64,000 nt of DNA from Mucilaginibacter endophyticus (GTDB taxonomy: Bacteria > Bacteroidota > Bacteroidia > Sphingobacteriales > Sphingobacteriaceae), in NCBI RefSeq assembly GCF_003351025.1, contig NZ_QPCG01000001.1, positions 751,949 to 815,948 of the forward strand, written 5' to 3'. This document shows positions 1 through 64,000 of the stretch, piece after piece (the first letter of the stretch is position 1; the number at the start of each line of letters is the position of its first letter). The translations under genes and the position numbers were made by a program. The notes below the pieces were generated by a model that ran no database searches, was not told where the DNA came from, and saw only the letters and a list, made by a program, of their open reading frames with translations.

Positions 1-1
1 C

Positions 2-565
2 TATGACCGCCGGATCTTTGAAAATAAGGGCTATAAAAGCGCTAAAACCGTTATCCATACGCTTACTGATGTAGTAAGCAAAAATGGCAACCTGTTGTTG
101 AATATCCCTGTAAAAGGAGATGGTACCATTGACAGCGAAGAACGTAAAATTGTAGAAGGGATAGCAGCATGGATGCACATTAACAGCGAAGCTATTTACG
201 CCACCCGCCCGTGGGCTATTTTTGGCGAAGGCCCGGCTATCGAATCAGCTGCTCCTTTAGATGCCCAGGGTTTTAACGAAGGTAAGGGCAAGCCTTTTAC
301 TGCCGATGATATTAGGTTCACTAAAAAAGGCAATACGCTTTACGCTATAGCTTTAGGCTGGCCGGGCGAAAAAGGTAGCGTGATCAAAGGCCTGGCGAGT
401 GCGTCAGCGCAGTTATCCGGTAAAAAGATCAGCAATGTAAGTATGGTAGGACATCCGGGTAAATTAAGCTGGGAGCAAACGGGCGAAGGTCTCAAAATTA
501 AAACTCCTGCTGTAAAGCCAGATGATATTGCTGTAGTTTATAAAATTGAGGGGGCAATAGGATAG
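2..565 (+). CDS. alpha-L-fucosidase (GH29), C-terminal part
   Basis: Open reading frame enters from the left edge; an internal ATG at 95 is not the true start because coding continues upstream in the same frame (YDRRIFENKGYKSAK...). The reading TDVVSKNGNLLLNIP, followed by GDGTI, is a hallmark of the end of the GH29 catalytic barrel, and the next block (AAWMHINSEAIYATRPW) is also family-typical. The rest is the C-terminal beta-sandwich. GH29 enzymes release alpha-linked L-fucose from glycans, usually in the periplasm or at the surface in Bacteroidota. About two thirds of the gene, including nucleophile and signal peptide, lies outside the window. Confidence 0.9.
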   Translation, partial: YDRRIFENKGYKSAKTVIHTLTDVVSKNGNLLLNIPVKGDGTIDSEERKIVEGIAAWMHINSEAIYATRPWAIFGEGPAIESAAPLDAQGFNEGKGKPFTADDIRFTKKGNTLYAIALGWPGEKGSVIKGLASASAQLSGKKISNVSMVGHPGKLSWEQTGEGLKIKTPAVKPDDIAVVYKIEGAIG

Positions 566-592
566 AGGTGCTTTTTATTATAGATAGCTATC

Positions 593-628
593 AGACTTAC
601 GAAGTTTCCAAAACTTCGTAAGTCTTTT
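593..628. terminator. bidirectional hairpin terminator
   Basis: Perfect 15-bp inverted repeat (AGACTTACGAAGTTT, 3-nt loop, complementary arm at 611-625) followed by TTTTG. It lies between the convergent fucosidase and DUF2027/Smr genes, so it can stop transcription from both sides. Confidence 0.7.
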
Positions 629-644
629 GAAGCAGAATCATTGC

Positions 645-1595
645 CTACTTCAACAGCACCTTGGTAGCTCCGTAACCAAATTTCTCTTTACGGGCATCCA
701 TAAAGGTTTGTACTTTTTTATGCCTGCCCAGTTGTTTATGCAGTTCATTGCGCAAGGTTCCGTTGCCGGCGCCGTGTATAAAGGTAATATCAGGCAACTG
801 GTGAACAATAGCAGCATCCAGGGCCTTATGGAAATGGGCCAGCTGAATTTCCATGATCTCCGAACTGCTTAAAAACTGATAATCGTCGCGCAGTTTTTCT
901 ATATGCAGATCAACTTCGCTAACCGGTTTTTCAATCACTATTTTTTCGGTAGGCGTTTCAAAAAAGCTTTCCTTTAGTTTTTGTGCATCAATAACCAGTT
1001 CGGGTTCATCAAGCCTGATCAGCCATCCCGGTTGATTAAGCAATGGGATGTTCTTTTTAGTAGTCGAAAAATCTTTGGCTTTAAATTTTTCATGCACTGC
1101 CAAAGGAGCAGGCGGTTCAATATTTTGTTTGGTGCTGAATAAAGCGCTGAAGATAAATTTAGGCCACACCTGCAAATCGGCCAGTTGTGCCGAATATATG
1201 TTTTCGGTTGATTTAGGGGCTACTATCCCCGCAAATTCTCCTTTAAATACCTGTTGTTTATCTGTTGTTAAGGTAGCCAGTAACTGAAAAGATGTTTCAT
1301 TGATGATGTGAAAATGAACTACCGAACTTGCACGGGTATCGGTAATTACACCTATATATACACCCTTTTGTACAAATTCACCCGGTGTTACAGGCTTTTC
1401 ACCGGCTGCAGCGGTGCTTTTTGTTGATCCTGCAGGTTGGTAACCATGTACGTAAGTTACCTTGCTGGCCAGTACCGGAATCTCAAAATCATCATCGCCG
1501 GTAACGCCTATCATTTGCTCATCAATGATGCGGGTAACAAAACCTTCCATTTTTTCATCAACAAACCGAACAAAATCGCCTAATTTATATTTCAT
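645..1595 (-). CDS. DUF2027 and Smr domain protein
   Basis: 316 residues. The N-terminal part (MKYKLGDFVRFVDEKMEGFV) matches the DUF2027 family found in Bacteroidota. The C-terminal ~85 residues form an Smr domain, with a DLHIEKL entry and the HGAGNGTLR loop, as at the C-terminus of MutS2. Smr domains bind or nick nucleic acid and often act in ribosome rescue or recombination; the role of this two-domain protein is not settled. The start is supported by a TAnnTTTG element 20 nt upstream. It is convergent with the fucosidase gene. Confidence 0.85.
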   Translation of the reverse strand: MKYKLGDFVRFVDEKMEGFVTRIIDEQMIGVTGDDDFEIPVLASKVTYVHGYQPAGSTKSTAAAGEKPVTPGEFVQKGVYIGVITDTRASSVVHFHIINETSFQLLATLTTDKQQVFKGEFAGIVAPKSTENIYSAQLADLQVWPKFIFSALFSTKQNIEPPAPLAVHEKFKAKDFSTTKKNIPLLNQPGWLIRLDEPELVIDAQKLKESFFETPTEKIVIEKPVSEVDLHIEKLRDDYQFLSSSEIMEIQLAHFHKALDAAIVHQLPDITFIHGAGNGTLRNELHKQLGRHKKVQTFMDARKEKFGYGATKVLLK

Positions 1596-1614
1596 AGCAT
1601 ATGTTATTACTGTG

Positions 1615-1622
1615 CAAAGTTA
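1615..1622 (-). promoter_or_regulatory. -7 promoter element (TAACTTTG)
   Basis: Exact match to the Bacteroidota -7 consensus TAnnTTTG on the minus strand, 20 nt upstream of the DUF2027/Smr start codon. No clear -33 TTG is visible at the usual spacing. Confidence 0.4.
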
Positions 1623-1745
1623 ATTTATCCGGGCACATCCCACCGATAATAAAACTTGCTTATTTTTAATTAGGTTTAGCAGTAATTGAATGATTAACAG
1701 CTTTTAGAAATCTCAATTTTAACCATATACATTTATTTTCATACC

Positions 1746-2252
1746 ATGAGCAACAATACCCCTAAAACACTGGATAATGATTTGTTAAAACAAGTATTTG
1801 TCCACAATCTAAACCGGATCTATTTTGGTAAGTGCTACCTTGATAAGCACCTTGAACATCTGAAAGGTCTTGCATCATTTACTGCGCTACAGCAGGGGAT
1901 ACAGGAGTTTTGGGATGATATCAAAAAGCAGATCGATCGCATGAAGCACGTTTATAAACTAATTAATGAGATCCCTTCAGATAAGAACTGTAACCCTATA
2001 AAGTCCATTGTTAAGGATGAGTTTTGTCTTGATGAGGCACAGTCAATTCCGGTATTACTGGATATGGATATTATGATGTATCTGCAACTGCTTGAGCATA
2101 TTAATATAACCTCATGTCATATGCTTATTATGGTAGCTAAACAGCTTAACTATACTGAGGCTCAGCAACTACTTACCGAATGTAAAGACGAATCAATTGA
2201 TAATGACGAGCTTTTTACGCTCATTATCAAGGAATATATAGTTGCCGATTAG
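1746..2252 (+). CDS. divergent DUF892 (YciF-like, ferritin fold) protein
   Basis: 168 residues, all-helical. The pattern (HNLNRIYFGKCYLDKHL ... QIDRMKHVYKLI ... C ... DEFCLDEA ... LLEHINITSC ... AKQLNY) follows the DUF892/YciE-YciF layout of four long helices. Several positions that carry Glu/His iron ligands in the family appear replaced (for example Lys in place of Glu in the first helix, FWDD in place of the second-helix His/Glu). Metal binding is therefore doubtful. Family members are stress-induced cytoplasmic proteins. Single-gene unit. Confidence 0.55.
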   Translation: MSNNTPKTLDNDLLKQVFVHNLNRIYFGKCYLDKHLEHLKGLASFTALQQGIQEFWDDIKKQIDRMKHVYKLINEIPSDKNCNPIKSIVKDEFCLDEAQSIPVLLDMDIMMYLQLLEHINITSCHMLIMVAKQLNYTEAQQLLTECKDESIDNDELFTLIIKEYIVAD

Positions 2253-2268
2253 TGATTTGAAAAAAAGA

Positions 2269-2295
2269 AAGCCATCCGCATAGCGCAGATGGCTT
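2269..2295. terminator. weak hairpin downstream of DUF892-like gene
   Basis: 8-bp arms AAGCCATC / GATGGCTT with an 11-nt loop. The U-tract is on the minus-strand side (reverse complement ends in TTTCTTTTTTTC), so on the plus strand it may only be a 3' stabilising hairpin. Confidence 0.4.
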
Positions 2296-2422
2296 AAATG
2301 TTAGTTATTTAATACCCCTATTAAAATAACTGATAACAAAGTAAAAAAAAATATATCCGATACCGCAAAATATTTATTCATAAATATTCATTGTGACAGC
2401 TTTGTTACAAATGTGATATGAT

Positions 2423-2487
2423 ATAACGATTTATCAATAGTTTTTTATCATTGATTGTATTGATAAATGCTTCCCGCATATCGTTAT
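2423..2487 (+). other. nested inverted repeat in leader of M1 peptidase gene
   Basis: Outer arms ATAACGAT / ATCGTTAT (2423-2430, 2480-2487) enclose arms TTATCAATA / TATTGATAA (2431-2439, 2458-2466). A small extra hairpin ATGC-TTCCC-GCAT (2467-2479) sits as a bulge. It lies 43 nt upstream of the M1 peptidase start, so it could be a folded 5' UTR or an operator region. Confidence 0.4.
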
Positions 2488-2529
2488 TTAGTCCAATTGA
2501 TTTAAATTGGCCACTGAAATTTAAGACTC

Positions 2530-4395
2530 ATGATCAAACCCATTATTTTATCTGCCTTATCCTGCATTGTATTTGTTCAGGTTAAGGCCCAATCCCTGTA
2601 TATGCCACGCGATATACAGAAGGCATTTAAAAACGAAACCCGATCGGCCGATGGTCGCCCGGGCAAAAATTACTGGCAAAATTACGGCCGCTATAACATC
2701 AGTATTACTGCCGTACCTCAAAACCGTACCGTAAAAGGAACAGAACAGATTACTTATGTTAATAACAGCCCTGATACCTTAAAAAAACTTAACATGAAGC
2801 TGATCCTGAATATTCACAAACCAGGTTCGGCGCGTTTTGGGGATGCTGGGGCAGACTATCTTACACCGGGTATTCAGTTTGATAATTTTTTAATTAATGG
2901 CAAGGTAAATAAAGTTCCATCTGCCTCAACAAATCAGTATGTAAGCCTAAGTAAACCATTGATGCCGCATGATTCGGTTAAGCTGGATATCGGCTGGCAT
3001 TTTGAGCTATCTAAGCAAAGTGGCCGCGAGGGTATGATTGATTCAACCACCTGCTACCTGGCTTATTTTTATCCGCGAGTATCAGTATATGATGATTATA
3101 ATGGCTGGGACAGGTTGCCTTTCCTTGATGCGCAGGAGTTTTATAACGACTTTAATGATTATACGCTGCACGTAACCGCCCCTAAAAACTATGTGGTTTG
3201 GGCTACAGGTACGCTGCAAAACCCTAATGAAGTATTACAACCAGAGTATGCAAAACGCCTGCAGGCTTCCTTCACCAGCGATTCAACCATTCATGTTGCT
3301 TCGGCGGCAGAAATGGCTGCGCATAAGGTAACTGCTCAAAAAGATATGAATACCTGGACGTGGACCGCTAATGACATCAGCGACATGGCCGTAGGTATTA
3401 GTGATCATTATGTATGGGATGCAGCAAGTGTTGTGGTTGATGACGCTACCAAACGCCGTGCAAGTATGCAGGCCGCCTTTTTAGACAGCTCTGAAGATTT
3501 TCATCACGCTGTACAGGCAGGTCGTCATTCGTTAGGGTGGTTGTCGCATAACTGGCCGGGCGTACCTTATCCATTCCCTAAAATGACCTCATTTCAAGGC
3601 TTTGCAGATATGGAATACCCCATGATGGTAAACGATAGCCATACCAATGACATTCGTTTTTCGCAATTTGTACAGGATCATGAAATAGCGCACACCTATT
3701 TTCCTTTTTACATGGGTATCAACGAAAGCCGTTACGCTTTTATGGACGAAGGCTGGGCTACAACCTTCGAATTGCTGATAGGAGCTTCAGAAGTTGGTAA
3801 GGAAAAAGCTGAAGCATTATACAAAGATTTCCGTGTTGACAGGTGGATCCATGATGCCTCAACTGCCGAGGATCAGCCGGTTATTACACCATCAAGCGAA
3901 CTAAGAGGAGGTTATGGTAATAACTCTTACGGTAAGCCATCATTAAGTTACTTTGCCCTGAAAGATATGCTGGGCGACGATCTGTTCAAAAAAGCCTTAC
4001 ACGGATATATGGATCGCTGGCATGGCAAACACCCTATCCCATGGGATTACTTTAACTCCATGAGCAATATCACCGGTAAAAACCTCGATTGGTTTTTCAA
4101 TAACTGGTTCTTCACCAATTACTACATTGATCTGTCGTTGAAAGGCGTAAGCAAATCATCAGGCGGTTATACCGCATCAATTAAAAACATCGGTGGCTTT
4201 GCGGTTCCGTTTGATGTAAAGGTTACCTATGCTGATGGCTCAACTGAAAGCATTCATCAAACACCGGCTGTTTGGGAAAAAAATCAAAAACAGATTTCGG
4301 TAGATATCAAAACTGCTAAAGCAATCAAATCGGTTACGTTAGATGGCGGCATATTTATGGATGCTGATGAAAGCAACAATACCTGGAATAAATAA
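2530..4395 (+). CDS. M1 family metallopeptidase (secreted aminopeptidase)
   Basis: 621 residues with an N-terminal signal peptide (hydrophobic stretch ending near VKAQS). The zinc site is complete: HEIAH at 384-388 with the third ligand Glu407, exactly 18 residues after the second His. The substrate-anchoring GAMEN equivalent reads FADMEYPMM. An N-terminal beta domain precedes the catalytic domain and a short beta-rich C-terminal segment follows it. M1 enzymes remove N-terminal amino acids from peptides; this one is probably periplasmic or exported. Monocistronic, with a strong terminator just downstream. Confidence 0.9.
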   Translation: MIKPIILSALSCIVFVQVKAQSLYMPRDIQKAFKNETRSADGRPGKNYWQNYGRYNISITAVPQNRTVKGTEQITYVNNSPDTLKKLNMKLILNIHKPGSARFGDAGADYLTPGIQFDNFLINGKVNKVPSASTNQYVSLSKPLMPHDSVKLDIGWHFELSKQSGREGMIDSTTCYLAYFYPRVSVYDDYNGWDRLPFLDAQEFYNDFNDYTLHVTAPKNYVVWATGTLQNPNEVLQPEYAKRLQASFTSDSTIHVASAAEMAAHKVTAQKDMNTWTWTANDISDMAVGISDHYVWDAASVVVDDATKRRASMQAAFLDSSEDFHHAVQAGRHSLGWLSHNWPGVPYPFPKMTSFQGFADMEYPMMVNDSHTNDIRFSQFVQDHEIAHTYFPFYMGINESRYAFMDEGWATTFELLIGASEVGKEKAEALYKDFRVDRWIHDASTAEDQPVITPSSELRGGYGNNSYGKPSLSYFALKDMLGDDLFKKALHGYMDRWHGKHPIPWDYFNSMSNITGKNLDWFFNNWFFTNYYIDLSLKGVSKSSGGYTASIKNIGGFAVPFDVKVTYADGSTESIHQTPAVWEKNQKQISVDIKTAKAIKSVTLDGGIFMDADESNNTWNK

Positions 4396-4410
4396 TAAAA
4401 ATGTTTATAA

Positions 4411-4445
4411 ATAATAAAACCCGGTCATTGGCCGGGTTTTATTAT
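4411..4445. terminator. bidirectional rho-independent terminator
   Basis: Perfect 14-bp arms (ATAATAAAACCCGG and its complement) around a 7-nt loop. It is T-rich on both exits and lies between the convergent M1 peptidase and YtxH genes. Confidence 0.8.
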
Positions 4446-4464
4446 TTTATGATAGTACTAAATA

Positions 4465-4851
4465 TTATGCGTTTTGTACAGAATTGTTCCAATCGTTGGC
4501 AGTTGCTTTAACTTTATCTTTCGCGTTTTCAGCAGCATCGCTGGCTTTGTCTGCAAGATCATGAGCTTTTGATTTTGCAGCATCAACGGCATTATCTTTT
4601 GCATCCCAAAGATCGCTTACCGTGCCGCTAAACTTGGTTTTAGCTTTATCAATTACATTACTGCTGTAATCTTTGATTTCGCCGGCTGTGTTTTGAGCTT
4701 TGGTCTTGGCGGTATCAACCAGGTCATTTATATAGTCTGCAATGTCGCCCCTTAACTCGGTGCCTTTTTCAGGCGCTAACAATAAACCCAAAGCAGCACC
4801 AGCTGCAGCACCTACTAATAATGCTGCTATAATTTTTGCTTGATCTTTCAT
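4465..4851 (-). CDS. YtxH domain-containing protein
   Basis: 128 residues from the ATG at 4851. An upstream in-frame extension (to 4995) is rejected because MKDQAKIIAALLVGAAAGAA is the classic YtxH start. Residues 6-26 form one glycine/alanine-rich membrane segment followed by APEKG. The rest is a long, highly charged amphipathic helix with repeated AKxKxxD patterns, resembling LEA/apolipophorin-like sequences. YtxH proteins are small general-stress membrane proteins without a known enzymatic role. A cold-shock gene lies next upstream on the same strand. Confidence 0.85.
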   Translation of the reverse strand: MKDQAKIIAALLVGAAAGAALGLLLAPEKGTELRGDIADYINDLVDTAKTKAQNTAGEIKDYSSNVIDKAKTKFSGTVSDLWDAKDNAVDAAKSKAHDLADKASDAAENAKDKVKATANDWNNSVQNA

Positions 4852-5039
4852 GTTCTTTCTTTGTTTTATGTGTAATCGATTTATGATATCATAGGTTAAA
4901 CAACAACAATGCCAGTTTTTATTTGAAGATAGTATCCAAATATTAAGTTTATACACATAGCACATTAACAAAAAGTAAGGCAACAAAAAAGGCACCCAAA
5001 AAATTGAGTGCCTGGTAGGCTTAATGATTATATTATAAT

Positions 5040-5234
5040 TTATATAACTTTTACATTTACCGCGTTAAGACCTTTACGGCCATTTTCAACTTCGTACTCA
5101 ACGGTGTCGTTTTCGCGAACTTCGTCGATAAGGCCTGTTGAATGAACAAAGATATCCGGACCGCCATTGCTTGGCACGATGAATCCGAAACCTTTTGTTT
5201 CGTTGAAGAATTTTACTGTTCCTTGATTTTGCAT
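5040..5234 (-). CDS. cold-shock domain protein (CspA family)
   Basis: 64 residues from ATG 5234 (MQNQGTVKFFNETKGFGFI); an 8-residue upstream extension is less likely. The RNP1 motif (KGFGFI) and RNP2-like DIFVHST are both present, so the protein should bind single-stranded RNA/DNA as an RNA chaperone. Length is typical of CspA. It is followed on the same strand by ytxH about 190 nt further on, and both look like stress genes. Confidence 0.93.
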   Translation of the reverse strand: MQNQGTVKFFNETKGFGFIVPSNGGPDIFVHSTGLIDEVRENDTVEYEVENGRKGLNAVNVKVI

Positions 5235-5355
5235 TATTTTATTTATTAATGCCGCCAAGGTAGATATAATTTACCGTAATCGTGCAAACCCCCGAATGCA
5301 ATTTAGATACAAACTGAATAATTGGACAGTAGTTGTCTTGTTAAGGTTTTGAAAT

Positions 5356-6492
5356 TTAAGCAACTATAGCTAAATGGTGCCCTTGTATGGTATCCTCCGA
5401 ATCTTTTACTATAGCTCTGATCTTTTCATCCAGCTCATTAACCGTATGCTCAATCATATTAAAATAGCCAAAATCAATGTTTTCCATCCGCATCAGGTCT
5501 AAAATACCAAGCAATGATGCCACCGGCCTTCTCAACTCATGCGACTGTATAATTGCTATCCGGTTAAGCGCCTCGTTTTGAATACTGATCTGTTCTTCGT
5601 GCCTTTTACGTGTGGTAATATCGGTTGAGTTGATGGCTACGCCGATCACTTCGCCGTTATTGTCTTTTACAGGGATAAATGAAGTTTCTTTCCAACATGC
5701 ATTGGGTGTCCCGCTCTGCAACTCCCATTCGCGTTTTATAGAACGACCGGTTAATGCCACAGCAAAATACTTTGAAAAGCTATGTATCATCGTCGGTTCT
5801 GTATAGGCAATGATGTTATCGCCATTGGCCAGTTTTTTATTGTATACACTTTTGATGAACACCGAAGCCGATTTGTTGAATGCCATAACCTCCAGGTTAC
5901 GACCAACCAGGATATGAGTGTCTTTTGAACTGTCGAAAATTGCTTTCAGCTTCATCTCCGATTCGCTGATGGATGCCTTTTGCGATTGGGAATGCTGGTG
6001 CTGCTGCTCAAGCGAACGCAGGCTTGAATTAAGTTCCATAAGATTTACCACCTGTTTTGCCAGCGTTTTTAATGACTTGGCCTGCTGATGATTGAGGTCA
6101 TTGGGTTTAAAATCGATAACGCATAAGCTGCCAAGGGCGTGGCCATCCTTGGTGATTAGCGGAGCGCCGGCATAAAACCTGGCAAGGGGCTCATTAACCA
6201 CAAGGGGGTTGGTATTGAAACGTTCGTCGTTAAGCAGATCTGGCACTACCAGCACCTTGTTTTGGGCTATGGTGTGGTTGCAAAATGCAACCTCGCGCGG
6301 GGTACAGCTAATATGGGTACCGGTGGAGGCTTTAAACCATTGCATATCCGAATCAAGCAAGGTAACCAGGGCAACGGGGGTGCCACAGATCTGAGCTGCT
6401 AATCCTACTATGTCATTTAAATCGACTACAATATCGTTATCCAGATCTTTAAATCTCTTAACGGCATGCAGACGCAGGGGTTCGTCATTCAT
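5356..6492 (-). CDS. GAF-PAS protein with HisKA-like domain but no ATPase domain
   Basis: 378 residues, no signal peptide or membrane segment. Residues ~15-155 are a GAF domain (CNHTI, GSLCVID), ~156-180 a coiled coil, ~180-295 a PAS domain. Residues ~305-365 are a dimerisation/phosphoacceptor-like helix pair with His318 in SHELRRPVASLLGIL. The protein stops right after this helix pair, so the HATPase_c module of a histidine kinase is absent. It may serve as a phosphotransfer or sensor subunit using another kinase in trans. Divergent from the HAD gene at 6959. Confidence 0.8.
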   Translation of the reverse strand: MNDEPLRLHAVKRFKDLDNDIVVDLNDIVGLAAQICGTPVALVTLLDSDMQWFKASTGTHISCTPREVAFCNHTIAQNKVLVVPDLLNDERFNTNPLVVNEPLARFYAGAPLITKDGHALGSLCVIDFKPNDLNHQQAKSLKTLAKQVVNLMELNSSLRSLEQQHQHSQSQKASISESEMKLKAIFDSSKDTHILVGRNLEVMAFNKSASVFIKSVYNKKLANGDNIIAYTEPTMIHSFSKYFAVALTGRSIKREWELQSGTPNACWKETSFIPVKDNNGEVIGVAINSTDITTRKRHEEQISIQNEALNRIAIIQSHELRRPVASLLGILDLMRMENIDFGYFNMIEHTVNELDEKIRAIVKDSEDTIQGHHLAIVA

Positions 6493-6958
6493 TGTATAAG
6501 ATTAGTAGATTTTTAAATATCTAATTCAAAACAGAAAGCATATACACTGGTAAAATATAAGCCTGTTTGTAATGAAATACGCAATGATTTGGCCAATAGA
6601 TGTATAAATGACAAAAAAAATGAAAATAATTGTAAAATTAATTATTGTTTAATGTAAAGATTCATGAGGGTTAAAATTTTTCGGATAAGGCACTTTTTTA
6701 ACCATTTGGCAAGTTGGAAGAAGATGGAAAAAAGCCCTTTAGCTTTAAGGCCAACGGGCTCGCTAAAAAATAGATCCCATCAAAACAATAGCCACATTAT
6801 CCGTCTTATTTTTTAGCCACATTATGTATCGCGTATCCTACATCACATGTGTTTTAAAGAATATACGATGCGGTTATAAGTTTAGTTTTTAAAAAGTTAA
6901 GTTTGCACCGGCAATCGCGACTGTGGTTTGCATCTTCTTATAAAATTGAATAATACAA
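6493..6958. other. 466-nt intergenic region between divergent genes
   Basis: AT-rich. It holds a TAAGTTTG promoter element (6898-6905) for the HAD gene, a short GCCC...GGGC stem near 6737-6763, and a direct repeat AGCCACATTAT near 6789 and 6813. No credible coding frame was seen. Confidence 0.5.
6898..6905 (+). promoter_or_regulatory. -7 promoter element (TAAGTTTG)
   Basis: Exact TAnnTTTG match 53 nt upstream of the HAD hydrolase start codon. A -33 TTG is not obvious. Confidence 0.4.
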
Positions 6959-7612
6959 ATGAAGGCCTTTATATTTGACCTTAACGGCACCATGATCAAT
7001 GATATGCCGTTCCACACTAAAGCATGGCAATACCTTTTAAATAATGATCTGGGTGGCAATTTTACCTGGGATGAAGTAAAGCCACAGATGTATGGTAAAA
7101 ACCAGGAAGTACTGGTGCGTATGTTTGGCCCCAATCGTTTTACTACCGAAGAAATGGATCGCCTATCTATCCTGAAAGAGCAACGCTACCAGGATGAGTT
7201 TTTACCGCACCTTGCGCTGTTACCAGGCCTGCATGAGTTTTTGGAGAAAGCTTATCAAGCCGGTATTCCAATGGCAATTGGCTCGGCGGCTATTCCTTTT
7301 AATATTGATTTTGTGTTGGATAACCTTAATATCAGGCATTATTTTAAGGCAATTGTTAGTGCCGATGACGTGGTACTAAGCAAGCCCCACCCCGAAACAT
7401 TTTTAAAAGCAGCAGAACTATTAAGCACACTGCCAACTGATTGCCTGGTATTTGAAGATGTACCTAAAGGCGCGGAAGCTGCTGCTAATGCGGGTATGAA
7501 AGCTGTTGTATTAACCACCACTCATCAGCAAGATGAATTTGTAGCTTTACAAAATGTAATCCATTTTGCAGAAGATTTTACTGATAACTTTTTCAGCAGT
7601 TTGGTAGAATAA
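6959..7612 (+). CDS. HAD-family hydrolase, beta-phosphoglucomutase-like
   Basis: 217 residues, subfamily with a helical cap between motifs I and II. Motif I is DLNGT (Asp7 nucleophile; the second, general acid/base Asp is Asn9). Motif II is IGSA, motif III lies in LSKPHPETF, and motif IV is FEDVPKGAEAAANAGM. Members dephosphorylate or isomerise sugar phosphates in the cytoplasm. The DxN variant is, from memory, common in Bacteroidota members of this group, so it may not abolish activity. Its own promoter element lies upstream. Confidence 0.85.
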   Translation: MKAFIFDLNGTMINDMPFHTKAWQYLLNNDLGGNFTWDEVKPQMYGKNQEVLVRMFGPNRFTTEEMDRLSILKEQRYQDEFLPHLALLPGLHEFLEKAYQAGIPMAIGSAAIPFNIDFVLDNLNIRHYFKAIVSADDVVLSKPHPETFLKAAELLSTLPTDCLVFEDVPKGAEAAANAGMKAVVLTTTHQQDEFVALQNVIHFAEDFTDNFFSSLVE

Positions 7613-7689
7613 ATTTGACCAACTGTTACTTTATTAAAGGATTCATCGTATCATTGTTTAGTTATAAACCTTGATCTGAACCTGTTACG

Positions 7690-8454
7690 ATGAACCTTAA
7701 ATTAGTTTTTTGCCTATTGGGCATAGCGGCGCTGGCCAGTTCCTGTAGTGATCATGTATATGCGCCGGCCCTGCATCGCAGTGATATAGCTTATTTGCCT
7801 AAGCCGGTATCTGCTGATACCAGTAAATCTGCCACTTATATCACGGCAGGTATTACTTATGATACCAATATTAATCCGGCAGACAATCTCACAAGCGGGC
7901 AGTTTAACCTGAGCCATGCTAATACCTTTGATCATGTTAACCTGGCCTATGGTGCTTTCGGCGTTTTAGGGAGTTATCATAACGGTGAACTCCAGCCCGG
8001 TGATCCATATTATTTCCGGGATAAATTTTTCGGGGCGGGAGGGTTACGCTTATCTGGAGATTATTTTATAAAAGGAAGGAATGTTGATTTCCGGATCATT
8101 GGTTTTGAGGCGGTTTACAGTCATGAATTCGGTGATTATGCCCGTTTCAGAAAAACAGTAACCGATCAGCCGAATTTTTTTACCGATACCCGTACCGATC
8201 TGTTTACACTGGGTGGTACTACAGAGGTTGTTTTTCATGCCGGTTATAATGCCGAGAAAAAGTTTGGCTTCCGCGTTTTTGCAGGAGGTACTTTTGGTCC
8301 CGATAATATTTACAGGAATAAAAACTCCAATTATACCTATTCATCCTTAAACCACGGGATAGTTACCGTAGCCTACTTTATGCAGCTAAAAAGATATGTA
8401 TTGATAGCCGAGGGTGGATACTTTTTTCAGTTCAGATTGGGATACCAGTTTTAA
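7690..8454 (+). CDS. hypothetical lipoprotein, beta-rich
   Basis: 254 residues. A signal peptide with lipobox LASSC places the acylated Cys at residue 19. The mature part is rich in alternating hydrophobic/aromatic stretches and Gly/Tyr/Phe and ends in RLGYQF, a terminal Phe as in outer-membrane barrel proteins. No enzyme motif was recognised. Probably an outer-membrane-associated protein. Single gene, closed by a palindromic element. Confidence 0.65.
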   Translation: MNLKLVFCLLGIAALASSCSDHVYAPALHRSDIAYLPKPVSADTSKSATYITAGITYDTNINPADNLTSGQFNLSHANTFDHVNLAYGAFGVLGSYHNGELQPGDPYYFRDKFFGAGGLRLSGDYFIKGRNVDFRIIGFEAVYSHEFGDYARFRKTVTDQPNFFTDTRTDLFTLGGTTEVVFHAGYNAEKKFGFRVFAGGTFGPDNIYRNKNSNYTYSSLNHGIVTVAYFMQLKRYVLIAEGGYFFQFRLGYQF

Positions 8455-8490
8455 TTATTTGCAGATGATTAGTATGGAAGTTATTCATAG

Positions 8491-8618
8491 CCGTTGACTT
8501 TAGTCAACGGTAAAAGCAGCATAAAATTAAGGGCTTTAGCCGAAATACGAACTGTGCAAGTGGTATTTTGGCTAAAGCCCTTGTTGAATGTTATAGCACC
8601 GTTGACTAAAGTCAACGG
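8491..8618. repeat. nested REP/REPIN-like palindromic element
   Basis: Two copies of a 20-mer in opposite orientation, CCGTTGACTTTAGTCAACGG at 8491-8510 and its exact reverse complement at 8599-8618. They enclose a second inverted pair, AAGGGCTTTAGCC plus 7 nt at 8529-8548 and its complement at 8563-8582, with one mismatch. Each 20-mer is itself nearly palindromic. It lies between the convergent lipoprotein and lysA genes. The architecture is that of a bacterial REP doublet. Confidence 0.75.
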
Positions 8619-8638
8619 CAATGACCAATTTAGTCTGC

Positions 8639-9793
8639 TTATTCCGAGTAAACGCTGCCAACCCTGTCTCGCAGGTTATAGCCCGAAGCCATCACCTCGC
8701 CATAAGCGCCCGCTGTACGTACAGCGATCAAATCGCCGCGGAATGATTCCGGAAGACTTACATCCTTTTGAAAACAGTCGGTACTTTCACATATTGGCCC
8801 AACTACATCATATTTTAAACTTTCCGGACTTTCGGATTTCCGACTTAAGTTTTCTATCTGGTGATAGGCCTGGTAAAGCATCGGGCGGATTAGTTCGGTC
8901 ATACCCGCATCCAATATCAGGAAATTCTTTTTCTGACCGTTTTTAACATATAACACACGTGAGATCAATGAGGCGCTTTGTGCAACCATCGCGCGGCCCA
9001 ATTCAAAATGTACTTCTTGTCCGGGCTTAACATTCAGGAAGCTTTTAAATACCTGGAAGTAGGCTTCAAAATCGGCTATGTTGTTATCCGGGTTATAGTA
9101 GTCAACCCCAAGACCGCCACCTGTATTAAGTACTTTGATCGGGAAACCACGATCTTCAAACCAGTCTTGCATTTCGTTGATGCGGGTACAAAGATTTTTG
9201 TAAACCTCCAGATCGGTGATTTGTGAACCAATATGGAAGTGGATGCCTAAAAATTGCAGGTTATCGCATTTACGCAAAGCAGCGGCCACATCCGGCAACT
9301 GCCAGGTATTGATACCAAATTTGTTTTCGTCCAGGCCGGTGGTAATGAAATGGTGGGTATGGGCATCAACGTTTGGGTTAATGCGGATAGCAACACCTGC
9401 CTTTTTGTTTTTGGCTTTGGCAAGGCCATCAATAATAAAAAGCTCCTGGATAGATTCCACATTGAAGCAGAAGATATCGGCATCAAGTGCCAGGTTAATT
9501 TCACGGTCGGATTTGCCTACGCCGGCAAATACCACTTTGCTTTTATCAAAGCCATGCTCAATGGCAGCCTTTACTTCGCCACCACTCACGCAATCGGCAC
9601 CAAAACCATAGGTTTGAATAGTATCAATAACCTTTGGGTTAAAGTTGGCCTTCATGGCATAATGTACATGGAAGCCATGTTTGGCAGAAGCGTCACGACA
9701 GGCACTCAGGGTGTTTTTAAGCACCTCCAGATCGTAATAATAAAACGGGGTATCTAAGCCGTTAAATTTATCTATAGTTTTACTTGTGAACAT
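8639..9793 (-). CDS. lysA: diaminopimelate decarboxylase
   Basis: 384 residues from ATG 9793; a TTG start 24 nt upstream is less likely. This is a fold-type III PLP enzyme: the Schiff-base lysine lies in HYAMKANFNP (about residue 48), glycine-rich phosphate binding in NTGGGLGVDY, and CESTDCF supplies the catalytic Cys from the partner subunit. It catalyses the last step of lysine synthesis, meso-diaminopimelate to L-lysine plus CO2. It follows lysC on the same strand, separated by 112 nt containing a dispersed repeat, so the two probably form a lysine operon. Confidence 0.95.
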   Translation of the reverse strand: MFTSKTIDKFNGLDTPFYYYDLEVLKNTLSACRDASAKHGFHVHYAMKANFNPKVIDTIQTYGFGADCVSGGEVKAAIEHGFDKSKVVFAGVGKSDREINLALDADIFCFNVESIQELFIIDGLAKAKNKKAGVAIRINPNVDAHTHHFITTGLDENKFGINTWQLPDVAAALRKCDNLQFLGIHFHIGSQITDLEVYKNLCTRINEMQDWFEDRGFPIKVLNTGGGLGVDYYNPDNNIADFEAYFQVFKSFLNVKPGQEVHFELGRAMVAQSASLISRVLYVKNGQKKNFLILDAGMTELIRPMLYQAYHQIENLSRKSESPESLKYDVVGPICESTDCFQKDVSLPESFRGDLIAVRTAGAYGEVMASGYNLRDRVGSVYSE

Positions 9794-9807
9794 TGTAGTA
9801 TATTTTA

Positions 9808-9903
9808 CCTCACCCAACCCTCTCTAAAGGAGAGGGCTATTTAATGAGATTAATTGAATGTTGTTTATAAAGTCCTCTCCAAAGGAGAGGATTTAGGAGA
9901 GGT
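9808..9903. repeat. dispersed palindromic repeat between lysC and lysA
   Basis: CCTCACCC then AACCCTCTC(T)AAAGGAGAGGGC at the left and a second hairpin CCTCTCCAAAGGAGAGG at 9874-9890. The left block recurs in reverse orientation at 11398-11429, upstream of lysC. Confidence 0.7.
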
Positions 9904-9905
9904 TA

Positions 9906-11216
9906 TTAAAACAACCTGTTATGTAAACTCCTCAAAGCCTCTGTTTTATCCTCGGTTTTTACCAGTAACGACAGGTTATGATCGCTGCCACCGTATGATA
10001 TCATCCTCAACGGGATATGTTTAACAGCTTCCAGCACGCGTGCCGCATAGCCATGCTTTTCGGCACCAAAATCACCTACCACGCAAATGATGGTTTGATT
10101 TACGTCGATCTCCACAGACCCGTAAGCGTTCAGTTCTTTAGTGATATCACCGAGATAGGTGGTATCATCTATAGTTACAGATACACCTACTTCTGATGTG
10201 GTGATCATATCTATAGATGTTTTATAGCGCTCAAACACTTCAAATACTTTACGCAAAAAGCCGTGGGCCAAAAGCATCCTGCTCGATTGGATTTTGATGG
10301 CGGTAATGGCATCTTTAGCTGCAATAGATTTGATCTTGTCCTTTTCGCTTGAGTTGGTGATCAGGGTTCCCTGAGCTTTAGGATCCATAGTGTTTAGTAA
10401 ACGAACAGGGATCTTGTATTTCTGGGCAGGGAATACACTTTGCGGGTGCAGGATCTTCGCACCAAAATAAGCTAACTCGGCAGCCTCATCAAATGATAAC
10501 TGGGCTATGGGCTGAGTTCCTTTAACAATACGCGGATCGTTATTGTGCATACCGTCAATATCCGTCCAGATCTGTACCTCTTCGCTGCGGATACCTGCAC
10601 CAATCAGTGATGCGGTGTAGTCGCTACCACCGCGACGCAGGTTATCAATTTCGCCATAAGCATTGCGGCAAATGTAGCCCTGGGTAATAAATAGGTTTAC
10701 TTCCGGGTGTTTATCAAGCAGCGGAAGCAGGTTTTCGGTAATGTGATCAACAATAGGCTCGTTATCCTCATCAATCTTCATAAAATCCAAAGCAGGCAGC
10801 AGTACCGACGGTACGCCAATCTCTTTTAAATAAACATGATAAAGGGTTGTTGATAGCAGTTCGCCCTGTGCAACAATAATCTTGTCTTCGATATTGGTAA
10901 ACAGATCATTAGCCAGGTTGCTCAGCAACGAAAAATGGTAGTCGATAACCTCTTTGCCCTGGGCTAAAAACTCAGGCTTGACAAACAGTTCCTTAATAAA
11001 AATTTCGTACTTATCCTTCAGGATAGTAATAAGCTGTGCCGCCTTCTTCTTATCGCCGGCGATGTATGCTTGTCCAATTTCTACGAGGCTGTTTGTTGTG
11101 CCTGACACCGCCGACAGTACCACCACCTGGCGCTCGGCCGGGTTAATGATGTCAAGCAGCGCTTTCATCCGGGCGGGGCTACCTACTGATGTCCCACCAA
11201 ATTTTAAAACTTTCAT
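9906..11216 (-). CDS. lysC: aspartate kinase (monofunctional)
   Basis: 436 residues from ATG 11216 (MKVLKFGGTSVG). The upstream extension to 11285 is rejected because KFGGTSVG is the conserved amino-acid kinase start. Other kinase signatures are GYICRNAYGEIDNLRRGGSDYTA and WTDIDGM. Two ACT domains occupy the last ~140 residues, which bind feedback inhibitors (lysine and/or threonine) in this family. It phosphorylates L-aspartate, the first step to Lys, Met and Thr. No homoserine dehydrogenase domain is fused. Located upstream of lysA on the same strand. Confidence 0.93.
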   Translation of the reverse strand: MKVLKFGGTSVGSPARMKALLDIINPAERQVVVLSAVSGTTNSLVEIGQAYIAGDKKKAAQLITILKDKYEIFIKELFVKPEFLAQGKEVIDYHFSLLSNLANDLFTNIEDKIIVAQGELLSTTLYHVYLKEIGVPSVLLPALDFMKIDEDNEPIVDHITENLLPLLDKHPEVNLFITQGYICRNAYGEIDNLRRGGSDYTASLIGAGIRSEEVQIWTDIDGMHNNDPRIVKGTQPIAQLSFDEAAELAYFGAKILHPQSVFPAQKYKIPVRLLNTMDPKAQGTLITNSSEKDKIKSIAAKDAITAIKIQSSRMLLAHGFLRKVFEVFERYKTSIDMITTSEVGVSVTIDDTTYLGDITKELNAYGSVEIDVNQTIICVVGDFGAEKHGYAARVLEAVKHIPLRMISYGGSDHNLSLLVKTEDKTEALRSLHNRLF

Positions 11217-11348
11217 TTTTATGTTGCTGTTACCTTGTTTGAATTGATGTTTGATAATATCATTTTGCTGATTTTCAAGCACCAATAATTGAGGCGCTAA
11301 AAATAGCGTTTTAAACTGCTTATCGGTAATTTAATTTAAAGAGCGTTG

Positions 11349-11430
11349 CCCCGCCTCTCCAAAGAAAAGGGTTTAGCATCTTTTTTTGCAAAGAAATAAG
11401 CCCTCTCCTTTGGAGAGGGTTGGGTGAGGC
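11349..11430. repeat. dispersed palindromic repeat upstream of lysC
   Basis: Same element as at 9808-9903 but in reverse orientation. CCCTCTCC-TTT-GGAGAGGG followed by TTGGGTGAGG is intact, while the opposite arm (CCTCTCCAAAGAAAAGGG) is eroded. It lies between the divergent lysC and sigma-factor genes. Confidence 0.7.
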
Positions 11431-11491
11431 AATTTTTTTTCTAAATTCACGGTGATATATCATCTGTTTTGCGCACTTACTATTAAACGCG

Positions 11492-12043
11492 ATGATCATG
11501 GCAAATGAGATAGTTTTTGACGAACCGGTAATGCAAAGGGAAAAACTCATTACAGCGCTTTACAAAAGCGCTTTCCCTGCGGTAGCAAAATATGTAAGCA
11601 AAATGGGCGGCTCTTTTGATGATGCAAAAGATGTGTTTCAGGACGCGCTTGTTGCTTATTACGAGAAAACAACTACCGGCGAACTTTCCTTAAATACCAC
11701 TGAAACAGCTTACCTGTTGGGTATTGCCAAACACCTTTGGTTTAAAAAGTTCAGGGATGATAGTAACAATCTGCCGCTTGATAGTTATGGGTTTGACATC
11801 AGCGATGAAGCCGAAGAACAACCATCGACCAATAAGTTGATGCGCTACCTGGAAACTGCCGGCAAAAAATGCATGGAGTTGCTAAGTGCTTTTTACTACC
11901 ATAAACTATCGATGAACGAGCTCGCCGGTTTATTTGGCTACGGAAGCGAGCGCTCGGCTACTGTGCAGAAGTACAAGTGTATTGAGAAAGTAAGGGAAAC
12001 AGTTAAAGAACAATCACTGGCTTATGAGGACTTCATTGAATGA
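11492..12043 (+). CDS. RNA polymerase sigma factor, ECF-like
   Basis: 183 residues. Region 2 is visible as FDDAKDVFQDALVAYYEK and region 4 as a C-terminal helix-turn-helix (KLSMNELAGLFGYGSERSATVQKYKCIEKVR). It is divergent from the common SusCD-type ECF group. The 3' end overlaps the next gene by 20 nt, indicating translational coupling. Likely directs a small stress regulon, possibly including the neighbouring ClpP-like gene. The start could be ATG 11492 or the second ATG 6 nt later. Confidence 0.8.
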   Translation: MIMANEIVFDEPVMQREKLITALYKSAFPAVAKYVSKMGGSFDDAKDVFQDALVAYYEKTTTGELSLNTTETAYLLGIAKHLWFKKFRDDSNNLPLDSYGFDISDEAEEQPSTNKLMRYLETAGKKCMELLSAFYYHKLSMNELAGLFGYGSERSATVQKYKCIEKVRETVKEQSLAYEDFIE

Positions 12044-12296
12044 GATAAAGGCAATTGACGATCATGTGCTTGGGCAGGCAGCACCCGATGAGGCGCTGTT
12101 GGTTGAGGCTAAACTGATCATCAATCCCGAACTTAAACAGCAGGTGATGTGGCATAAGCAAACCCTTAACCTGGTACAGCAATATGGCCGAAATAGCCTC
12201 CGGGCGGAGATAGAAGCGGTACATCAAAAACTATTCAGCCAGCCGGAACACGAAGGTTTCAGGCAAAAGATCATGCGTTTATTTCGCAAACGCTAA
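12024..12296 (+). CDS. small anti-sigma-like protein
   Basis: 90 residues with no membrane segment. The N-terminal part (IKAIDDHVLGQAAPDEALLVEAKLI) resembles the soluble helical sigma-binding domain of anti-sigma factors. The rest is charged and ends in Arg/Lys-rich RLFRKR. It overlaps the sigma gene by 20 nt and is followed 12 nt later by the ClpP-like gene. An anti-sigma role is inferred from position and composition; a cytosolic target for proteolysis is also possible. Confidence 0.55.
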   Translation: MRTSLNEIKAIDDHVLGQAAPDEALLVEAKLIINPELKQQVMWHKQTLNLVQQYGRNSLRAEIEAVHQKLFSQPEHEGFRQKIMRLFRKR

Positions 12297-12308
12297 AAGC
12301 TAAATTTT

Positions 12309-13004
12309 ATGAATATCAATCAAAATGAATTCCGCAAATACGCGGTGGGGCATCGCCGTGTCCAAAGTTTACATGTTGACAGGTTTATCGCACAGGTAAA
12401 TAACAGCAAAATAAATATGGGCATGACGCCCTATATTATGGAAGAGCGCCAGATGAACATATCGCAAATGGATGTTTTTTCGAGGCTGATGATGGACAGG
12501 ATCATTTTCCTGGGCACCGCGATAGATGAACAGGTAGCCAATATCATACAGGCGCAATTACTGTTCCTGCAATCGGCCGATACCAAAAAGGATATCCAGA
12601 TCTATATCAACTCGCCGGGAGGTTCGGTATATGCCGGGCTGGGGATCTATGATACCATGCAATTTATCTCGCCCGATGTTGCTACCATTTGCACCGGCAT
12701 GGCCGCCTCCATGGCTTCCACGTTACTTTGTGCCGGTGCCCACGGCAAGCGGGCAGCGTTACCACACTCAAGGGTGATGCTTCACCAACCATCGGGCGGG
12801 GCGCAAGGGCAGGAGTCGGATATTGAAATAGCTGCTATACAGATAGCCAAAATGAAAAGGGAACTTTATGAAATAGCAGCCAAACACAGCGGTCAAAGTT
12901 ATGAACGCATTCATGAGGTATCTGACAGGGATTACTGGATGATAGCCAAAGAAGCAAAAGCCTTTGGGATGATAGACGAGGTTTTGGGAGGGAAGGAAGA
13001 GTAA
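12309..13004 (+). CDS. clpP: ClpP-like serine protease with altered catalytic triad
   Basis: 231 residues, full ClpP fold with the ~40-residue N-terminal extension usual in Bacteroidota ClpP. The nucleophile Ser134 (GMAASMAS) and His159 (VMLHQP) are present, as is the oxyanion segment SPGGSVYAG. The third triad residue, Asp in the motif ...DSDRDYWM of relatives, is Val204 here (HEVSDRDYWM). It is third in a tight operon with a sigma factor and a small anti-sigma-like gene. It is probably a paralog of a housekeeping ClpP encoded elsewhere. It may form mixed rings or act with low activity. Confidence 0.88.
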   Translation: MNINQNEFRKYAVGHRRVQSLHVDRFIAQVNNSKINMGMTPYIMEERQMNISQMDVFSRLMMDRIIFLGTAIDEQVANIIQAQLLFLQSADTKKDIQIYINSPGGSVYAGLGIYDTMQFISPDVATICTGMAASMASTLLCAGAHGKRAALPHSRVMLHQPSGGAQGQESDIEIAAIQIAKMKRELYEIAAKHSGQSYERIHEVSDRDYWMIAKEAKAFGMIDEVLGGKEE

Positions 13005-13013
13005 TTAAAACTA

Positions 13014-13107
13014 TGTCATTGCGAGGAGGAACGACGAAGCAATCTCGTAGCTCTGCAATTTGGACGTGCATTGGCGACGAGATTGCCACGCTTCGCTCGC
13101 AATGACA
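13014..13107. repeat. dispersed inverted repeat (TGTCATTGCGAGG family)
   Basis: Starts TGTCATTGCGAGG and ends with CGCAATGACA; inner blocks AATCTCGT and ACGAGATT are also complementary. It lies between convergent clpP-like and creatininase genes and probably also terminates transcription. A shortened derivative occurs at 61907-61942. Confidence 0.7.
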
Positions 13108-13117
13108 TTTTTTACTT

Positions 13118-13990
13118 TTACTTATTCAACGCATCCACCTTGTCAAAAAACTCGTTTTGCAGTTTAATGGTACTGGTATCCGCCTTGATTGCTTTAAGGG
13201 CCTGGATAAAACTGGCAATTTCATGCTCTGCTATAAATTTACCAAACTCCGGTGTGGCTTTGGCACCTTCGCCGGCATAGTGGTTAGGGTAAGCGGCATA
13301 CCACCAGATGGGCGTATAAACATTTGTCAGGTTTAAACGGTGTTGGTTTTCGCCTGATTGTGATGCTGCCCTGTCCATCTTCATTAAATCGGGGCGATAG
13401 TATAACATTGATGCGGTTTCACTTTCACCGGCATGTTGATCACCCTCGATTGCCGATTTATGCATTTTGCGGTATTGATCTGTGTATTCTTTATCGGCAC
13501 CATGCGGGTTATAAAAATATACTGCGTAATTGTGCCTTTTGTTGAGTAACGACTGCATAAAAAACTGGATAAACTCCGGGTTGCCACCGTGCCCGTTCAG
13601 GATCACTATTTTATCAAACCCATTACGGGCTATTTCATCGCAGGTGGCTTCCAGTAAATCCCAGATCACTTTACTTGGCAGGGCGAATGTTCCAGGTTGG
13701 TGACGGGCTTCGTTGATCTGCCCATAAAAATAATCGGGGAAAACCACCGCATATTCGGATTTAACCGCATGTGCCGCCCATTCACGTACGTGGATCAGGT
13801 CGGTGCCGAGCGGGGAGTGGGGGCCATGTTTTTCCAGGATGCCGATAGGCAGGATACAGGTTTTTGAAGATTTTTCGAGCGCTGCCGGAAAATCAGAAGC
13901 AACAAGCTCGTCCCAACGGGCAGGGATTTGCTGGGCAAAGGAATAAGCAGAAAGCAGCAACGCTGCAAACAGTAATAAGTACTTTTTCAT
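13118..13990 (-). CDS. creatininase-family amidohydrolase, secreted
   Basis: 290 residues with a signal peptide (cleavage near YSFAQ, residue ~20). Metal-binding motifs of the family are complete: Glu53, His55 and His58 in LEKHGPHSP, Asp64 in GTD, NGHGGN at 132-137 and HAGESE at 186-191. The family covers creatinine amidohydrolases and related enzymes opening cyclic amides, such as mycofactocin MftE. Exported versions in Bacteroidota have no firm substrate. Monocistronic, with a TACTTTTG promoter element 29 nt upstream. Confidence 0.85.
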   Translation of the reverse strand: MKKYLLLFAALLLSAYSFAQQIPARWDELVASDFPAALEKSSKTCILPIGILEKHGPHSPLGTDLIHVREWAAHAVKSEYAVVFPDYFYGQINEARHQPGTFALPSKVIWDLLEATCDEIARNGFDKIVILNGHGGNPEFIQFFMQSLLNKRHNYAVYFYNPHGADKEYTDQYRKMHKSAIEGDQHAGESETASMLYYRPDLMKMDRAASQSGENQHRLNLTNVYTPIWWYAAYPNHYAGEGAKATPEFGKFIAEHEIASFIQALKAIKADTSTIKLQNEFFDKVDALNK

Positions 13991-14018
13991 AAATTATAGG
14001 TTTATAACAGGTTTATAG

Positions 14019-14026
14019 CAAAAGTA
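14019..14026 (-). promoter_or_regulatory. -7 promoter element (TACTTTTG)
   Basis: Exact TAnnTTTG on the minus strand upstream of the creatininase-family gene. A poor -33 candidate (TTCG) lies 17 nt further upstream. Confidence 0.4.
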
Positions 14027-14095
14027 TTTGCCCTTGAAATTTACGAACTTAAATTACTGCTTACCAGTGGGTAATTTAAAAATTACAATAATATA

Positions 14096-15964
14096 TCAAC
14101 GAACGTTCGGCAGGGAGTAACAGAAAGCTGCACCCTTTACCCTGTTGTTCTCCACCCAGATACGACCGTTCATTTTTTCGGTAAAGTCCTTGCAGATCAT
14201 GAGGGCTACACCCGCGCCTTTTTCTTTTTCGTTACTGTACTGCATATTGGCTTTAAAATTAAACAGCAGTTGAAGCTTATCGGGCGAGATGCCTTTACCT
14301 TCATCCTGTACGCAAACGGTTACATCCTTATCACTCGACGCGCTTATGGTAACAGTTGAATTATCGGGCGAAAACTTGATAGCGTTGTGTATAAAGTTAC
14401 GGTGGATAAACTGCACCAGTTCTTTATCGGCATGAATAATAATGGCCGGGTCAACTGCATTTATCAGCTTAAGCTTATGATCTTCGCTTATGAGGTTAAA
14501 AGGTTGGATGGCCTCATCAATAAGCTCTTTTAATGGCAGCGGAACGGCTTTATAGTCAAACCCCGATAGCTGCTGCTTGATCCATTGTAAGATATTCTCG
14601 AAAATTTCGAGCGAAATATTGGATGAATGTTCCATGGTATCAACCAGTTCCATTAACTCATCCCGGGTAAACGAATCAGCGTCTTTTAATACCGTTGCCA
14701 GTGTTTTGAGTGCACCTATGGGTTGCCTGAAATCATGCGCCAGGATAGATACCAGGCGGTTGTTAAATTCATGGTCTATTTCCAGTTTCTCGTTCCTGAG
14801 TTGAACGGTACGGTTAAGCTCTTCCAATGTTTGGCCGTGCTTTTTCTTGAGGCGATATAAACGATAGGTGAATATTACAGTAACAGCGGTAATTATGAAT
14901 AAAATCCCCAGCACAATGGCCAGTACCTGCCTGTTCTGGCTCCGGATGGTGATGGCTTCCAGTTGCTGGTCTTTCAGGGCATAATCAATATAATCAAAGC
15001 CCGATGTATTGGTATATTTCTCTTCGTCGTCATATAACTTCAACAGTTTTGAACTATAACGCTGTACTTCAGGCAGGTTGTTTTGAGCGATATAGATATC
15101 ATACAGTTTTTTTCCGAAGATCTTTTCGTAATAATGGTAACCGCTCTTTTCGGCAATGGAAAGGCCCTGTTTGTAGTAGTCAATAGCTTTGTTGATATTG
15201 GGCTCCAGGTACAGGTCGCCAAGGTTCATGACTATATCAAGGCTCAGGTAATAAAGCTCCATGGTCAGGCCATTATTCACAGCCTTTTGTAACAACGCAG
15301 CGCCTTTTTCGCGTTCGTTGTTTTGCAGGTATAATAAGCCCTGCACTTGGTCGGCTTCAACCAGCATCCGGTTATCTTTAAACCTGGTGCCTATTTCACG
15401 GGCTTTATCCAAATAAATTTCAACCGAGTCTTTTGGGATCTGTTCCGGGTACAAGAGGAGGTAGTTGCATAATACCAACGACATGATAGAATCGCGTTGC
15501 AGGGTTTTACCCATGTTTATCGCCCGCTTAAAAAAGTTAATAGCTTTTTTATCCTCCCGGTTTTCGTTAAATACCAGGCCAATGTTCATTAGTCCCTGTA
15601 CCGTGTTTGAGGTGTCATTTAACTCTTTATACAGGTTATAAGCTTCATTGTAATAACGCAGTGAAAGCTGCAGGTTACCCTTCAGATCGTAAACAATACC
15701 TATAGCATTGAGGGCATCGGCTTTGCCTGCTTTGTAGTTAAGCCGCTCGGCTATGCTTCTGGCTTTTTTAGCATAGTAAAAAGCGCTGTCGATGTTTTGC
15801 TCGTACATCAGCATGCCCAGCCGGTTAAGCGCGTTTACATACTTAGTACTATCGTGAATTAAAGGCAGATCTTTTTTTAGCTTATTAACCTCCCTCGACT
15901 GGCCGAAACACACGGATACAGCAAGAAGCAGCAATACTAAGAAGCTTACGGTTTTTTTCATCAA
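14096..15964 (-). CDS. TPR-containing sensor histidine kinase
   Basis: 622 residues. Signal/anchor segment at 1-21, tetratricopeptide repeats ~45-330 in the periplasm, one membrane helix at ~347-369, a coiled coil, then HisKA with phosphoacceptor His410 (ILAHDFRQPIGALK). HATPase_c follows, with N-box FIHNAIKFSP and G1 box VQDEGKGIS. All kinase motifs are present. No response regulator lies next to it, so it is an orphan kinase. TPR-type kinases of this design are frequent in Sphingobacteria; the sensed signal is unknown. Confidence 0.9.
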   Translation of the reverse strand: MMKKTVSFLVLLLLAVSVCFGQSREVNKLKKDLPLIHDSTKYVNALNRLGMLMYEQNIDSAFYYAKKARSIAERLNYKAGKADALNAIGIVYDLKGNLQLSLRYYNEAYNLYKELNDTSNTVQGLMNIGLVFNENREDKKAINFFKRAINMGKTLQRDSIMSLVLCNYLLLYPEQIPKDSVEIYLDKAREIGTRFKDNRMLVEADQVQGLLYLQNNEREKGAALLQKAVNNGLTMELYYLSLDIVMNLGDLYLEPNINKAIDYYKQGLSIAEKSGYHYYEKIFGKKLYDIYIAQNNLPEVQRYSSKLLKLYDDEEKYTNTSGFDYIDYALKDQQLEAITIRSQNRQVLAIVLGILFIITAVTVIFTYRLYRLKKKHGQTLEELNRTVQLRNEKLEIDHEFNNRLVSILAHDFRQPIGALKTLATVLKDADSFTRDELMELVDTMEHSSNISLEIFENILQWIKQQLSGFDYKAVPLPLKELIDEAIQPFNLISEDHKLKLINAVDPAIIIHADKELVQFIHRNFIHNAIKFSPDNSTVTISASSDKDVTVCVQDEGKGISPDKLQLLFNFKANMQYSNEKEKGAGVALMICKDFTEKMNGRIWVENNRVKGAAFCYSLPNVR

Positions 15965-16174
15965 CGGATATCAGCAAACAGGCTTTGGGTTTAAATTTAG
16001 CCTAAACCGTTATACGTATCAAAAAATAGTATGGTTGGAAAATATTAAATAAAATAGGCATTGGCTACGGTTAATTAAACTGTTGCACAGCATTATCCAA
16101 TTATCGGCAGGTATAAAACTGCAGATATTGTTGATATATTATTTAGTTTAAGTTGAACGTTTTACCTGCAAAGG

Positions 16175-16876
16175 CTATAAAGAATCGGGATTAGGAATAA
16201 AGTTCATGAACGCCTGGAACTTGGCATAGTAGTTTTGCATGTTTAGCTGGTAATAATAAGCACCGCGTTTTGAGCCTGCTTTGTCTTTATCGGCCAGTTT
16301 AATAAGTAAACCTGTTGCCAGTACCCTTTTGCTAAAGTTGCGTTTATCAATAGTGGTATTAAACACACTCTCGTAAAGGGTTTGTAATTGAGGAATGGTA
16401 AACTTAGTAGGCAAAAGCTCAAACAAAATAGGGTGCATAGCCGCCTTATAGCGAATGCGTTTGCGGGCTTGCTCAACCATTTCCTGCTGGTCAAATATCA
16501 GCTTGGGGGCACGTTTAAGCTGAAACCACTCGGCCTGGTAATCATCGCTGATCTGGGCTTCGTATTTATGGATATCAACCAGCGCAAAATATGCAACGGA
16601 TACCGTACGCTCAATAGGATCGCGCTGGGGTTGCCCAAAAGTATATAACTGTTCAAGATACACGCCCTCCAGGCCGGTTAGCTGCTTAAGGATGCGATTG
16701 GCACTTTGGTCAAGGCTTTCATCTGGCTGAACAAAGCCGCCCATTAAACTCCAGTTTCCCTTTTCAGGCTGAAAACCTCTTTTTATCAGTAAAATTTTTA
16801 AAACTTCGCCATCAAAGCCAAAAATGATACAATCAACAGCTAATAATAACCTTGTTTGCTTGGAGTACTTGAGCAT
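16175..16876 (-). CDS. NrtR/AraR-type regulator with degenerate Nudix domain
   Basis: 233 residues. Residues 1-~145 are a Nudix fold, but the Nudix box is broken. G47 and E53 fit, while the REUxEE core reads RILKQL, so all three metal-binding Glu are lost. The C-terminal ~80 residues form the winged helix of NrtR-like regulators (FTIPQLQTLYESVF ... DKRNFSKRVLATG). In Bacteroidota such proteins control sugar or NAD genes by binding a metabolite in the dead Nudix pocket. The ligand here is unknown. Single gene with its own promoter. Confidence 0.82.
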   Translation of the reverse strand: MLKYSKQTRLLLAVDCIIFGFDGEVLKILLIKRGFQPEKGNWSLMGGFVQPDESLDQSANRILKQLTGLEGVYLEQLYTFGQPQRDPIERTVSVAYFALVDIHKYEAQISDDYQAEWFQLKRAPKLIFDQQEMVEQARKRIRYKAAMHPILFELLPTKFTIPQLQTLYESVFNTTIDKRNFSKRVLATGLLIKLADKDKAGSKRGAYYYQLNMQNYYAKFQAFMNFIPNPDSL

Positions 16877-16905
16877 TTATAACAGTAATAATTTTATGGT
16901 AAAAA

Positions 16906-16940
16906 CAAATATAAAATAACATTTGATATAAGCCGACAAA
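16906..16940 (-). promoter_or_regulatory. Bacteroidota-type promoter (TTTG-N23-TATATTTG)
   Basis: On the minus strand, TATATTTG at 16906-16913 matches TAnnTTTG exactly, with TTTG 23 nt upstream as the -33 element. It is placed 30 nt before the Nudix-type regulator start. Confidence 0.5.
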
Positions 16941-17043
16941 TTTGCAGGGTTATACCGGTTAAAAAAGTATTAATTTACAATAGTTAGTCAAATGTGTAAA
17001 TTAATTGTCCTTTTTACAATCATAAATGCTATTTATAATTATT

Positions 17044-17466
17044 TTATTCTCCCCAGGCGGTTATCACCAGCATGCGGTTGCCGCCATGGTTACGGTGTTC
17101 GCACAGATAAATACCCTGCCACGTACCTAAGGCAAACCTGCCGTTGCGGATAGGGATAGTTACCGAACTGCCGAGCATAGCCGCTTTCAGATGAGCGGGC
17201 ATATCATCGGAACCTTCATCATCGTGTAAATAATCCGGATCGTTTTCTGGCACAGCTTTGCTAAAGTACATTTCAAAGTCCTGCCGTACGGTTGGGTCGG
17301 CATTTTCATTAATGGTTAATGAGGCCGAAGTATGCTGAATAAATACCTGGCAAATGCCGGTTTTAAACTCATGGAGCTGGGGTAGTGCATTAACCACTTC
17401 GGAGGTGATGAGATGAAAACCTCTTCTGCGTTCCCTGAGCTGAAGCATTTGCTGAACAATTTTCAT
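17044..17466 (-). CDS. YjbQ family protein (UPF0047)
   Basis: 140 residues, normal length. Conserved signatures are present: FIQHTSASLTINENADP, the DEGSDDMPAHLKA block, the GTWQGIYLCEHRNHGG metal/ligand region and a C-terminal small-residue strand. YjbQ homologs form trimers and show weak thiamine-phosphate synthase activity in vitro; the true role is unresolved. Cytoplasmic. A TATGTTTG element lies 27 nt upstream. Confidence 0.9.
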   Translation of the reverse strand: MKIVQQMLQLRERRRGFHLITSEVVNALPQLHEFKTGICQVFIQHTSASLTINENADPTVRQDFEMYFSKAVPENDPDYLHDDEGSDDMPAHLKAAMLGSSVTIPIRNGRFALGTWQGIYLCEHRNHGGNRMLVITAWGE

Positions 17467-17492
17467 AAACAGTGTGCTTTATAACGATGCTG

Positions 17493-17500
17493 CAAACATA
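17493..17500 (-). promoter_or_regulatory. -7 promoter element (TATGTTTG)
   Basis: Exact TAnnTTTG on the minus strand upstream of the YjbQ gene. No -33 TTG at standard spacing. Confidence 0.4.
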
Positions 17501-17571
17501 TCTATAAAGATTGTTCCGTTTTTGTTTTGAATGGCTTACGTTATTAAAATTATTTGCGGGCTTTATAATGG

Positions 17572-17907
17572 TTAGGCAACAATAGAGGGATTTATGCTTA
17601 CAGTTTCGGCAGTAAATAGCCGGTTAATGAATGCCTTTATTTTTTCAATGAAACTTTTCCTGACCGGTTTATCAATAGTTTGAATTTGATCTTCATCCGG
17701 AGGCTTGGGGCTATCCGCATCCTGCATTTCTTCCAAAACAATTTCGCGGATTTCGGGGTCACGGTTTACAATCTCATCCAGTTCACTAAGCTCGTTAAAC
17801 GTAGCTGTACCGTTTTTTTGCCGCTTAATAAGTATCTCAAAGCGGTCCTGGTTAAACGTACGCCTTTCTAATTGCTTGCCGTATTTCATGACATTTATAG
17901 TAATCAT
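17572..17907 (-). CDS. hypothetical protein
   Basis: 111 residues, no family recognised. The central part is acidic and helical (FNELSELDEIVNRDPEIREIVLEEM), followed by a Pro/Asp linker and a basic amphipathic helix (KSFIEKIKAFINRLF). An alternative start is the ATG at 17889. No signal peptide or true membrane span. The helical N-terminal half recalls short regulatory or anti-sigma-like helices, but there is no neighbour to support this. Isolated gene upstream of yjbQ on the same strand. Confidence 0.55.
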   Translation of the reverse strand: MITINVMKYGKQLERRTFNQDRFEILIKRQKNGTATFNELSELDEIVNRDPEIREIVLEEMQDADSPKPPDEDQIQTIDKPVRKSFIEKIKAFINRLFTAETVSINPSIVA

Positions 17908-18095
17908 TTTTATAAACTCAAATTAAGTGCCATGTATTTATGGTGTTGATTGTCAGTATTTTAACTCTGTGTTGAATTTCGGGTTTGCATCATTCTGACA
18001 CAGGTATCGTTCGTTTTCGTGCAGGGGCGTCTGTTTCATAAAATAGGTTTTACTAACTTGTATTAGTATTTTTAAATAAAATATACTCGTTACGC

Positions 18096-18599
18096 ATGAA
18101 TTGGTGGCCCTATGAAAAATTCTCTGTTATAAGTACGCTTAACCTCGACGAAGTAAAATCAAGAATGATAGAACAAGTGACCCCGGCTTCTCCGGTAACT
18201 TTCTTCGAACAATTAACCAATATATATCCCGCACCTTTTAAAGGCTATGTAAATGCCGACGGGTTTAAAATTGAGCCTGTAATTGTTGGTCGTAATTCGT
18301 TTATTCCTTTAATAAAGGGAAAATTTGAAGCAACAGAATCAGGGAGTAGAGTTTATATAACTATGGCCATGCATAATGAGATATCCTATATCATGATAGG
18401 AGTGGCAACATTTTTACTATTCGTGGGGTTGATGAGCTGGTTGGGTACATTACAATCTGGTAAGTTTGATTTTGTATCGTTGGGTCCATTTGGGATACTG
18501 GCACTCATTTACTTAATGGTGATATATGGCTTTAATTCAGAAAGTAATAGTTGCAGGACATTTTTGATTGAATTATTAGAGGGCGAATATGAACGATAA
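18096..18599 (+). CDS. hypothetical membrane protein
   Basis: 167 residues. An N-terminal soluble part of ~105 residues precedes two membrane helices (about 108-128, YIMIGVATFLLFVGLMSWLG, and 135-152). Not recognised. The end overlaps the start of the VOC gene by 11 nt, so the two are probably translated from one message. Confidence 0.6.
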   Translation: MNWWPYEKFSVISTLNLDEVKSRMIEQVTPASPVTFFEQLTNIYPAPFKGYVNADGFKIEPVIVGRNSFIPLIKGKFEATESGSRVYITMAMHNEISYIMIGVATFLLFVGLMSWLGTLQSGKFDFVSLGPFGILALIYLMVIYGFNSESNSCRTFLIELLEGEYER

Positions 18600-18960
18600 C
18601 ATTACAAAGCAAATACAAGGCTTAGCCCCACTGTTACAGGTATTTGACATGCCCCTTGCTTTAGGTTTTTACCGGGATGTGCTCGGTTTTGAAGTAGTAC
18701 AAGCCTCGGGCGAGGGAGATGACGTGGATTGGGTATTACTGAAGCTCAACAGCATAGAGCTTATGCTTAATACAGCGTATGAAAAGCCAAACCGGCCGGC
18801 GGATCCGGACGAGCAGCGCATAGCTGCCCACACGGATACGTCATTGTATTTCGGCCACCCGGATATTGATAAGTTATATCGTTATTTATTAGACAATGGC
18901 ATGCACCTTAAAGAACCCCAAATTACAGGTTATGGCTGGAAAGCTATTTTATCTGCTTGA
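18589..18960 (+). CDS. VOC (glyoxalase/bleomycin-resistance) family protein, 3' end out of frame
   Basis: 123 residues as read. The N-terminal beta-alpha-beta (PLLQVFDMPLALGFYRDVLGF) and the second half up to TGYGWK fit the VOC fold used by glyoxalase I, bleomycin-resistance proteins and dioxygenases. The expected C-terminal strand is missing because the frame shifts at the AAA at 18940-18942. Removing one A restores KLFYLLDPDGYLLCFHWP and a 137-residue product ending at 19003. Sequencing error, recent mutation or translational slippage cannot be told apart here. Confidence 0.8.
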   Translation: MNDNITKQIQGLAPLLQVFDMPLALGFYRDVLGFEVVQASGEGDDVDWVLLKLNSIELMLNTAYEKPNRPADPDEQRIAAHTDTSLYFGHPDIDKLYRYLLDNGMHLKEPQITGYGWKAILSA

Positions 18961-19003
18961 TCCCGATGGGTATTTGCTGTGTTTTCACTGGCCTGTAAAT
19001 TAG
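18943..19003 (+). pseudogene. displaced C-terminal segment of the VOC gene
   Basis: In the other frame this segment encodes LFYLLDPDGYLLCFHWPVN followed by a stop. That is the standard last beta-strand (DPDGYLLCF) of VOC proteins, so it belongs to the preceding gene. Confidence 0.65.
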
Positions 19004-19005
19004 CG

Positions 19006-19401
19006 CTACAGCTTTTCGTAATGGTCTTCCGGGCCGTCGGCGGCCAGAGGGACTGTTCCGTAAAATGTTAGTGTTTTACCTTCTATCCGGAAAAACGTGA
19101 TGCTGTTGGCCGAGGTATCGTTATCAAACATGATCTGTTCGTGCGCGTTATCATACCTGCGGGTGCGATAAGTGCCGCTTTTTTTCAGCGTATCTTTATT
19201 TAACCGCTGATAAGTGGTTGCTGTAAACACAATAATGTTACCATTGCCGGGTTTTACAGCATTGTAATTTTGAGGAGTAGCACAGTAACAGCTTGAGCCG
19301 CGATACTCCCATTTGCCAATAAGCTGTTCATTATTAGGTGTTTTATCTTTTTTACAGCTTAGTAAAGCGGCAAACACGCAAAATAAAAGTAGCCTTTTCA
19401 T
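19006..19401 (-). CDS. small lipoprotein, lipocalin-like
   Basis: 131 residues. Signal peptide with lipobox LLSC (Cys16) followed by KKDK. The mature part opens with QLIGKWEYRG, the entry of many small lipocalin-like (DUF4488-type) lipoproteins, and continues as beta strands. Envelope-located, function unknown. Convergent with the frameshifted VOC gene, with only 2 nt between its end and the restored VOC stop. Confidence 0.65.
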   Translation of the reverse strand: MKRLLLFCVFAALLSCKKDKTPNNEQLIGKWEYRGSSCYCATPQNYNAVKPGNGNIIVFTATTYQRLNKDTLKKSGTYRTRRYDNAHEQIMFDNDTSANSITFFRIEGKTLTFYGTVPLAADGPEDHYEKL

Positions 19402-19483
19402 ATCCTAATGTTTATAATGCTTTACGAAAGGCAAGTAAGAAACGCTACATATAATTCCAGATAGTAACAGTTTCAATACATAA

Positions 19484-19513
19484 TTTGCAGCGATGGTTTA
19501 ATTAAGTATTTTG
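19484..19513 (+). promoter_or_regulatory. Bacteroidota-type promoter (TTTG-N19-TATTTTG)
   Basis: TTTG at 19484-19487, 19-nt spacer, TATTTTG (one base short of TAnnTTTG) at 19507-19513. It lies 30 nt before the start of the TIM-barrel gene. Confidence 0.45.
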
Positions 19514-19543
19514 GTGTAAACCAATCTATTCTCCTAATAACTC

Positions 19544-20482
19544 ATGAAACAACAAAACTTATCAAGGCGCAAGTTTATTGGCAATAGCGCGCTTGCCGCA
19601 GCCGGATTCTTAGCATTTTCAAGATCATCATTTGCCGGTAGCTTTTTGAACAGCGCCGATAAACCTAACTCGCTTATTAATGGTGTGCAGATAGGGGTGA
19701 TTACCTACTCGTTCCGGAGTATGCCAGGCACTATCGATGATTTGCTGAAATATTGTATCGATTGCAATATCAACGCTATTGAATTGATGGGTGACGCTGC
19801 TGAAGCTTATGCCGGAGCACCTAAGCGTGAAGCCAATGAGGATTGGACCGCTTTTGGCAAGAAGATGGCAGAATGGCGTGTCGCCGCCCCAATGGATAAG
19901 TTTAAGGAGATCAGGAAAATGTACAATAATGCAGGTGTAAGCATTTACGCCTGGAAACCCAACGCCCTCGGCACCAAAAATACCGATGCCGAAATAGATT
20001 ATGCCTTTAATGCGGGAAAAGCTCTTGGAGTAAACCACGTAACCGTTGAACTGCCTGACGAAGCCCAGACTAAACGCCTTGGTGATATTGCAGCCAAACA
20101 TAAAATGATGGTTGGCTATCATGCCCATACCCAGGCCACACCAACGCTTTGGGATACGGCTTTAAGCCAGTCGAAATACAATGGTATTAATCTTGATATC
20201 GGTCACTATGTAGCTGGTACCAGCAGCAGCCCGGTGCCGTTCATCGAAAAATATCACGACCGAATAACCAGCATGCACATTAAAGACCGTAAGTTTAAAG
20301 ATGGCCCAAATCAGCCATGGGGACAAGGCGATACACCTATAAAAGAGGTATTAGCTTTGCTTAAAAACAATCACTATAAATTCCCGGCTACTATTGAGTT
20401 GGAATACAAGATCCCTGAAGGATCAGACGCGGTAAAAGAGGTGAAAATTTGCAGGCAGTTTGCTGCAGATGCCCTGGCATAG
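19544..20482 (+). CDS. sugar phosphate isomerase/epimerase-type TIM barrel protein, Tat-exported
   Basis: 312 residues. N-terminal twin-arginine signal (LSRRKFIGNSALAAAGFLAF). The mature part is an AP-endonuclease-2-type TIM barrel, with metal and active-site positions in ELMGDAAE, VTVELPDE, VGYHAHTQ, NLDIGHYVAG, SMHIKDRK and the final IELEYKIPEG. Members isomerise sugars or sugar derivatives; the substrate cannot be read from sequence. Periplasmic. Monocistronic with its own promoter. Confidence 0.88.
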   Translation: MKQQNLSRRKFIGNSALAAAGFLAFSRSSFAGSFLNSADKPNSLINGVQIGVITYSFRSMPGTIDDLLKYCIDCNINAIELMGDAAEAYAGAPKREANEDWTAFGKKMAEWRVAAPMDKFKEIRKMYNNAGVSIYAWKPNALGTKNTDAEIDYAFNAGKALGVNHVTVELPDEAQTKRLGDIAAKHKMMVGYHAHTQATPTLWDTALSQSKYNGINLDIGHYVAGTSSSPVPFIEKYHDRITSMHIKDRKFKDGPNQPWGQGDTPIKEVLALLKNNHYKFPATIELEYKIPEGSDAVKEVKICRQFAADALA

Positions 20483-20533
20483 TGAATACATTTTGTAATT
20501 GATGAATGTGTGCGGCCCGCCGTATTTACATTT

Positions 20534-20746
20534 ATGTTTGTTAAATCTAAACTGTTAATAAGCGGATGTATGAACGCGGGTTGCAAACTTAAATTAGAAT
20601 GGGTGCCTGAAGCTTATAAGGCTAGGGATGATATTGGCAGCCAATCGAACAGCGTTACAGAAAGGCAGCCATTATCTGATAAAAGCTTGTTATACGGTCA
20701 TTCGGTAAAAAAGTATTTGGGCAAACAGCCCTATCCAAAGAAATAG
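20534..20746 (+). CDS. possible small protein
   Basis: 70 residues from ATG 20534 in an otherwise gene-free 346-nt gap. Hydrophilic apart from a short N-terminal hydrophobic stretch (MFVKSKLLISGCMNAGC). Not recognised, and nothing but length and position supports it. Confidence 0.25.
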   Translation: MFVKSKLLISGCMNAGCKLKLEWVPEAYKARDDIGSQSNSVTERQPLSDKSLLYGHSVKKYLGKQPYPKK

Positions 20747-20828
20747 AATACGTTTTTACAGGATTGTATGTACAGCTAATAAATTATTTTACCTTAGATG
20801 AGCTGTATTTGACACCGGCCTTATCATC

Positions 20829-21785
20829 ATGAAAAAAATACTGTTTTGCGCATTGCTGTTAGTTCAGTCTGTGTTTGCGCAAATACCTAAACCACAAAAA
20901 AATACTTATGTAAACGATTTCGCGCACGTATTAACAGCCGATCAGGTTTATGGCTTAAATAAAGAAATTTATCGCATCGAAAAAGCGTCTACCGTACAGA
21001 TCGCTATAGTATTGGTAAAAACTGTGCCTGCTAAATATACCATCGAGAAATACACAAAACTTATAGGGAAAAAATGGCATGTAGGTAAAGCGCATAATGG
21101 TATTGTGTATGTTGCTGCTATTGATCAGCACAAACAACGGATAGAATTGGATAGCATGGCACTGGCCCGGTTAACTATAATCGAACGTGAGGGTTTACTT
21201 AGTGCTATCAAGCCATACTTCAAGACAGGCGATTATAATGGTGGCCTGCATGATTTTGTCGGCAGGCTCAGCCAATATTTTGTGCCTCCCCCTCCAGAAC
21301 CTGTTAAGGCAGATAAACCGGCAGTAGTAGAAAAGCCTGACAACGCAAAGGTTTCGGACGGGACTGTTATTTTGATTGTTTTGATAGTTTGTGTCGTCAC
21401 AATGCTCACGTTTTTGGGTTTGGTGTGGTTGATTATTAAAGGGATAAAGTCAATAACCACCGGGCGTGGAAATAGAACGGTTGTATATGAATCAGATGAT
21501 TATTCATATTCCCGCCCTTCATGGTTTTGGCGCTGGCGGCATCGTCATTATCACGGCGGTAATTATTACAACAGCAGAAGTTCTTCGGTTTTTATAAGCG
21601 GTTCCGACAGCTCCCGACAGGTTGATGATGAAGAAGATAATAAACCATCTAACTGGGGAAATTGGGGCGACTCATCTTCGGATGATAATAACGATTCTGA
21701 TGATAGCTATAAACGTAGTGGAGGCTCGTCATCCTCATCAGAGGGGAGCTTTTCAAGTAGTGGGGGCTCTACCTCAGATTGGTAA
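20829..21785 (+). CDS. TPM domain-containing protein
   Basis: 318 residues. Signal peptide (cleaved near VFAQIP), then a TPM domain at ~22-155 (YVNDFAHVLTADQV, with RIELD). After a Pro-rich linker comes a membrane helix at ~179-204 and a cytoplasmic or exposed tail rich in Ser, Gly and Asp ending in SSGGSTSDW. This matches the YgcG/TPM group, thought to act in envelope maintenance or photosystem repair in other lineages. It is followed by a small gene 47 nt downstream. Confidence 0.85.
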   Translation: MKKILFCALLLVQSVFAQIPKPQKNTYVNDFAHVLTADQVYGLNKEIYRIEKASTVQIAIVLVKTVPAKYTIEKYTKLIGKKWHVGKAHNGIVYVAAIDQHKQRIELDSMALARLTIIEREGLLSAIKPYFKTGDYNGGLHDFVGRLSQYFVPPPPEPVKADKPAVVEKPDNAKVSDGTVILIVLIVCVVTMLTFLGLVWLIIKGIKSITTGRGNRTVVYESDDYSYSRPSWFWRWRHRHYHGGNYYNSRSSSVFISGSDSSRQVDDEEDNKPSNWGNWGDSSSDDNNDSDDSYKRSGGSSSSSEGSFSSSGGSTSDW

Positions 21786-21832
21786 ACTGTATCGGGATAG
21801 CGGACTTGTGAAAGAAATTCTATCTTTAACAA

Positions 21833-22084
21833 ATGGAGTCAAAAATATTTTCATACAAGGTAGATGGCGTGGCGCTTAAACCGGTTAACGATCAGTTAAG
21901 TATAAGCCCGGTGTTTGATCGTAAGGAGCTGCTTACCAAACTGAAAGACCTTTTTAAAGATGACGATTATAAATTAGACGAACGTACCCTCGACTATAAA
22001 ATTAAAGATGGTCAGCTTTACATTGAGGGTGTAGTAACCAAACATGTAGAAGCTAAGTCGATAGGGTTTATGACCGGAAAATAA
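21833..22084 (+). CDS. hypothetical small protein
   Basis: 83 residues, charged and apparently alpha/beta (LLTKLKDLFKDDDYKLDERT, then YKIKDGQLYIEGV). No recognised family, no signal. Starts at ATG 21833, 47 nt after the TPM gene on the same strand, so possibly co-transcribed. A strong hairpin terminator follows 14 nt after its stop. Confidence 0.6.
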   Translation: MESKIFSYKVDGVALKPVNDQLSISPVFDRKELLTKLKDLFKDDDYKLDERTLDYKIKDGQLYIEGVVTKHVEAKSIGFMTGK

Positions 22085-22097
22085 AAGAAAATCGGTT

Positions 22098-22130
22098 GTT
22101 TCAGGGTTAGTTATCAATTAACCCTGAAAC
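22098..22130. terminator. bidirectional hairpin terminator
   Basis: Perfect 12-bp arms GTTTCAGGGTTA / TAACCCTGAAAC around a 9-nt loop, between convergent genes. It overlaps the last codons of the response-regulator gene. Confidence 0.65.
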
Positions 22131-22503
22131 TTGTAAACGTTTCCCTGGTAACCGGTTTGGTGTAATATGATTTCACATGCTGATACTGTTTTGAGCGTAT
22201 CAGATCCTTTGGCAATATTGAGAAGGTTACGATATAAATTTCAATAGTTTTACCTATCAGGGGATGTATTTTTTTAAACTCATCCAGAAATTCCCAGCCG
22301 CTGAATGGGCTCATATAAAGATCAAGAAAAATAACATCGGGCAGCTCATCTGCATTTTGCAAATGCTCCCTGATATATCGGATAGAATGCTCGGCGTTGG
22401 TACTGTATGTTACAGCGTCAAATGCAAGATATTTTTCCTGCATTCCCTTAATAATGGCAATATCTATTTGATTGTCATCTATATATAAAAGCGTTTTGGC
22501 CAT
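22114..22503 (-). CDS. single-domain response regulator
   Basis: 129 residues consisting only of a receiver domain. Acidic pair Asp9-Asp10, phospho-acceptor Asp61 in FLDLYM, Thr93 and Lys116 (YTKP) are all present. There is no output domain, so it works by protein-protein contact, in the style of CheY or Rcp1 phytochrome-type partners. No kinase is adjacent. The 3' end overlaps the terminator hairpin. Confidence 0.88.
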   Translation of the reverse strand: MAKTLLYIDDNQIDIAIIKGMQEKYLAFDAVTYSTNAEHSIRYIREHLQNADELPDVIFLDLYMSPFSGWEFLDEFKKIHPLIGKTIEIYIVTFSILPKDLIRSKQYQHVKSYYTKPVTRETFTSFRVN

Positions 22504-22763
22504 TAGGTCAGATTTAGATCACCACTAATATAGCTAAAAGCTATAATGGTATTTTGTAAGTGGCAGATATCTGCAGCTGATTAAGCCAAAGTGTGAAAAA
22601 TGTGATATTGTTTAATTCGTTGATTATTAGGTTTTTGATTTTATTTTTTCAAGCACTTTCCCATTATTGTACAATTTTATTTTAGGTTAATAATACCTCT
22701 TATAACCTATAAATTGTTCAGGGAGAAAATATGTTATAAAAGGTAAACTGTTATAGCGATAAT

Positions 22764-23117
22764 TTATTGCTCTACAAAATGCCAGCAAACCCCGGCAATA
22801 TCTATAATGTTAAACTCTTTGCCGTAGCTTTCCTGACTGATTTCGCCTATTCGGATACTAAAGCGTTGGGGCAGTTGCTTGTCTATAACCATTTGTCTGA
22901 AGGCCGATACGTCAGTTACTTTGACGCTGAGCATAAAATTTTGAGCAAAATCGGGCTGATCATAGCGCTGTAGGATAAAGCGGCAGCTGTCTTTTTGAAA
23001 TCCGATATAGTCGCCCGAATCCCAGTTAATCTTAAATCCCAGTTCCTGGAAAAGTTGTTTTGAACCTTCAAAATCATTTCCTGAAGGTACGAAAGGCTCA
23101 AGTGATAAAAATTCCAT
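22764..23117 (-). CDS. VOC family protein
   Basis: 117 residues from ATG 23117 (MEFLSLEPFVPSGNDFEGSK). The 11-residue upstream extension lacks family similarity. The layout SKQLFQELGF ... FQKDSCRFILQRYDQPDFAQNFMLSVKVTDV ... EFNIIDIAGVCWHF is that of glyoxalase/bleomycin-resistance proteins. The substrate is unknown. Single gene. Confidence 0.75.
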   Translation of the reverse strand: MEFLSLEPFVPSGNDFEGSKQLFQELGFKINWDSGDYIGFQKDSCRFILQRYDQPDFAQNFMLSVKVTDVSAFRQMVIDKQLPQRFSIRIGEISQESYGKEFNIIDIAGVCWHFVEQ

Positions 23118-23336
23118 ATGGTTTGGTAAATGGTATATGTATGTAAACATAGCAAATGCGATTTGAAATTAACAGTCCGGTCAACTTCTACCTATAAGCC
23201 TTAAATCGTATCAATGTTTCTTCAATTCATCTCAATGTGTTGTTTGGATAAAAAGTGGAAAGGTTATTTTATTGATGTTTGCCGCTGTTTTAACCTGCAA
23301 CGCCTGCCAATTACAGGCGTTTGAATTAAATAGCCA

Positions 23337-24431
23337 ATGGAAATAGCAGAACCTGTAGTAGCGCCACCAGTAGTAAAAACCAAGCAGCATTTCGAAATTT
23401 TAGATGGCCTCCGCGGTATCGCCGCCATCGCAGTTGTAATATTCCATTTTATGGAATTTGTTGTTCCTGATTATAATAAAAGCTTTATCGCGCACGCTTA
23501 TCTCGCCGTCGATTTCTTTTTCTGCTTGTCTGGGTTTGTGATAGCTTACGCCTATGATAACAAACTGAAAAGTTTAGGCCTCCCGCTGTTCTTTAAGCTC
23601 AGGCTTATTCGTTTGCACCCACTGGTGGTTATAGGTTCGGTTATTGGGTTACTTGCTTTTGTTTTTGATCCGTTCAGTAATCTTTATGCAACTTATGGTA
23701 TAGGGCAAACATTGCTTATGTTTTTGAGTTCCTCTTTGCTTATTCCATATCCGCTTATTCACGAGCGGTATTTTAACCTATTCCATCTTAACCCGCCAAC
23801 ATGGTCATTGTTTTGGGAGTACATTGCCAATATTGTTTATGCTTTGGTATTGGTTAAAATCCGGAATAAAGGATTGTGGTTGTTGACTGTAATTGCAGCT
23901 ATTTTGCTGTGCTATGAGGCCTCAACGGCAAAATGCCTCGCGGTAGGTTATGGCGGCGATAATTTTGGAGGCGGAGCAATCCGGGTTTGCTACTCCTTTT
24001 TGGCGGGGATATTGGTGTATCGCTCAAATTTTATCATTAAATCACGTTTAGGTTTTTTGGTTATCGGGTTATTGTTGTTGATGGCTTTCCTGGTACCTTT
24101 TTCAGATGAAACAAACCATATAACCGATCCGCTTATCGTGATCTTTTATTTTCCGGTTTTGGTGGCGCTTGGCGCTGGGGCCGGGCTGCATACCCGCTTT
24201 GCTAAAATTTGTAAATTTTCCGGCGATATCTCATATCCGCTGTATGTGATCCACTATCCGTTTTTATGGCTGTTTTTGAGTTATCTGGAAGCAAAGAAAC
24301 CTTCAATGAGCCAGATGATAACTATGATCCCGGTGGGGGTGATACTGTTAACTGGCTTAGCTTATGTGGTCATGATTTGCATTGATATCCCTATCCGTAA
24401 TTATCTGAAGAATAAGCTGCGGAAAGGGTAA
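23337..24431 (+). CDS. acyltransferase 3 family membrane protein
   Basis: 364 residues with about ten membrane helices. The motif LDGLRGIAAIAVVIFHF near residue 25 is the acyltransferase-3 signature with its catalytic His. A later block (FSGDISYPLYVIHYPF) is also typical. Such proteins O-acetylate or otherwise acylate surface polysaccharides or peptidoglycan from the inner membrane. Monocistronic, with no polysaccharide genes nearby to name a target. Confidence 0.88.
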   Translation: MEIAEPVVAPPVVKTKQHFEILDGLRGIAAIAVVIFHFMEFVVPDYNKSFIAHAYLAVDFFFCLSGFVIAYAYDNKLKSLGLPLFFKLRLIRLHPLVVIGSVIGLLAFVFDPFSNLYATYGIGQTLLMFLSSSLLIPYPLIHERYFNLFHLNPPTWSLFWEYIANIVYALVLVKIRNKGLWLLTVIAAILLCYEASTAKCLAVGYGGDNFGGGAIRVCYSFLAGILVYRSNFIIKSRLGFLVIGLLLLMAFLVPFSDETNHITDPLIVIFYFPVLVALGAGAGLHTRFAKICKFSGDISYPLYVIHYPFLWLFLSYLEAKKPSMSQMITMIPVGVILLTGLAYVVMICIDIPIRNYLKNKLRKG

Positions 24432-24718
24432 GAGTATAGTAACATGATATTTACAAACTGGAATTTTTTAGTTTCGGGGCAATAAAATGCATTCGGCTTC
24501 GTTTTATTTTTCCACAAATTATAGCTTTCGTGAAAAGATTCTACATGTCATATAGTGTAGTTTTTACACCTTAGTTGCTGATAATCAGTTGTAAAAGCAT
24601 AATGCTTTGTTAAAAAAGTACCACTACAACAGCACTACTTCAATTTATTATCATGTTTTTGATATGTTAAATTAAAATTTACTTTTTACTTTTATCTCAC
24701 CAATTATATTAAACTACA

Positions 24719-25300
24719 GTGGGTAAGAGTATTAACAACAGTCATATCCAACAATTGATAGCAGGCGATGAGGCTGCTTTTGATTTGATTTATGAAACGT
24801 ACAGCAGTAAGGTTTACCGCCTGGCTTTTCGCTTTCTGAAGGATGCACAACAGAGCGAGGAAATAGTGCAGGAGTGCTTTATTAACCTTTGGACCAGCCG
24901 CGACAAGCTGAATGCCATGGGCGATATCTGGCTATACCTTTACGTTATCGCCAAGCGCCTGTCATTAAACTCCTTGAGGCAGATGTGCCAGTCGCGCGAG
25001 CTTTCGGGTAAGCTGGTAAATCACATAGCAACTGTTCATAATGACACCGAGGAAGATTTGCTGGTAAGCGATCTGGAGCAGTTTACCGAGCGGATCATCA
25101 ATAAGCTTCCGCGTCAGCAACAGCTTATTTTCAGGCTGAGCAGGGTAGAACATCTCACCCACAAAGAAATAGCCGATCAGTTGCAGATTTCGCCAAACAC
25201 AGTGAAAAATCATATGGTTGAGGCATTGAAAACCCTCAAATCGCAACTGCAATACTCCGACCTTATTTTTATGCTTGCCTTGTTCTTCTGGATCAATTAA
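24719..25300 (+). CDS. ECF RNA polymerase sigma factor
   Basis: 193 residues starting at GTG 24719. Region 2 (FDLIYETYSSKVYRLAFRFL ... SEEIVQECFINLWTSRD) and region 4 (LPRQQQLIFRLSR ... THKEIADQLQISPNTVKNHM) are of the type paired with FecR and SusCD in Bacteroidota. No FecR follows; the next plus-strand gene is the FecR at 31060, beyond five minus-strand kilobases. It probably controls the SusCD locus starting there, but this is inference. Confidence 0.88.
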   Translation: MGKSINNSHIQQLIAGDEAAFDLIYETYSSKVYRLAFRFLKDAQQSEEIVQECFINLWTSRDKLNAMGDIWLYLYVIAKRLSLNSLRQMCQSRELSGKLVNHIATVHNDTEEDLLVSDLEQFTERIINKLPRQQQLIFRLSRVEHLTHKEIADQLQISPNTVKNHMVEALKTLKSQLQYSDLIFMLALFFWIN

Positions 25301-25324
25301 AGGCAATTCCTTCACCTAAACCTT

Positions 25325-26125
25325 TCAATCAAGTCTGTTTACCCTGTAATTTAATGCTGCCGTTGTACCACCGGTTACATCGATAGTGACGCCTGTTATC
25401 TGGCCGGCAAGGTCTGAGCTTAGGAAAACCGCTGTATTGGCGATATCGGCCATTAATGGTAACTTTTTAAGCATGGTATCGCCTTCCATTTTTTTGATGA
25501 TAGGATCCATAACATCCGGCATGGCATCAATAGCGCTTTTAAATACCCTGGAATCCGGCGAACCTCCTGAACGGATATTAACTACGCGGATACCATAAAC
25601 GCCCAGTTCGGAAGCAAGTGTACGCGAAAAACTTTCTACAGCGCTACAAGCCGGGCCAAAGCCGCCTGTAAGCGGATAACCGATACCTGCCGGTGTAGCT
25701 GTCAGCGATAAAATTACTCCCGATTTTTGCTTCATCATCACCCTGGCTGCTGCAATTGCGGTCATGAAACGGGTTTGCATGGTTAGGGTAACGGGCTTTA
25801 CAAAATCGTCGGCAGATATTTCGGTAAGGGGGATATTCTGTACTACATCAACACCAACCGCATTAAAAGAAATATCAACTGTACCGGCCTTACTTGCTAT
25901 TTGCTGTAAATGTTGCTCAATTGTTGCTTCGTTAAAGGCATCCACAATGGCTGTTTCGGCTAAGCCGCCGGAAGCAATAATTTCGTCCGCTACCTTTTGG
26001 ATGGATTGCTGATTGAGGCCGGTTAAAAACACCTTTGCACCGCCAGCCGCAAGTGCCTTTGCCACTGCACCACCCAACGAGCCACCGGCCCCGTATATCA
26101 CCGCGTTTTTGTTTTTCAGAATCAT
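25325..26125 (-). CDS. SDR-fold oxidoreductase-like protein lacking the YxxxK pair
   Basis: 266 residues. The Rossmann nucleotide site is YGAGGSLGGAVA and the NAG-equivalent is NAVGV. The catalytic segment reads GFGPACSAVESFSRTLASEL, where alignment with SDRs puts Phe in place of Tyr and Cys in place of Lys. Classical reductase activity is therefore unlikely. It may bind NAD(P) without turnover or use another mechanism. Third in a minus-strand block with an epimerase-type gene and an AraC regulator; a TATGTTTG element precedes it, so it may also be transcribed alone. Confidence 0.8.
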   Translation of the reverse strand: MILKNKNAVIYGAGGSLGGAVAKALAAGGAKVFLTGLNQQSIQKVADEIIASGGLAETAIVDAFNEATIEQHLQQIASKAGTVDISFNAVGVDVVQNIPLTEISADDFVKPVTLTMQTRFMTAIAAARVMMKQKSGVILSLTATPAGIGYPLTGGFGPACSAVESFSRTLASELGVYGIRVVNIRSGGSPDSRVFKSAIDAMPDVMDPIIKKMEGDTMLKKLPLMADIANTAVFLSSDLAGQITGVTIDVTGGTTAALNYRVNRLD

Positions 26126-26171
26126 GATATTTTTTGATAAGAAATGGTATCTGAAATGCCAGATTACATAA

Positions 26172-26179
26172 CAAACATA
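26172..26179 (-). promoter_or_regulatory. -7 promoter element (TATGTTTG)
   Basis: Exact TAnnTTTG on the minus strand, 47 nt upstream of the SDR start. No -33 TTG at normal spacing. Confidence 0.35.
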
Positions 26180-26270
26180 ATTTAAAATATTGCTTTTTGG
26201 AGCGCGCTAAGGTGACAAATGCAGGGCGGGTTTAGGACAATACAAGGCAGAGCGTTAGCGTACATTAACC

Positions 26271-27098
26271 TTACTTTTCACTTATCTCCCTTTTACTTTT
26301 CGAAAGCGTTGGATTATACCCAAACTGCTTTTTAAAAGCGTATGAAAAATGTGAAAGGTTTTCGAACCCTAATTCAAAGTATACCTCGGATGGCTTGCGG
26401 TTTTGTTCCACTATTTGGTAATGGGCAGTTTCCAATCGTTTTTTGGTGAGCCATTTTTCTGGTGTATTGCCAAAGGCTTTTTTAAAGTCTCGTTTAAAGG
26501 TGGTTAAGCTCCTGCCGGTAAGATAGCCGAACCTGGCGGCGGTGAGGTTAAACATGTAATTTTTCTCCATAAAATCGGTTAGGTCAATTTTACCGGGCTC
26601 TTCAAAATGTCCCAGCAGGTTATCAACCGACTTATCGACAGAACGAAGCACCGCAATTGCTTCGGTTATTTTAATATTCGCTATTTCCTCAGGTAAATCA
26701 TCAGCTATCTCAAAATAGGGGAGTAAAGACCCAAACAGGCTTTCGAGCAGCGGATGCTGATTGAAATATTTAATCTCGGGCTCTGCCGGGGTAACGTGAA
26801 CCTGCGTAAGGGTGGCGTAATATCGCTGTAATGCTTCCTGCGGAAAACAGATTGATATCGATTTAAAAAGCTCACCGTTTAAGGGCACTTTGCTCAGCCG
26901 GCCCAACTGGTTACGCGGCAACAGGATGATATCTCCCGGATGAAAGATAAACAGCCGGTCGGCCGAAGCGATCCTCATTTCGCCCGATAGTACGCACACC
27001 AATGCGTGCCACGGAAGGATCACTTCCCGACTGTAATGCTTTTCCCGTTTACAGGATACAAATACCATCGACCTTCTGGCCGCTCCCGGTTGTTCCAT
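26271..27098 (-). CDS. AraC family transcriptional regulator
   Basis: 275 residues. The N-terminal cupin-like sensor domain (LVCVLSGEMRIASADRLFIFHPGDIILLPRN) is followed by the two-HTH AraC domain (NLTAARFGYLTGRSLTTFKRDFKKAFGNTPEKWL ... VYFELGFENLSHFSYAFKKQFGYNPT). It resembles ExsA-type regulators that govern neighbouring SDR or oxidoreductase genes. It lies between two such genes on the same strand (57 nt and 145 nt gaps), so local regulation is plausible. Confidence 0.88.
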   Translation of the reverse strand: MEQPGAARRSMVFVSCKREKHYSREVILPWHALVCVLSGEMRIASADRLFIFHPGDIILLPRNQLGRLSKVPLNGELFKSISICFPQEALQRYYATLTQVHVTPAEPEIKYFNQHPLLESLFGSLLPYFEIADDLPEEIANIKITEAIAVLRSVDKSVDNLLGHFEEPGKIDLTDFMEKNYMFNLTAARFGYLTGRSLTTFKRDFKKAFGNTPEKWLTKKRLETAHYQIVEQNRKPSEVYFELGFENLSHFSYAFKKQFGYNPTLSKSKREISEK

Positions 27099-27155
27099 TA
27101 ATGTAAAAATAGTTATTTATTGAGGCTGAAAGCAAAATGCATAAAGCTGAAAGCT

Positions 27156-28208
27156 TTATTTTACTATTCCCAATTGTATCAGGCTTTGAGCGGTAGCAAC
27201 AATGGCTTCTTCCGCAGGGCGGGGCGACCAGCCAAGCAGGCGCTGTGCTTTTTCGCTGGTGGCATTCATATTTTGATCAAGCATAGGCGCGATAACTTTT
27301 GCGGTGGGGTTCCACAGGGCGGATAAATGTATTAGCCAGTTAGGCACGTTTTTCGCCGTAACTTTATCTGCATGATGCCCCAGGCGTCTTTTCAGAATGC
27401 GCGCTATGTCAATAGTCCATAAGCTTTCGCCCGAAATAGCCAGAAAACGTTGTCCATTTGCTGCCGGGTTGGTCATGGCCCGTAAGTGAAGGTCGGCTAC
27501 ATCACGTACATCTACTAAACCGGTGTTTATCCTCGGGCAGCCTTTTAATTTGCCAAATAGCATGTTCTGTATCAGTTGTATTGAATGCGAATAATCGGGG
27601 CCCAAAACAGGGCCTGCAACCGCAACCGGGTTTACCGTAGCCATTTCCAGCCCCCCGCCTTCGGTTTTAATAAACTCCCACGCGGCTTTTTCTGAAAGTG
27701 TTTTTGATTTTTGATAAGCCGGTACCTTATCATTTATCGGCGTCCAGTCATTCTCATTAAATGGGGTGGTGCGTGGTTTGTGGCCAAAACCAACCGCGCC
27801 AAATGCCGAAGTAAATACAACTCGTTTAACACCGGCGTCCCTGGCCGCTTTCAGTACCCTTAATACGCCTTCCCTGGCGGGTATGATCATCTCGTCTTCA
27901 TGTTTATATCCTTTTAGCGGGGTAGGAGATGCCACGTGTATTACGTAAGTACAGCCTTCAACTGCTTCAGCCCAGCCGGCATCGGCACTCAGGTCGGCAG
28001 CTATAAAAGATAAACGGTCTCCAGCTTCAACGCCGCCGGTCCTAAGCATATCGCGTACTTCGGCTTCACGGTTTAAGGAGCGTACCGTTGTTTTTACTTT
28101 ATAACCTGCTTCAATAAGTTGCAGAATGCAGTATACCGCGATAAAGCCGGAACCGCCTGTTACCAGTACCTGGGTATTGCTATTTGAATTTGTTGTTGTC
28201 ATTTGCAT
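27156..28208 (-). CDS. NAD-dependent epimerase/dehydratase family (dihydroflavonol reductase-like)
   Basis: 350 residues from ATG 28208; the ATG at 28202 is an alternative, and a TTG at 28226 is less likely. Extended SDR: VTGGSGFIAVYCILQLIEAG dinucleotide site, later VIHVASP, Ser/Thr in VFTSAFGAVG and YxxxK as YQKSKTLSE. The substrate-binding half resembles anthocyanidin/dihydroflavonol-4-reductase-like enzymes reducing aldehydes or ketones. First gene of the SDR-AraC-SDR block. Confidence 0.87.
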   Translation of the reverse strand: MQMTTTNSNSNTQVLVTGGSGFIAVYCILQLIEAGYKVKTTVRSLNREAEVRDMLRTGGVEAGDRLSFIAADLSADAGWAEAVEGCTYVIHVASPTPLKGYKHEDEMIIPAREGVLRVLKAARDAGVKRVVFTSAFGAVGFGHKPRTTPFNENDWTPINDKVPAYQKSKTLSEKAAWEFIKTEGGGLEMATVNPVAVAGPVLGPDYSHSIQLIQNMLFGKLKGCPRINTGLVDVRDVADLHLRAMTNPAANGQRFLAISGESLWTIDIARILKRRLGHHADKVTAKNVPNWLIHLSALWNPTAKVIAPMLDQNMNATSEKAQRLLGWSPRPAEEAIVATAQSLIQLGIVK

Positions 28209-28352
28209 TGAAAATTTATAATGCAAAGTTCTCGCAAATAGCTACACGCAGGTTTGTTTAAAAGGCCTAAGATGCTTTGTTTAAAAGGCCATAAAGCAAA
28301 AGCTGAAACAGAATGCACCAAGCTTAAAGCCATGTAGTTTGATTAATTCGAG

Positions 28353-30740
28353 CTATTCCGTTCTTAAACTTTTTACCGGGTTCATTAACGCTGCCTTTAT
28401 AGCCTGAAAGCTGATGGTTAGCAAAGTAATAATAATAGCCCCTGCTCCGGCTAACAGGAATACATCTGGCCCAATACTGATGCGGTATTGATACTTTAAC
28501 AGCCAGGCATGGAGGTAGTAATAGGAAACCGGACTTGCTATCAGGCAACTGATAACCACAAGAATTATAAACTCTTTAGATAATAGCATCCAAACCTGTG
28601 GTACGGTGGCCCCCAATACTTTTCGGATACCAATCTCTTTGGTGCGTTTTTCGGCCATATAGGCTGCTAAGCCAAATAGGCCTATGCAGGAAATCATAAT
28701 GGCAAGCGAGGCGAATAAACCGGCCAGCTTCCCTATAAGCGATTCAAAGTCAAACTTTGAGGCGTAGCTTTCATCCACAAAACTATACTGAAAAGGAATG
28801 GTTGGATTATAACGACCGAATATCGGGGCAAGCTTAGCCAATGCCGTATGGGTATTTACTTTTGAAGCAAGCCGGTATGTTACCACGCTCGACCAGCTTG
28901 GCTGGTAAATGAAGATAGTTGGTACCGAGTTTGAATATGGCGAAGCCATTAAGGCATCCTTAACCACCCCGATTACCGTAGCCCGCTGCTGTACAGTATG
29001 CCAGGTGATAACCTCGTTAACAGGGGATTTATATCGCATGCGTTTAACAGCCGCCTCATTGAGTATCACACTCAGAGAATCGGCCCCAAGGTTGCCGGTG
29101 AAATCACGCCCGCGCTCTATTTTCATGCCCAGCGTTTTAAAATAATCAGCATCAGATACGCCAATGATAGCAAGGCTCAATGTTTCGCCGGGTAACCTGC
29201 CCGACCAGTCTGTTACGCTATTATTGGCCCAGATATCGGTAACAGGACTTGAGGATTTGGTAACGCTGCTCACCATGCCGGATGCCAGCATTTCATTCTT
29301 AAATGCATCGTAGTTGCGAGTAAGGTCGCCTGTGGCATCGGTCATTACCAAACGGTTGTTATCGTAACCTACAGGCCTGTCTTTAGCATGATTTATTTGT
29401 TGATAAATAACCATAGTGCTAATGATCAGCGCTATAGAGCAGGTGAACTGCAGTACTACCAAAATCTCGCGCGGAAGGTTACCCGCTTTGCCTGTTTGTA
29501 AAGTTCCTTTTAGAACTTTAACAGGATTAAAGGATGAGAGGTAAAAAGCCGGTCGCCCGCCCGAAAGGAGCCCGGTGAAAATAACAAAGCCTATCATAAG
29601 CAACCAGAAAGTACCATTAGTGAACGGAATGCTGATTTCTGTATGGGTGAGGTTATTGAATGCCGGTAATGCCAGCTCCACGAATAGCAGTGATAACAAA
29701 AAAGCCAGAAAGGTTAAGGTCATGGATTCGGTCAGGAACTGAAAGATCAGGTTTTTGCGGCTGGAGCCAATGGCTTTACGCACACCAACCTCACGGGCCC
29801 TCTTCTCGGATCGGGCGGTAGCCAGATTGGTGAAATTGATACAAGCGATGATCAGGATCAGCGTGCCGATGAGCGCGAACATCCTCACATAATCTATCAA
29901 GCCTCCCGATACCGTGCCATTTCTGTATTCGGAAAATAAATGCCAGTCTTTCAACGGTTCCAGGAAAAGCTCGGCCTTGGTTTGTGCATAATATTTTGGA
30001 CTGTGCCTAACCATAGCCCCTTTTAATTTGGGTGCCAGTTCGGCATATGATACGTTGGGCTGCAATGCCACAAAAGTTTGAAACGAGTTATTGTCCCAAT
30101 TGGTAAGCGATTGCTTAACCTCATCATTGGTAATTGAATAATAGGCAAAAGGTACAACAAAGCTAAATTGAAAGGTTGAATTGGCAGGTACATCTTTCAG
30201 GATACCGGTAACCCGCAGATCATGGAAATTATCAATCTTTACCATTTTACCAACTGCTTCGGCTTTGCCAAATAATGCTGTGGCGGTGGCCTGTGATAGC
30301 ACAATAGAATATGGATCATTTAATACAGCATTCGCATTACCTTTTATAAGCGGGTACTGAAAAATTTTCAGAAAATCGCTGCCGGCCATTGCTCCGTTAA
30401 CGTTTATCCTTTTATCGCCCACCATAAGCGGGTGTGAACCCATCCAGTCTGTTTGCGCTACATATTTAATCTCCGGAAAGTCTTTTTTTAAGGCATCGGC
30501 AAGGGGTAAATTTGTAGAGCCAACTGTGTTGATCTCGCCATTGTTATTAACATTAAATTTTACCCTGTAGGCCAGCTGATACCCTGGCAAAAAGCGATCA
30601 TACGAAACCTGGGCATAAATCCACAAACCAATGAGCATGGCTACAGCCATACCTGTAGCTAAACCTATGATATTCAAAGCGCTGTAAACTTTATTGTTCA
30701 CCAGGTTGCGCAAAGCGATTTTGAGGTAATTTCTGATCAT
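28353..30740 (-). CDS. ABC transporter permease (MacB/FtsX type)
   Basis: 795 residues. N-terminal membrane helix (NKVYSALNIIGLATGMAVAM), a large periplasmic MacB core domain, three central helices (~285-425), a second periplasmic domain, and three C-terminal helices. It has two FtsX signatures: ARSEKRAREVGVRKAIGSSR and AEKRTKEIGIRKVLGAT. This duplicated permease is very common in Sphingobacteria. No ATPase or membrane-fusion gene is adjacent. Likely acts in export or envelope stress rather than nutrient uptake. Confidence 0.92.
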   Translation of the reverse strand: MIRNYLKIALRNLVNNKVYSALNIIGLATGMAVAMLIGLWIYAQVSYDRFLPGYQLAYRVKFNVNNNGEINTVGSTNLPLADALKKDFPEIKYVAQTDWMGSHPLMVGDKRINVNGAMAGSDFLKIFQYPLIKGNANAVLNDPYSIVLSQATATALFGKAEAVGKMVKIDNFHDLRVTGILKDVPANSTFQFSFVVPFAYYSITNDEVKQSLTNWDNNSFQTFVALQPNVSYAELAPKLKGAMVRHSPKYYAQTKAELFLEPLKDWHLFSEYRNGTVSGGLIDYVRMFALIGTLILIIACINFTNLATARSEKRAREVGVRKAIGSSRKNLIFQFLTESMTLTFLAFLLSLLFVELALPAFNNLTHTEISIPFTNGTFWLLMIGFVIFTGLLSGGRPAFYLSSFNPVKVLKGTLQTGKAGNLPREILVVLQFTCSIALIISTMVIYQQINHAKDRPVGYDNNRLVMTDATGDLTRNYDAFKNEMLASGMVSSVTKSSSPVTDIWANNSVTDWSGRLPGETLSLAIIGVSDADYFKTLGMKIERGRDFTGNLGADSLSVILNEAAVKRMRYKSPVNEVITWHTVQQRATVIGVVKDALMASPYSNSVPTIFIYQPSWSSVVTYRLASKVNTHTALAKLAPIFGRYNPTIPFQYSFVDESYASKFDFESLIGKLAGLFASLAIMISCIGLFGLAAYMAEKRTKEIGIRKVLGATVPQVWMLLSKEFIILVVISCLIASPVSYYYLHAWLLKYQYRISIGPDVFLLAGAGAIIITLLTISFQAIKAALMNPVKSLRTE

Positions 30741-31059
30741 AACCGGAGAGTTTTAAATTTATACGAAATTATTCGTAAATATGATGCCATTTTCATAAAA
30801 TGTTGATTATTAGTTATTTGTGAGGTATTTGGATTTTGATATTGTATCAAAAGTGAACAGCATCCGTTCATAATTGAACAACATTTATATGAGAGATAAC
30901 CGGAATGTTAGAATGTATTGTTTATAGGCAGTTACTCTCTATCATTTTAGAAATTTACACTTTCTAAAAAATATTTCACATTCGGGTAGTCCTATGCTTT
31001 GAGTTGTGTGTTCTATACACAAATGCCCCTCCCGGGGAATTTGTATATAAACCAAAAAC
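30741..31059. other. 319-nt intergenic region, divergent ABC permease and FecR
   Basis: AT-rich. A 16-bp palindrome TACGAA-ATTA-TTCGTA at 30762-30777 sits 22 nt before the permease start and may be an operator. No clear TAnnTTTG was found before FecR, which would fit transcription by an ECF sigma. No coding frame. Confidence 0.4.
30762..30777. promoter_or_regulatory. palindromic site TACGAA-N4-TTCGTA
   Basis: Perfect 6-bp half sites with a 4-nt spacer in the leader of the ABC permease gene. Could be an operator or a small hairpin; no regulator can be assigned. Confidence 0.3.
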
Positions 31060-32271
31060 ATGAATAACGATAGGCTCAGGAGTTTACTTGAACAGTATTT
31101 TAACGACGCTATAAGCGATGCCGACCGTGAAGAGTTGCTCAGTTATCTGAACAATAATCCGGATGATGTATCGGGCGCCGTTGACGAAGAAATGCTGAAC
31201 CTTGAGGGCACTCCCGGATTTGATGAAGCCCGTGCGCAAAAAGTATTAGCCGATATCAAGGCCGATCCCCGCTTTAAAGACGACGTCATTGTACCTGTAC
31301 CTGTTATCGGGAAAAGGAATATAATGAAACTATACGCCGGCTGGGTTAAAATTGCTGCAGCAGTTTTAATTTTTGCATCTGTTGGGTTTTACTTTGTTCG
31401 CCGCCAAAAAATGGGAGCGGTTAAAAATGAAGTAGCGGCTAATAGAGCTGCCAAGATTGTTCCGGGTGGTAATAAAGCCATCCTTACGCTTGCCGGCGGC
31501 AAAAGTATAGTATTGGATAGCGCGGCTAATGGTGCATTGGCCAGCACCGGAAAAAGCCAGGTAAATAAAGTTGGTGATGGTAAGTTGGTTTATGATGTAC
31601 TGCCCAATGCCACTCATGCAGGTGTTAACGCCGTATTGTATAACACCTTAACCATACCGCCGGGCGGCCAGTATCAGGTGGTATTGCCCGATGGTACACA
31701 GGTTTGGTTAAACTCGTCGTCGTCATTAAGCTATCCAACCGAATTTACCGGCAACAGCCGTACCGTAAAACTTACCGGAGAGGCCTACTTTGAAGTTGCA
31801 AAAAATAAAGACAAGCCTTTTTATGTAGAAATGAACAATGTGCAGGTAAAAGTATTGGGTACACATTTCAATATCTCCGCTTATTCTGATGATAAAGATT
31901 TGACTACCACGTTGCTTGAAGGCTCGGTACAGATCAGTAAAAGCGGTAGCCTTGCATTGTTAAAACCGGGCCAGCAGGCTGTTATAAGCAGTAATGCCAA
32001 TGCTATTGCTGTTTCCAAAGCAAACCTCAATCAGGCAATGGCCTGGAAAAACGGCTATTTCATGTTTAATGATGATAATATAGTGGATATCATGAAAAAG
32101 GTATCCCGCTGGTATGATGCAGATATTGAGTACCAGGGCAATTTTGCTAACCAGCGTTTTGGCGGTACGTTTACCCGTTCAAAAAGCATAACAGATCTGC
32201 TGAAAAGCCTCGAACAAATAGGTAACGTGCATTTTAAAATTACAGGAAGGAGGATCACCGTTATGCAATAG
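31060..32271 (+). CDS. FecR family anti-sigma factor
   Basis: 403 residues. N-terminal cytoplasmic helical sigma-binding domain (1-~80), single membrane helix at ~89-111, periplasmic FecR domain (~160-300; DGTQVWLNSSSSLSYP, LTGEAYFEVAKN) and a C-terminal DUF4974 STN-like domain (~320-400, FNDDNIVDIMKKVSRWYDADI). It passes a ligand signal from an STN-bearing SusC to an ECF sigma factor. The SusC starts 159 nt downstream. Its sigma factor is not adjacent; the best candidate is at 24719. Confidence 0.92.
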   Translation: MNNDRLRSLLEQYFNDAISDADREELLSYLNNNPDDVSGAVDEEMLNLEGTPGFDEARAQKVLADIKADPRFKDDVIVPVPVIGKRNIMKLYAGWVKIAAAVLIFASVGFYFVRRQKMGAVKNEVAANRAAKIVPGGNKAILTLAGGKSIVLDSAANGALASTGKSQVNKVGDGKLVYDVLPNATHAGVNAVLYNTLTIPPGGQYQVVLPDGTQVWLNSSSSLSYPTEFTGNSRTVKLTGEAYFEVAKNKDKPFYVEMNNVQVKVLGTHFNISAYSDDKDLTTTLLEGSVQISKSGSLALLKPGQQAVISSNANAIAVSKANLNQAMAWKNGYFMFNDDNIVDIMKKVSRWYDADIEYQGNFANQRFGGTFTRSKSITDLLKSLEQIGNVHFKITGRRITVMQ

Positions 32272-32325
32272 ATCTACACTCTTCAATATCCCCAACCAAT
32301 TATCTATCAGCATAAAAAATAAAGC

Positions 32326-32349
32326 CAGGAGCGTTTCGGACCGCCCCTG
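32326..32349 (+). other. imperfect hairpin between FecR and SusC
   Basis: CAGGAGCG / CGCCCCTG arms (one mismatch) with an 8-nt loop, no U-tract. Could lower read-through or stabilise the 3' end of the FecR message. Confidence 0.35.
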
Positions 32350-32430
32350 ACCTAAGCCGTTTTATGGCAATGCCAGATAGTAAAACTAATTGCAGCGATT
32401 ACAACCACTTATTAATAAACTGACATTCAA

Positions 32431-35400
32431 ATGTATAAAAATTTTACTGCATTTACTTGCGGCAAACATCGTGGGCGCCTATATAAACCTGTGCTTATTA
32501 TGAAACTGACACTCATTTTGCTAACAGTTACCTTCTTACAGGTGTCTGCCGCAACTTATGCACAGAAAGTTACTTTAAAGGTTAAACAGACAACTTTAAA
32601 AGAAGTTTTTGAAGAGATCAGAAATCAAACCAATTATGATTTTCTGTACAATTCTGAAGACATTAAGTTGGCTAAACCGGTAACTGTTGATCTTACTAAC
32701 GCTACTATAAACCAGGTTATGGACCTGTGTTTAAGCAACCAGTCGTTAACTTATACCATTGATAACAAAACCATTCTCATCCGCAGAAAAACAGCGGCCG
32801 AAAGCAATGCGCCTAAAAAGATCAATGGTAAAGTTGTAGACAGCAAAGGACTGCCATTACCTGGTGTAACTGTAAAACAGAAGGGTTCAACGGCTGCTGT
32901 TATAACCGATATTAATGGTAATTATTCCATTAACGTTACCGAACCAAACGCCACCCTGGTATTCTCCTACGTTGGCTTCAGAACTAAGGAAGTTGCCCTT
33001 AATGGCCGGTCTGAAATAAGTGTAATACTTGAAGATGCACCACAAGACCTTACCGAGGTTGTGGTTGTGGCCTATGGTGTACAAAGAAAAGAAACCGTAA
33101 CCGGCGCTATTACATCAATTGGCACCAAAGACCTGGTGCAGTCGCCGGTTGCTAACCTGAGTAATGCGCTGGCCGGTCGCTTGTCGGGCTTAACGGTAAC
33201 CCAAACCAGCGGTAAACCCGGTGCAGACGGTGCTACATTATATGTGCGCGGTGTAGGTACTTACACCGGTCAAACGGCGCCGCTGATCATGGTGGATGGT
33301 ATTGCCCGCGACAGCTACAACGACATCGACCCTAACGAGGTTGAATCTATCAGTATCCTGAAAGATGCCTCTGCAACAGCGGTATACGGCGTGCGTGGCG
33401 CAAATGGTGTTATCCTCATTACTACCAAACGTGGTAAAGAAGGTGCGCCAAAAGTGAGTGCAACATTCCAGACAGCTATCTCACAGTTTTCGAGCATGCC
33501 TAACTTTGTTAACTCGTACCAGTATGCTACGTTGTTAAATGAGCAGAGCTATGAAAACTACTGGGTCCAGCATTCAAGGGATGCCGATGTAAAAACCTGG
33601 AATGATTTCGTTACCAAACGTGATGCTAACTGGATCAAGGATGCTACCATTTACTACTCGCCCGAAGACCTGAAGTATTATCAAAACGCGCATACGCCAA
33701 CTATTAACGGGCAGGCAAACCCTTATTATGATCCTTATGGACACCCTGATCAGGACTGGAAAAAACAGATCTTCAATAAGTTTGCTCCTCAAACACAGGT
33801 GAACGCCAACATTACCGGTGGTACCAAGGCAACCAAATATTTTGTTTCGTTAGGCTACCTGGCACAAGGCGGTTTGTTTAATACCGATTATATGCCTTTT
33901 TCTGACGAGATGCAGTTTAAAAAGAAACGTTATAACCTGCGCTCAAACCTCGATTTTGATGTAAACAGCGATTTCAGGGTATCGGTAGATGTATCAACCC
34001 AATATGTAACCATCACCGGTATGGATAACGATGGCTACACCTGGGAAAAACGTATTTTATGGTCATCACCGCTTGGGTCTCCCGGTATTATCAACGGTAA
34101 GTTTGTAGTGCCTTTCTCCAATCAAAACGACCAGCTTAACCCGCTGTACGCTATCGCAAATAGCAACAACTATAATATTACAACCAATAGTACCTTAAAC
34201 TCGGCCATCAAATTAACCTATAAATTAGATGATATTACTCCTGGTTTATCGGTAAACGCGCGCGGTGCTTATGATAGTTACTTCCAGAGCCGTACCGGTG
34301 GTAAATACACCCCGCTATTGTATGGCTTGCGTCCAAATCCTAACGGAAATAAGCTTGATCCTATCCTGGTACAGCTCACAAATGACGTTGCACCAGCTCG
34401 TTGGACAGATTTTTACACCGATAAATGGCGTAAAGTATACGGTGAGTTCTCTATCAACTATAACCGTGTATTTGGTAAAAAACATACGGTTACCGGTTTG
34501 ATCCTTGCCAATGCCGAAAAAAAATATGATCCTAATTTACTGTATGATCTTCCGCACGCATACGAAGGTGTATCGGGTAGGGTAACTTATAATTACGCCG
34601 ACCGCTACCTGGCCGAGTATAACATGGGTTACAACGGTTCGGAAAATTTCCCTGAAGGTAAAAGGTTTGGTTTCCTGCCTGCATATTCGTTAGGATGGAT
34701 TGCCAGCAACGAGTCGTTTTTCCCTAAAACCGATTATATAACCTATTTGAAAGTCCGCGGATCATTAGGTAAAGTGGGGAACGATGGTATCAATATTCCC
34801 GGTACAAACACCTCAGCCCGTTATCTTTACCTGCCTGATACCTGGCAATATGTAAACGGTTACAATGCCGGCGGTGGCTACACATTTGGTACACTTAATG
34901 ATCGTAACAAAATTCAGGGAGCGCAGGAAAACGTACTGGGTAACCCTAACGTAACCTGGGAAACCGCAACCAAATCAAACATTGGTTTGGAAACACACCT
35001 GTTTAACGATCGTCTTTCGCTTATTTATGATCACTATAATGAGCATCGTAAAAACATTCTTTCATATAGAGGCAGCGTACCGGGCATAGTACAGGCAACT
35101 TTGCCTCCGTACAACCTGGGCGAAGTAAAGAACTGGGGCGATGAGATTGAATTGAGCTATACCAGTGCTCCGGGTAAATTTACCTGGTGGATAAAAGGTA
35201 ATGCCTCAACAAACCACAACAAGATCCTGTTTAAAGATGAAGCCATTGCGCCGGGCTTAGAGTACCAGGCAGCTACCGGTCGTCCTATTAACCAAGGATC
35301 ATACCTGCAGGCCGATGGGCTTTACACATCATGGTCGCAACTATATAAAATTGACCCTAATGGTAACCCAATATTATCTCAACCTGTTTTGGCTGTTGAT

Positions 35401-36030
35401 AAAGATGGCAAACCATATAACAACGCAGCCGGTGATCCGGTTTATCAAAAAGATCTGGGTTATGCCGGTGCGCCTTTGCAACCGGGTGAGGTTAGGCTTA
35501 AAGATGTTAACGGTGATGGTGTCATCAACGAAAAGGATTACGTGCGCTCTGGTAAAACCGACCTGCCTACGTTGAGCTACGGTGTTTCATTTGGCTTTAG
35601 CTTTCATGGTTTTGATTTTTCGGCTTTGTTTCAGGGGCAATCAGGTGTGGCCAAATATGCTATGCAGGAGCTGCACTTCAACAAACAACAATCATTATTT
35701 GATGTGGATTTGAACAGGTACACCCAGGACCGTTACGACCATGGCGACCGTATTGATTTCCCTATCGCCGCTTATAATCAGGATGCCGCCTACAATACCT
35801 TCTTTTTGAAAAGCACTGCTTTTGTAAGATTGAAAAACGCGGAAATAGGCTATACACTTAAGCCCGAGCTTCTGAAAAAAGTAGGTATCCGCTCGGCTCG
35901 TTTTTATATCAACGGATATAACCTGTATACATGGTCGCCAAACAAGATCTGGGGCGATCCTGAAAACTTAGGTTACATCGGTTATCCGCTTACCCGCACC
36001 TATAACGTAGGCGTTAATGTTAATTTTTAA
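32431..36030 (+). CDS. SusC/RagA family TonB-dependent receptor with STN domain
   Basis: 1199 residues. Signal sequence (LTLILLTVTFLQVSAATYAQ), STN secretin/TonB domain ~45-115, carboxypeptidase-like regulatory domain ~130-215 (GLPLPGVTVKQKGS), TonB-box-like EVVVVAYG, plug ~220-330, then a 22-strand barrel. It imports oligosaccharides through the outer membrane with its SusD lid. The STN domain and the FecR just upstream indicate trans-envelope regulation. SusD follows after 15 nt. Confidence 0.95.
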   Translation: MYKNFTAFTCGKHRGRLYKPVLIMKLTLILLTVTFLQVSAATYAQKVTLKVKQTTLKEVFEEIRNQTNYDFLYNSEDIKLAKPVTVDLTNATINQVMDLCLSNQSLTYTIDNKTILIRRKTAAESNAPKKINGKVVDSKGLPLPGVTVKQKGSTAAVITDINGNYSINVTEPNATLVFSYVGFRTKEVALNGRSEISVILEDAPQDLTEVVVVAYGVQRKETVTGAITSIGTKDLVQSPVANLSNALAGRLSGLTVTQTSGKPGADGATLYVRGVGTYTGQTAPLIMVDGIARDSYNDIDPNEVESISILKDASATAVYGVRGANGVILITTKRGKEGAPKVSATFQTAISQFSSMPNFVNSYQYATLLNEQSYENYWVQHSRDADVKTWNDFVTKRDANWIKDATIYYSPEDLKYYQNAHTPTINGQANPYYDPYGHPDQDWKKQIFNKFAPQTQVNANITGGTKATKYFVSLGYLAQGGLFNTDYMPFSDEMQFKKKRYNLRSNLDFDVNSDFRVSVDVSTQYVTITGMDNDGYTWEKRILWSSPLGSPGIINGKFVVPFSNQNDQLNPLYAIANSNNYNITTNSTLNSAIKLTYKLDDITPGLSVNARGAYDSYFQSRTGGKYTPLLYGLRPNPNGNKLDPILVQLTNDVAPARWTDFYTDKWRKVYGEFSINYNRVFGKKHTVTGLILANAEKKYDPNLLYDLPHAYEGVSGRVTYNYADRYLAEYNMGYNGSENFPEGKRFGFLPAYSLGWIASNESFFPKTDYITYLKVRGSLGKVGNDGINIPGTNTSARYLYLPDTWQYVNGYNAGGGYTFGTLNDRNKIQGAQENVLGNPNVTWETATKSNIGLETHLFNDRLSLIYDHYNEHRKNILSYRGSVPGIVQATLPPYNLGEVKNWGDEIELSYTSAPGKFTWWIKGNASTNHNKILFKDEAIAPGLEYQAATGRPINQGSYLQADGLYTSWSQLYKIDPNGNPILSQPVLAVDKDGKPYNNAAGDPVYQKDLGYAGAPLQPGEVRLKDVNGDGVINEKDYVRSGKTDLPTLSYGVSFGFSFHGFDFSALFQGQSGVAKYAMQELHFNKQQSLFDVDLNRYTQDRYDHGDRIDFPIAAYNQDAAYNTFFLKSTAFVRLKNAEIGYTLKPELLKKVGIRSARFYINGYNLYTWSPNKIWGDPENLGYIGYPLTRTYNVGVNVNF

Positions 36031-36045
36031 TCATAAAATATAGCA

Positions 36046-37902
36046 ATGATGAAAAGAACAAATATTATTTTACTGCTTGTGGCTTGTTTCATAGGTGGTA
36101 TGCTTTCAACAAGCTGTAAAAAAACTTTTCTTGAAAAGCCTAAGGGCGGTGCGGTAACAGTTGATACCATTTTTGATACCCGCAACCAGGCGCAATATGC
36201 GGTAGCCCAAATGTATATGTTATGCGTTAGGGGGTACTTTCCCGAAACTTATGACGGCTGCCGCCCCGAAGCAGTTACCGATCAGCTTTATATCATCCAC
36301 CCGTCTTATGACTGGGCTTCAAATACCATTAACACCGGTTCATACATTACCGGTAATATGAGTGCCGATAATAACTGCGATTATGGTTTTGGCCAGGATA
36401 ACGGTGCCGGTTTTTACTGGCACTATAAAGGTATAAGGCAAGCTAACCTGGTATTGAAAAATATAGATAAAGTAGCCGATGCCGATAACGCCTGGAAAAC
36501 TGATACTAAGGGCCAGGCCTTGTTTTGCCGTGCCATGCAGCATTATGAATTATTCAGGTATTACGGCGGTGTGCCTATTGTAAATAAACCGCTTGATGGT
36601 ACCCTGAAAATTGCTATCCCGCGCAGTTCGGTACAATCAGTTGTTGATAGCGTGGTTAAATGGTGCGACCAGGCCGCGTCAATGTTGCCGGCCACCCGTC
36701 CAACTGCCGATTTTGGTCGCGTTACCAAGCTGGCAGCTATGGCTTTAAAAGCAAGGATCTTGCTGTATGCCGCAAGTCCGCTTTATAACACTCCTGGTAA
36801 CATGAAAGGCGATGTATCTGGCGCAAGGTTTAATGACACCCGCGATACGGTGTTAGCTTATGCCAGCTATGATAAAGAGCGCTGGAACAGAGCTGCCAAA
36901 GCTGCTAAAGATGTAATTGACAACGCTGCTGCCGGTGGTGTTTCTCTACTTAATACAGGACATCCGCTAACAACCGGCGAAACTTACGCTACATTAGGTG
37001 ACTACGAATCGGTATGGAATGTGTTTGCCAACCAGGAGCTTATTTTGGTTAATACTTCCAACCAGGTTCCGAGTTCTGCTGGTTGGGCCGATGGTTCTGC
37101 ATGGGGCCAGTACCTTTCGTCAAAATTGCGTTTAGCGCAGTGGGGGGTTAAAAACAATGTACCTATCGAATTTATACAACAGTATGAAAAAATTGATGGT
37201 ACAAAGTGGACAATGCCTGCAAGTGGTACCGATTTACCTGTTGATGCCGCCGCATGGAACCTTGACCCTCGCTTTTATCAAACCATTGCTTATGATGGTA
37301 AATACTACAGCAGCCAGCGTGGTATCCTTGCTTACTACAAAAAAGGCGATTACAGTACTGATGGTAACCTGGCCAGCAGTGATGCCGGTGTAGATGGTTA
37401 CGCTACTGAAACCTACAAATTTGTTGCAAGGGTTGATAACATGACCGATAACCATTTTGCTTGGCCGGTTTTCCGCCTTGCTGAGTTTTACCTTGGTTAT
37501 GCCGAAGCGCTTAATGAATACCAGGGCCCAAGCGCCGAAGCTGCAAATTATCTGAACAAGATCAGGCAACGTGCCGGGATGCCTGATAAAAACCCGGCCA
37601 CTATTGATGCGTTCAGGGACGCGGTTCAGAATGAGGAAACCATTGAGTTTGCTTATGAAGGACACCGCTATAATGACCTGAACCGCTGGTTAAAAGCCAA
37701 AACTGTATTGAATACGGTGTTGCACGGTATTCAAACTACTGCCAGGAACGTTGGCGGACAGTTAAAACGTACATGGACAACAGTTCCATTTGTTACAAGG
37801 GTGTTTCCTGCCAAATACTACTATGTGCCATTCCCAAGTACCGAGATCAGTTTGAGGTATTTAGGCAATAGTAGCTGGGACGGACAAAATCCAGGTTGGT
37901 AA
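36046..37902 (+). CDS. RagB/SusD family outer-membrane lipoprotein
   Basis: 618 residues. Lipobox LSTSC gives an acylated Cys at residue 24, followed by KKTFLEKPKGG. TPR-like helical SusD fold with the family C-terminal EGHRYNDLNRWLKAK block and the end YVPFPSTEIS...NPGW. It acts as the hinged lid and glycan-binding subunit of the SusC encoded 15 nt upstream. Confidence 0.95.
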   Translation: MMKRTNIILLLVACFIGGMLSTSCKKTFLEKPKGGAVTVDTIFDTRNQAQYAVAQMYMLCVRGYFPETYDGCRPEAVTDQLYIIHPSYDWASNTINTGSYITGNMSADNNCDYGFGQDNGAGFYWHYKGIRQANLVLKNIDKVADADNAWKTDTKGQALFCRAMQHYELFRYYGGVPIVNKPLDGTLKIAIPRSSVQSVVDSVVKWCDQAASMLPATRPTADFGRVTKLAAMALKARILLYAASPLYNTPGNMKGDVSGARFNDTRDTVLAYASYDKERWNRAAKAAKDVIDNAAAGGVSLLNTGHPLTTGETYATLGDYESVWNVFANQELILVNTSNQVPSSAGWADGSAWGQYLSSKLRLAQWGVKNNVPIEFIQQYEKIDGTKWTMPASGTDLPVDAAAWNLDPRFYQTIAYDGKYYSSQRGILAYYKKGDYSTDGNLASSDAGVDGYATETYKFVARVDNMTDNHFAWPVFRLAEFYLGYAEALNEYQGPSAEAANYLNKIRQRAGMPDKNPATIDAFRDAVQNEETIEFAYEGHRYNDLNRWLKAKTVLNTVLHGIQTTARNVGGQLKRTWTTVPFVTRVFPAKYYYVPFPSTEISLRYLGNSSWDGQNPGW

Positions 37903-37936
37903 TAGGCTTTTACACATTAACAATTAGTGAAAAACA

Positions 37937-40774
37937 ATGAAAAAAGATTATAAAAACTTTTTGGCCTGGATGCTTACGTTCTGCAGTTTTTCGGCGGTAA
38001 ACGCCCAAACAGCGGTTAAGGCACCGGCCGATACCATAAAAAAGGCAAGTTCGTATAAAGACTTTGTTGACGGCGGCTTGAGAATAGATAAAGCATGGCG
38101 TAATACCGGCGCGGTTTTCACGCTTTCGGGCGAAGACTTAACCCGCATGACCTCGGGTAACCTGCTTAATACATTACAGGGCCGCATTCCGGGTTTAACC
38201 GTAGTTACCGGATCGGGCGAGCCAGGTTATGATAACCCAACCTTTTATATGAGAGGGGTGAGCAGCTGGAACCTTCAGGGTAACCAGGTGTTGATCTACC
38301 TCGATGGTTTCCAGGTTGATATGGGCGCAATTAGCGGTCTGTCGGCTTATGAAATTGAATCAGTTACTTTATTGAAAGACGCTGCCGCGCTGGCTGTTTA
38401 CGGCCTTGAAGGTGGTTCGGGCGTATTAAGTATCCGCACCAAAAAAGGCGCTGTTTTAAATAAAACGCAGGTATTTGTAAACGGTAAATATGGCATACTA
38501 AGCCCTATTGACCTGCCGAAGGTGATGGATGCTTACGGTTATACTACCAATTATAACAATGCGCTAACAAACGATGGTTTGCCAATTAAATATGCTAATC
38601 CGGAGTTGTATAAAGCTGCCAACGATCCTTTTCACCCAAATGTGAACTGGTATGATGAATTGCTTAAAAAAACTTCGGCTATCCAGGATTATAACTTTGG
38701 TTTCCGTGGCGGTAACAACACAGCCAAGTTTTTTGTACTGATGAACTATACCAATTTTGAAGGTTTATACAAAAACGCCGATATCATTGATAAGGATTTT
38801 GGTACTAATGCCAAATACACCAAGTTAAACCTCAGGGCAAATATTGAGCTGCAGTTGAATAAAAACCTGGTAGTAACAGCCAACATTAGCGGTATCACCG
38901 AAGACAGGAATACACCATCGGGTTTCACAGCGGCGCAAGTGTTCAATAACATCATGGCCATTCCGGCTGCCGCTTTCCCGGTTAAAAATCCTAATGGCAC
39001 CTGGGGCAACAGCTCGGTGTATAAATTTAACCCTATTCAGCTTTTACAGCAAAATGGTGTTTACCAATCACACACACGTAACCTGCAAACCAACTTTAGC
39101 TTTGTGCAAAAACTGGATAAGCTGACTAAGGGCCTCGACCTTAAAGGTGAGGTTTCATTTGCCAACCAGTATGTAGGTATTTATCAGAAACAATTCTCGG
39201 TAAATTCATTTGAAATTACCGGTCAGGATGCACAGGGCAAAGCTATTTATGGCTCAACCCCGGTAACACCGATCAGCCAGTCGAGCAGCGACGGCGGTGG
39301 TGCTCACTGGAACCGTACAACAGTAAGGGTAGGTTTTGATTACGACCGTACCTTCGGCAAATCAACCTTTACCGGTATGATCCAGGCGCGCAGGCAGGGG
39401 TATACGCATGACGGTATTGTTTACCAGGTACGTACACAAGGCATCGCTGGTAATGTAACTTACGACTACGATAAAAAATACATCGTTGATCTTTCAGGTT
39501 CATACAGCGGCTCGGCAGATTTTGCGCCGGGCAACCGTTATGGCTGGTTCCCTGCTTTAGGTTTAGGCTGGATAGCGTCAAAAGAAGATTTTCTAAAGGA
39601 TAACTCAACCATTAACTTCCTGAAGGTGCGTGCATCATATGGTACTGTAGGTAACGTTAATGAGGCTTACCGCTTTTTATACCAGCAATTTGCAGTTAGT
39701 GCGCCTGGTTGGGTAACAGGTACAGGTAACACCGGGCACGGTGGCTTGACCGAAGGCCCTTTTGCTAACCTGAATTTTGCCTGGGAGAAAAAAACAACCC
39801 TTAACCTTGGTTTAGACTTCACGTTATGGAAAAATCTTTCGGGTACATTAGATGTGTTTACCGAAAAACGTACGGGCATCCTTGAAGTTCCAACAGCAAG
39901 TGTTCCTGATTATACCGGCTTTAACCTGCAATATGCCAATACCGGCGAGGTACATAACAAAGGTTTGGAAGCATCATTGAAGTATGAACAAAATGATAAC
40001 AAATTTAAATATTATGTAGGCGGTTCATTTGCGTATGCCCGTAATAAAATAGTTAAGCGTTCAGAAAACCCGCAGCCATATAATTACCTGTATACTCAGG
40101 GATACCCTATTGGCCAAATGAAGGGGCTGGTATACACCGGTTTTTACCAGCAATCGGATTTTGATGCCAATGGTAACCTTAAGCCAGGTATCGTAGCATC
40201 ATCATATACCAATGTTAAGCCCGGAGACCTGAAATTCAAAGACCAGGACGGCAACGGTATCATCAATGATTATGATAAGGTGCCAATGAAGTATTCGGTA
40301 CTTCCTGAAATTACCTTAGGTTTTAACCTCGGTTTCAAATACGCTGGTTTTGATTTTGATGCTTACCTGCAAGGCGTATTGCACCGTACCGTTAGTTTGC
40401 TCGATGCTGCTTACACCTATACCCATCCATTTGTATTCAATAATAACATCTCTGAGTTTTCGGCAAACAGTTGGACACCTCAAAACGCGGCTACTGCTAC
40501 TTCTCCACGGTTATCAACGCTTGCAAATCCTAACAATGATCAGCAATCTGATTTCTGGATGCGCAACGGCAACTTCCTGAAACTGCGCAGTGTTGAATTA
40601 GGCTATACCCTGCCACAGCGCGGATTTTTAAGGAAGCTGGATGCCGTAAGGGTTTTCGTGAATGGTACCAACCTGTTTACATGGGATAAGATAGAAGGCC
40701 TTGAAGCCGAGCGCCTTTCAATGGGCTATCCTTTAGTGAAAGCGGTAACATTTGGTATGAAAGTGAAATTGTAG
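37937..40774 (+). CDS. SusC-like TonB-dependent receptor, short form
   Basis: 945 residues, about 250 shorter than the first SusC. Signal peptide (ends near AVNAQ), no STN domain and no carboxypeptidase-like regulatory domain. The protein goes nearly straight into the plug (LLNTLQGRIPGLTVVTGSGE ... YMRGVSSW) and then the barrel. It probably transports a related glycan but cannot signal to FecR. Pairs with the SusD 23 nt downstream. Confidence 0.92.
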   Translation: MKKDYKNFLAWMLTFCSFSAVNAQTAVKAPADTIKKASSYKDFVDGGLRIDKAWRNTGAVFTLSGEDLTRMTSGNLLNTLQGRIPGLTVVTGSGEPGYDNPTFYMRGVSSWNLQGNQVLIYLDGFQVDMGAISGLSAYEIESVTLLKDAAALAVYGLEGGSGVLSIRTKKGAVLNKTQVFVNGKYGILSPIDLPKVMDAYGYTTNYNNALTNDGLPIKYANPELYKAANDPFHPNVNWYDELLKKTSAIQDYNFGFRGGNNTAKFFVLMNYTNFEGLYKNADIIDKDFGTNAKYTKLNLRANIELQLNKNLVVTANISGITEDRNTPSGFTAAQVFNNIMAIPAAAFPVKNPNGTWGNSSVYKFNPIQLLQQNGVYQSHTRNLQTNFSFVQKLDKLTKGLDLKGEVSFANQYVGIYQKQFSVNSFEITGQDAQGKAIYGSTPVTPISQSSSDGGGAHWNRTTVRVGFDYDRTFGKSTFTGMIQARRQGYTHDGIVYQVRTQGIAGNVTYDYDKKYIVDLSGSYSGSADFAPGNRYGWFPALGLGWIASKEDFLKDNSTINFLKVRASYGTVGNVNEAYRFLYQQFAVSAPGWVTGTGNTGHGGLTEGPFANLNFAWEKKTTLNLGLDFTLWKNLSGTLDVFTEKRTGILEVPTASVPDYTGFNLQYANTGEVHNKGLEASLKYEQNDNKFKYYVGGSFAYARNKIVKRSENPQPYNYLYTQGYPIGQMKGLVYTGFYQQSDFDANGNLKPGIVASSYTNVKPGDLKFKDQDGNGIINDYDKVPMKYSVLPEITLGFNLGFKYAGFDFDAYLQGVLHRTVSLLDAAYTYTHPFVFNNNISEFSANSWTPQNAATATSPRLSTLANPNNDQQSDFWMRNGNFLKLRSVELGYTLPQRGFLRKLDAVRVFVNGTNLFTWDKIEGLEAERLSMGYPLVKAVTFGMKVKL

Positions 40775-40797
40775 TATTAAAATTTGATTACAAGGAA

Positions 40798-42483
40798 ATG
40801 AAAAGAAATCGATATACAATAACAATGCTGGCCCTGGGCACGCTGCTTTACTCATCATGTAAGCACAATTACCTTGAGGTGCAAACCATTAAGGCCGACA
40901 TTACCACCGATAAGTTGTACTCAAACTATACCTATGTACAGCAACAGATGTGGAATACATACAGTTACCTGCCCGATGGCATAAGTAACCTTAACCTTGA
41001 AGGGGCTACTGATGAAGCCGAAGCTACTAACTCGGTTGATCCTGTGCAGGTATTTAATTACGGCACCTGGAACCAGTACACCAACCCGGATAATGTTTGG
41101 GCAACTAATTTCGATGGCATCCGCCAGGCAAACCTCTATCTTAAAAACAAGGGGAAAGTTGATATCAATTACATCAAGGATAAAATTACATCTACAGATT
41201 CAACCACTTACTATAACGCCCGCAATAACGTTAAGTTTATGGAAGGCGAGGCCCTGTTTTTAAAGGCCTACTTTTACTTTGAGCTGGTAAAACGCTATGG
41301 TGGCGTCCCTATTTTTGAGCAGCCGCTTGATTATAATGATCCTAACTCATGGAAAAATGTACAACGTAATTCAGTTGACGAGTGTATCAAATACATTGCC
41401 TCATTATGCGATAAGGCAGCTGCTATTATCCCGGCCAATCTTTCGCCATACTCATGGTATGAGTCGGGTAGGGTAACCAATGGGGCTATCAAAACCTTAA
41501 AGGCCAAAGCCCTGCTTTACGGCGCAAGCCCGCTGTTTACCGCAAATGGTTCAACTACTACCTGGGCACAGGCAGCATCAGCGGCTCATGATGTGATAGC
41601 AATGGGCAGTTATTCGCTTGATGCCAATTACTCCAACCTTTTTGGCGCCAATAATACTTCATCCGGCGAGGCTATCTTTTTCCGCAGGTATGGCGCCATG
41701 AATCTGATTGAATACAATAACTTCCCTATTGTATTTCAGAACAGTAATGGTAACAGCATTACACCGGCCGAAAACCTGGTTAGCGATTACGAAGTACTTG
41801 TGAAATCAGGAAGCACCATTACCGGTTCGGTTCCGTTTGACTGGACTAATCCAGCCCATGCTGCTGCTCCTTATACCAACCGTGACCCACGTTTTGCAGC
41901 AACTATTGTGTACAATGGTGCAACCTTTAAGGGAACTTCTATCCAAACCTATTTTGGCGGTAACAGTGGTTTGCCTAAGCAAAATGCTACTAAAACAGGT
42001 TATTACCTGTCAAAATGGGTTAATCAATCTGTCGATCTGATCAACAATACAACTGCCAATCACGCCTGGATGTATTTCAGGTATGCCGATGTTTTGTTAA
42101 GCTATGCCGAGGCCATGTTTAATGCCTATGGTCCGGACGCAGATCCGCAGGGTTATGGTATGACAGCGCTTCAGGCTATTAACAAGGTTAGGCAGCGTGT
42201 ACAAATGCCTGCGCTTACGGTGGCTCAGCTAAATCAGCAGGCTATTGAGCATGAGCGTAACGTTGAGTTAAGCTTTGAAAACAACCGCTTATGGGATGTG
42301 CGCAGGTGGAAAAAAGGTGTAAGCTATTTCAGCAAGCCGGCTAATCGCATTGATATTACCAATGCAGGTGTTTACACCGTGAAGAAACTTGAAGACAGGG
42401 TGTTTTCTGCTAAAATGGAATGGTATCCAATACCGCAGTCAGAGATTTCAAAAACAGGCTGGACGCAAAATCCGGGCTGGTAG
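40798..42483 (+). CDS. RagB/SusD family outer-membrane lipoprotein (second)
   Basis: 561 residues. Lipobox LLYSSC (Cys21) followed by KHNYLEVQ. SusD fold with the typical C-terminal EHERNVELSFENNRLWDVRRWKKG and end YPIPQSEIS...QNPGW. Partner of the short SusC directly upstream. Sequence is clearly different from the first SusD, so this is not a recent tandem duplication. Confidence 0.94.
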   Translation: MKRNRYTITMLALGTLLYSSCKHNYLEVQTIKADITTDKLYSNYTYVQQQMWNTYSYLPDGISNLNLEGATDEAEATNSVDPVQVFNYGTWNQYTNPDNVWATNFDGIRQANLYLKNKGKVDINYIKDKITSTDSTTYYNARNNVKFMEGEALFLKAYFYFELVKRYGGVPIFEQPLDYNDPNSWKNVQRNSVDECIKYIASLCDKAAAIIPANLSPYSWYESGRVTNGAIKTLKAKALLYGASPLFTANGSTTTWAQAASAAHDVIAMGSYSLDANYSNLFGANNTSSGEAIFFRRYGAMNLIEYNNFPIVFQNSNGNSITPAENLVSDYEVLVKSGSTITGSVPFDWTNPAHAAAPYTNRDPRFAATIVYNGATFKGTSIQTYFGGNSGLPKQNATKTGYYLSKWVNQSVDLINNTTANHAWMYFRYADVLLSYAEAMFNAYGPDADPQGYGMTALQAINKVRQRVQMPALTVAQLNQQAIEHERNVELSFENNRLWDVRRWKKGVSYFSKPANRIDITNAGVYTVKKLEDRVFSAKMEWYPIPQSEISKTGWTQNPGW

Positions 42484-42494
42484 ATACGTGCAGT

Positions 42495-42522
42495 CCCATC
42501 GCTTTTAAATCAAGGCGATGGG
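42495..42522 (+). other. intra-operon hairpin
   Basis: CCCATCGCTTT pairs with AAGGCGATGGG (11 bp, one G-U) between the second SusD gene and the DUF1735 gene. No U-tract follows, so a stability or attenuation element is more likely than a full terminator. Confidence 0.5.
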
Positions 42523-42562
42523 CTGTTAAATGATTTAAATTAATAATGTAAAAAATATTTTC

Positions 42563-43594
42563 ATGAAAATTAATGCATCATTAGTAAAGCTTTCGGCGGC
42601 ATGCCTGTTGCTGGGAGTTGCAGGTTGTAAACAGGAGCACCTGAACGGTGTAAAGTCGGACCCTGCTGTAAAAGTATACCTGCCCGATTCTGAGAAACCT
42701 GATGGTTTGGTTGATGTTATGGCCGGAAGCTCACTTAAGGTTGATAGCTCAACGAGCACAGTTAATTTTTCTATCCCGGTCTACAGGGGTGGCGAATCAA
42801 ACTTTGAAGCCCTTACAGTTGATGTAAGTACCGATAATACGGCTATAGCTGGACTTGTTACAGCCGGTAAATTGCCCGCTAACACGGTTGTACTTGATCC
42901 GGCTGATTTTACACTGGCCGCAAAGGATACCGTGAAGCTGACTAATAACATTATGAAAGGGAGCATTACTCCTAAAATAAAAATTGCCAGCCTGAACAAG
43001 TATGACGGTAAAGTAGCTGCGCTGGGTATTAAAATTGCAAACTCATCAAAGCAGGAAGTGAATGCCGATATGAATAGGGCTGTCATTTATTTTAGTGTTG
43101 CAGACCTGATAGATGCTATTACTCCCAAAACCAATGTGATAGATAATACCAAATGGCAAATTTATCACCGTACCGATGGTGTAACCTTTAAGGTAAATGC
43201 CGATGGCAGTGTATTGGCAACAGGCGGTAACTGGGGCCAGCAAGGTCTAGTTCAGCCTGTTCAGGTAAGGGCCAACAAAAAATATAAAATTGACATGACT
43301 GTAGCCGGCTCAGGCGCTACCGATTGCTGGTTTGAAGTTTATGTAGGCCAGGGTGTGCCTTCTGAGGCAAGTGACTATGCCGACGGAGGTACCCGTATAG
43401 CGCTGAACACCTGGAACGGCTGCGGTAAATCACCTTTCAACGGTTTATTGTCGGCAATATCATGTGCCGGCAGTGGTAACGTGGTATCATTCCCTACAAG
43501 TGGTACTGCTTATGTGTTGATCCGTTCGGGTGGGTCAAGCCTGGGTACAACAGGTATCAAAATCACCAATATTGATTTCAGACGAGTGAATTGA
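42563..43594 (+). CDS. DUF1735-type surface lipoprotein (SusE-like position)
   Basis: 343 residues. Lipobox GVAGC (Cys22) followed by KQEHLNG. Residues ~35-180 match the DUF1735 / BT_3987-like N-terminal beta-sandwich (VKVYLPDSEKP ... AALGIKIAN). The C-terminal half (WQIYHRTDGVTFKVNADGS ... VYVGQG) looks like a carbohydrate-binding beta domain. Proteins in this slot after SusD serve as extra surface glycan-binding lipoproteins. Last gene of the locus. Confidence 0.82.
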   Translation: MKINASLVKLSAACLLLGVAGCKQEHLNGVKSDPAVKVYLPDSEKPDGLVDVMAGSSLKVDSSTSTVNFSIPVYRGGESNFEALTVDVSTDNTAIAGLVTAGKLPANTVVLDPADFTLAAKDTVKLTNNIMKGSITPKIKIASLNKYDGKVAALGIKIANSSKQEVNADMNRAVIYFSVADLIDAITPKTNVIDNTKWQIYHRTDGVTFKVNADGSVLATGGNWGQQGLVQPVQVRANKKYKIDMTVAGSGATDCWFEVYVGQGVPSEASDYADGGTRIALNTWNGCGKSPFNGLLSAISCAGSGNVVSFPTSGTAYVLIRSGGSSLGTTGIKITNIDFRRVN

Positions 43595-43673
43595 TGCTTC
43601 TGAAAAGAAATAGCCAACCGATTCTCAATGATGAATTGAGATTTAGTTGATTAGTATAAATTCTATACTATGA

Positions 43674-43709
43674 AGCGCTCCGGGGTGAGATCCGGGGCGC
43701 TGTTTTTTT
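43674..43709 (+). terminator. rho-independent terminator of the first SusCD locus
   Basis: AGCGCTCCGG / CCGGGGCGCT stem (10 bp, one G-U) with an 8-nt loop, followed by TGTTTTTTT. Lies 80 nt after the DUF1735 gene. Confidence 0.85.
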
Positions 43710-43789
43710 GAGGGAAATGTCGTTTAGACAGTGGCGAAGTATTACACTACAAATTGGCGAACCATGCAATCCGGCTTTTATGGCGTATA

Positions 43790-43823
43790 AGATTTCTCAC
43801 TCGTGCCTCGTTTCGAAATGACA
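43790..43823. repeat. half-copy of a dispersed repeat
   Basis: AGATTTCTCACTCG...TTTCGAAATGACA resembles one end of the TGTCATTTCGA...GAGAAATCT elements scattered in Sphingobacteria genomes. No opposite arm is visible, so this is a remnant. Confidence 0.45.
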
Positions 43824-43850
43824 ATTCTTATTAGTAACGTAAATTTTCGT

Positions 43851-43882
43851 CCCCTTAGGGTCTCTCATAGAGCCCCTAAGGG
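43851..43882. repeat. palindromic element CCCTTAGGG...CCCTAAGGG
   Basis: 9-bp arms at 43852-43860 and 43874-43882 with inner CTCT/AGAG pairing. It lies 42 nt before the alpha/beta hydrolase gene, and a related sequence (GCGCCTAAGG) occurs in the repeat at 62544. Confidence 0.5.
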
Positions 43883-43923
43883 TTATCATTTAAATTTTTA
43901 TTTTAGTTGCTCTAAACAAAAGC

Positions 43924-44892
43924 ATGAAACACTTATATATCATCATAATATTATTCTTAACTGCAAACCTTGCAAAGGCTCAGGTAAAACACGTTGACAG
44001 CTGGACAGACGGCAGGTACGTCACTGTAAATGGATCGAAGTTATGGGTAGTGACGGTAGGAGAGGGAGATCCGATTATTTTTATTGCAGGTGGTCCGGGT
44101 GGTACCCATTTAGGTCTGCGCAGCTTTGATTCATTGGCAAATAATCGTCATCAGCTAATTTATTTCGACGCGCTGGGACGTGGTAAGTCTGATTCGGCTA
44201 AGAATGTTACAGAATATAGCCTTGCGCGTGACATTGATGATATAGAAGGTTTGCGAGTAGCTTTAAAACTGGATAAGATCACCGTGTTAGGGCATTCGTA
44301 TGGCGGGGTTGTTGCACAGGGCTATGCCATTAAATACCCTGCACATTTGAGCCACCTTATTTTGGCCGATACCTTTCACAGTTTTGTAATGTGGCAGGAA
44401 AACGATGATAACTCCAACCATGAAATAAAAACCAACTACCCCGAAGTTTGGGAAAGATTGATGAAGATCAGGAACGAAGGAGCTGTATCAAGTGATCGGG
44501 ATCATCAGGCCATATACAGCGAAGTGCCCTACGGGTTTTTATATGCGTACAACCCCGGCAATTTTGAACCCAAGAAAGGAGTAAGCAACCGCTATTATCC
44601 CAACCCGCACTATAGCCAGGTTTACTATCAGATGGTGGGTAAAGACGGCGATTTTATTGTAGGCAGCGATATTGGCACTTTCGATTACCGCAAGCAGCTT
44701 AAAAACCTGAAAATGCCGATCCTGATTGTAACCGGCCGCTTTGACCGGGTAGCAACACCATGGATGGCGGTTAAATATAAAGAGTACTGCCCGCAGGCAC
44801 AATTCGTGATCTTTGAAAAATCGGGCCACAACCCTCAGGTTGAAGAGCCGGAACAGGAATTCGCGGTTATCAACGAGTTTTTGGCTCAGTAA
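43924..44892 (+). CDS. secreted alpha/beta hydrolase (proline iminopeptidase-like)
   Basis: 322 residues. Signal peptide (LYIIIILFLTANLAKAQ). Oxyanion segment AGGPGGTHLGLRSF, nucleophile elbow GHSYGG with Ser125, Asp274 (TGRFDRVA) and His302 (KSGHNPQ) complete the triad. GGPGG is typical of prolyl aminopeptidases, but related hydrolases share it. Acts outside the cytoplasm. Independent of the SusCD locus, which ends at the terminator upstream. Confidence 0.85.
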   Translation: MKHLYIIIILFLTANLAKAQVKHVDSWTDGRYVTVNGSKLWVVTVGEGDPIIFIAGGPGGTHLGLRSFDSLANNRHQLIYFDALGRGKSDSAKNVTEYSLARDIDDIEGLRVALKLDKITVLGHSYGGVVAQGYAIKYPAHLSHLILADTFHSFVMWQENDDNSNHEIKTNYPEVWERLMKIRNEGAVSSDRDHQAIYSEVPYGFLYAYNPGNFEPKKGVSNRYYPNPHYSQVYYQMVGKDGDFIVGSDIGTFDYRKQLKNLKMPILIVTGRFDRVATPWMAVKYKEYCPQAQFVIFEKSGHNPQVEEPEQEFAVINEFLAQ

Positions 44893-44910
44893 ATAGTCTG
44901 CCCGCCCGGT

Positions 44911-46077
44911 TTAATTTGGCTTGTCTGCACCTCCATTGGCGTTATCTCCAGTAGGTTTGTCTGTGGGGGGAGGAGGAGGTTCGTTGCCAACGGTGGTGGA
45001 GTCGTGTTGTTCTGTCGGTTGATCTTTGGTAGGTTCGGTGGCTTTTAAACCTGCATAAGTACCGGCGCTTATCCCCATCATCAATAGAATGTTGTTGTCA
45101 AAATCAGCCAGCAGGTTTGATGATATTGTTCTTTGGATAAAGATCAACCCAAACAAAACATTGAACATCACATTTTGGAGGCGTTGAATGTTGATGCTGC
45201 TCCTATCGGACAGGATATCGTGAAAAAAGCCTTCGCTGTGTGCTTTTGGGTCAATATCTGTTTTGGGTTTCTGATCGTTTTCGATAACCTTGCCCGCGGC
45301 CATAGTTGCAGCACTGATACCCAGGATAGCCAGTAATGAACCCGGAATATCGGGCAGCGCCCCGGTTTCGTTACAGATGTACAGATAAGCGCCGGAAAAG
45401 ATCACCGTCCAGTACAATAATTGCGTACGGCTGAGGCTGTAGTAAATATTGGCATCGTCTTTTAAAATATTATTCTTCAGGCCCATCGCCAGGAAGCCGG
45501 CCATAACAACAGCCATTATCCATACCCAAACCCGGTTTATTTTTTGTTTAACCTCAAGCTGGGTTTTGATCAGGCCTTTGGTAATGTAGCCATGCGAATC
45601 GCCGACCGAAAAATAGACGGGGATACGGGCTTTGTCGATAGATTTGCTGGCTAAAAACTGAACGGCAAGGTTTTGTACAGATTCATCGATCTTAAAGTAA
45701 ATGATCTTTTCATAGTCGTTACTGCTCCAGAATGCAGTTTCTCCCACCTTAATGTCATCTACATAAAGCGTTTTAAATGAATCGATAGGCAATTTGGTTT
45801 TTATCCTGATAGCAATGATCTCGTTAAGCCTGGCCGAATCTTTTCGCCCGCTTAAATTAGTAATGCTTAATATCGAATCGGGGAGGGTGGCAGTTTTAAC
45901 GGAATCTGCTTTAATCGGGGCTGTTTTTGTACTGTCGCCTGCTCCTGTTTGGGCGGCGGCGCAAATGGGAATCATCAATATCAACGCGCTTGCTGGTAGC
46001 TTAATTAGCCGTTTTTTTAACGACAGAGGAATTAGCGACAGCGACGCCATTAAGGCAAGAACTAATAATAAGGCCAT
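44911..46077 (-). CDS. unrecognised membrane protein
   Basis: 388 residues. N-terminal hydrophobic segments (signal/anchor up to ~residue 43, ending ICAAAQ), a periplasmic beta-type domain (~75-175), then about five membrane helices in two groups (~185-205, 218-265 with SRTQLLYWTVIFSGAYLYI, 308-345). The tail is hydrophilic and Pro-rich (NEPPPPPTDKPTGDNANGG). No family assigned. A hinge of cytoplasmic charged residues sits between the helix groups. Convergent with the alpha/beta hydrolase. Confidence 0.7.
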   Translation of the reverse strand: MALLLVLALMASLSLIPLSLKKRLIKLPASALILMIPICAAAQTGAGDSTKTAPIKADSVKTATLPDSILSITNLSGRKDSARLNEIIAIRIKTKLPIDSFKTLYVDDIKVGETAFWSSNDYEKIIYFKIDESVQNLAVQFLASKSIDKARIPVYFSVGDSHGYITKGLIKTQLEVKQKINRVWVWIMAVVMAGFLAMGLKNNILKDDANIYYSLSRTQLLYWTVIFSGAYLYICNETGALPDIPGSLLAILGISAATMAAGKVIENDQKPKTDIDPKAHSEGFFHDILSDRSSINIQRLQNVMFNVLFGLIFIQRTISSNLLADFDNNILLMMGISAGTYAGLKATEPTKDQPTEQHDSTTVGNEPPPPPTDKPTGDNANGGADKPN

Positions 46078-46383
46078 GGGTTGGATGATTGTTGCCTACT
46101 CTTTGATCCCTTTTTCGGCACGCAGGTATTATTGGTAACCAAATTTAATTAATAAATGCACAAAATGAATACCCAGTGGTAGGTATTTTTATTTTAATTA
46201 TCTGGTAGTTAGCGTTTTGTGGTGTTTCTTCGCTTTTAGGGGCGGCAACATCTTGTAAAATCTGTGTTGTCGTATAAAATCAGCTACAAAAGGTTAATAT
46301 ATCATTACATCGTGCCTTTACTGTGGCGTTATTTTTAGCCGTGCAAATATCGTATTGCATATTACCGGCTAACCATTATCCCG
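46078..46383. other. 306-nt intergenic region, divergent membrane protein and GH9 gene
   Basis: AT-rich. A weak hairpin AATACC...GGTATT followed by TTTATTTT is near 46170-46197. No convincing promoter consensus, small ORF or repeat was found. Confidence 0.4.
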
Positions 46384-48882
46384 ATGAGATTTAAATTTAC
46401 CTTCACCGCCATTGTTGCTGCCTGCTGTTCGTTTCCCTTTTTTTTGAATGCCCAGGTTAAACCTGCAGCTAATTTAATGAAGCTTAACGCGCAGGAGTAT
46501 CTTGAATATAAGGGTGTAAACGTAATGCTTGCCCATGATTTTTATCCGGAAGGGCATCAGGGTGGCGTAGGCATTATTCAAAACGGACAGCGCGTAGCCA
46601 CCAATGGGGATATCAGGCTTGAACCTACGCCGGGGCAGTGGTCACCTATACCTAAGGTAGGCAAGCGGGTGGTGAACAAAAATACCGGCGAGGTAAGCGT
46701 ACGCATGGAATTCCCTAACCCGGACATGAACCGTCATGGCTTTAATCCTATTATTTACCCCGATCTGAATTTTGCTTATAACATCAGGGTAATTCCTGTC
46801 GGGAGGGCCTTTAAAATTATAGTGGATTTAGATAAATCCCTGCCAGATAACTGGATTGGTAAGGTTGGTTTTAACCTTGAGTTGTTCCCCGGTATCCTGT
46901 TTGGAAAATCGTACTATATGGATAAGCAATTCGGCATTTTCCCTCAGCAGGCCAACGGGCAAACCTATACTGACGCGGAAGGAGAGACCCAGGTAATGCC
47001 GATGGCAGAGGGTAAAAAGCTTACCATAGTACCAGAAACTGATCTGCAGCGCATGACTATCCAAAACCTTTTGGGCGGTAACCTGCAACTGCTTGATGGT
47101 AGGGCTAAGCACAATAATGGCTGGTTTGTAGTAAGATCATTAGTAGCTAAAGGGGCATCAAAAAATGCTATAGAGTGGCTGGTTACCCCAAATGCTGTGG
47201 ATGGCTGGCAATCGGAGCCGGTGATACAAGTATCGCAGGTAGGGTATCACCCTGCACAACAAAAAATAGCGGTTATTGAATTGGATAAAAATGATAAAAA
47301 GGTACAGCCCGTATCATTATTAAGAGTAGCTGAAAACGGAGGATTGATCCCGGCTTTAAAAGCTATCCCAACTAACTGGGGCGACTTTTTAAGATATCAT
47401 TACCTGCAATTTGATTTTACAAAAATCACTAAACCGGGCATGTACGTGGTTAAATATGGCAACTATCAAACGGAGCCCTTCCAGATCAGTACCGATGTAT
47501 TTAAAAATGATGTTTGGCAACCAACACTTTCATACTTTTTGCCAATACAGATGTGCCATATGCGTGTTAACGAAAAATACCGTGTATGGCATGGCCTATG
47601 CCATATGGACGATGCCAGGATGGCACCAATTGATTCCAATCATTTTGATGGTTATATCCAGGGACATAGCACACTCAATAAATATAAACCGGGCGATAAT
47701 GTACCTTTTCTTGACAGAGGAGCCTGGCACGATGCCGGTGATTTTGATTTAAGAGTTGAATCGCAGGCCGAAACCGTGCACGGGCTTACATTAGCTTACG
47801 AGGCTTTTGATGTAAAGTATGATAACACAACCATCGACCAAAAGAACCATATTGTAGAGATTCATCAACCCGATGGCAAACCGGATATGCTGCAACAGAT
47901 TGAGCATGGTTTACTGGCCATAACAGGTGGCTACCAGGCTATGGGGCGCTTTTATCGCGGTGTTATTGAGCCAACCATAAGGCAGTACACCATTTTAGGC
48001 GATGCCGCTAATATTACCGATAACAAACCTTTTGTAACCAACGCCAACAATACCGATCCCGTATTGAAAACCTCTGCCGCGGCCGATGACAGGTGGGTAT
48101 TTACAGAAGATAATCCCGGTCGCTCGTTGGAAACTGCTGCCGCGCTGGCCGCTGCAAGTCGCGTAATGAAGGGTTATAACGATACGCTGGCCACCCAATG
48201 CCTGCAAATAGCACAGGAGGTTTGGAAAAACACAACAGATCAAACCTTACGCCATCGTATTGCTTTGGCTGTTGAGTTATACATCACCACAAAAGATAAA
48301 ACTTATGCCGATTATTTGGTTGGCAATACCGATGCAATAGCCGCTAACATTGACAATACCGGCTGGCTGGTTGGTCGTACCATGGGGTTAATTAGTGATG
48401 CAAACTATCATAGCAAAATAACCGAAGCGGTTAAAAAGCTTTACGCAAATATTCAGCAGCAGGGGGCTAAAACACCTTATGGCGTACCGTACGAGCCTAA
48501 TATCTGGGGTGCAGGCTGGGGGATCCAGAATTTTGGGTATAAGCAATACTTTTTATACAGCGGTTTTCCGTCGGTTTTCAGCGATACCTATATGCTGCAC
48601 GCTATTGATTTTGTGCTGGGCTGCCATCCGGGTGCTAACACAGCGTCATTTGTATCAGGAGTAGGTGCAAGATCAATGACTACGGCTTACGGCTTTAACC
48701 GGGCAGATCGCTCTTACATTCCCGGAGGTATTACTTCGGGCACGGCGCTTATTCGTCCCGATTTTCCTGAATTGCTCAACTGGCCTTATTTATGGCAACA
48801 AGGCGAATATGTTTTAGGTGGAGGCACCACCGATTACCTGTTCCTGGTTTTAGCAGCCGATCACGTTTTAAATAAAAAGTAA
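46384..48882 (+). CDS. glycoside hydrolase family 9 protein, secreted
   Basis: 832 residues. Signal peptide (ends near FFLNAQ). An N-terminal beta domain of ~270 residues is specific to this subgroup. Then comes the cellulase-N Ig-like domain (~280-375, VSQVGYHPAQQKIAVIEL) and the (alpha/alpha)6 GH9 domain (~385-830). Catalytic base motif DAGD at 450-453 and acid Glu808 in QQGEYVLGGGTTDY are both present. GH9 enzymes cut beta-1,4-glucans, xyloglucan or chitosan oligomers; the substrate cannot be fixed here. Followed after 3 nt by the epimerase gene. Confidence 0.9.
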   Translation: MRFKFTFTAIVAACCSFPFFLNAQVKPAANLMKLNAQEYLEYKGVNVMLAHDFYPEGHQGGVGIIQNGQRVATNGDIRLEPTPGQWSPIPKVGKRVVNKNTGEVSVRMEFPNPDMNRHGFNPIIYPDLNFAYNIRVIPVGRAFKIIVDLDKSLPDNWIGKVGFNLELFPGILFGKSYYMDKQFGIFPQQANGQTYTDAEGETQVMPMAEGKKLTIVPETDLQRMTIQNLLGGNLQLLDGRAKHNNGWFVVRSLVAKGASKNAIEWLVTPNAVDGWQSEPVIQVSQVGYHPAQQKIAVIELDKNDKKVQPVSLLRVAENGGLIPALKAIPTNWGDFLRYHYLQFDFTKITKPGMYVVKYGNYQTEPFQISTDVFKNDVWQPTLSYFLPIQMCHMRVNEKYRVWHGLCHMDDARMAPIDSNHFDGYIQGHSTLNKYKPGDNVPFLDRGAWHDAGDFDLRVESQAETVHGLTLAYEAFDVKYDNTTIDQKNHIVEIHQPDGKPDMLQQIEHGLLAITGGYQAMGRFYRGVIEPTIRQYTILGDAANITDNKPFVTNANNTDPVLKTSAAADDRWVFTEDNPGRSLETAAALAAASRVMKGYNDTLATQCLQIAQEVWKNTTDQTLRHRIALAVELYITTKDKTYADYLVGNTDAIAANIDNTGWLVGRTMGLISDANYHSKITEAVKKLYANIQQQGAKTPYGVPYEPNIWGAGWGIQNFGYKQYFLYSGFPSVFSDTYMLHAIDFVLGCHPGANTASFVSGVGARSMTTAYGFNRADRSYIPGGITSGTALIRPDFPELLNWPYLWQQGEYVLGGGTTDYLFLVLAADHVLNKK

Positions 48883-48885
48883 GTT

Positions 48886-50454
48886 ATGAAATTGAAGATC
48901 AGTTTGCTTGCGGCTTTGGTGGGCACTGCAACTATAGCATTTGCGCAAAATAACCTGGGCGAAAAGAAGAAAATAGCCCATGAAATGCAAAAATCCATGG
49001 TTGATGAGTTGCTTAAGCCCTGGTATCCGGCTGCGATTGATACGGCGGATGGTGGGTTTTTGAGCGCCTTTACCTATGATTTTAAGCCAACCGGAAACCA
49101 GGATAAAATGATTGTGACCCAGGCACGCCATGTTTGGAGTAACAGCAAAGCCGCCGAGCTTTTCCCCGGTAAAAAGTATTACATGGCAGGAGCAAGCCAT
49201 GGCTACGAGTTTTTGCGGGATAAACTTTGGGATAAGGAGTACGGTGGCTTTTACATTTTTACCGATAAACAGGGGAACCCTAAGCAAGGAGGTTTCGCTC
49301 CAAAAGAGGCTTATGGTAATTCGTTTGCTATTTACGCGCTTGCGGCTTATTACCAGGCCTCTGGCGATACCAGTGCCTTAAACTTGGCTAAACAATGTTT
49401 TTGGTGGCTGGAAAAGCACGCGCACGATCCCGTTTATAAAGGGTATTATCAGCATATGGAACGGGATGGGACACCTATTGTAAGGGACGTCATCATAAAA
49501 TCAACTGCCGAAACAGGGTATAAAGATCAAAACTCATCTATCCACCTGCTGGAATCTTTTACAGAACTGTATGGCGTATGGCCTGATGCATTACTGAAAA
49601 CCCGTTTGCAAGAAATGCTGCTGCTGGTACGTGATAAGATCACTAACAATAAGGGTAACCTCATCCTGTTTTTTCAACCGGATTGGACCCCGGTATCTTT
49701 TCGTGATTCGGGTATGGCAGTTTATAAACAGCACCATAGCCTCGACCATATCTCGTACGGGCACAACGTAGAGACGGCTTACCTCATGCTCGAAGCATCT
49801 CATGCTCTGGGTTTGGAGGATGATGCCAAAACATTAGCGGTTGGTAAAAAAATGGTTGATGATGCCCTGGATCACGGCTGGGATAATAAAGTGGGCGGCT
49901 TTTATGATGAGGGCTATTATTTTAAAGATACCCCCGGCGTTACCATTACCGAAGATACCAAAAACTGGTGGGCCCAGGCCGAAGGTTTAAACACCCTGCT
50001 TATTATGGCCGCTAAGTATCCTGCCGATAAGCACCAATACTTTGATCAATTTAAAAACCTTTGGCAATATACCCAAACTTATCTGATAGATCATGAGCAC
50101 GGCGACTGGTACCAGGGTGGCATTGACAAGCAGCCTCAATATAAAACAGCCCTTAAAGGCCAAATCTGGAAAGGGACTTACCATACCTTCCGCGCCCTAA
50201 TGAACTGTGTGATGCAGCTCAACCCAGATAAAATACCACCGACTGCCCCAAAGCAGGTTAAAGTAATAAAAGGCGTTTTGAAGTGGCAGCCATCTACGGA
50301 TAATAAACGGGTACTGGGTTACAATATTTACAGCAATGGTAAACGGATAGGGTTTACACCGTTGAATTATTTTGCGACAGGTAGAAACAGTAAGTTGAGT
50401 GTAAGAGCAGTGGATTTGGCAGGGAATCAATCGGTTCAGGTTAAAGCTTTATGA
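48886..50454 (+). CDS. AGE-family epimerase, cellobiose 2-epimerase-like, exported
   Basis: 522 residues. Signal peptide (LLAALVGTATIAFAQN). The (alpha/alpha)6 barrel ~25-440 carries cellobiose-2-epimerase signatures: NSSIHLLESFTELY, DHISYGHNVETAYLMLEA, NWWAQAEGL and WKGTYHTFRAL with His433. A C-terminal ~75-residue fibronectin-III-like domain (PPTAPKQVKV ... YNIYSNGKRIGF) is fused. Known cellobiose 2-epimerases are cytoplasmic and convert Glc to Man at the reducing end of beta-1,4 disaccharides; the export signal is unusual. Co-transcribed with GH9. Confidence 0.85.
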   Translation: MKLKISLLAALVGTATIAFAQNNLGEKKKIAHEMQKSMVDELLKPWYPAAIDTADGGFLSAFTYDFKPTGNQDKMIVTQARHVWSNSKAAELFPGKKYYMAGASHGYEFLRDKLWDKEYGGFYIFTDKQGNPKQGGFAPKEAYGNSFAIYALAAYYQASGDTSALNLAKQCFWWLEKHAHDPVYKGYYQHMERDGTPIVRDVIIKSTAETGYKDQNSSIHLLESFTELYGVWPDALLKTRLQEMLLLVRDKITNNKGNLILFFQPDWTPVSFRDSGMAVYKQHHSLDHISYGHNVETAYLMLEASHALGLEDDAKTLAVGKKMVDDALDHGWDNKVGGFYDEGYYFKDTPGVTITEDTKNWWAQAEGLNTLLIMAAKYPADKHQYFDQFKNLWQYTQTYLIDHEHGDWYQGGIDKQPQYKTALKGQIWKGTYHTFRALMNCVMQLNPDKIPPTAPKQVKVIKGVLKWQPSTDNKRVLGYNIYSNGKRIGFTPLNYFATGRNSKLSVRAVDLAGNQSVQVKAL

Positions 50455-50977
50455 ATTGACTAAATGAGAAATTACTATGTGGAGGATAGATTGTAGTTAG
50501 CACAATTTTATATAATACACTTTACATTTGCGTTAGGGATAGAAGCGGATACCGGCCTGTGGCTATGACATCTTCTAATCAGGTATATTACATAAACCTA
50601 ATTATTTTTATTTTTCTTCTAAAGTTTATTTATGACAAATCCCCACCAAAATAAATATTACATAAACACTCAACCTCCCGTTATTAAATCAAACTGCCCC
50701 TATCTCCTTAACGATATTTTATCTCACTAAACGGCAGAAATATTTGCTTTGCGTCAATTTACGGTCAATATAAATTCGCTTAAAATCGAATGAAATAAGC
50801 TGAAATTCTCAATTTCTTCCCTGTAAAATCAACACAGTAAATCTATTATCTCATTGTGTCAAAGCTACATAATGGAGAGTTTTATGTTAAAAGTATTACA
50901 ATTCACATCTTGTTAGTTGCCATAATTATTTTCAGTTTTGCCAATCATTTAACACTAATTGCCACGTTATTTAACAA
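50455..50977. other. 523-nt intergenic region before the second sigma locus
   Basis: Strongly AT-rich, no coding frame, no tRNA-like fold and no strong hairpin visible. Its length before an ECF sigma gene suggests several promoter sites, but none could be pinned down. Confidence 0.4.
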
Positions 50978-51565
50978 ATGAACGATTTTACCAGGCTGAC
51001 TGAGGAGGATTTGTTGGGATTGCTGCAGCAGGATAAGCTTAGTGCGTTCAGGGAGATTTACCAGCGCTATTGGAAAAAACTGTACGGTGATGCCTATAAG
51101 CGCCTGAAAAACAAGGAACTGTGCGAGGAGGTTGTTCAGGAGATATTTTCAAACCTTTGGCATAAAAGGCACACACTTCAAATTAATACTACTATTGGCG
51201 GTTATCTGCACCTGGCGGTTTTAAACCAGGTGGTTGATCAGTACCGTAAACAAAGCATCCGCGCCAAACATACCGAGGCACTTAAACTATTAAGTACCGA
51301 GACCGATACCGGAACCGAAGACACGATCATGCTGCGTGATCTTACCCATACCCTCGAAACCGAAATCAGCCACCTGCCCGATAAATGCCGTTCAGTTTTT
51401 GAGTTGAGCCGTAAAGAGTATAAAACAAATAAGGAAATAGCTCAATTGCTCGGTATATCAGAAAAAACTGTTGAAAACCAGATTACTAAGGCTATAAAAA
51501 GGCTTCGGGTTGGTTTAAGTCACCATTTGCTTTGGGTGATTGCAGCGCTGTTGCACAGGCTTTAA
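50978..51565 (+). CDS. ECF RNA polymerase sigma factor
   Basis: 195 residues. Region 2 (AFREIYQRYWKKLYGDAYKRL ... CEEVVQEIFSNLWHKR) and region 4 (LPDKCRSVFELSRKEYKTNKEIAQLLGISEKTVENQI) are canonical for the SusCD-linked ECF group. A hydrophobic tail (HHLLWVIAALLHRL) resembles that of other family members. FecR (54331) is not adjacent; a Cys-rich small gene and a TonB receptor gene intervene. Confidence 0.92.
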   Translation: MNDFTRLTEEDLLGLLQQDKLSAFREIYQRYWKKLYGDAYKRLKNKELCEEVVQEIFSNLWHKRHTLQINTTIGGYLHLAVLNQVVDQYRKQSIRAKHTEALKLLSTETDTGTEDTIMLRDLTHTLETEISHLPDKCRSVFELSRKEYKTNKEIAQLLGISEKTVENQITKAIKRLRVGLSHHLLWVIAALLHRL

Positions 51566-51642
51566 TCTCTTTTAATCAATCCAAATTAATTGATTTTTAT
51601 AAATCATTTTTCAAGCCGGTAATAATTAAATAGCTTTGGCAA

Positions 51643-51951
51643 GTGAAAATTATTTGTCTCATTTTGTCATTGTATGTTATTATCCTTTCAGCTAAACCAT
51701 GCTGTACGGATAGTGATTGCCTGGCGTTGAGCAAGGAGAAGACCAGCAAACAGGCCCCGGTTCAAAAAGAATGTTTAGGCTGTTCTCCTTTTTTTACATG
51801 TGGATCATGCGTGGGCTTTATTACCGGCAAAGCTGTTATTATCAGCTTACCAATGCTTGTTGAAAGCACATCAAATGAATATGCCGCGTACCGCCAGCCA
51901 CGTATTACTAAAATTTCTTCTACTATCTGGTTACCTCCCAAATTAAGTTAA
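51643..51951 (+). CDS. small Cys-rich exported protein (DUF6660-like)
   Basis: 102 residues from GTG 51643. Hydrophobic N-terminus (IICLILSLYVIILSA) followed by PCCTDSDC and a second cluster KECLGCSPFFTCGSCVGF, nine Cys in all. This matches the short proteins annotated DUF6660 in Bacteroidota, as far as memory allows, which sit beside TonB receptors. The cysteines may bind metal (copper or zinc). It lies 51 nt before the TonB receptor gene and is probably co-transcribed with it. Confidence 0.6.
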   Translation: MKIICLILSLYVIILSAKPCCTDSDCLALSKEKTSKQAPVQKECLGCSPFFTCGSCVGFITGKAVIISLPMLVESTSNEYAAYRQPRITKISSTIWLPPKLS

Positions 51952-52002
51952 TACCCGGCCGCCCGGCCCAAATTCTGTATTCACTTAATTTATACCAACA
52001 TC

Positions 52003-54186
52003 ATGAAAAAAATAACTGTGCTTTTTATTGCACTGCTATATACTGCTTTAACTTACGCTCAAAACACATTTAAAGTCATCGTTAAAGATGAAAAAACAAA
52101 AGAACCATTAATTGGCGCCACCGCCTTAATATCCGGAACAACTAAAGGCGCTGCAGCCGATACAAGCGGAATGATTATTATTAATGGCGTTCCGGATGGT
52201 AAACAAATTATCCGGTATAGCTTTATCGGATATCAAACCAGAACAGATACCCTTATTTTCCCGCTTAGTGGGAAGGTTCCTTTATTTATTTTTTTGCAAC
52301 CTGCGAAAGAGGAAGGGGAAAGCCTTGCCGAGGTTGTAGTAGGCGCTACTCGAAGCAGTCGCACTATCGCAAATATACCTACGAGGGTAGAAGTGATTTC
52401 GGGCGAAGAACTGGACGAAAAAGGGAACATGAAACCAGGAGATATCCGTATGTTGCTCGCCGAGAGTACGGGTATCCAAACACAACAAACTTCGGCAACC
52501 AGCGGTAATTCGAGCATCCGGATACAGGGCTTGGATGGTAAATACACGCAGATCATCCGTGATGGCTTTCCGTTGTACTCTGGTTTTTCTGGCGGGCTTG
52601 GCCTATTGCAAATAGCCCCGCTTGATCTGAAGCAGGTTGAGGTTATTAAAGGTTCGTCGTCTACGCTCTATGGTGGCGGTGCTATTGCCGGGCTCGTAAA
52701 CCTGGTATCTAAAACACCAACTAATGAGCGTCAGCTAAATTTCCTGTTAAACGGCACATCAGCTTTGGGGCTTGACGCGAGCGGGTTTTATTCGCAAAAG
52801 TTCAATAAAATTGGCGCAACTGTTTATGCCGCGTATAATCATGGTACAGCTTATGATCCTTCGGATATTGGCTTATCAGCCATCCCCCGGTTTAACCGCT
52901 ATACATTTAACCCTAAATTGTTTTTCTATATTAATGATCGCACACAACTGATCGCCGGTATAAATTCAACCGTCGAAAACAGGATCGGAGGCGATATGCA
53001 ATATCTGAAAGGTAATGGCGATGCGCAGCATTCTTATTTTGAAGTGAATAAAACGGGCCGGTACAGCTCACAACTGGAGCTTGGTCATACCATTAATGAC
53101 CGGGAGAAATTTACCGTTAAAAACAGCCTGAGTTATTTTGACCGTAGCATCGGCCTGCCGTCTTACAAATTTTCGGGCTCGCAGGTTTCCTCTTACACCG
53201 AGGCCAATTATGCTTATAACAGTAGTAAAACCGATTGGGTTGCAGGAATAAATTACCTGACCGATAAGTTTGCCGAAGACAGAAATAGTGCTTTCGCGTT
53301 ACGAAGCTACAATTATGGTACCATTGGGGCTTTTGTACAAAACACCTGGAATGCCACTGAGCGCTTTACTTTGGAATCAGGGCTAAGGGGCGATTATCAT
53401 AATAAGTATGGTTTCTTTTTGTTACCGAGAATTTCTGGTTTGTATAAGATCAATAATCATTTTTCGACCCGTTTAGGAGGCGGGCTTGGTTATAAGGCGC
53501 CAACTGTATTTACTGAAGATGCAGAGCGGATACAGTTCAGGAATGTATTGCCTATAGATGTGGCAAATACGAAAGCCGAACGATCTTATGGTGCCAATTA
53601 TGATATAACCTACAAAACCGGTTTATTTGATAACATGGTGAGCCTGAACATTAACCAGCTTTTCTTTTACACCCGTATTGAAAGGCCTATTTTGCTTACC
53701 CCACTTGCCGATGGTAACCTGCAATACCAGCAACCTCCCGGTGATTTAAATACCAAAGGAATGGAAACCAATGTTAAACTAACCTATGATGAGTTTAAGC
53801 TATTTATAGGTTATACTTTTGCAGATGTTACCCAACATACTGGTGATAAGATAATTAACTACCCTTTGGTATCCCGCCATAGGATTAACAACGTATTGGT
53901 TTACGAAATAGAAGATCAATTAAAACTTGGAGCCGAAGCATACTATTTCAGTCCGCAGCATTTGAGTGATGGTTCGGTAGGCCGTGGATACTGGACGGCC
54001 GGATTTATGGCAGAGAAGATGTGGAAGCGTTTTTCATTGTTTATAAACTTCGAAAACCTTACTGATACCCGCCAAACTAAATTCGGTTCGATATATACCG
54101 GAAGCATTACCAATCCCACATTTAAGGATATTTATGCGCCCTTAGATGGATTTGTAGTTAATGGTGGCATAAAATTGAAATTATAG
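52003..54186 (+). CDS. TonB-dependent receptor, probable metal/siderophore type
   Basis: 727 residues, much shorter than SusC. Signal peptide (ends LTYAQ), carboxypeptidase-like domain ~22-105 (EPLIGATALISGT), TonB-box region EVVVGATRSSRTI, plug ~115-225 (SSIRIQGLDGKYTQIIRDG, VIKGSSSTLYGGGAIAG), and a 22-strand barrel ending VNGGIKLKL. No STN domain and no SusD partner. This resembles FecA/BtuB-type receptors for metal chelates or copper-linked receptors. The Cys-rich gene upstream supports a metal link, but the cargo is unknown. Confidence 0.9.
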   Translation: MKKITVLFIALLYTALTYAQNTFKVIVKDEKTKEPLIGATALISGTTKGAAADTSGMIIINGVPDGKQIIRYSFIGYQTRTDTLIFPLSGKVPLFIFLQPAKEEGESLAEVVVGATRSSRTIANIPTRVEVISGEELDEKGNMKPGDIRMLLAESTGIQTQQTSATSGNSSIRIQGLDGKYTQIIRDGFPLYSGFSGGLGLLQIAPLDLKQVEVIKGSSSTLYGGGAIAGLVNLVSKTPTNERQLNFLLNGTSALGLDASGFYSQKFNKIGATVYAAYNHGTAYDPSDIGLSAIPRFNRYTFNPKLFFYINDRTQLIAGINSTVENRIGGDMQYLKGNGDAQHSYFEVNKTGRYSSQLELGHTINDREKFTVKNSLSYFDRSIGLPSYKFSGSQVSSYTEANYAYNSSKTDWVAGINYLTDKFAEDRNSAFALRSYNYGTIGAFVQNTWNATERFTLESGLRGDYHNKYGFFLLPRISGLYKINNHFSTRLGGGLGYKAPTVFTEDAERIQFRNVLPIDVANTKAERSYGANYDITYKTGLFDNMVSLNINQLFFYTRIERPILLTPLADGNLQYQQPPGDLNTKGMETNVKLTYDEFKLFIGYTFADVTQHTGDKIINYPLVSRHRINNVLVYEIEDQLKLGAEAYYFSPQHLSDGSVGRGYWTAGFMAEKMWKRFSLFINFENLTDTRQTKFGSIYTGSITNPTFKDIYAPLDGFVVNGGIKLKL

Positions 54187-54229
54187 CTAAGAAGTAATTC
54201 TCTGTTTTACAGTGTTTAATGATGTAATA

Positions 54230-54272
54230 ACACCTCTTTGATATTTTTTTAAAAAAAATATCAAAGAGGTGT
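54230..54272. terminator. long AT-rich palindromic terminator
   Basis: 21-bp perfect arms (ACACCTCTTTGAT plus a T-run, complement at 54252-54272) meeting at an A/T centre. It lies 44 nt after the TonB receptor stop and separates that unit from FecR. Confidence 0.65.
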
Positions 54273-54330
54273 AGGGGGTACACTATCTCCCGTACGTCAT
54301 GTGATTTATAAACCGGAATTATTTTCTTTC

Positions 54331-55353
54331 ATGAAAGAACCTATACGCATTGATTTGCTTGAGAAATACATTAAAGGCGATTGCACCGAGGCCGAGATAG
54401 CTTTGGTAAAGCAATGGTATTTCGGCTTTGAGCATGAAAATGATCATGTTTCGGATCTTTCTCCTGCCGAAGAAAAGCAACTGGAGGAGAATATCTATTT
54501 CAGTATTATCAGCAACCTTAATCTTGTTAATCTGCCTGTAACTGAAGAGCAGCCAAAAGTTAGGCCGTTCCGGAAATGGTATGCTGCCGCGGCTGCCGCT
54601 GCGGTTGTTTTCGCCCTATCTGCTGTTGCTGTTTTGTATACTCAAAAAGCAAAAGATCAACACCTGGTGGCAGCCACAGTAAGCGACGTTCATCTGTTTA
54701 ACGTTGCCAATAACACCGGTCATATTTATAAAGTTACCCTGCCCGATAGTAGCGCCGTTTGGTTAAGCCCATCGGCAAAAATTAGCTATCCTAACGCGTT
54801 TGCCACCAACTCGAGGATGGTAAGCATATCCGGTGAATGCTTTTTTGAGGTGACTAAAAATCCTCAGCGTCCTTTTATTATCAGCAGCCGGTCGATAGTT
54901 ACCAAAGTTTGGGGAACCAGCTTCCTGGTACGTGATAACGAGCAAAGTAATGTAGCCGATGTATCCGTATTAACCGGTAAAGTTTCGGTAAGCGCTAAGG
55001 GGAGTGCTATTACAACCAGGCTTACTAAAGATGAGGTGATGATCTATCCGCACCAAAAGGCGGTTTATCTAAACGATAAGCATACCCTGACTGCGCAGGC
55101 TGTTGAAGAAAAATCAACGGTAAAGCAATATCAGCGTACCCGTCTGGTGTTTGATAATAAACCCCTGAGGGATATCATCCCGGTGCTTGATTCAAGTTTT
55201 AATGTTAATATTAAAGTAAGCAGCGAAAGGCTAAACCATTATATCCTGAATGCAGATTTTGAAGGATTTAACTTACCTGACGTGCTTGACGCGCTAAAGA
55301 AATCGCTCAACGTTGACTACGCTATTGTGAACAACCATATTGAACTTAAATAA
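54331..55353 (+). CDS. FecR family anti-sigma factor
   Basis: 340 residues from ATG 54331 (MKEPIRIDLLEKYIKGDCTE); an in-frame GTG at 54301 is rejected. N-terminal sigma-binding helices, membrane helix ~83-107, FecR domain ~120-235 (LPDSSAVWLSPSAKISYP, ISGECFFEVTKN), C-terminal DUF4974 (LVFDNKPLRDIIPVLDSSFNVNI). Expected to sense the STN domain of the SusC gene 218 nt downstream and to release the ECF sigma encoded at 50978. Confidence 0.92.
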   Translation: MKEPIRIDLLEKYIKGDCTEAEIALVKQWYFGFEHENDHVSDLSPAEEKQLEENIYFSIISNLNLVNLPVTEEQPKVRPFRKWYAAAAAAAVVFALSAVAVLYTQKAKDQHLVAATVSDVHLFNVANNTGHIYKVTLPDSSAVWLSPSAKISYPNAFATNSRMVSISGECFFEVTKNPQRPFIISSRSIVTKVWGTSFLVRDNEQSNVADVSVLTGKVSVSAKGSAITTRLTKDEVMIYPHQKAVYLNDKHTLTAQAVEEKSTVKQYQRTRLVFDNKPLRDIIPVLDSSFNVNIKVSSERLNHYILNADFEGFNLPDVLDALKKSLNVDYAIVNNHIELK

Positions 55354-55445
55354 CCAATTCTATTAAACGCTCAAAATTATAAGATGCACAAAAAACTACA
55401 AACCTAAAGAAGAAAGCAAAACACACCCGAAATGATCTGCATAAA

Positions 55446-55531
55446 AAAACTTAGAAGTGTTGCGAGCACCCCTAAGTTTTAAGGATCAAAAGCCCGTTCC
55501 GCTAAGAACACCTCAAGGAGGTGTGCGGGCT
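55446..55531 (+). other. two-hairpin leader between FecR and SusC
   Basis: Hairpin 1: AAAACTTAG / CTAAGTTTT (55446-55480) with inner GTG/CAC. Hairpin 2: AGCCCG / CGGGCT (55491-55531) with inner CACCTC-AAG-GAGGTG. The second ends 40 nt before the SusC start. Could be an attenuator, a 3' end for the FecR transcript, or the site of a small RNA. Confidence 0.5.
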
Positions 55532-55571
55532 ATTAATTGTCTCATTTTTAACAAAGAAACATAACAAATAT

Positions 55572-58500
55572 ATGAATTTTCGTTTACGAAGGCCCATCCC
55601 ATGGGGTAAAATCATGAAGATCACTTTTAGCCAGGTCCTGATAGCAATAATGGTAAGCAGCATGACTTACGCAAGCCCAATTAAAGCTCAGGGTATACTT
55701 AACAAAAAGGTAAATGTTACGCTCAGCAACACAACTATGCTTGAGGCTTTACAGTACCTTCAAAAAAATAACAATGTAAAGTTTATTTACAGCGCCAGCT
55801 CACTGGATGCTGATAAACACTTTTCATTAGATATCAATAACCAAACATTAAAAACCGTACTTGACCAGGTGTTTAAAAACAACGGCATCAATTACGATGT
55901 AATGAACGATAGGGTAGTGCTTGAAAAAAAGGCTGCTACCACGCCAACTGTTAACGCCGCTGAGCCAGGTGTAGTAATCACCGAGCAGGCTGCCGCTAAC
56001 GTTACCATTACAGGTAAAATCACCGATAACACAGGTCAGCCTGTACCGGGAGCTACCATTACCGAAAAAGGTACTACAAATGGTATCACAGCTGGTGCCG
56101 ATGGTGGCTTTAAATTGTCGGTTGCTGGTCCGCAATCTGTTATCGTAGTGCAGTTTATCGGCTACGCCAAACAGGAAATTGTAGTTGGTAATCAAACTGT
56201 TATCAACGTTGTATTGGCCGAAGATGTGAAAGCCATTAACGAAGTTGTAGTTGTAGGTTATGGTACCCAGAAAAAGGTAACGGTTACCGGTGCTATCAGC
56301 AGCGTTAAAGCGAGCGATCTGCAGGATCAACAGGTTACCCGTGTTGACGACGCGCTTCGCGGTCGTGTAACCGGTGTTAGCGTTGTGCAAAGCTCTGGTT
56401 CTCCAGGTTCTTCGCCTCAAATTAGGGTGAGGGGTGTTACTTCAAGGTTAAACAGCGATCCGCTATATGTTATCGACGGTATTGTGGTTGATAATGGCGG
56501 TTTAGATAACGTTAACCCTAATGATGTTGAATCAATTGAGGTGTTGAAAGATGCTTCTGCCGCTATTTACGGTTCACGTTCATCAAACGGTGTAATCATT
56601 GTAACTACCAAAAAAGGTAAAAAAGGTGATGCGCAGATATCTTATAACGGCTACGTAGGTATCCAGTCGCCGGTTAGCAAAGTTAAATTGGCTAATGCTT
56701 CTCAATATGCTACTTTAAGGAATGAGTCTAAAACAAATGATGGTGCAGCGGCTCCTTTTGCTAACCCGGCATCATTTGGTACGGGTACCAACTGGCAGGA
56801 TCAGATTTTTGATAACAATGCGCTTATCCAAAATCATAACCTGAACATCAGTGGTGCATCTGAAAAAGCCAACTATTACACTTCATTCGGTTACCTTGAT
56901 CAGCAAGGTGTGGTAATGCCGGAGATTTCAGGTTACAAAAAGTTTAACTTTACTGTTAATACTTCATACAAGCCTAAAAAATGGTTAACCATTGGCGAAA
57001 ACTTTACTTACTCATATACCAAAAACAAAGCTTTCGGTAATACCAACAGCGTATTTGGTGGCCCGTTAAGTTCATCGTTAAACCTTGATCCTATTACCCC
57101 GGTTACTGTTAGTGATATTAACGGTCAGCCAAATGTTAGTGATTATCAGAAAGCAAATATCATCCGTAACGGACAAGGTTTGCCTTACGGTATATCTGGT
57201 TATGTTGGGCAGGAGATCACCAACCCATTGGCTTATGCTCAAACTGTTTTGGGTAACTATAGCGATGCTACAAACTTATTAGGTAGTGCTTTTGTTGAAG
57301 TTGAACCAATTCAGGGCTTAAAATTAAGGTCGCAGATTAGTGCAAAACAAGCGTACTACGGCTCTGACGGTTTTACGCCTTTGTACTATCTTAACTCAAG
57401 TACATCAAATACTACAACCAACCAAACCCAGGCCTACAACAGGAACTTATCATGGAACGTAGATAATACTATTACCTACACCCGTTCTTTTGGTAAAAAC
57501 AACCTGACAGCTTTGGTAGGTACAAGTGCTCAAAAAACCACTGCTTCAGGCTTGCAAGGCTCATTCTTAGGCGAACCTGCAACTTCACTTGCCGACGCGT
57601 CGATACTTTACGCTTTACCTGCAGCAAACAGGATTGCGGCAAGCGCGCTTGGTTTAGATGATGTGCAGCCACATACCCTTGCTTCATACTTTGGCAGGGT
57701 TACTTATGATTACGATCAGAAATACCTTTTCTCTGGTATCATCCGTCGTGATGGTTCATCACGCTTTGGTGCTAACCACCTTTACGGTACATTCCCTGCC
57801 GGTCAGGTTGGTTACGTAGTAAGCCGTGAAGACTGGTTCCCTAAAAATACTTTTGTTGATTTCTTCAAACTACGTGCTTCATACGGTTCTGTAGGTAATG
57901 AGAGGGCCCTTGGGCCGTTCAGGTATGCTGCAACAATCGGTAGCGGTCGTAACGCCATTTTTGGTGACGCCGTGGGTATTGGTTACAGTCCTAACCAGCC
58001 GCCTAACCCTAACCTGAAATGGGAAGAAACCCATACTACAGATATCGGTTTCGACGCGACATTGTTCAATAACCTGAGCGTAACTTTTGATGTGTACAAA
58101 AAGCTTACAAAAGGCATGTTACAGGATGTGCAGTTGCCTTCATACGCTGGTTTTGCAGGCCAACCATCTGATAACGTTGGTGACATGGAAAACAAAGGTG
58201 TGGAGTTAAGCCTTAACTATACCAACAAAATCGGTGAGTTTAATTACAGCGTTGGCGGTAACATTTCATACAACAAAAATACAGTAGTAAGCTTGGGTAA
58301 CCAGATTGATCACTTTAATCAGGGTACAGTGCAAAGCAGCACTTATGAAATTGGCCGTATCACGCCAGGTCAGCCTATCGGCGAGTTTTATGGTTTCAAA
58401 GAGTTAGGCGTGTTCCATTCACAGGCCGAGATTAATGCTTATACCAAAAATGGTCAATTGATACAGCCAAATGCTAAGCCAGGCGACTTTAAATGGCAGG

Positions 58501-59030
58501 ATACAGATGGTGACGGCAAAATCACCCAAGCCGACCGTCAGTTTTTGGGTAATCCGCTGCCTACATTTACTTATGGTATTAACTTTAATGCTAACTACAA
58601 AAACTTTGATATCAAATTATTTGGACAAGGTGTTTGGGGCAACAAAATTTACCAGGCTTACCGCAGGTTAGATATCCCATCTGCAAACTATCCTATTGCA
58701 GCACTTAACGCGTGGACGCCTGATAACAGCGGTAGTAATTATCCGCGTTTAAGTGATGCCGATCCTAATAACAACTTTAAAAACCCGTCAAATTTCTACC
58801 TGCAAAGCGGCGCTTACTTCCGTATAAAAACTTTGCAGTTAGGTTACAATTTGCCTGCAACATGGTTGAAATCAGCTGATATTAAAAGGGTAAGGGTATT
58901 CCTGAGCAGCAATAACCTGGTAACTATTACAGGTTACAAAGGCTTTGATCCGGAAATAAGCGGCGGCATTGATATGGGTCTTTATCCTCAGGCCCGCACT
59001 TTTATGGCTGGTTTGGATATCACTTTATAA
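55572..59030 (+). CDS. SusC/RagA family TonB-dependent receptor with STN domain
   Basis: 1152 residues from ATG 55572; a GTG at 55521 lies inside the hairpin above and is rejected. Signal segment (MKITFSQVLIAIMVSSMTYA), STN domain ~38-112 (VTLSNTTMLEALQYLQKNNN), regulatory domain ~140-225 (GQPVPGATITEKGTTNG), EVVVVGYGTQKKVTVTGAIS, plug, barrel. Imports glycans with the SusD 18 nt downstream and signals to the upstream FecR. Confidence 0.95.
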   Translation: MNFRLRRPIPWGKIMKITFSQVLIAIMVSSMTYASPIKAQGILNKKVNVTLSNTTMLEALQYLQKNNNVKFIYSASSLDADKHFSLDINNQTLKTVLDQVFKNNGINYDVMNDRVVLEKKAATTPTVNAAEPGVVITEQAAANVTITGKITDNTGQPVPGATITEKGTTNGITAGADGGFKLSVAGPQSVIVVQFIGYAKQEIVVGNQTVINVVLAEDVKAINEVVVVGYGTQKKVTVTGAISSVKASDLQDQQVTRVDDALRGRVTGVSVVQSSGSPGSSPQIRVRGVTSRLNSDPLYVIDGIVVDNGGLDNVNPNDVESIEVLKDASAAIYGSRSSNGVIIVTTKKGKKGDAQISYNGYVGIQSPVSKVKLANASQYATLRNESKTNDGAAAPFANPASFGTGTNWQDQIFDNNALIQNHNLNISGASEKANYYTSFGYLDQQGVVMPEISGYKKFNFTVNTSYKPKKWLTIGENFTYSYTKNKAFGNTNSVFGGPLSSSLNLDPITPVTVSDINGQPNVSDYQKANIIRNGQGLPYGISGYVGQEITNPLAYAQTVLGNYSDATNLLGSAFVEVEPIQGLKLRSQISAKQAYYGSDGFTPLYYLNSSTSNTTTNQTQAYNRNLSWNVDNTITYTRSFGKNNLTALVGTSAQKTTASGLQGSFLGEPATSLADASILYALPAANRIAASALGLDDVQPHTLASYFGRVTYDYDQKYLFSGIIRRDGSSRFGANHLYGTFPAGQVGYVVSREDWFPKNTFVDFFKLRASYGSVGNERALGPFRYAATIGSGRNAIFGDAVGIGYSPNQPPNPNLKWEETHTTDIGFDATLFNNLSVTFDVYKKLTKGMLQDVQLPSYAGFAGQPSDNVGDMENKGVELSLNYTNKIGEFNYSVGGNISYNKNTVVSLGNQIDHFNQGTVQSSTYEIGRITPGQPIGEFYGFKELGVFHSQAEINAYTKNGQLIQPNAKPGDFKWQDTDGDGKITQADRQFLGNPLPTFTYGINFNANYKNFDIKLFGQGVWGNKIYQAYRRLDIPSANYPIAALNAWTPDNSGSNYPRLSDADPNNNFKNPSNFYLQSGAYFRIKTLQLGYNLPATWLKSADIKRVRVFLSSNNLVTITGYKGFDPEISGGIDMGLYPQARTFMAGLDITL

Positions 59031-59048
59031 TAACAAATTACAATTATC

Positions 59049-60545
59049 ATGAAATCGAAACATATAATATATACAGGGTTGGCTTTGATGGGAATGGGTG
59101 CCATGGTATCGTGCAAAAAATCATTCCTTGAACTGCAGCCCAAAGGGCAGTTTTTAGAATCAAACTATTATGCAAATCCTGATGAGGCTTTTGCAGCGGT
59201 AATTGCTGCTTATGACCCTTTGGTAACTGAAACCGGTGGTATCGATAATACTTATTCTGATCCGCTTGGTGCATTAAACGCAGCTTCTGACGATTGTTTT
59301 GCAGGCGGTGGTAGCGCATCAGACGTTACTCAGTGGCAGGTAATCAACAATTATACATTAACGCCGGCACAAGGTCCTCAAAATCAATTTTGGGCAATCA
59401 ATTTTCAGGGTGTTAACCGTACCGATGTATTGTTGGAAAACTTGCCTAAAGTACCGGGCCTGAGCGCTGATTTGTTAAAACGCTATACTGCCGAAGGTCA
59501 GTTTTTGCGTGCACACTATTATTTTGACCTGGTTAGGTTATTTAAAAACGTGCCTTTAATTCTTAACTCATTAAACCTGACTAACGTATACGACCAGGTA
59601 CAGGCTACTCCAGAAGCTGTTTACACTCAAATTGAAACCGATTTGAAAGCGGCTATCCCGGGTTTACCTGCTACTGTACCTACAAGTGATGGCGGCCGTG
59701 TAACACAAGGCGCAGCCAAAGCTTTATTGGGCAAAGTTTATCTGTACGAAAAGAAATGGGCAGATGCAGCTACCATGCTGAAAGATGTGAACACCAACTA
59801 TGGTTATAAATTGTTATCGAATTACGGTGCGATTTTCAGCCCAACAAATAAGTTCAACAGTGAGTCGATTTTTGAACTGGTACACTCAGGTACACAAAGC
59901 TATACCTGGGCCAACTGGGATCAGTTTAAATCAAATATTTATACCCAAATGATTGGCCCGCGTAGCTATACCGGCCCAATTTATTATGGTGGTGGTTATG
60001 GTTTTAACCCGGTAACAACCCAACTGGCTACTGCTTTAAAAGGCGACCCACGTTATGGTTATACTGTTGTTAACATCGACAGCTTAACTAAAGCTACCAA
60101 AACCAGTTATTCGCCAAGTTATCAGAATACCGGTTACTTTATCCAAAAATATGCGCCGGTGTTGGCTAACAAAGTTACAACAGGTACAACCGATTTGAAC
60201 TGGCCTAATGACTACATCGAGATCCGTTTGGCTGATACCTACCTGATGGAAGCTGAAGCTAACCTGAATGGCGGTGGCGACCAAAGCCGTGCACAAACTT
60301 TGCTTGACGCAGTGCGTACTCGTGTTGGCTTAGCCTCAAAACCTGCTACGCTTCAAAATATCTATGACGAGCGCAGGCTTGAACTGGCTACAGAAGGTCA
60401 CCGTTGGTTTGACCTTGTACGTTGGGGCCAGGCACCATCAGTACTTGCATTTAAAGGCTTTAAAGCAGGTGTAAACGAGATATTGCCTATCCCGTTAAAC
60501 GAAACGCTTAACGGCACCAAAATCAAACAAAACCCAGGTTATTAA
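59049..60545 (+). CDS. RagB/SusD family outer-membrane lipoprotein
   Basis: 498 residues. Lipobox AMVSC (Cys22) followed by KKSFLELQPKGQF. SusD helical fold with C-terminal YDERRLELATEGHRWFDLVRWGQA and end PIPLNE...QNPGY. Lid subunit for the SusC upstream. Last gene of the unit, with a strong terminator 18 nt later. No hydrolase follows, so the glycan cannot be inferred. Confidence 0.95.
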   Translation: MKSKHIIYTGLALMGMGAMVSCKKSFLELQPKGQFLESNYYANPDEAFAAVIAAYDPLVTETGGIDNTYSDPLGALNAASDDCFAGGGSASDVTQWQVINNYTLTPAQGPQNQFWAINFQGVNRTDVLLENLPKVPGLSADLLKRYTAEGQFLRAHYYFDLVRLFKNVPLILNSLNLTNVYDQVQATPEAVYTQIETDLKAAIPGLPATVPTSDGGRVTQGAAKALLGKVYLYEKKWADAATMLKDVNTNYGYKLLSNYGAIFSPTNKFNSESIFELVHSGTQSYTWANWDQFKSNIYTQMIGPRSYTGPIYYGGGYGFNPVTTQLATALKGDPRYGYTVVNIDSLTKATKTSYSPSYQNTGYFIQKYAPVLANKVTTGTTDLNWPNDYIEIRLADTYLMEAEANLNGGGDQSRAQTLLDAVRTRVGLASKPATLQNIYDERRLELATEGHRWFDLVRWGQAPSVLAFKGFKAGVNEILPIPLNETLNGTKIKQNPGY

Positions 60546-60562
60546 TTTAACCGGTAATTAAT

Positions 60563-60595
60563 AAAAAGGCTGTCATGTTACATGGCAGCCTTTTT
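60563..60595 (+). terminator. rho-independent terminator
   Basis: AAAAAGGCTG / CAGCCTTTTT arms with inner CATG/CATG pairing, followed by ATCTT. Closes the second SusCD locus. Confidence 0.85.
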
Positions 60596-60647
60596 ATCTT
60601 TATATGGAGGGGTATTGCATTTCCTCGTCAGGTTTATAAGTAATATT

Positions 60648-61883
60648 ATGCTTAAGCAGCGCACATTCTTTTTGGCTTTGTTGTTACTGATACCTTTGAG
60701 TTTCTTACTGGTGCAGTGCTTTAGCGATAAGCCGCAGGATCCAAGGGCAGAGATCTTTGCCGGATCGGCAAGTTGTGAGAAATGCCATAAGGATGTTTAT
60801 AATAGTTACCTGCATACAGCGCACTATCTTTCTTCACGGCCAACATCTGCTGAAATTGTACACGGGAGTTTCGATTCGAATAGAAACACGTTGCAATATG
60901 CCGATGGTACTGTTGTTAAAATGGAAAAGCGTAACGGCGAGCTTTACCAGGTAAGCTATACCAACAATAAAGAAACTGTTGCCCATAAAATGGATATTAC
61001 TTTTGGGGTAAACAAGGCGCAAACCTATATGTACTGGCAGGATAAGCAGTTGTTTGAATTGCCGGTATCCTATTTTAATACGGTACATGGTTGGGCAAAC
61101 AGCCCTGGTTATGATGGTACTAAGCCAGATTTTAACCGCCCAATTTTGCAAAGATGTTTTGAGTGCCACGCATCATTCATCAGGCAGGCATCGCAACAAA
61201 ATATAGATCTGCAAAACCGCAAGATCGAGTTTGAGCCGGCATCTATCATTTATGGTATCGACTGCGAACGTTGCCATGGCCCGGCAGCTAACCACGTGAA
61301 TTATCATGAGGCGTATCCTGAAGAAAAGACCGCTAAATATATCACCCGGTTTGCTTCGCTTACCCGCGCTCAAAAAATGGATGCCTGCGGGGTGTGCCAC
61401 TCAAGCAGCAAACAGGCGTTCCAGCTATCAACCTTTAAATTTAAAATGGGAGATACTCTGGCCCGTTTCAAGGAGCCCGATTATTTAAATATACAAACCA
61501 ACGCGGCTTCGCTTGATGTGCATGGTAACCAGAATGGGTTACTAACGGCCAGCAAGTGTTATTTAATGAGCAATATGGATTGCAGTACCTGTCATAACAC
61601 GCACGTAAATAATGGCGGTAATCTTGCCCTGTACTCAAAAAAATGCATGAGCTGCCACACCGAAGCCAACCATAACCTGTGCAAGGTTGCACCTAAGTTA
61701 AGTGCCATGATGCAAAATAATTGTATTGATTGCCACATGCCGCTTAAACCATCAAATACAATCGCGGTTAATGATACTTCAGGTAAAAGTTCATCACCTT
61801 ACCTGGTGCGTACCCATCGCATCGCTATTTATCCAAACGAGACCAAGAAGATCCTTGCGTTTCTGAATACAGCCGGTAAATAG
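60648..61883 (+). CDS. multiheme cytochrome c (seven CxxCH)
   Basis: 411 residues from ATG 60648 (MLKQRTFFLALLLLIPLSFL); a start at 60582 would lie inside the terminator. Signal or membrane anchor with a possible lipid-linked Cys in LLVQCFSDK. Seven heme-binding motifs are visible: CEKCH, CFECH, CERCH, CGVCH, CSTCH, CMSCH and CIDCH. The layout (ASCEKCHKDVYNSYLHTAHY at the start) recalls cytochrome c554-like families. Likely a periplasmic or envelope electron carrier. No oxidoreductase partner is adjacent. Confidence 0.9.
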   Translation: MLKQRTFFLALLLLIPLSFLLVQCFSDKPQDPRAEIFAGSASCEKCHKDVYNSYLHTAHYLSSRPTSAEIVHGSFDSNRNTLQYADGTVVKMEKRNGELYQVSYTNNKETVAHKMDITFGVNKAQTYMYWQDKQLFELPVSYFNTVHGWANSPGYDGTKPDFNRPILQRCFECHASFIRQASQQNIDLQNRKIEFEPASIIYGIDCERCHGPAANHVNYHEAYPEEKTAKYITRFASLTRAQKMDACGVCHSSSKQAFQLSTFKFKMGDTLARFKEPDYLNIQTNAASLDVHGNQNGLLTASKCYLMSNMDCSTCHNTHVNNGGNLALYSKKCMSCHTEANHNLCKVAPKLSAMMQNNCIDCHMPLKPSNTIAVNDTSGKSSSPYLVRTHRIAIYPNETKKILAFLNTAGK

Positions 61884-61906
61884 CTTTATTTGGGTAAATA
61901 AACCAA

Positions 61907-61942
61907 GAAATGTCATTGCGAGGAACGAAGCAATGACATTTC
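61907..61942. repeat. short derivative of the TGTCATTGCGAGG repeat, terminator-like
   Basis: GAAATGTCATTGC / GCAATGACATTTC perfect 13-bp stem with loop GAGGAACGAA, followed by TTTTT. It matches the outer ends of the element at 13014-13107 with its middle deleted. Probably also terminates the cytochrome transcript. Confidence 0.65.
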
Positions 61943-61969
61943 TTTTTCTAATGGGTGTGGCTACTTTAG

Positions 61970-61989
61970 AAAGTGATTACGATCACTTT
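61970..61989. promoter_or_regulatory. Crp/Fnr-like palindrome
   Basis: AAAGTGAT-TACG-ATCACTTT, containing GTGA-N6-TCAC as in Crp/Fnr-superfamily operators. It lies 71 nt before the small membrane protein start. The arms plus the following T-run could alternatively be a weak terminator of the cytochrome gene. Confidence 0.4.
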
Positions 61990-62059
61990 TTTAACGTTCT
62001 CTGGTCATGGCACGGCTGAGCCGTTCAGGCCATCTTTGTATCATTAAAAGATAACAATC

Positions 62060-62416
62060 ATGGCAACTTTAAAAATAAATGCTCCTGAATGGACCGCTGC
62101 AAATACCAATACCGCTAATATTAAAGCCAATAACAATATCTGGACTAAACTAATAGCCTTTGCCGATAGCCAGGCTCCTAATAAAACCATCTGGTTTATG
62201 TTTTCTCTTGTTTCACAGGGTGTTCTTTTTCTGCCTATACCAGCTTTTCTGCTCTATTACTATAATGCTCCTATAGCTATACTGGCTGTTACACTTGTCC
62301 TGTTCTTTGGTAACATTATAGCCGGCATGGGTGGTTTAGGCATCCGGAGCTTACTCGGTTTGTTTGCATTCAGCGTTTTGGTACATATTACCATGTTGCT
62401 GGTATTCATGCTATAA
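62060..62416 (+). CDS. small hypothetical membrane protein
   Basis: 118 residues. A hydrophilic N-terminal ~35 residues (Asn/Thr-rich, NTANIKANNNIWTK) precedes three to four membrane helices from residue ~40 to the end (WFMFSLVSQGVLFLPIPAFLLYYY ... GLFAFSVLVHITMLLVFML). Not recognised. Monocistronic, with a Crp/Fnr-like palindrome upstream and a clear terminator downstream. Confidence 0.65.
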   Translation: MATLKINAPEWTAANTNTANIKANNNIWTKLIAFADSQAPNKTIWFMFSLVSQGVLFLPIPAFLLYYYNAPIAILAVTLVLFFGNIIAGMGGLGIRSLLGLFAFSVLVHITMLLVFML

Positions 62417-62453
62417 ATATCGCTTATTTTACCCCTAATTAAATATTGTGCTG

Positions 62454-62487
62454 AAAAGCCGCCGGGAGCGAAACCGGCGGCTTTATT
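62454..62487 (+). terminator. rho-independent terminator
   Basis: AAAGCCGCCGG / CCGGCGGCTTT perfect 11-bp stem with an 8-nt loop, followed by ATTAT. Lies 38 nt after the small membrane protein gene. Confidence 0.8.
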
Positions 62488-62543
62488 ATGTTAAAAACTA
62501 TAGTGCGTACGTGTTTTATGGTTTCAAATTCCCCGTAGGGGAT

Positions 62544-62690
62544 ACCTGTTTGTAGCAAAAATCAAAGTAATAACCTTTTGCCTCGTAGGGGCTACCCTGG
62601 CGAATATGGTGAATATTGGGTTGCACCTACGGCGCAAAATATTTTTCGAGCGGTGGTCTACAAACAGGTAGCGCCTAAGGGCGCAAGCTG
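62544..62690. repeat. dispersed inverted repeat (ACCTGTTTGTAG ends)
   Basis: ACCTGTTTGTAG at 62544-62555 and CTACAAACAGGT at 62658-62669 are perfect inverted ends. The inside holds CCTCGTAGGGGCTACC and CACCTACGGCGC, and GCGCCTAAGGGCGC follows. The pattern matches noncoding repeats widespread in Bacteroidota genomes. No ORF inside. Confidence 0.6.
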
Positions 62691-62760
62691 TTACTGTTTA
62701 TATGTTATCTTTTTTATAGTTGGGAGGCGTTAAGGCAGGACAAATGCAAGATCTTGATGT

Positions 62761-62813
62761 AGCAGTAATAAAAAGGGGGTTGTGCTGTGCACAATCCCCT
62801 TTTTATTACTGCT
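62761..62813. terminator. 25-bp hairpin, bidirectional terminator
   Basis: Left arm 62761-62785 and right arm 62789-62813 pair over 25 bp with only one G-U and a 3-nt loop (TGT). Central AAAAAGGGG / CCCCTTTTT gives T-rich exits both ways. Adjoins the osmC 3' end at 62825. Confidence 0.8.
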
Positions 62814-62824
62814 ATTGAACGAAA

Positions 62825-63244
62825 TTAAGCGTAAGTAACTTCTAAACTAATTGGCACGCTCAATGCTTTTGAAATAATGCAATTAGCTTTGGCGCCTTCT
62901 GCAATTGCTTTAAACTGTTCTTCAGACACGCCGTCAATTGCAGCTCCTTTTAATTGCAAAAGTATGCCGGTTACTTCTAAAGCCTGCATATCCAGATCAA
63001 GGATAGCATCAGTAGTTAAGTCGTTAGGTGTGAAGCCTGCCTGGGTTAAAGCAGCGCCAACAGCCATAGTGAAACAGCCTGCATGAGCAGCAGCCAATAA
63101 CTCTTCAGGGTTGGTGCCAATGCCATCGGCAAAGCGGGTTTTAAATGAATACTGGGTTTTGTTTAATACAGTACTTTGGGTAGTGATTTCTCCCTGACCT
63201 GCCTGTAATGTACCGTTCCAATGTGCGTTTGCTGTACGTTTCAT
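62825..63244 (-). CDS. osmC: OsmC family peroxiredoxin-like protein
   Basis: 139 residues, normal OsmC length. The two redox cysteines sit in [15 protein letters not shown] and [12 protein letters not shown], at the expected places, with the Arg-containing N-terminal strand ([16 protein letters not shown]). Reduces organic hydroperoxides in the cytoplasm. Expressed as the gene after an Old Yellow Enzyme gene on the same strand, separated by a 111-nt repeat-bearing spacer. Confidence 0.92.
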
Positions 63245-63260
63245 AGTGTGTTGTTTTATA

Positions 63261-63354
63261 TTAGTTCATAGTTTATGGTTCATAGTTCATGGTTTGATTT
63301 TTAGGTAATAGTTTTAGGTTTTGCTATGAACCATGAACTATTAGCCATTAACCA
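63261..63354. repeat. inverted repeat of TATGAACTATGAACC units
   Basis: Left part repeats TAGTTCATAGTT-TATGGTTCATAGTTCATGG, and right part (63323-63354) carries TATGAACCATGAACTA. The arms can pair into a long AT-rich hairpin between the OYE and osmC genes. This is a simple-sequence type of intergenic repeat seen in many Bacteroidota. Confidence 0.6.
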
Positions 63355-63355
63355 A

Positions 63356-64000
63356 TTAATGCCATTTGGCCCGTTCATATTGTACCGGCCATTTTATTTC
63401 TTCGCCAAGCTCGTGCGCCGCGCGTAGGGCAAAATGCGGATCACGGAGCATTTCCCTTGCAAAAAACACCAGATCGGCACGTTCATTTTTTATAATTTCA
63501 TTGGCCTGGTCAGATTTGGTGATCAAACCTACGGTACCTGTAAGTATACCGCTTTCTTTTTTAACTTTCTCAGCAAATTCAACTTGATAACCTGGTATTA
63601 ATGGAATTTTAACATTTGGTATGTTGCCGCCTGTTGAGCAGTCTACAAGGTCAACGCCTTTATCCTTTAAGATTTTGGCCAAAGTTACTGAATCATCGAC
63701 GCTCCAGCCACCGTCTACCCATTCGGTTGCCGAAATACGTACAAATAGCAGGTTTTCTTCGGGCCATACCTGCTTGATATCTTCGATGATCTCAAGCAAT
63801 AAGCGGATCCGGTTTTCAAAACTGCCGCCATATTCATCTGTACGATGATTGCTGAATGGCGAAAGGAACTGGTTGATGAGATAACCATGGGCTCCATGCA
63901 ATTCAATCGCCTGGAAACCGGCGGCTATTGCTCTTACAGCAGCGGCTTTAAAATCGGCTTTCACTTTTTCAATACCTGCCTTATCCAGTGCTATCGGAGC
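63356..64000 (-). CDS. NADH:flavin oxidoreductase / Old Yellow Enzyme family (YqjM-like), 5' end cut off
   Basis: The last 215 codons are inside the window; the frame is open through the right edge, so the GTG at 63964 is internal. Signatures: [32 protein letters not shown] (FMN/substrate His pair region), RISATEW, then [20 protein letters not shown] at the phosphate-binding end. YqjM-type enzymes reduce alpha,beta-unsaturated carbonyls using NAD(P)H and FMN in the cytoplasm. Followed by osmC, fitting a shared oxidative or electrophile stress role. Confidence 0.93.

Follow-up and report, generated by a model that had tools for sequence, protein, structure and literature searches.

In the genome of Mucilaginibacter endophyticus, a member of a genus of soil bacteria, we find an AGE-family epimerase-like enzyme that appears to be exported and functionally tied to a GH9-family enzyme, of a plant-wall-degrading type, encoded immediately upstream. 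Whether the two proteins form a periplasmic sugar-editing and cutting module, in which the AGE enzyme would 2-epimerise the reducing ends of beta-1,4-gluco- or manno-oligosaccharides, is in our judgement an evenly balanced question. Computational support comes from an export signal, an intact AGE active site, the linkage with GH9 and the occurrence of these partners beside a second exported lineage, while the periplasmic compartment, the epimerisation itself and the substrate are what we infer.

The pair lies in the window, by which we denote the whole stretch of 64,000 nucleotides analysed. Both open reading frames are complete and on the plus strand, and their coordinates bear out the original prediction that the AGE gene starts 3 nt past the GH9 stop; the two genes probably constitute one operon. 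The features of the pair are as follows.

46384..48882, plus strand: GH9-family enzyme, 832 aa (open reading frame; Pfam Glyco_hydro_9 and CelD_N)
within 46384..48882, plus strand: leader of the GH9 enzyme, residues 1-23, with cleavage between LNA and Q (predicted exported)
46456..47208, plus strand: N-terminal part of the GH9 enzyme, approximately residues 25-275 (matches no known family)
47212..47466, plus strand: CelD_N Ig-like domain of the GH9 enzyme, residues 277-361 (Pfam PF02927)
48886..50454, plus strand: AGE-family epimerase-like enzyme, predicted exported, 522 aa (open reading frame; PF07221; model compared with RmCE 3wkf)
48886..48945, plus strand: putative AGE signal sequence, residues 1-20, with cleavage between IAFA and QNN (hydropathy peak 2.28; cleavage read from sequence)
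48949..50232, plus strand: (alpha/alpha)6 AGE domain, residues 22-449 (mapping on RmCE R66/H200/H259/H390)
49126-49128, plus strand: catalytic R81 (mapped on RmCE R66)
49543-49545, plus strand: catalytic H220 (mapped on RmCE H200)
49699..49743, ends approximate, plus strand: 15-residue insert between W267 and catalytic H293 (W-to-H spacing)
49762-49764, plus strand: catalytic H293 (mapped on RmCE H259)
50182-50184, plus strand: catalytic H433 (mapped on RmCE H390)
50233..50451, plus strand: Fn3-like C-terminal domain, residues 450-522 (1k85 match; strands in model)

The upstream protein belongs to GH9 both by profile (Pfam Glyco_hydro_9, E 6.6e-18, 65.7 bits against a cut-off of 27.7; CelD_N, E 2.7e-8) and by its catalytic Asp/Glu residues, D450/D453 and E808, the latter assigned from motif and conservation rather than by alignment to a solved structure, which do not vary among 13 relatives, the most distant of them about 33% identical. 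It resembles the GH9 endoglucanases 3x17, BoGH9A (6dht) and CelD (1clc) in its CelD_N and GH9 domains and catalytic Asp/Glu, but the similarity is weak (best E about 1e-11) and, unlike them, it carries an additional N-terminal part of about 250 residues, strongly conserved among orthologues, for which there was no Pfam match and no PDB sequence match below E 0.3. Its leader contains cysteines that orthologues do not conserve. Compared with three near relatives, its dN/dS is 0.03-0.04, and the pair shares 93-97% protein identity with M. kameinonensis. A more distant GH9 paralogue occurs without an AGE gene, amid GH10, GH43, arabinofuranosidase and esterase genes.

The AGE protein covers the GlcNAc_2-epim profile (PF07221) in full (positions 1-347 of 347) over its residues 57-437, with E 2.2e-37 and 129.6 bits against a cut-off of 23.4, which places it within the superfamily. 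A structure model based on a 17-sequence alignment (pLDDT 79, pTM 0.86) predicts an (alpha/alpha)6 barrel with the catalytic His pair, and its superposition on RmCE (3wkf; Z 45.8, rmsd 2.5 A over 396 residues) suggests the same fold as the cellobiose epimerases, the comparison by which the original prediction was to be checked. The full set of family signatures claimed for the protein is confirmed by a one-to-one mapping, in which R66, Y124, N196, H200, H259, E262, W322, W385 and H390 of RmCE correspond to R81, Y143, N216, H220, H293, E296, W362, W428 and H433, including those that we take, from cellobiose 2-epimerase work, to be catalytic. The complete catalytic and sugar-stacking set is therefore present; these residues are identical throughout the exported clade, and the catalytic ones are invariant in 17 orthologues. 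Because they both map on RmCE and are invariant, the loss of catalytic histidines on careful alignment, raised in advance as an objection, does not apply. Compared with three near relatives, dN/dS is 0.025-0.063 for the epimerase domain, a sign of strong purifying selection, and 0.09-0.21 for the Fn3-like tail; together with the intact active site, this shows an enzyme kept functional with a tail freer to vary. The tail gave no fn3 match in a Pfam search; there is similarity between residues 445-522 and both the Fn3 domain of chitinase A1 (1k85, E 0.0025) and a tail region of DUF3472 proteins (8pn5, E 0.0005), and the domain is all-strand in the model (pLDDT about 85-90). Since it is missing in several orthologues (L021, L035, L056 and L057), the tail seems dispensable.

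Export was assessed from the 10-residue hydropathy peak of the leader, in comparison with AGE proteins lacking one (peaks no higher than 1.6). Among 119 Bacteroidia genomes, 14 of the 16 PF07221 proteins carry no hydrophobic leader, in agreement with the premise that AGE enzymes are normally cytoplasmic, and the two that do, the window AGE (2.28) and G145:C1:1023415 (3.38), each directly follow a GH9 gene of the same subfamily. The signal peptide originally recognised on the window protein is likewise predicted in all AGE orthologues examined (peaks 2.1-3.2), including 15 of 15 members of its clade in our tree, two of which, Chitinophagaceae-like (L057 and L058), have a lipobox. Both window proteins bear simple leaders of the SPase-I type that lack a conserved lipobox, and no type IX sorting domain or tail was recognised in either, so that the pair is likely to reside in the periplasm, where it would meet sugars already taken up by SusC-type import but not yet carried across the inner membrane, rather than outside the cell.

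A survey of GH9-AGE neighbours, as initially proposed, revealed that the pairing is kept. The epimerase was found in 19 of 120 related genomes, all but one of which (G007) also possess the close GH9 group, and none of the 120 has this group without the epimerase. Wherever the pair was inspected, its genes were direct neighbours, in three arrangements: GH9 then AGE (the window and L023-L033), AGE then GH9 (L013, L021, L022, L034 and L065) and divergent (L009, L012, L014, L015, L020, L037 and L064), the remaining neighbours of the pair varying between species. Outside Mucilaginibacter they are found apart, except in the MAG L037, and three genomes (G359, G395 and G451) have the epimerase and lack the GH9. 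The SusC/SusD, ECF and FecR genes of the window were considered as substrate indicators and rejected, as they are replaced outside the closest relatives and the pair stays. A functional tie of the AGE enzyme to GH9 is thus supported by genomic context, through adjacency in three arrangements and its recurrence in a second exported AGE lineage.

This second lineage, sAGE2, occurs in another Bacteroidia family (f33), where a distinct exported AGE protein is encoded behind a GH9 gene of the same subfamily, starting 1 nt past the GH9 stop in G145 and 28 nt past it in G465. sAGE2 is nested among the characterised cellobiose 2-epimerases in the tree, and some of its loci contain GH13 rather than GH26. 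Constraining all exported AGE proteins to one clade, a group named post hoc, after the tree was seen, was rejected with p 0.010 in a first tree and, at the borderline, with p 0.0499 in a second; two origins of export are accordingly favoured over one, not proven. The tree position, these p values and the absence of the insert from sAGE2 together favour the independent export of two AGE lineages. U634, a gene that adjoins GH9 in this other family, was examined as a candidate shared partner, but no copy turned up next to the genes of the window clade. A further partner is a GH30-like family with no Pfam name, with invariant N390-E391 and E486, as for a clan A glycosidase. In two Mucilaginibacter (L024 and L025) its gene follows that of the window-type epimerase at a distance of 29 nt; it adjoins sAGE2 in L124, and in L126, L127 and L128 the C-terminus of sAGE2 is fused to the GH30-like protein; no clear copy was found in the window genome. 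Both this fusion and the recurring adjacency point to exported AGE enzymes working together with hydrolases. Extracytoplasmic reducing-end epimerisation could be a real step in the use of hemicellulose by Bacteroidota that has evolved more than once, with at least two AGE lineages independently exported beside the same GH9 subfamily and the same GH30-like hydrolase, a proposal that we hold to be right or wrong with equal chances.

The descent of the window enzyme qualifies its relation to known epimerases. In a tree with mannose-isomerase-like AGE proteins as outgroup, the window clade falls outside the 100/96 branch that holds RmCE, RaCE, CsCE, BtCE and StCE and also takes in cytosolic Bacteroidota enzymes and sAGE2, and thus outside the characterised cellobiose 2-epimerases (EC 5.1.3.11). 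The W-to-H spacing, 26 throughout the window clade (15 of 15 members), is 11-12 in sAGE2 and in almost every protein of the cellobiose epimerase clade, and the position of RmCE D188 is A, G or S in the window clade and D in all cytosolic proteins of the cellobiose epimerase clade in our set. The window enzyme shares the (alpha/alpha)6 fold (Z 45-46), the His triad, Arg, Glu and stacking Trp with the cellobiose 2-epimerases RmCE, RaCE, CsCE and StCE and with mannobiose 2-epimerases of the Segatella copri EpiA type, but differs in its predicted export, in its 23-28% identity, in its place outside the clade of five characterised enzymes, in the 15-residue insert before H293, in the changed D188 position and in the optional tail. 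The designation "cellobiose-2-epimerase-like" consequently fits by fold and active site, not by descent, and in view of this placement and of the insert, activity on cellobiose, lactose or mannobiose should not be taken for granted. The NCBIfam EpiA model does not discriminate here, since the window AGE (174 bits) and the genome's canonical cytosolic epimerase (386) both fall below its cut-off of 800.

It is conceivable, if clearly less probable than action on oligosaccharide ends, that the enzyme works in the periplasm as a glucose/mannose 2-epimerase and takes as substrates the free monosaccharides that GH9 and companion hydrolases liberate, so as to adapt the sugar to whichever inner-membrane transporter is available. 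Free glucose or mannose is the main alternative substrate because the window clade branches between the Runella slithyformis glucose 2-epimerase (PDB 8h1k-8h1n) and the cellobiose epimerases, and because window AGE and Runella share, besides the AGE fold and His triad, a long loop that precedes the catalytic His and has no counterpart in cellobiose epimerases; the model also matches 8h1l with Z 44. However, the Runella row is a long branch of unsure placement, identity is 28-29%, and the Runella loop is longer than the window insert and unrelated in sequence. Moreover, RmCE N196 is retained in the window enzyme (N216) and is Asp in Runella, no leader is seen in the Runella chain, in which the alignment begins at residue 2-10, and sAGE2, with the same partners, falls within the disaccharide-active clade. 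We regard as improbable that the exported AGE fold serves another activity, be it that of an epimerase of amino or modified sugars or of oligosaccharide ends from another polymer, or that of a hydrolase; the clade is deep and separate with its own insert, and its neighbours are varied (GH95, GH97 and GH30 in L034, L064 and L065), but the full epimerase triad and the sugar-stacking Trp are invariant and (alpha/alpha)6 hydrolases match the model far worse (Z no higher than 27, against 45). That an ordinary paralogue of cytosolic type gained both leader and GH9 adjacency by chance is very improbable, for although AGE proteins are common in mannan loci and gene orders shuffle, the invariable leader and the strongly constrained epimerase domain speak against it, and an adjacency that survives rearrangement and recurs in a second lineage already contradicts it.

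The accepted route for disaccharides of beta-mannan and glucomannan consists of cytosolic 2-epimerisation followed by GH130 phosphorolysis. About 70 kb away in the same genome (C1:862-878 kb), a SusC-SusD-AraC-SSF-GH130-AGE-x-GH26 cluster encodes a cytosolic AGE enzyme of this kind. In this Bacteroidota route (SSF symporter-GH130-AGE-GH26) the epimerase likewise stands beside beta-mannan enzymes, but it combines a cytosolic epimerase with a phosphorylase, whereas the window pair would combine an exported epimerase with hydrolases. EpiA of S. copri, from such a cluster and predicted to be cytoplasmic, epimerises mannobiose, cellobiose and ManGlc (PMC12704710); by analogy only, GH130 itself includes both cytoplasmic phosphorylases and secreted hydrolases (PMC4599007). 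A GH26 beta-mannanase lies next to the pair or one gene from it in L020, L034, L064 and L065, the L064 locus also holding CE2, GH97 and a cytosolic AGE; no GH26 adjoins the pair in the window itself. From the GH26 and CE2 neighbours, the GH130 cluster and the activities of S. copri EpiA, glucomannan-type oligosaccharides are our best guess for the substrate, with moderate confidence. The original proposal that the pair cuts a beta-glucan and epimerises its reducing ends thus stands in part, with the export signal, the intact active site and the tie to GH9 in its favour and the position outside the cellobiose epimerase clade, with the insert, against it; as to substrate and site, the GH26 and CE2 neighbours in other species point to glucomannan no less than to beta-glucan, and the periplasm appears likelier than the outside of the cell.

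In the module that we propose, beta-1,4-gluco- or glucomanno-oligosaccharides would be trimmed by GH9 after outer-membrane import, and the exported AGE enzyme would interconvert glucose and mannose at the reducing end by deprotonating and reprotonating C2, with H293 and H433 as the acid/base pair and H220 assisting. The resulting mixed glucose and mannose ends might be acceptable to GH9, elsewhere to the GH30-like clan A enzyme, or to an inner-membrane transporter, and the module would do in the periplasm, by means of hydrolases, what the epimerase-GH130 phosphorylase route does in the cytosol. Counting against it, the cytosolic epimerase-GH130-GH26 cluster of the genome leaves a second such step without an explained need, and the position outside the cellobiose epimerase branch, the active-site insert, the D188 change, the three genomes lacking GH9 and the GH13 at some sAGE2 loci have to be weighed as well.

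The AGE fold and its chemistry are already known; a literature search, with subscription journals mostly outside its scope, gave no description of an exported or periplasmic cellobiose epimerase, a Mucilaginibacter epimerase or an AGE-GH9 pair. Relative to the literature searched, the clade of exported AGE proteins that carry the insert and accompany GH9 and a GH30-like enzyme appears new. If correct, a conserved exported epimerase working with hydrolases would move 2-epimerisation outside the cytoplasm and present hydrolases and transporters with altered oligosaccharides, and would provide a naturally exported AGE family of possible use in the production of rare disaccharides. That the same pairing seems to have arisen in a second family of bacteria hints at extracytoplasmic sugar editing that has so far escaped study.

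Three stretches of the window stand out besides the GH9-AGE pair or within it:
window 44911-46077, minus strand, gene for a 388 aa protein, flanked by the alpha/beta hydrolase and GH9 genes
window 46456-47208, N-terminal part of the GH9 protein (about 250 residues)
window 60582-61883, gene whose product gives cytochrome c554/c7 and CXXCH-type matches

The N-terminal part of the GH9 protein is strongly conserved, and relatives of known structure or family were not detectable for it. The 388 aa product is likewise without a family match, and the position of its gene is retained in the compared loci L023-L026. The cytochrome c554/c7-matching gene, which immediately follows a SusC/SusD pair, is an unusual gene to find at a glycan locus.

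Beside GH9, three compared loci encode a conserved exported protein, 619-634 aa long, whose sequence starts ...GNYKSFKVSVYTRAYEVEKMKDLHWL and which is without a match in Pfam or NCBIfam:
L059:10644-12548
L060:11319-13178
L125:6049-7926

An epimerase-free GH9 paralogue occurs in two Mucilaginibacter genomes, surrounded by GH43, arabinofuranosidase and esterase genes in one (locus L132) and by GH43 and GH10 genes in the other (L133). The window's own genome also carries, about 70 kb from the pair, a canonical cytosolic mannan cluster:
L074 (G000:C1:862000-881900), SSF, GH130, AGE, an unknown 586 aa protein and GH26

In three genomes, all from a Bacteroidia family other than that of the window, an exported AGE domain and a GH30-like clan A hydrolase domain form a single protein of 1002-1012 aa, encoded by AGE-GH30-like fusion genes:
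L126:8855-11893
L127:7622-10642
L128:9112-12120
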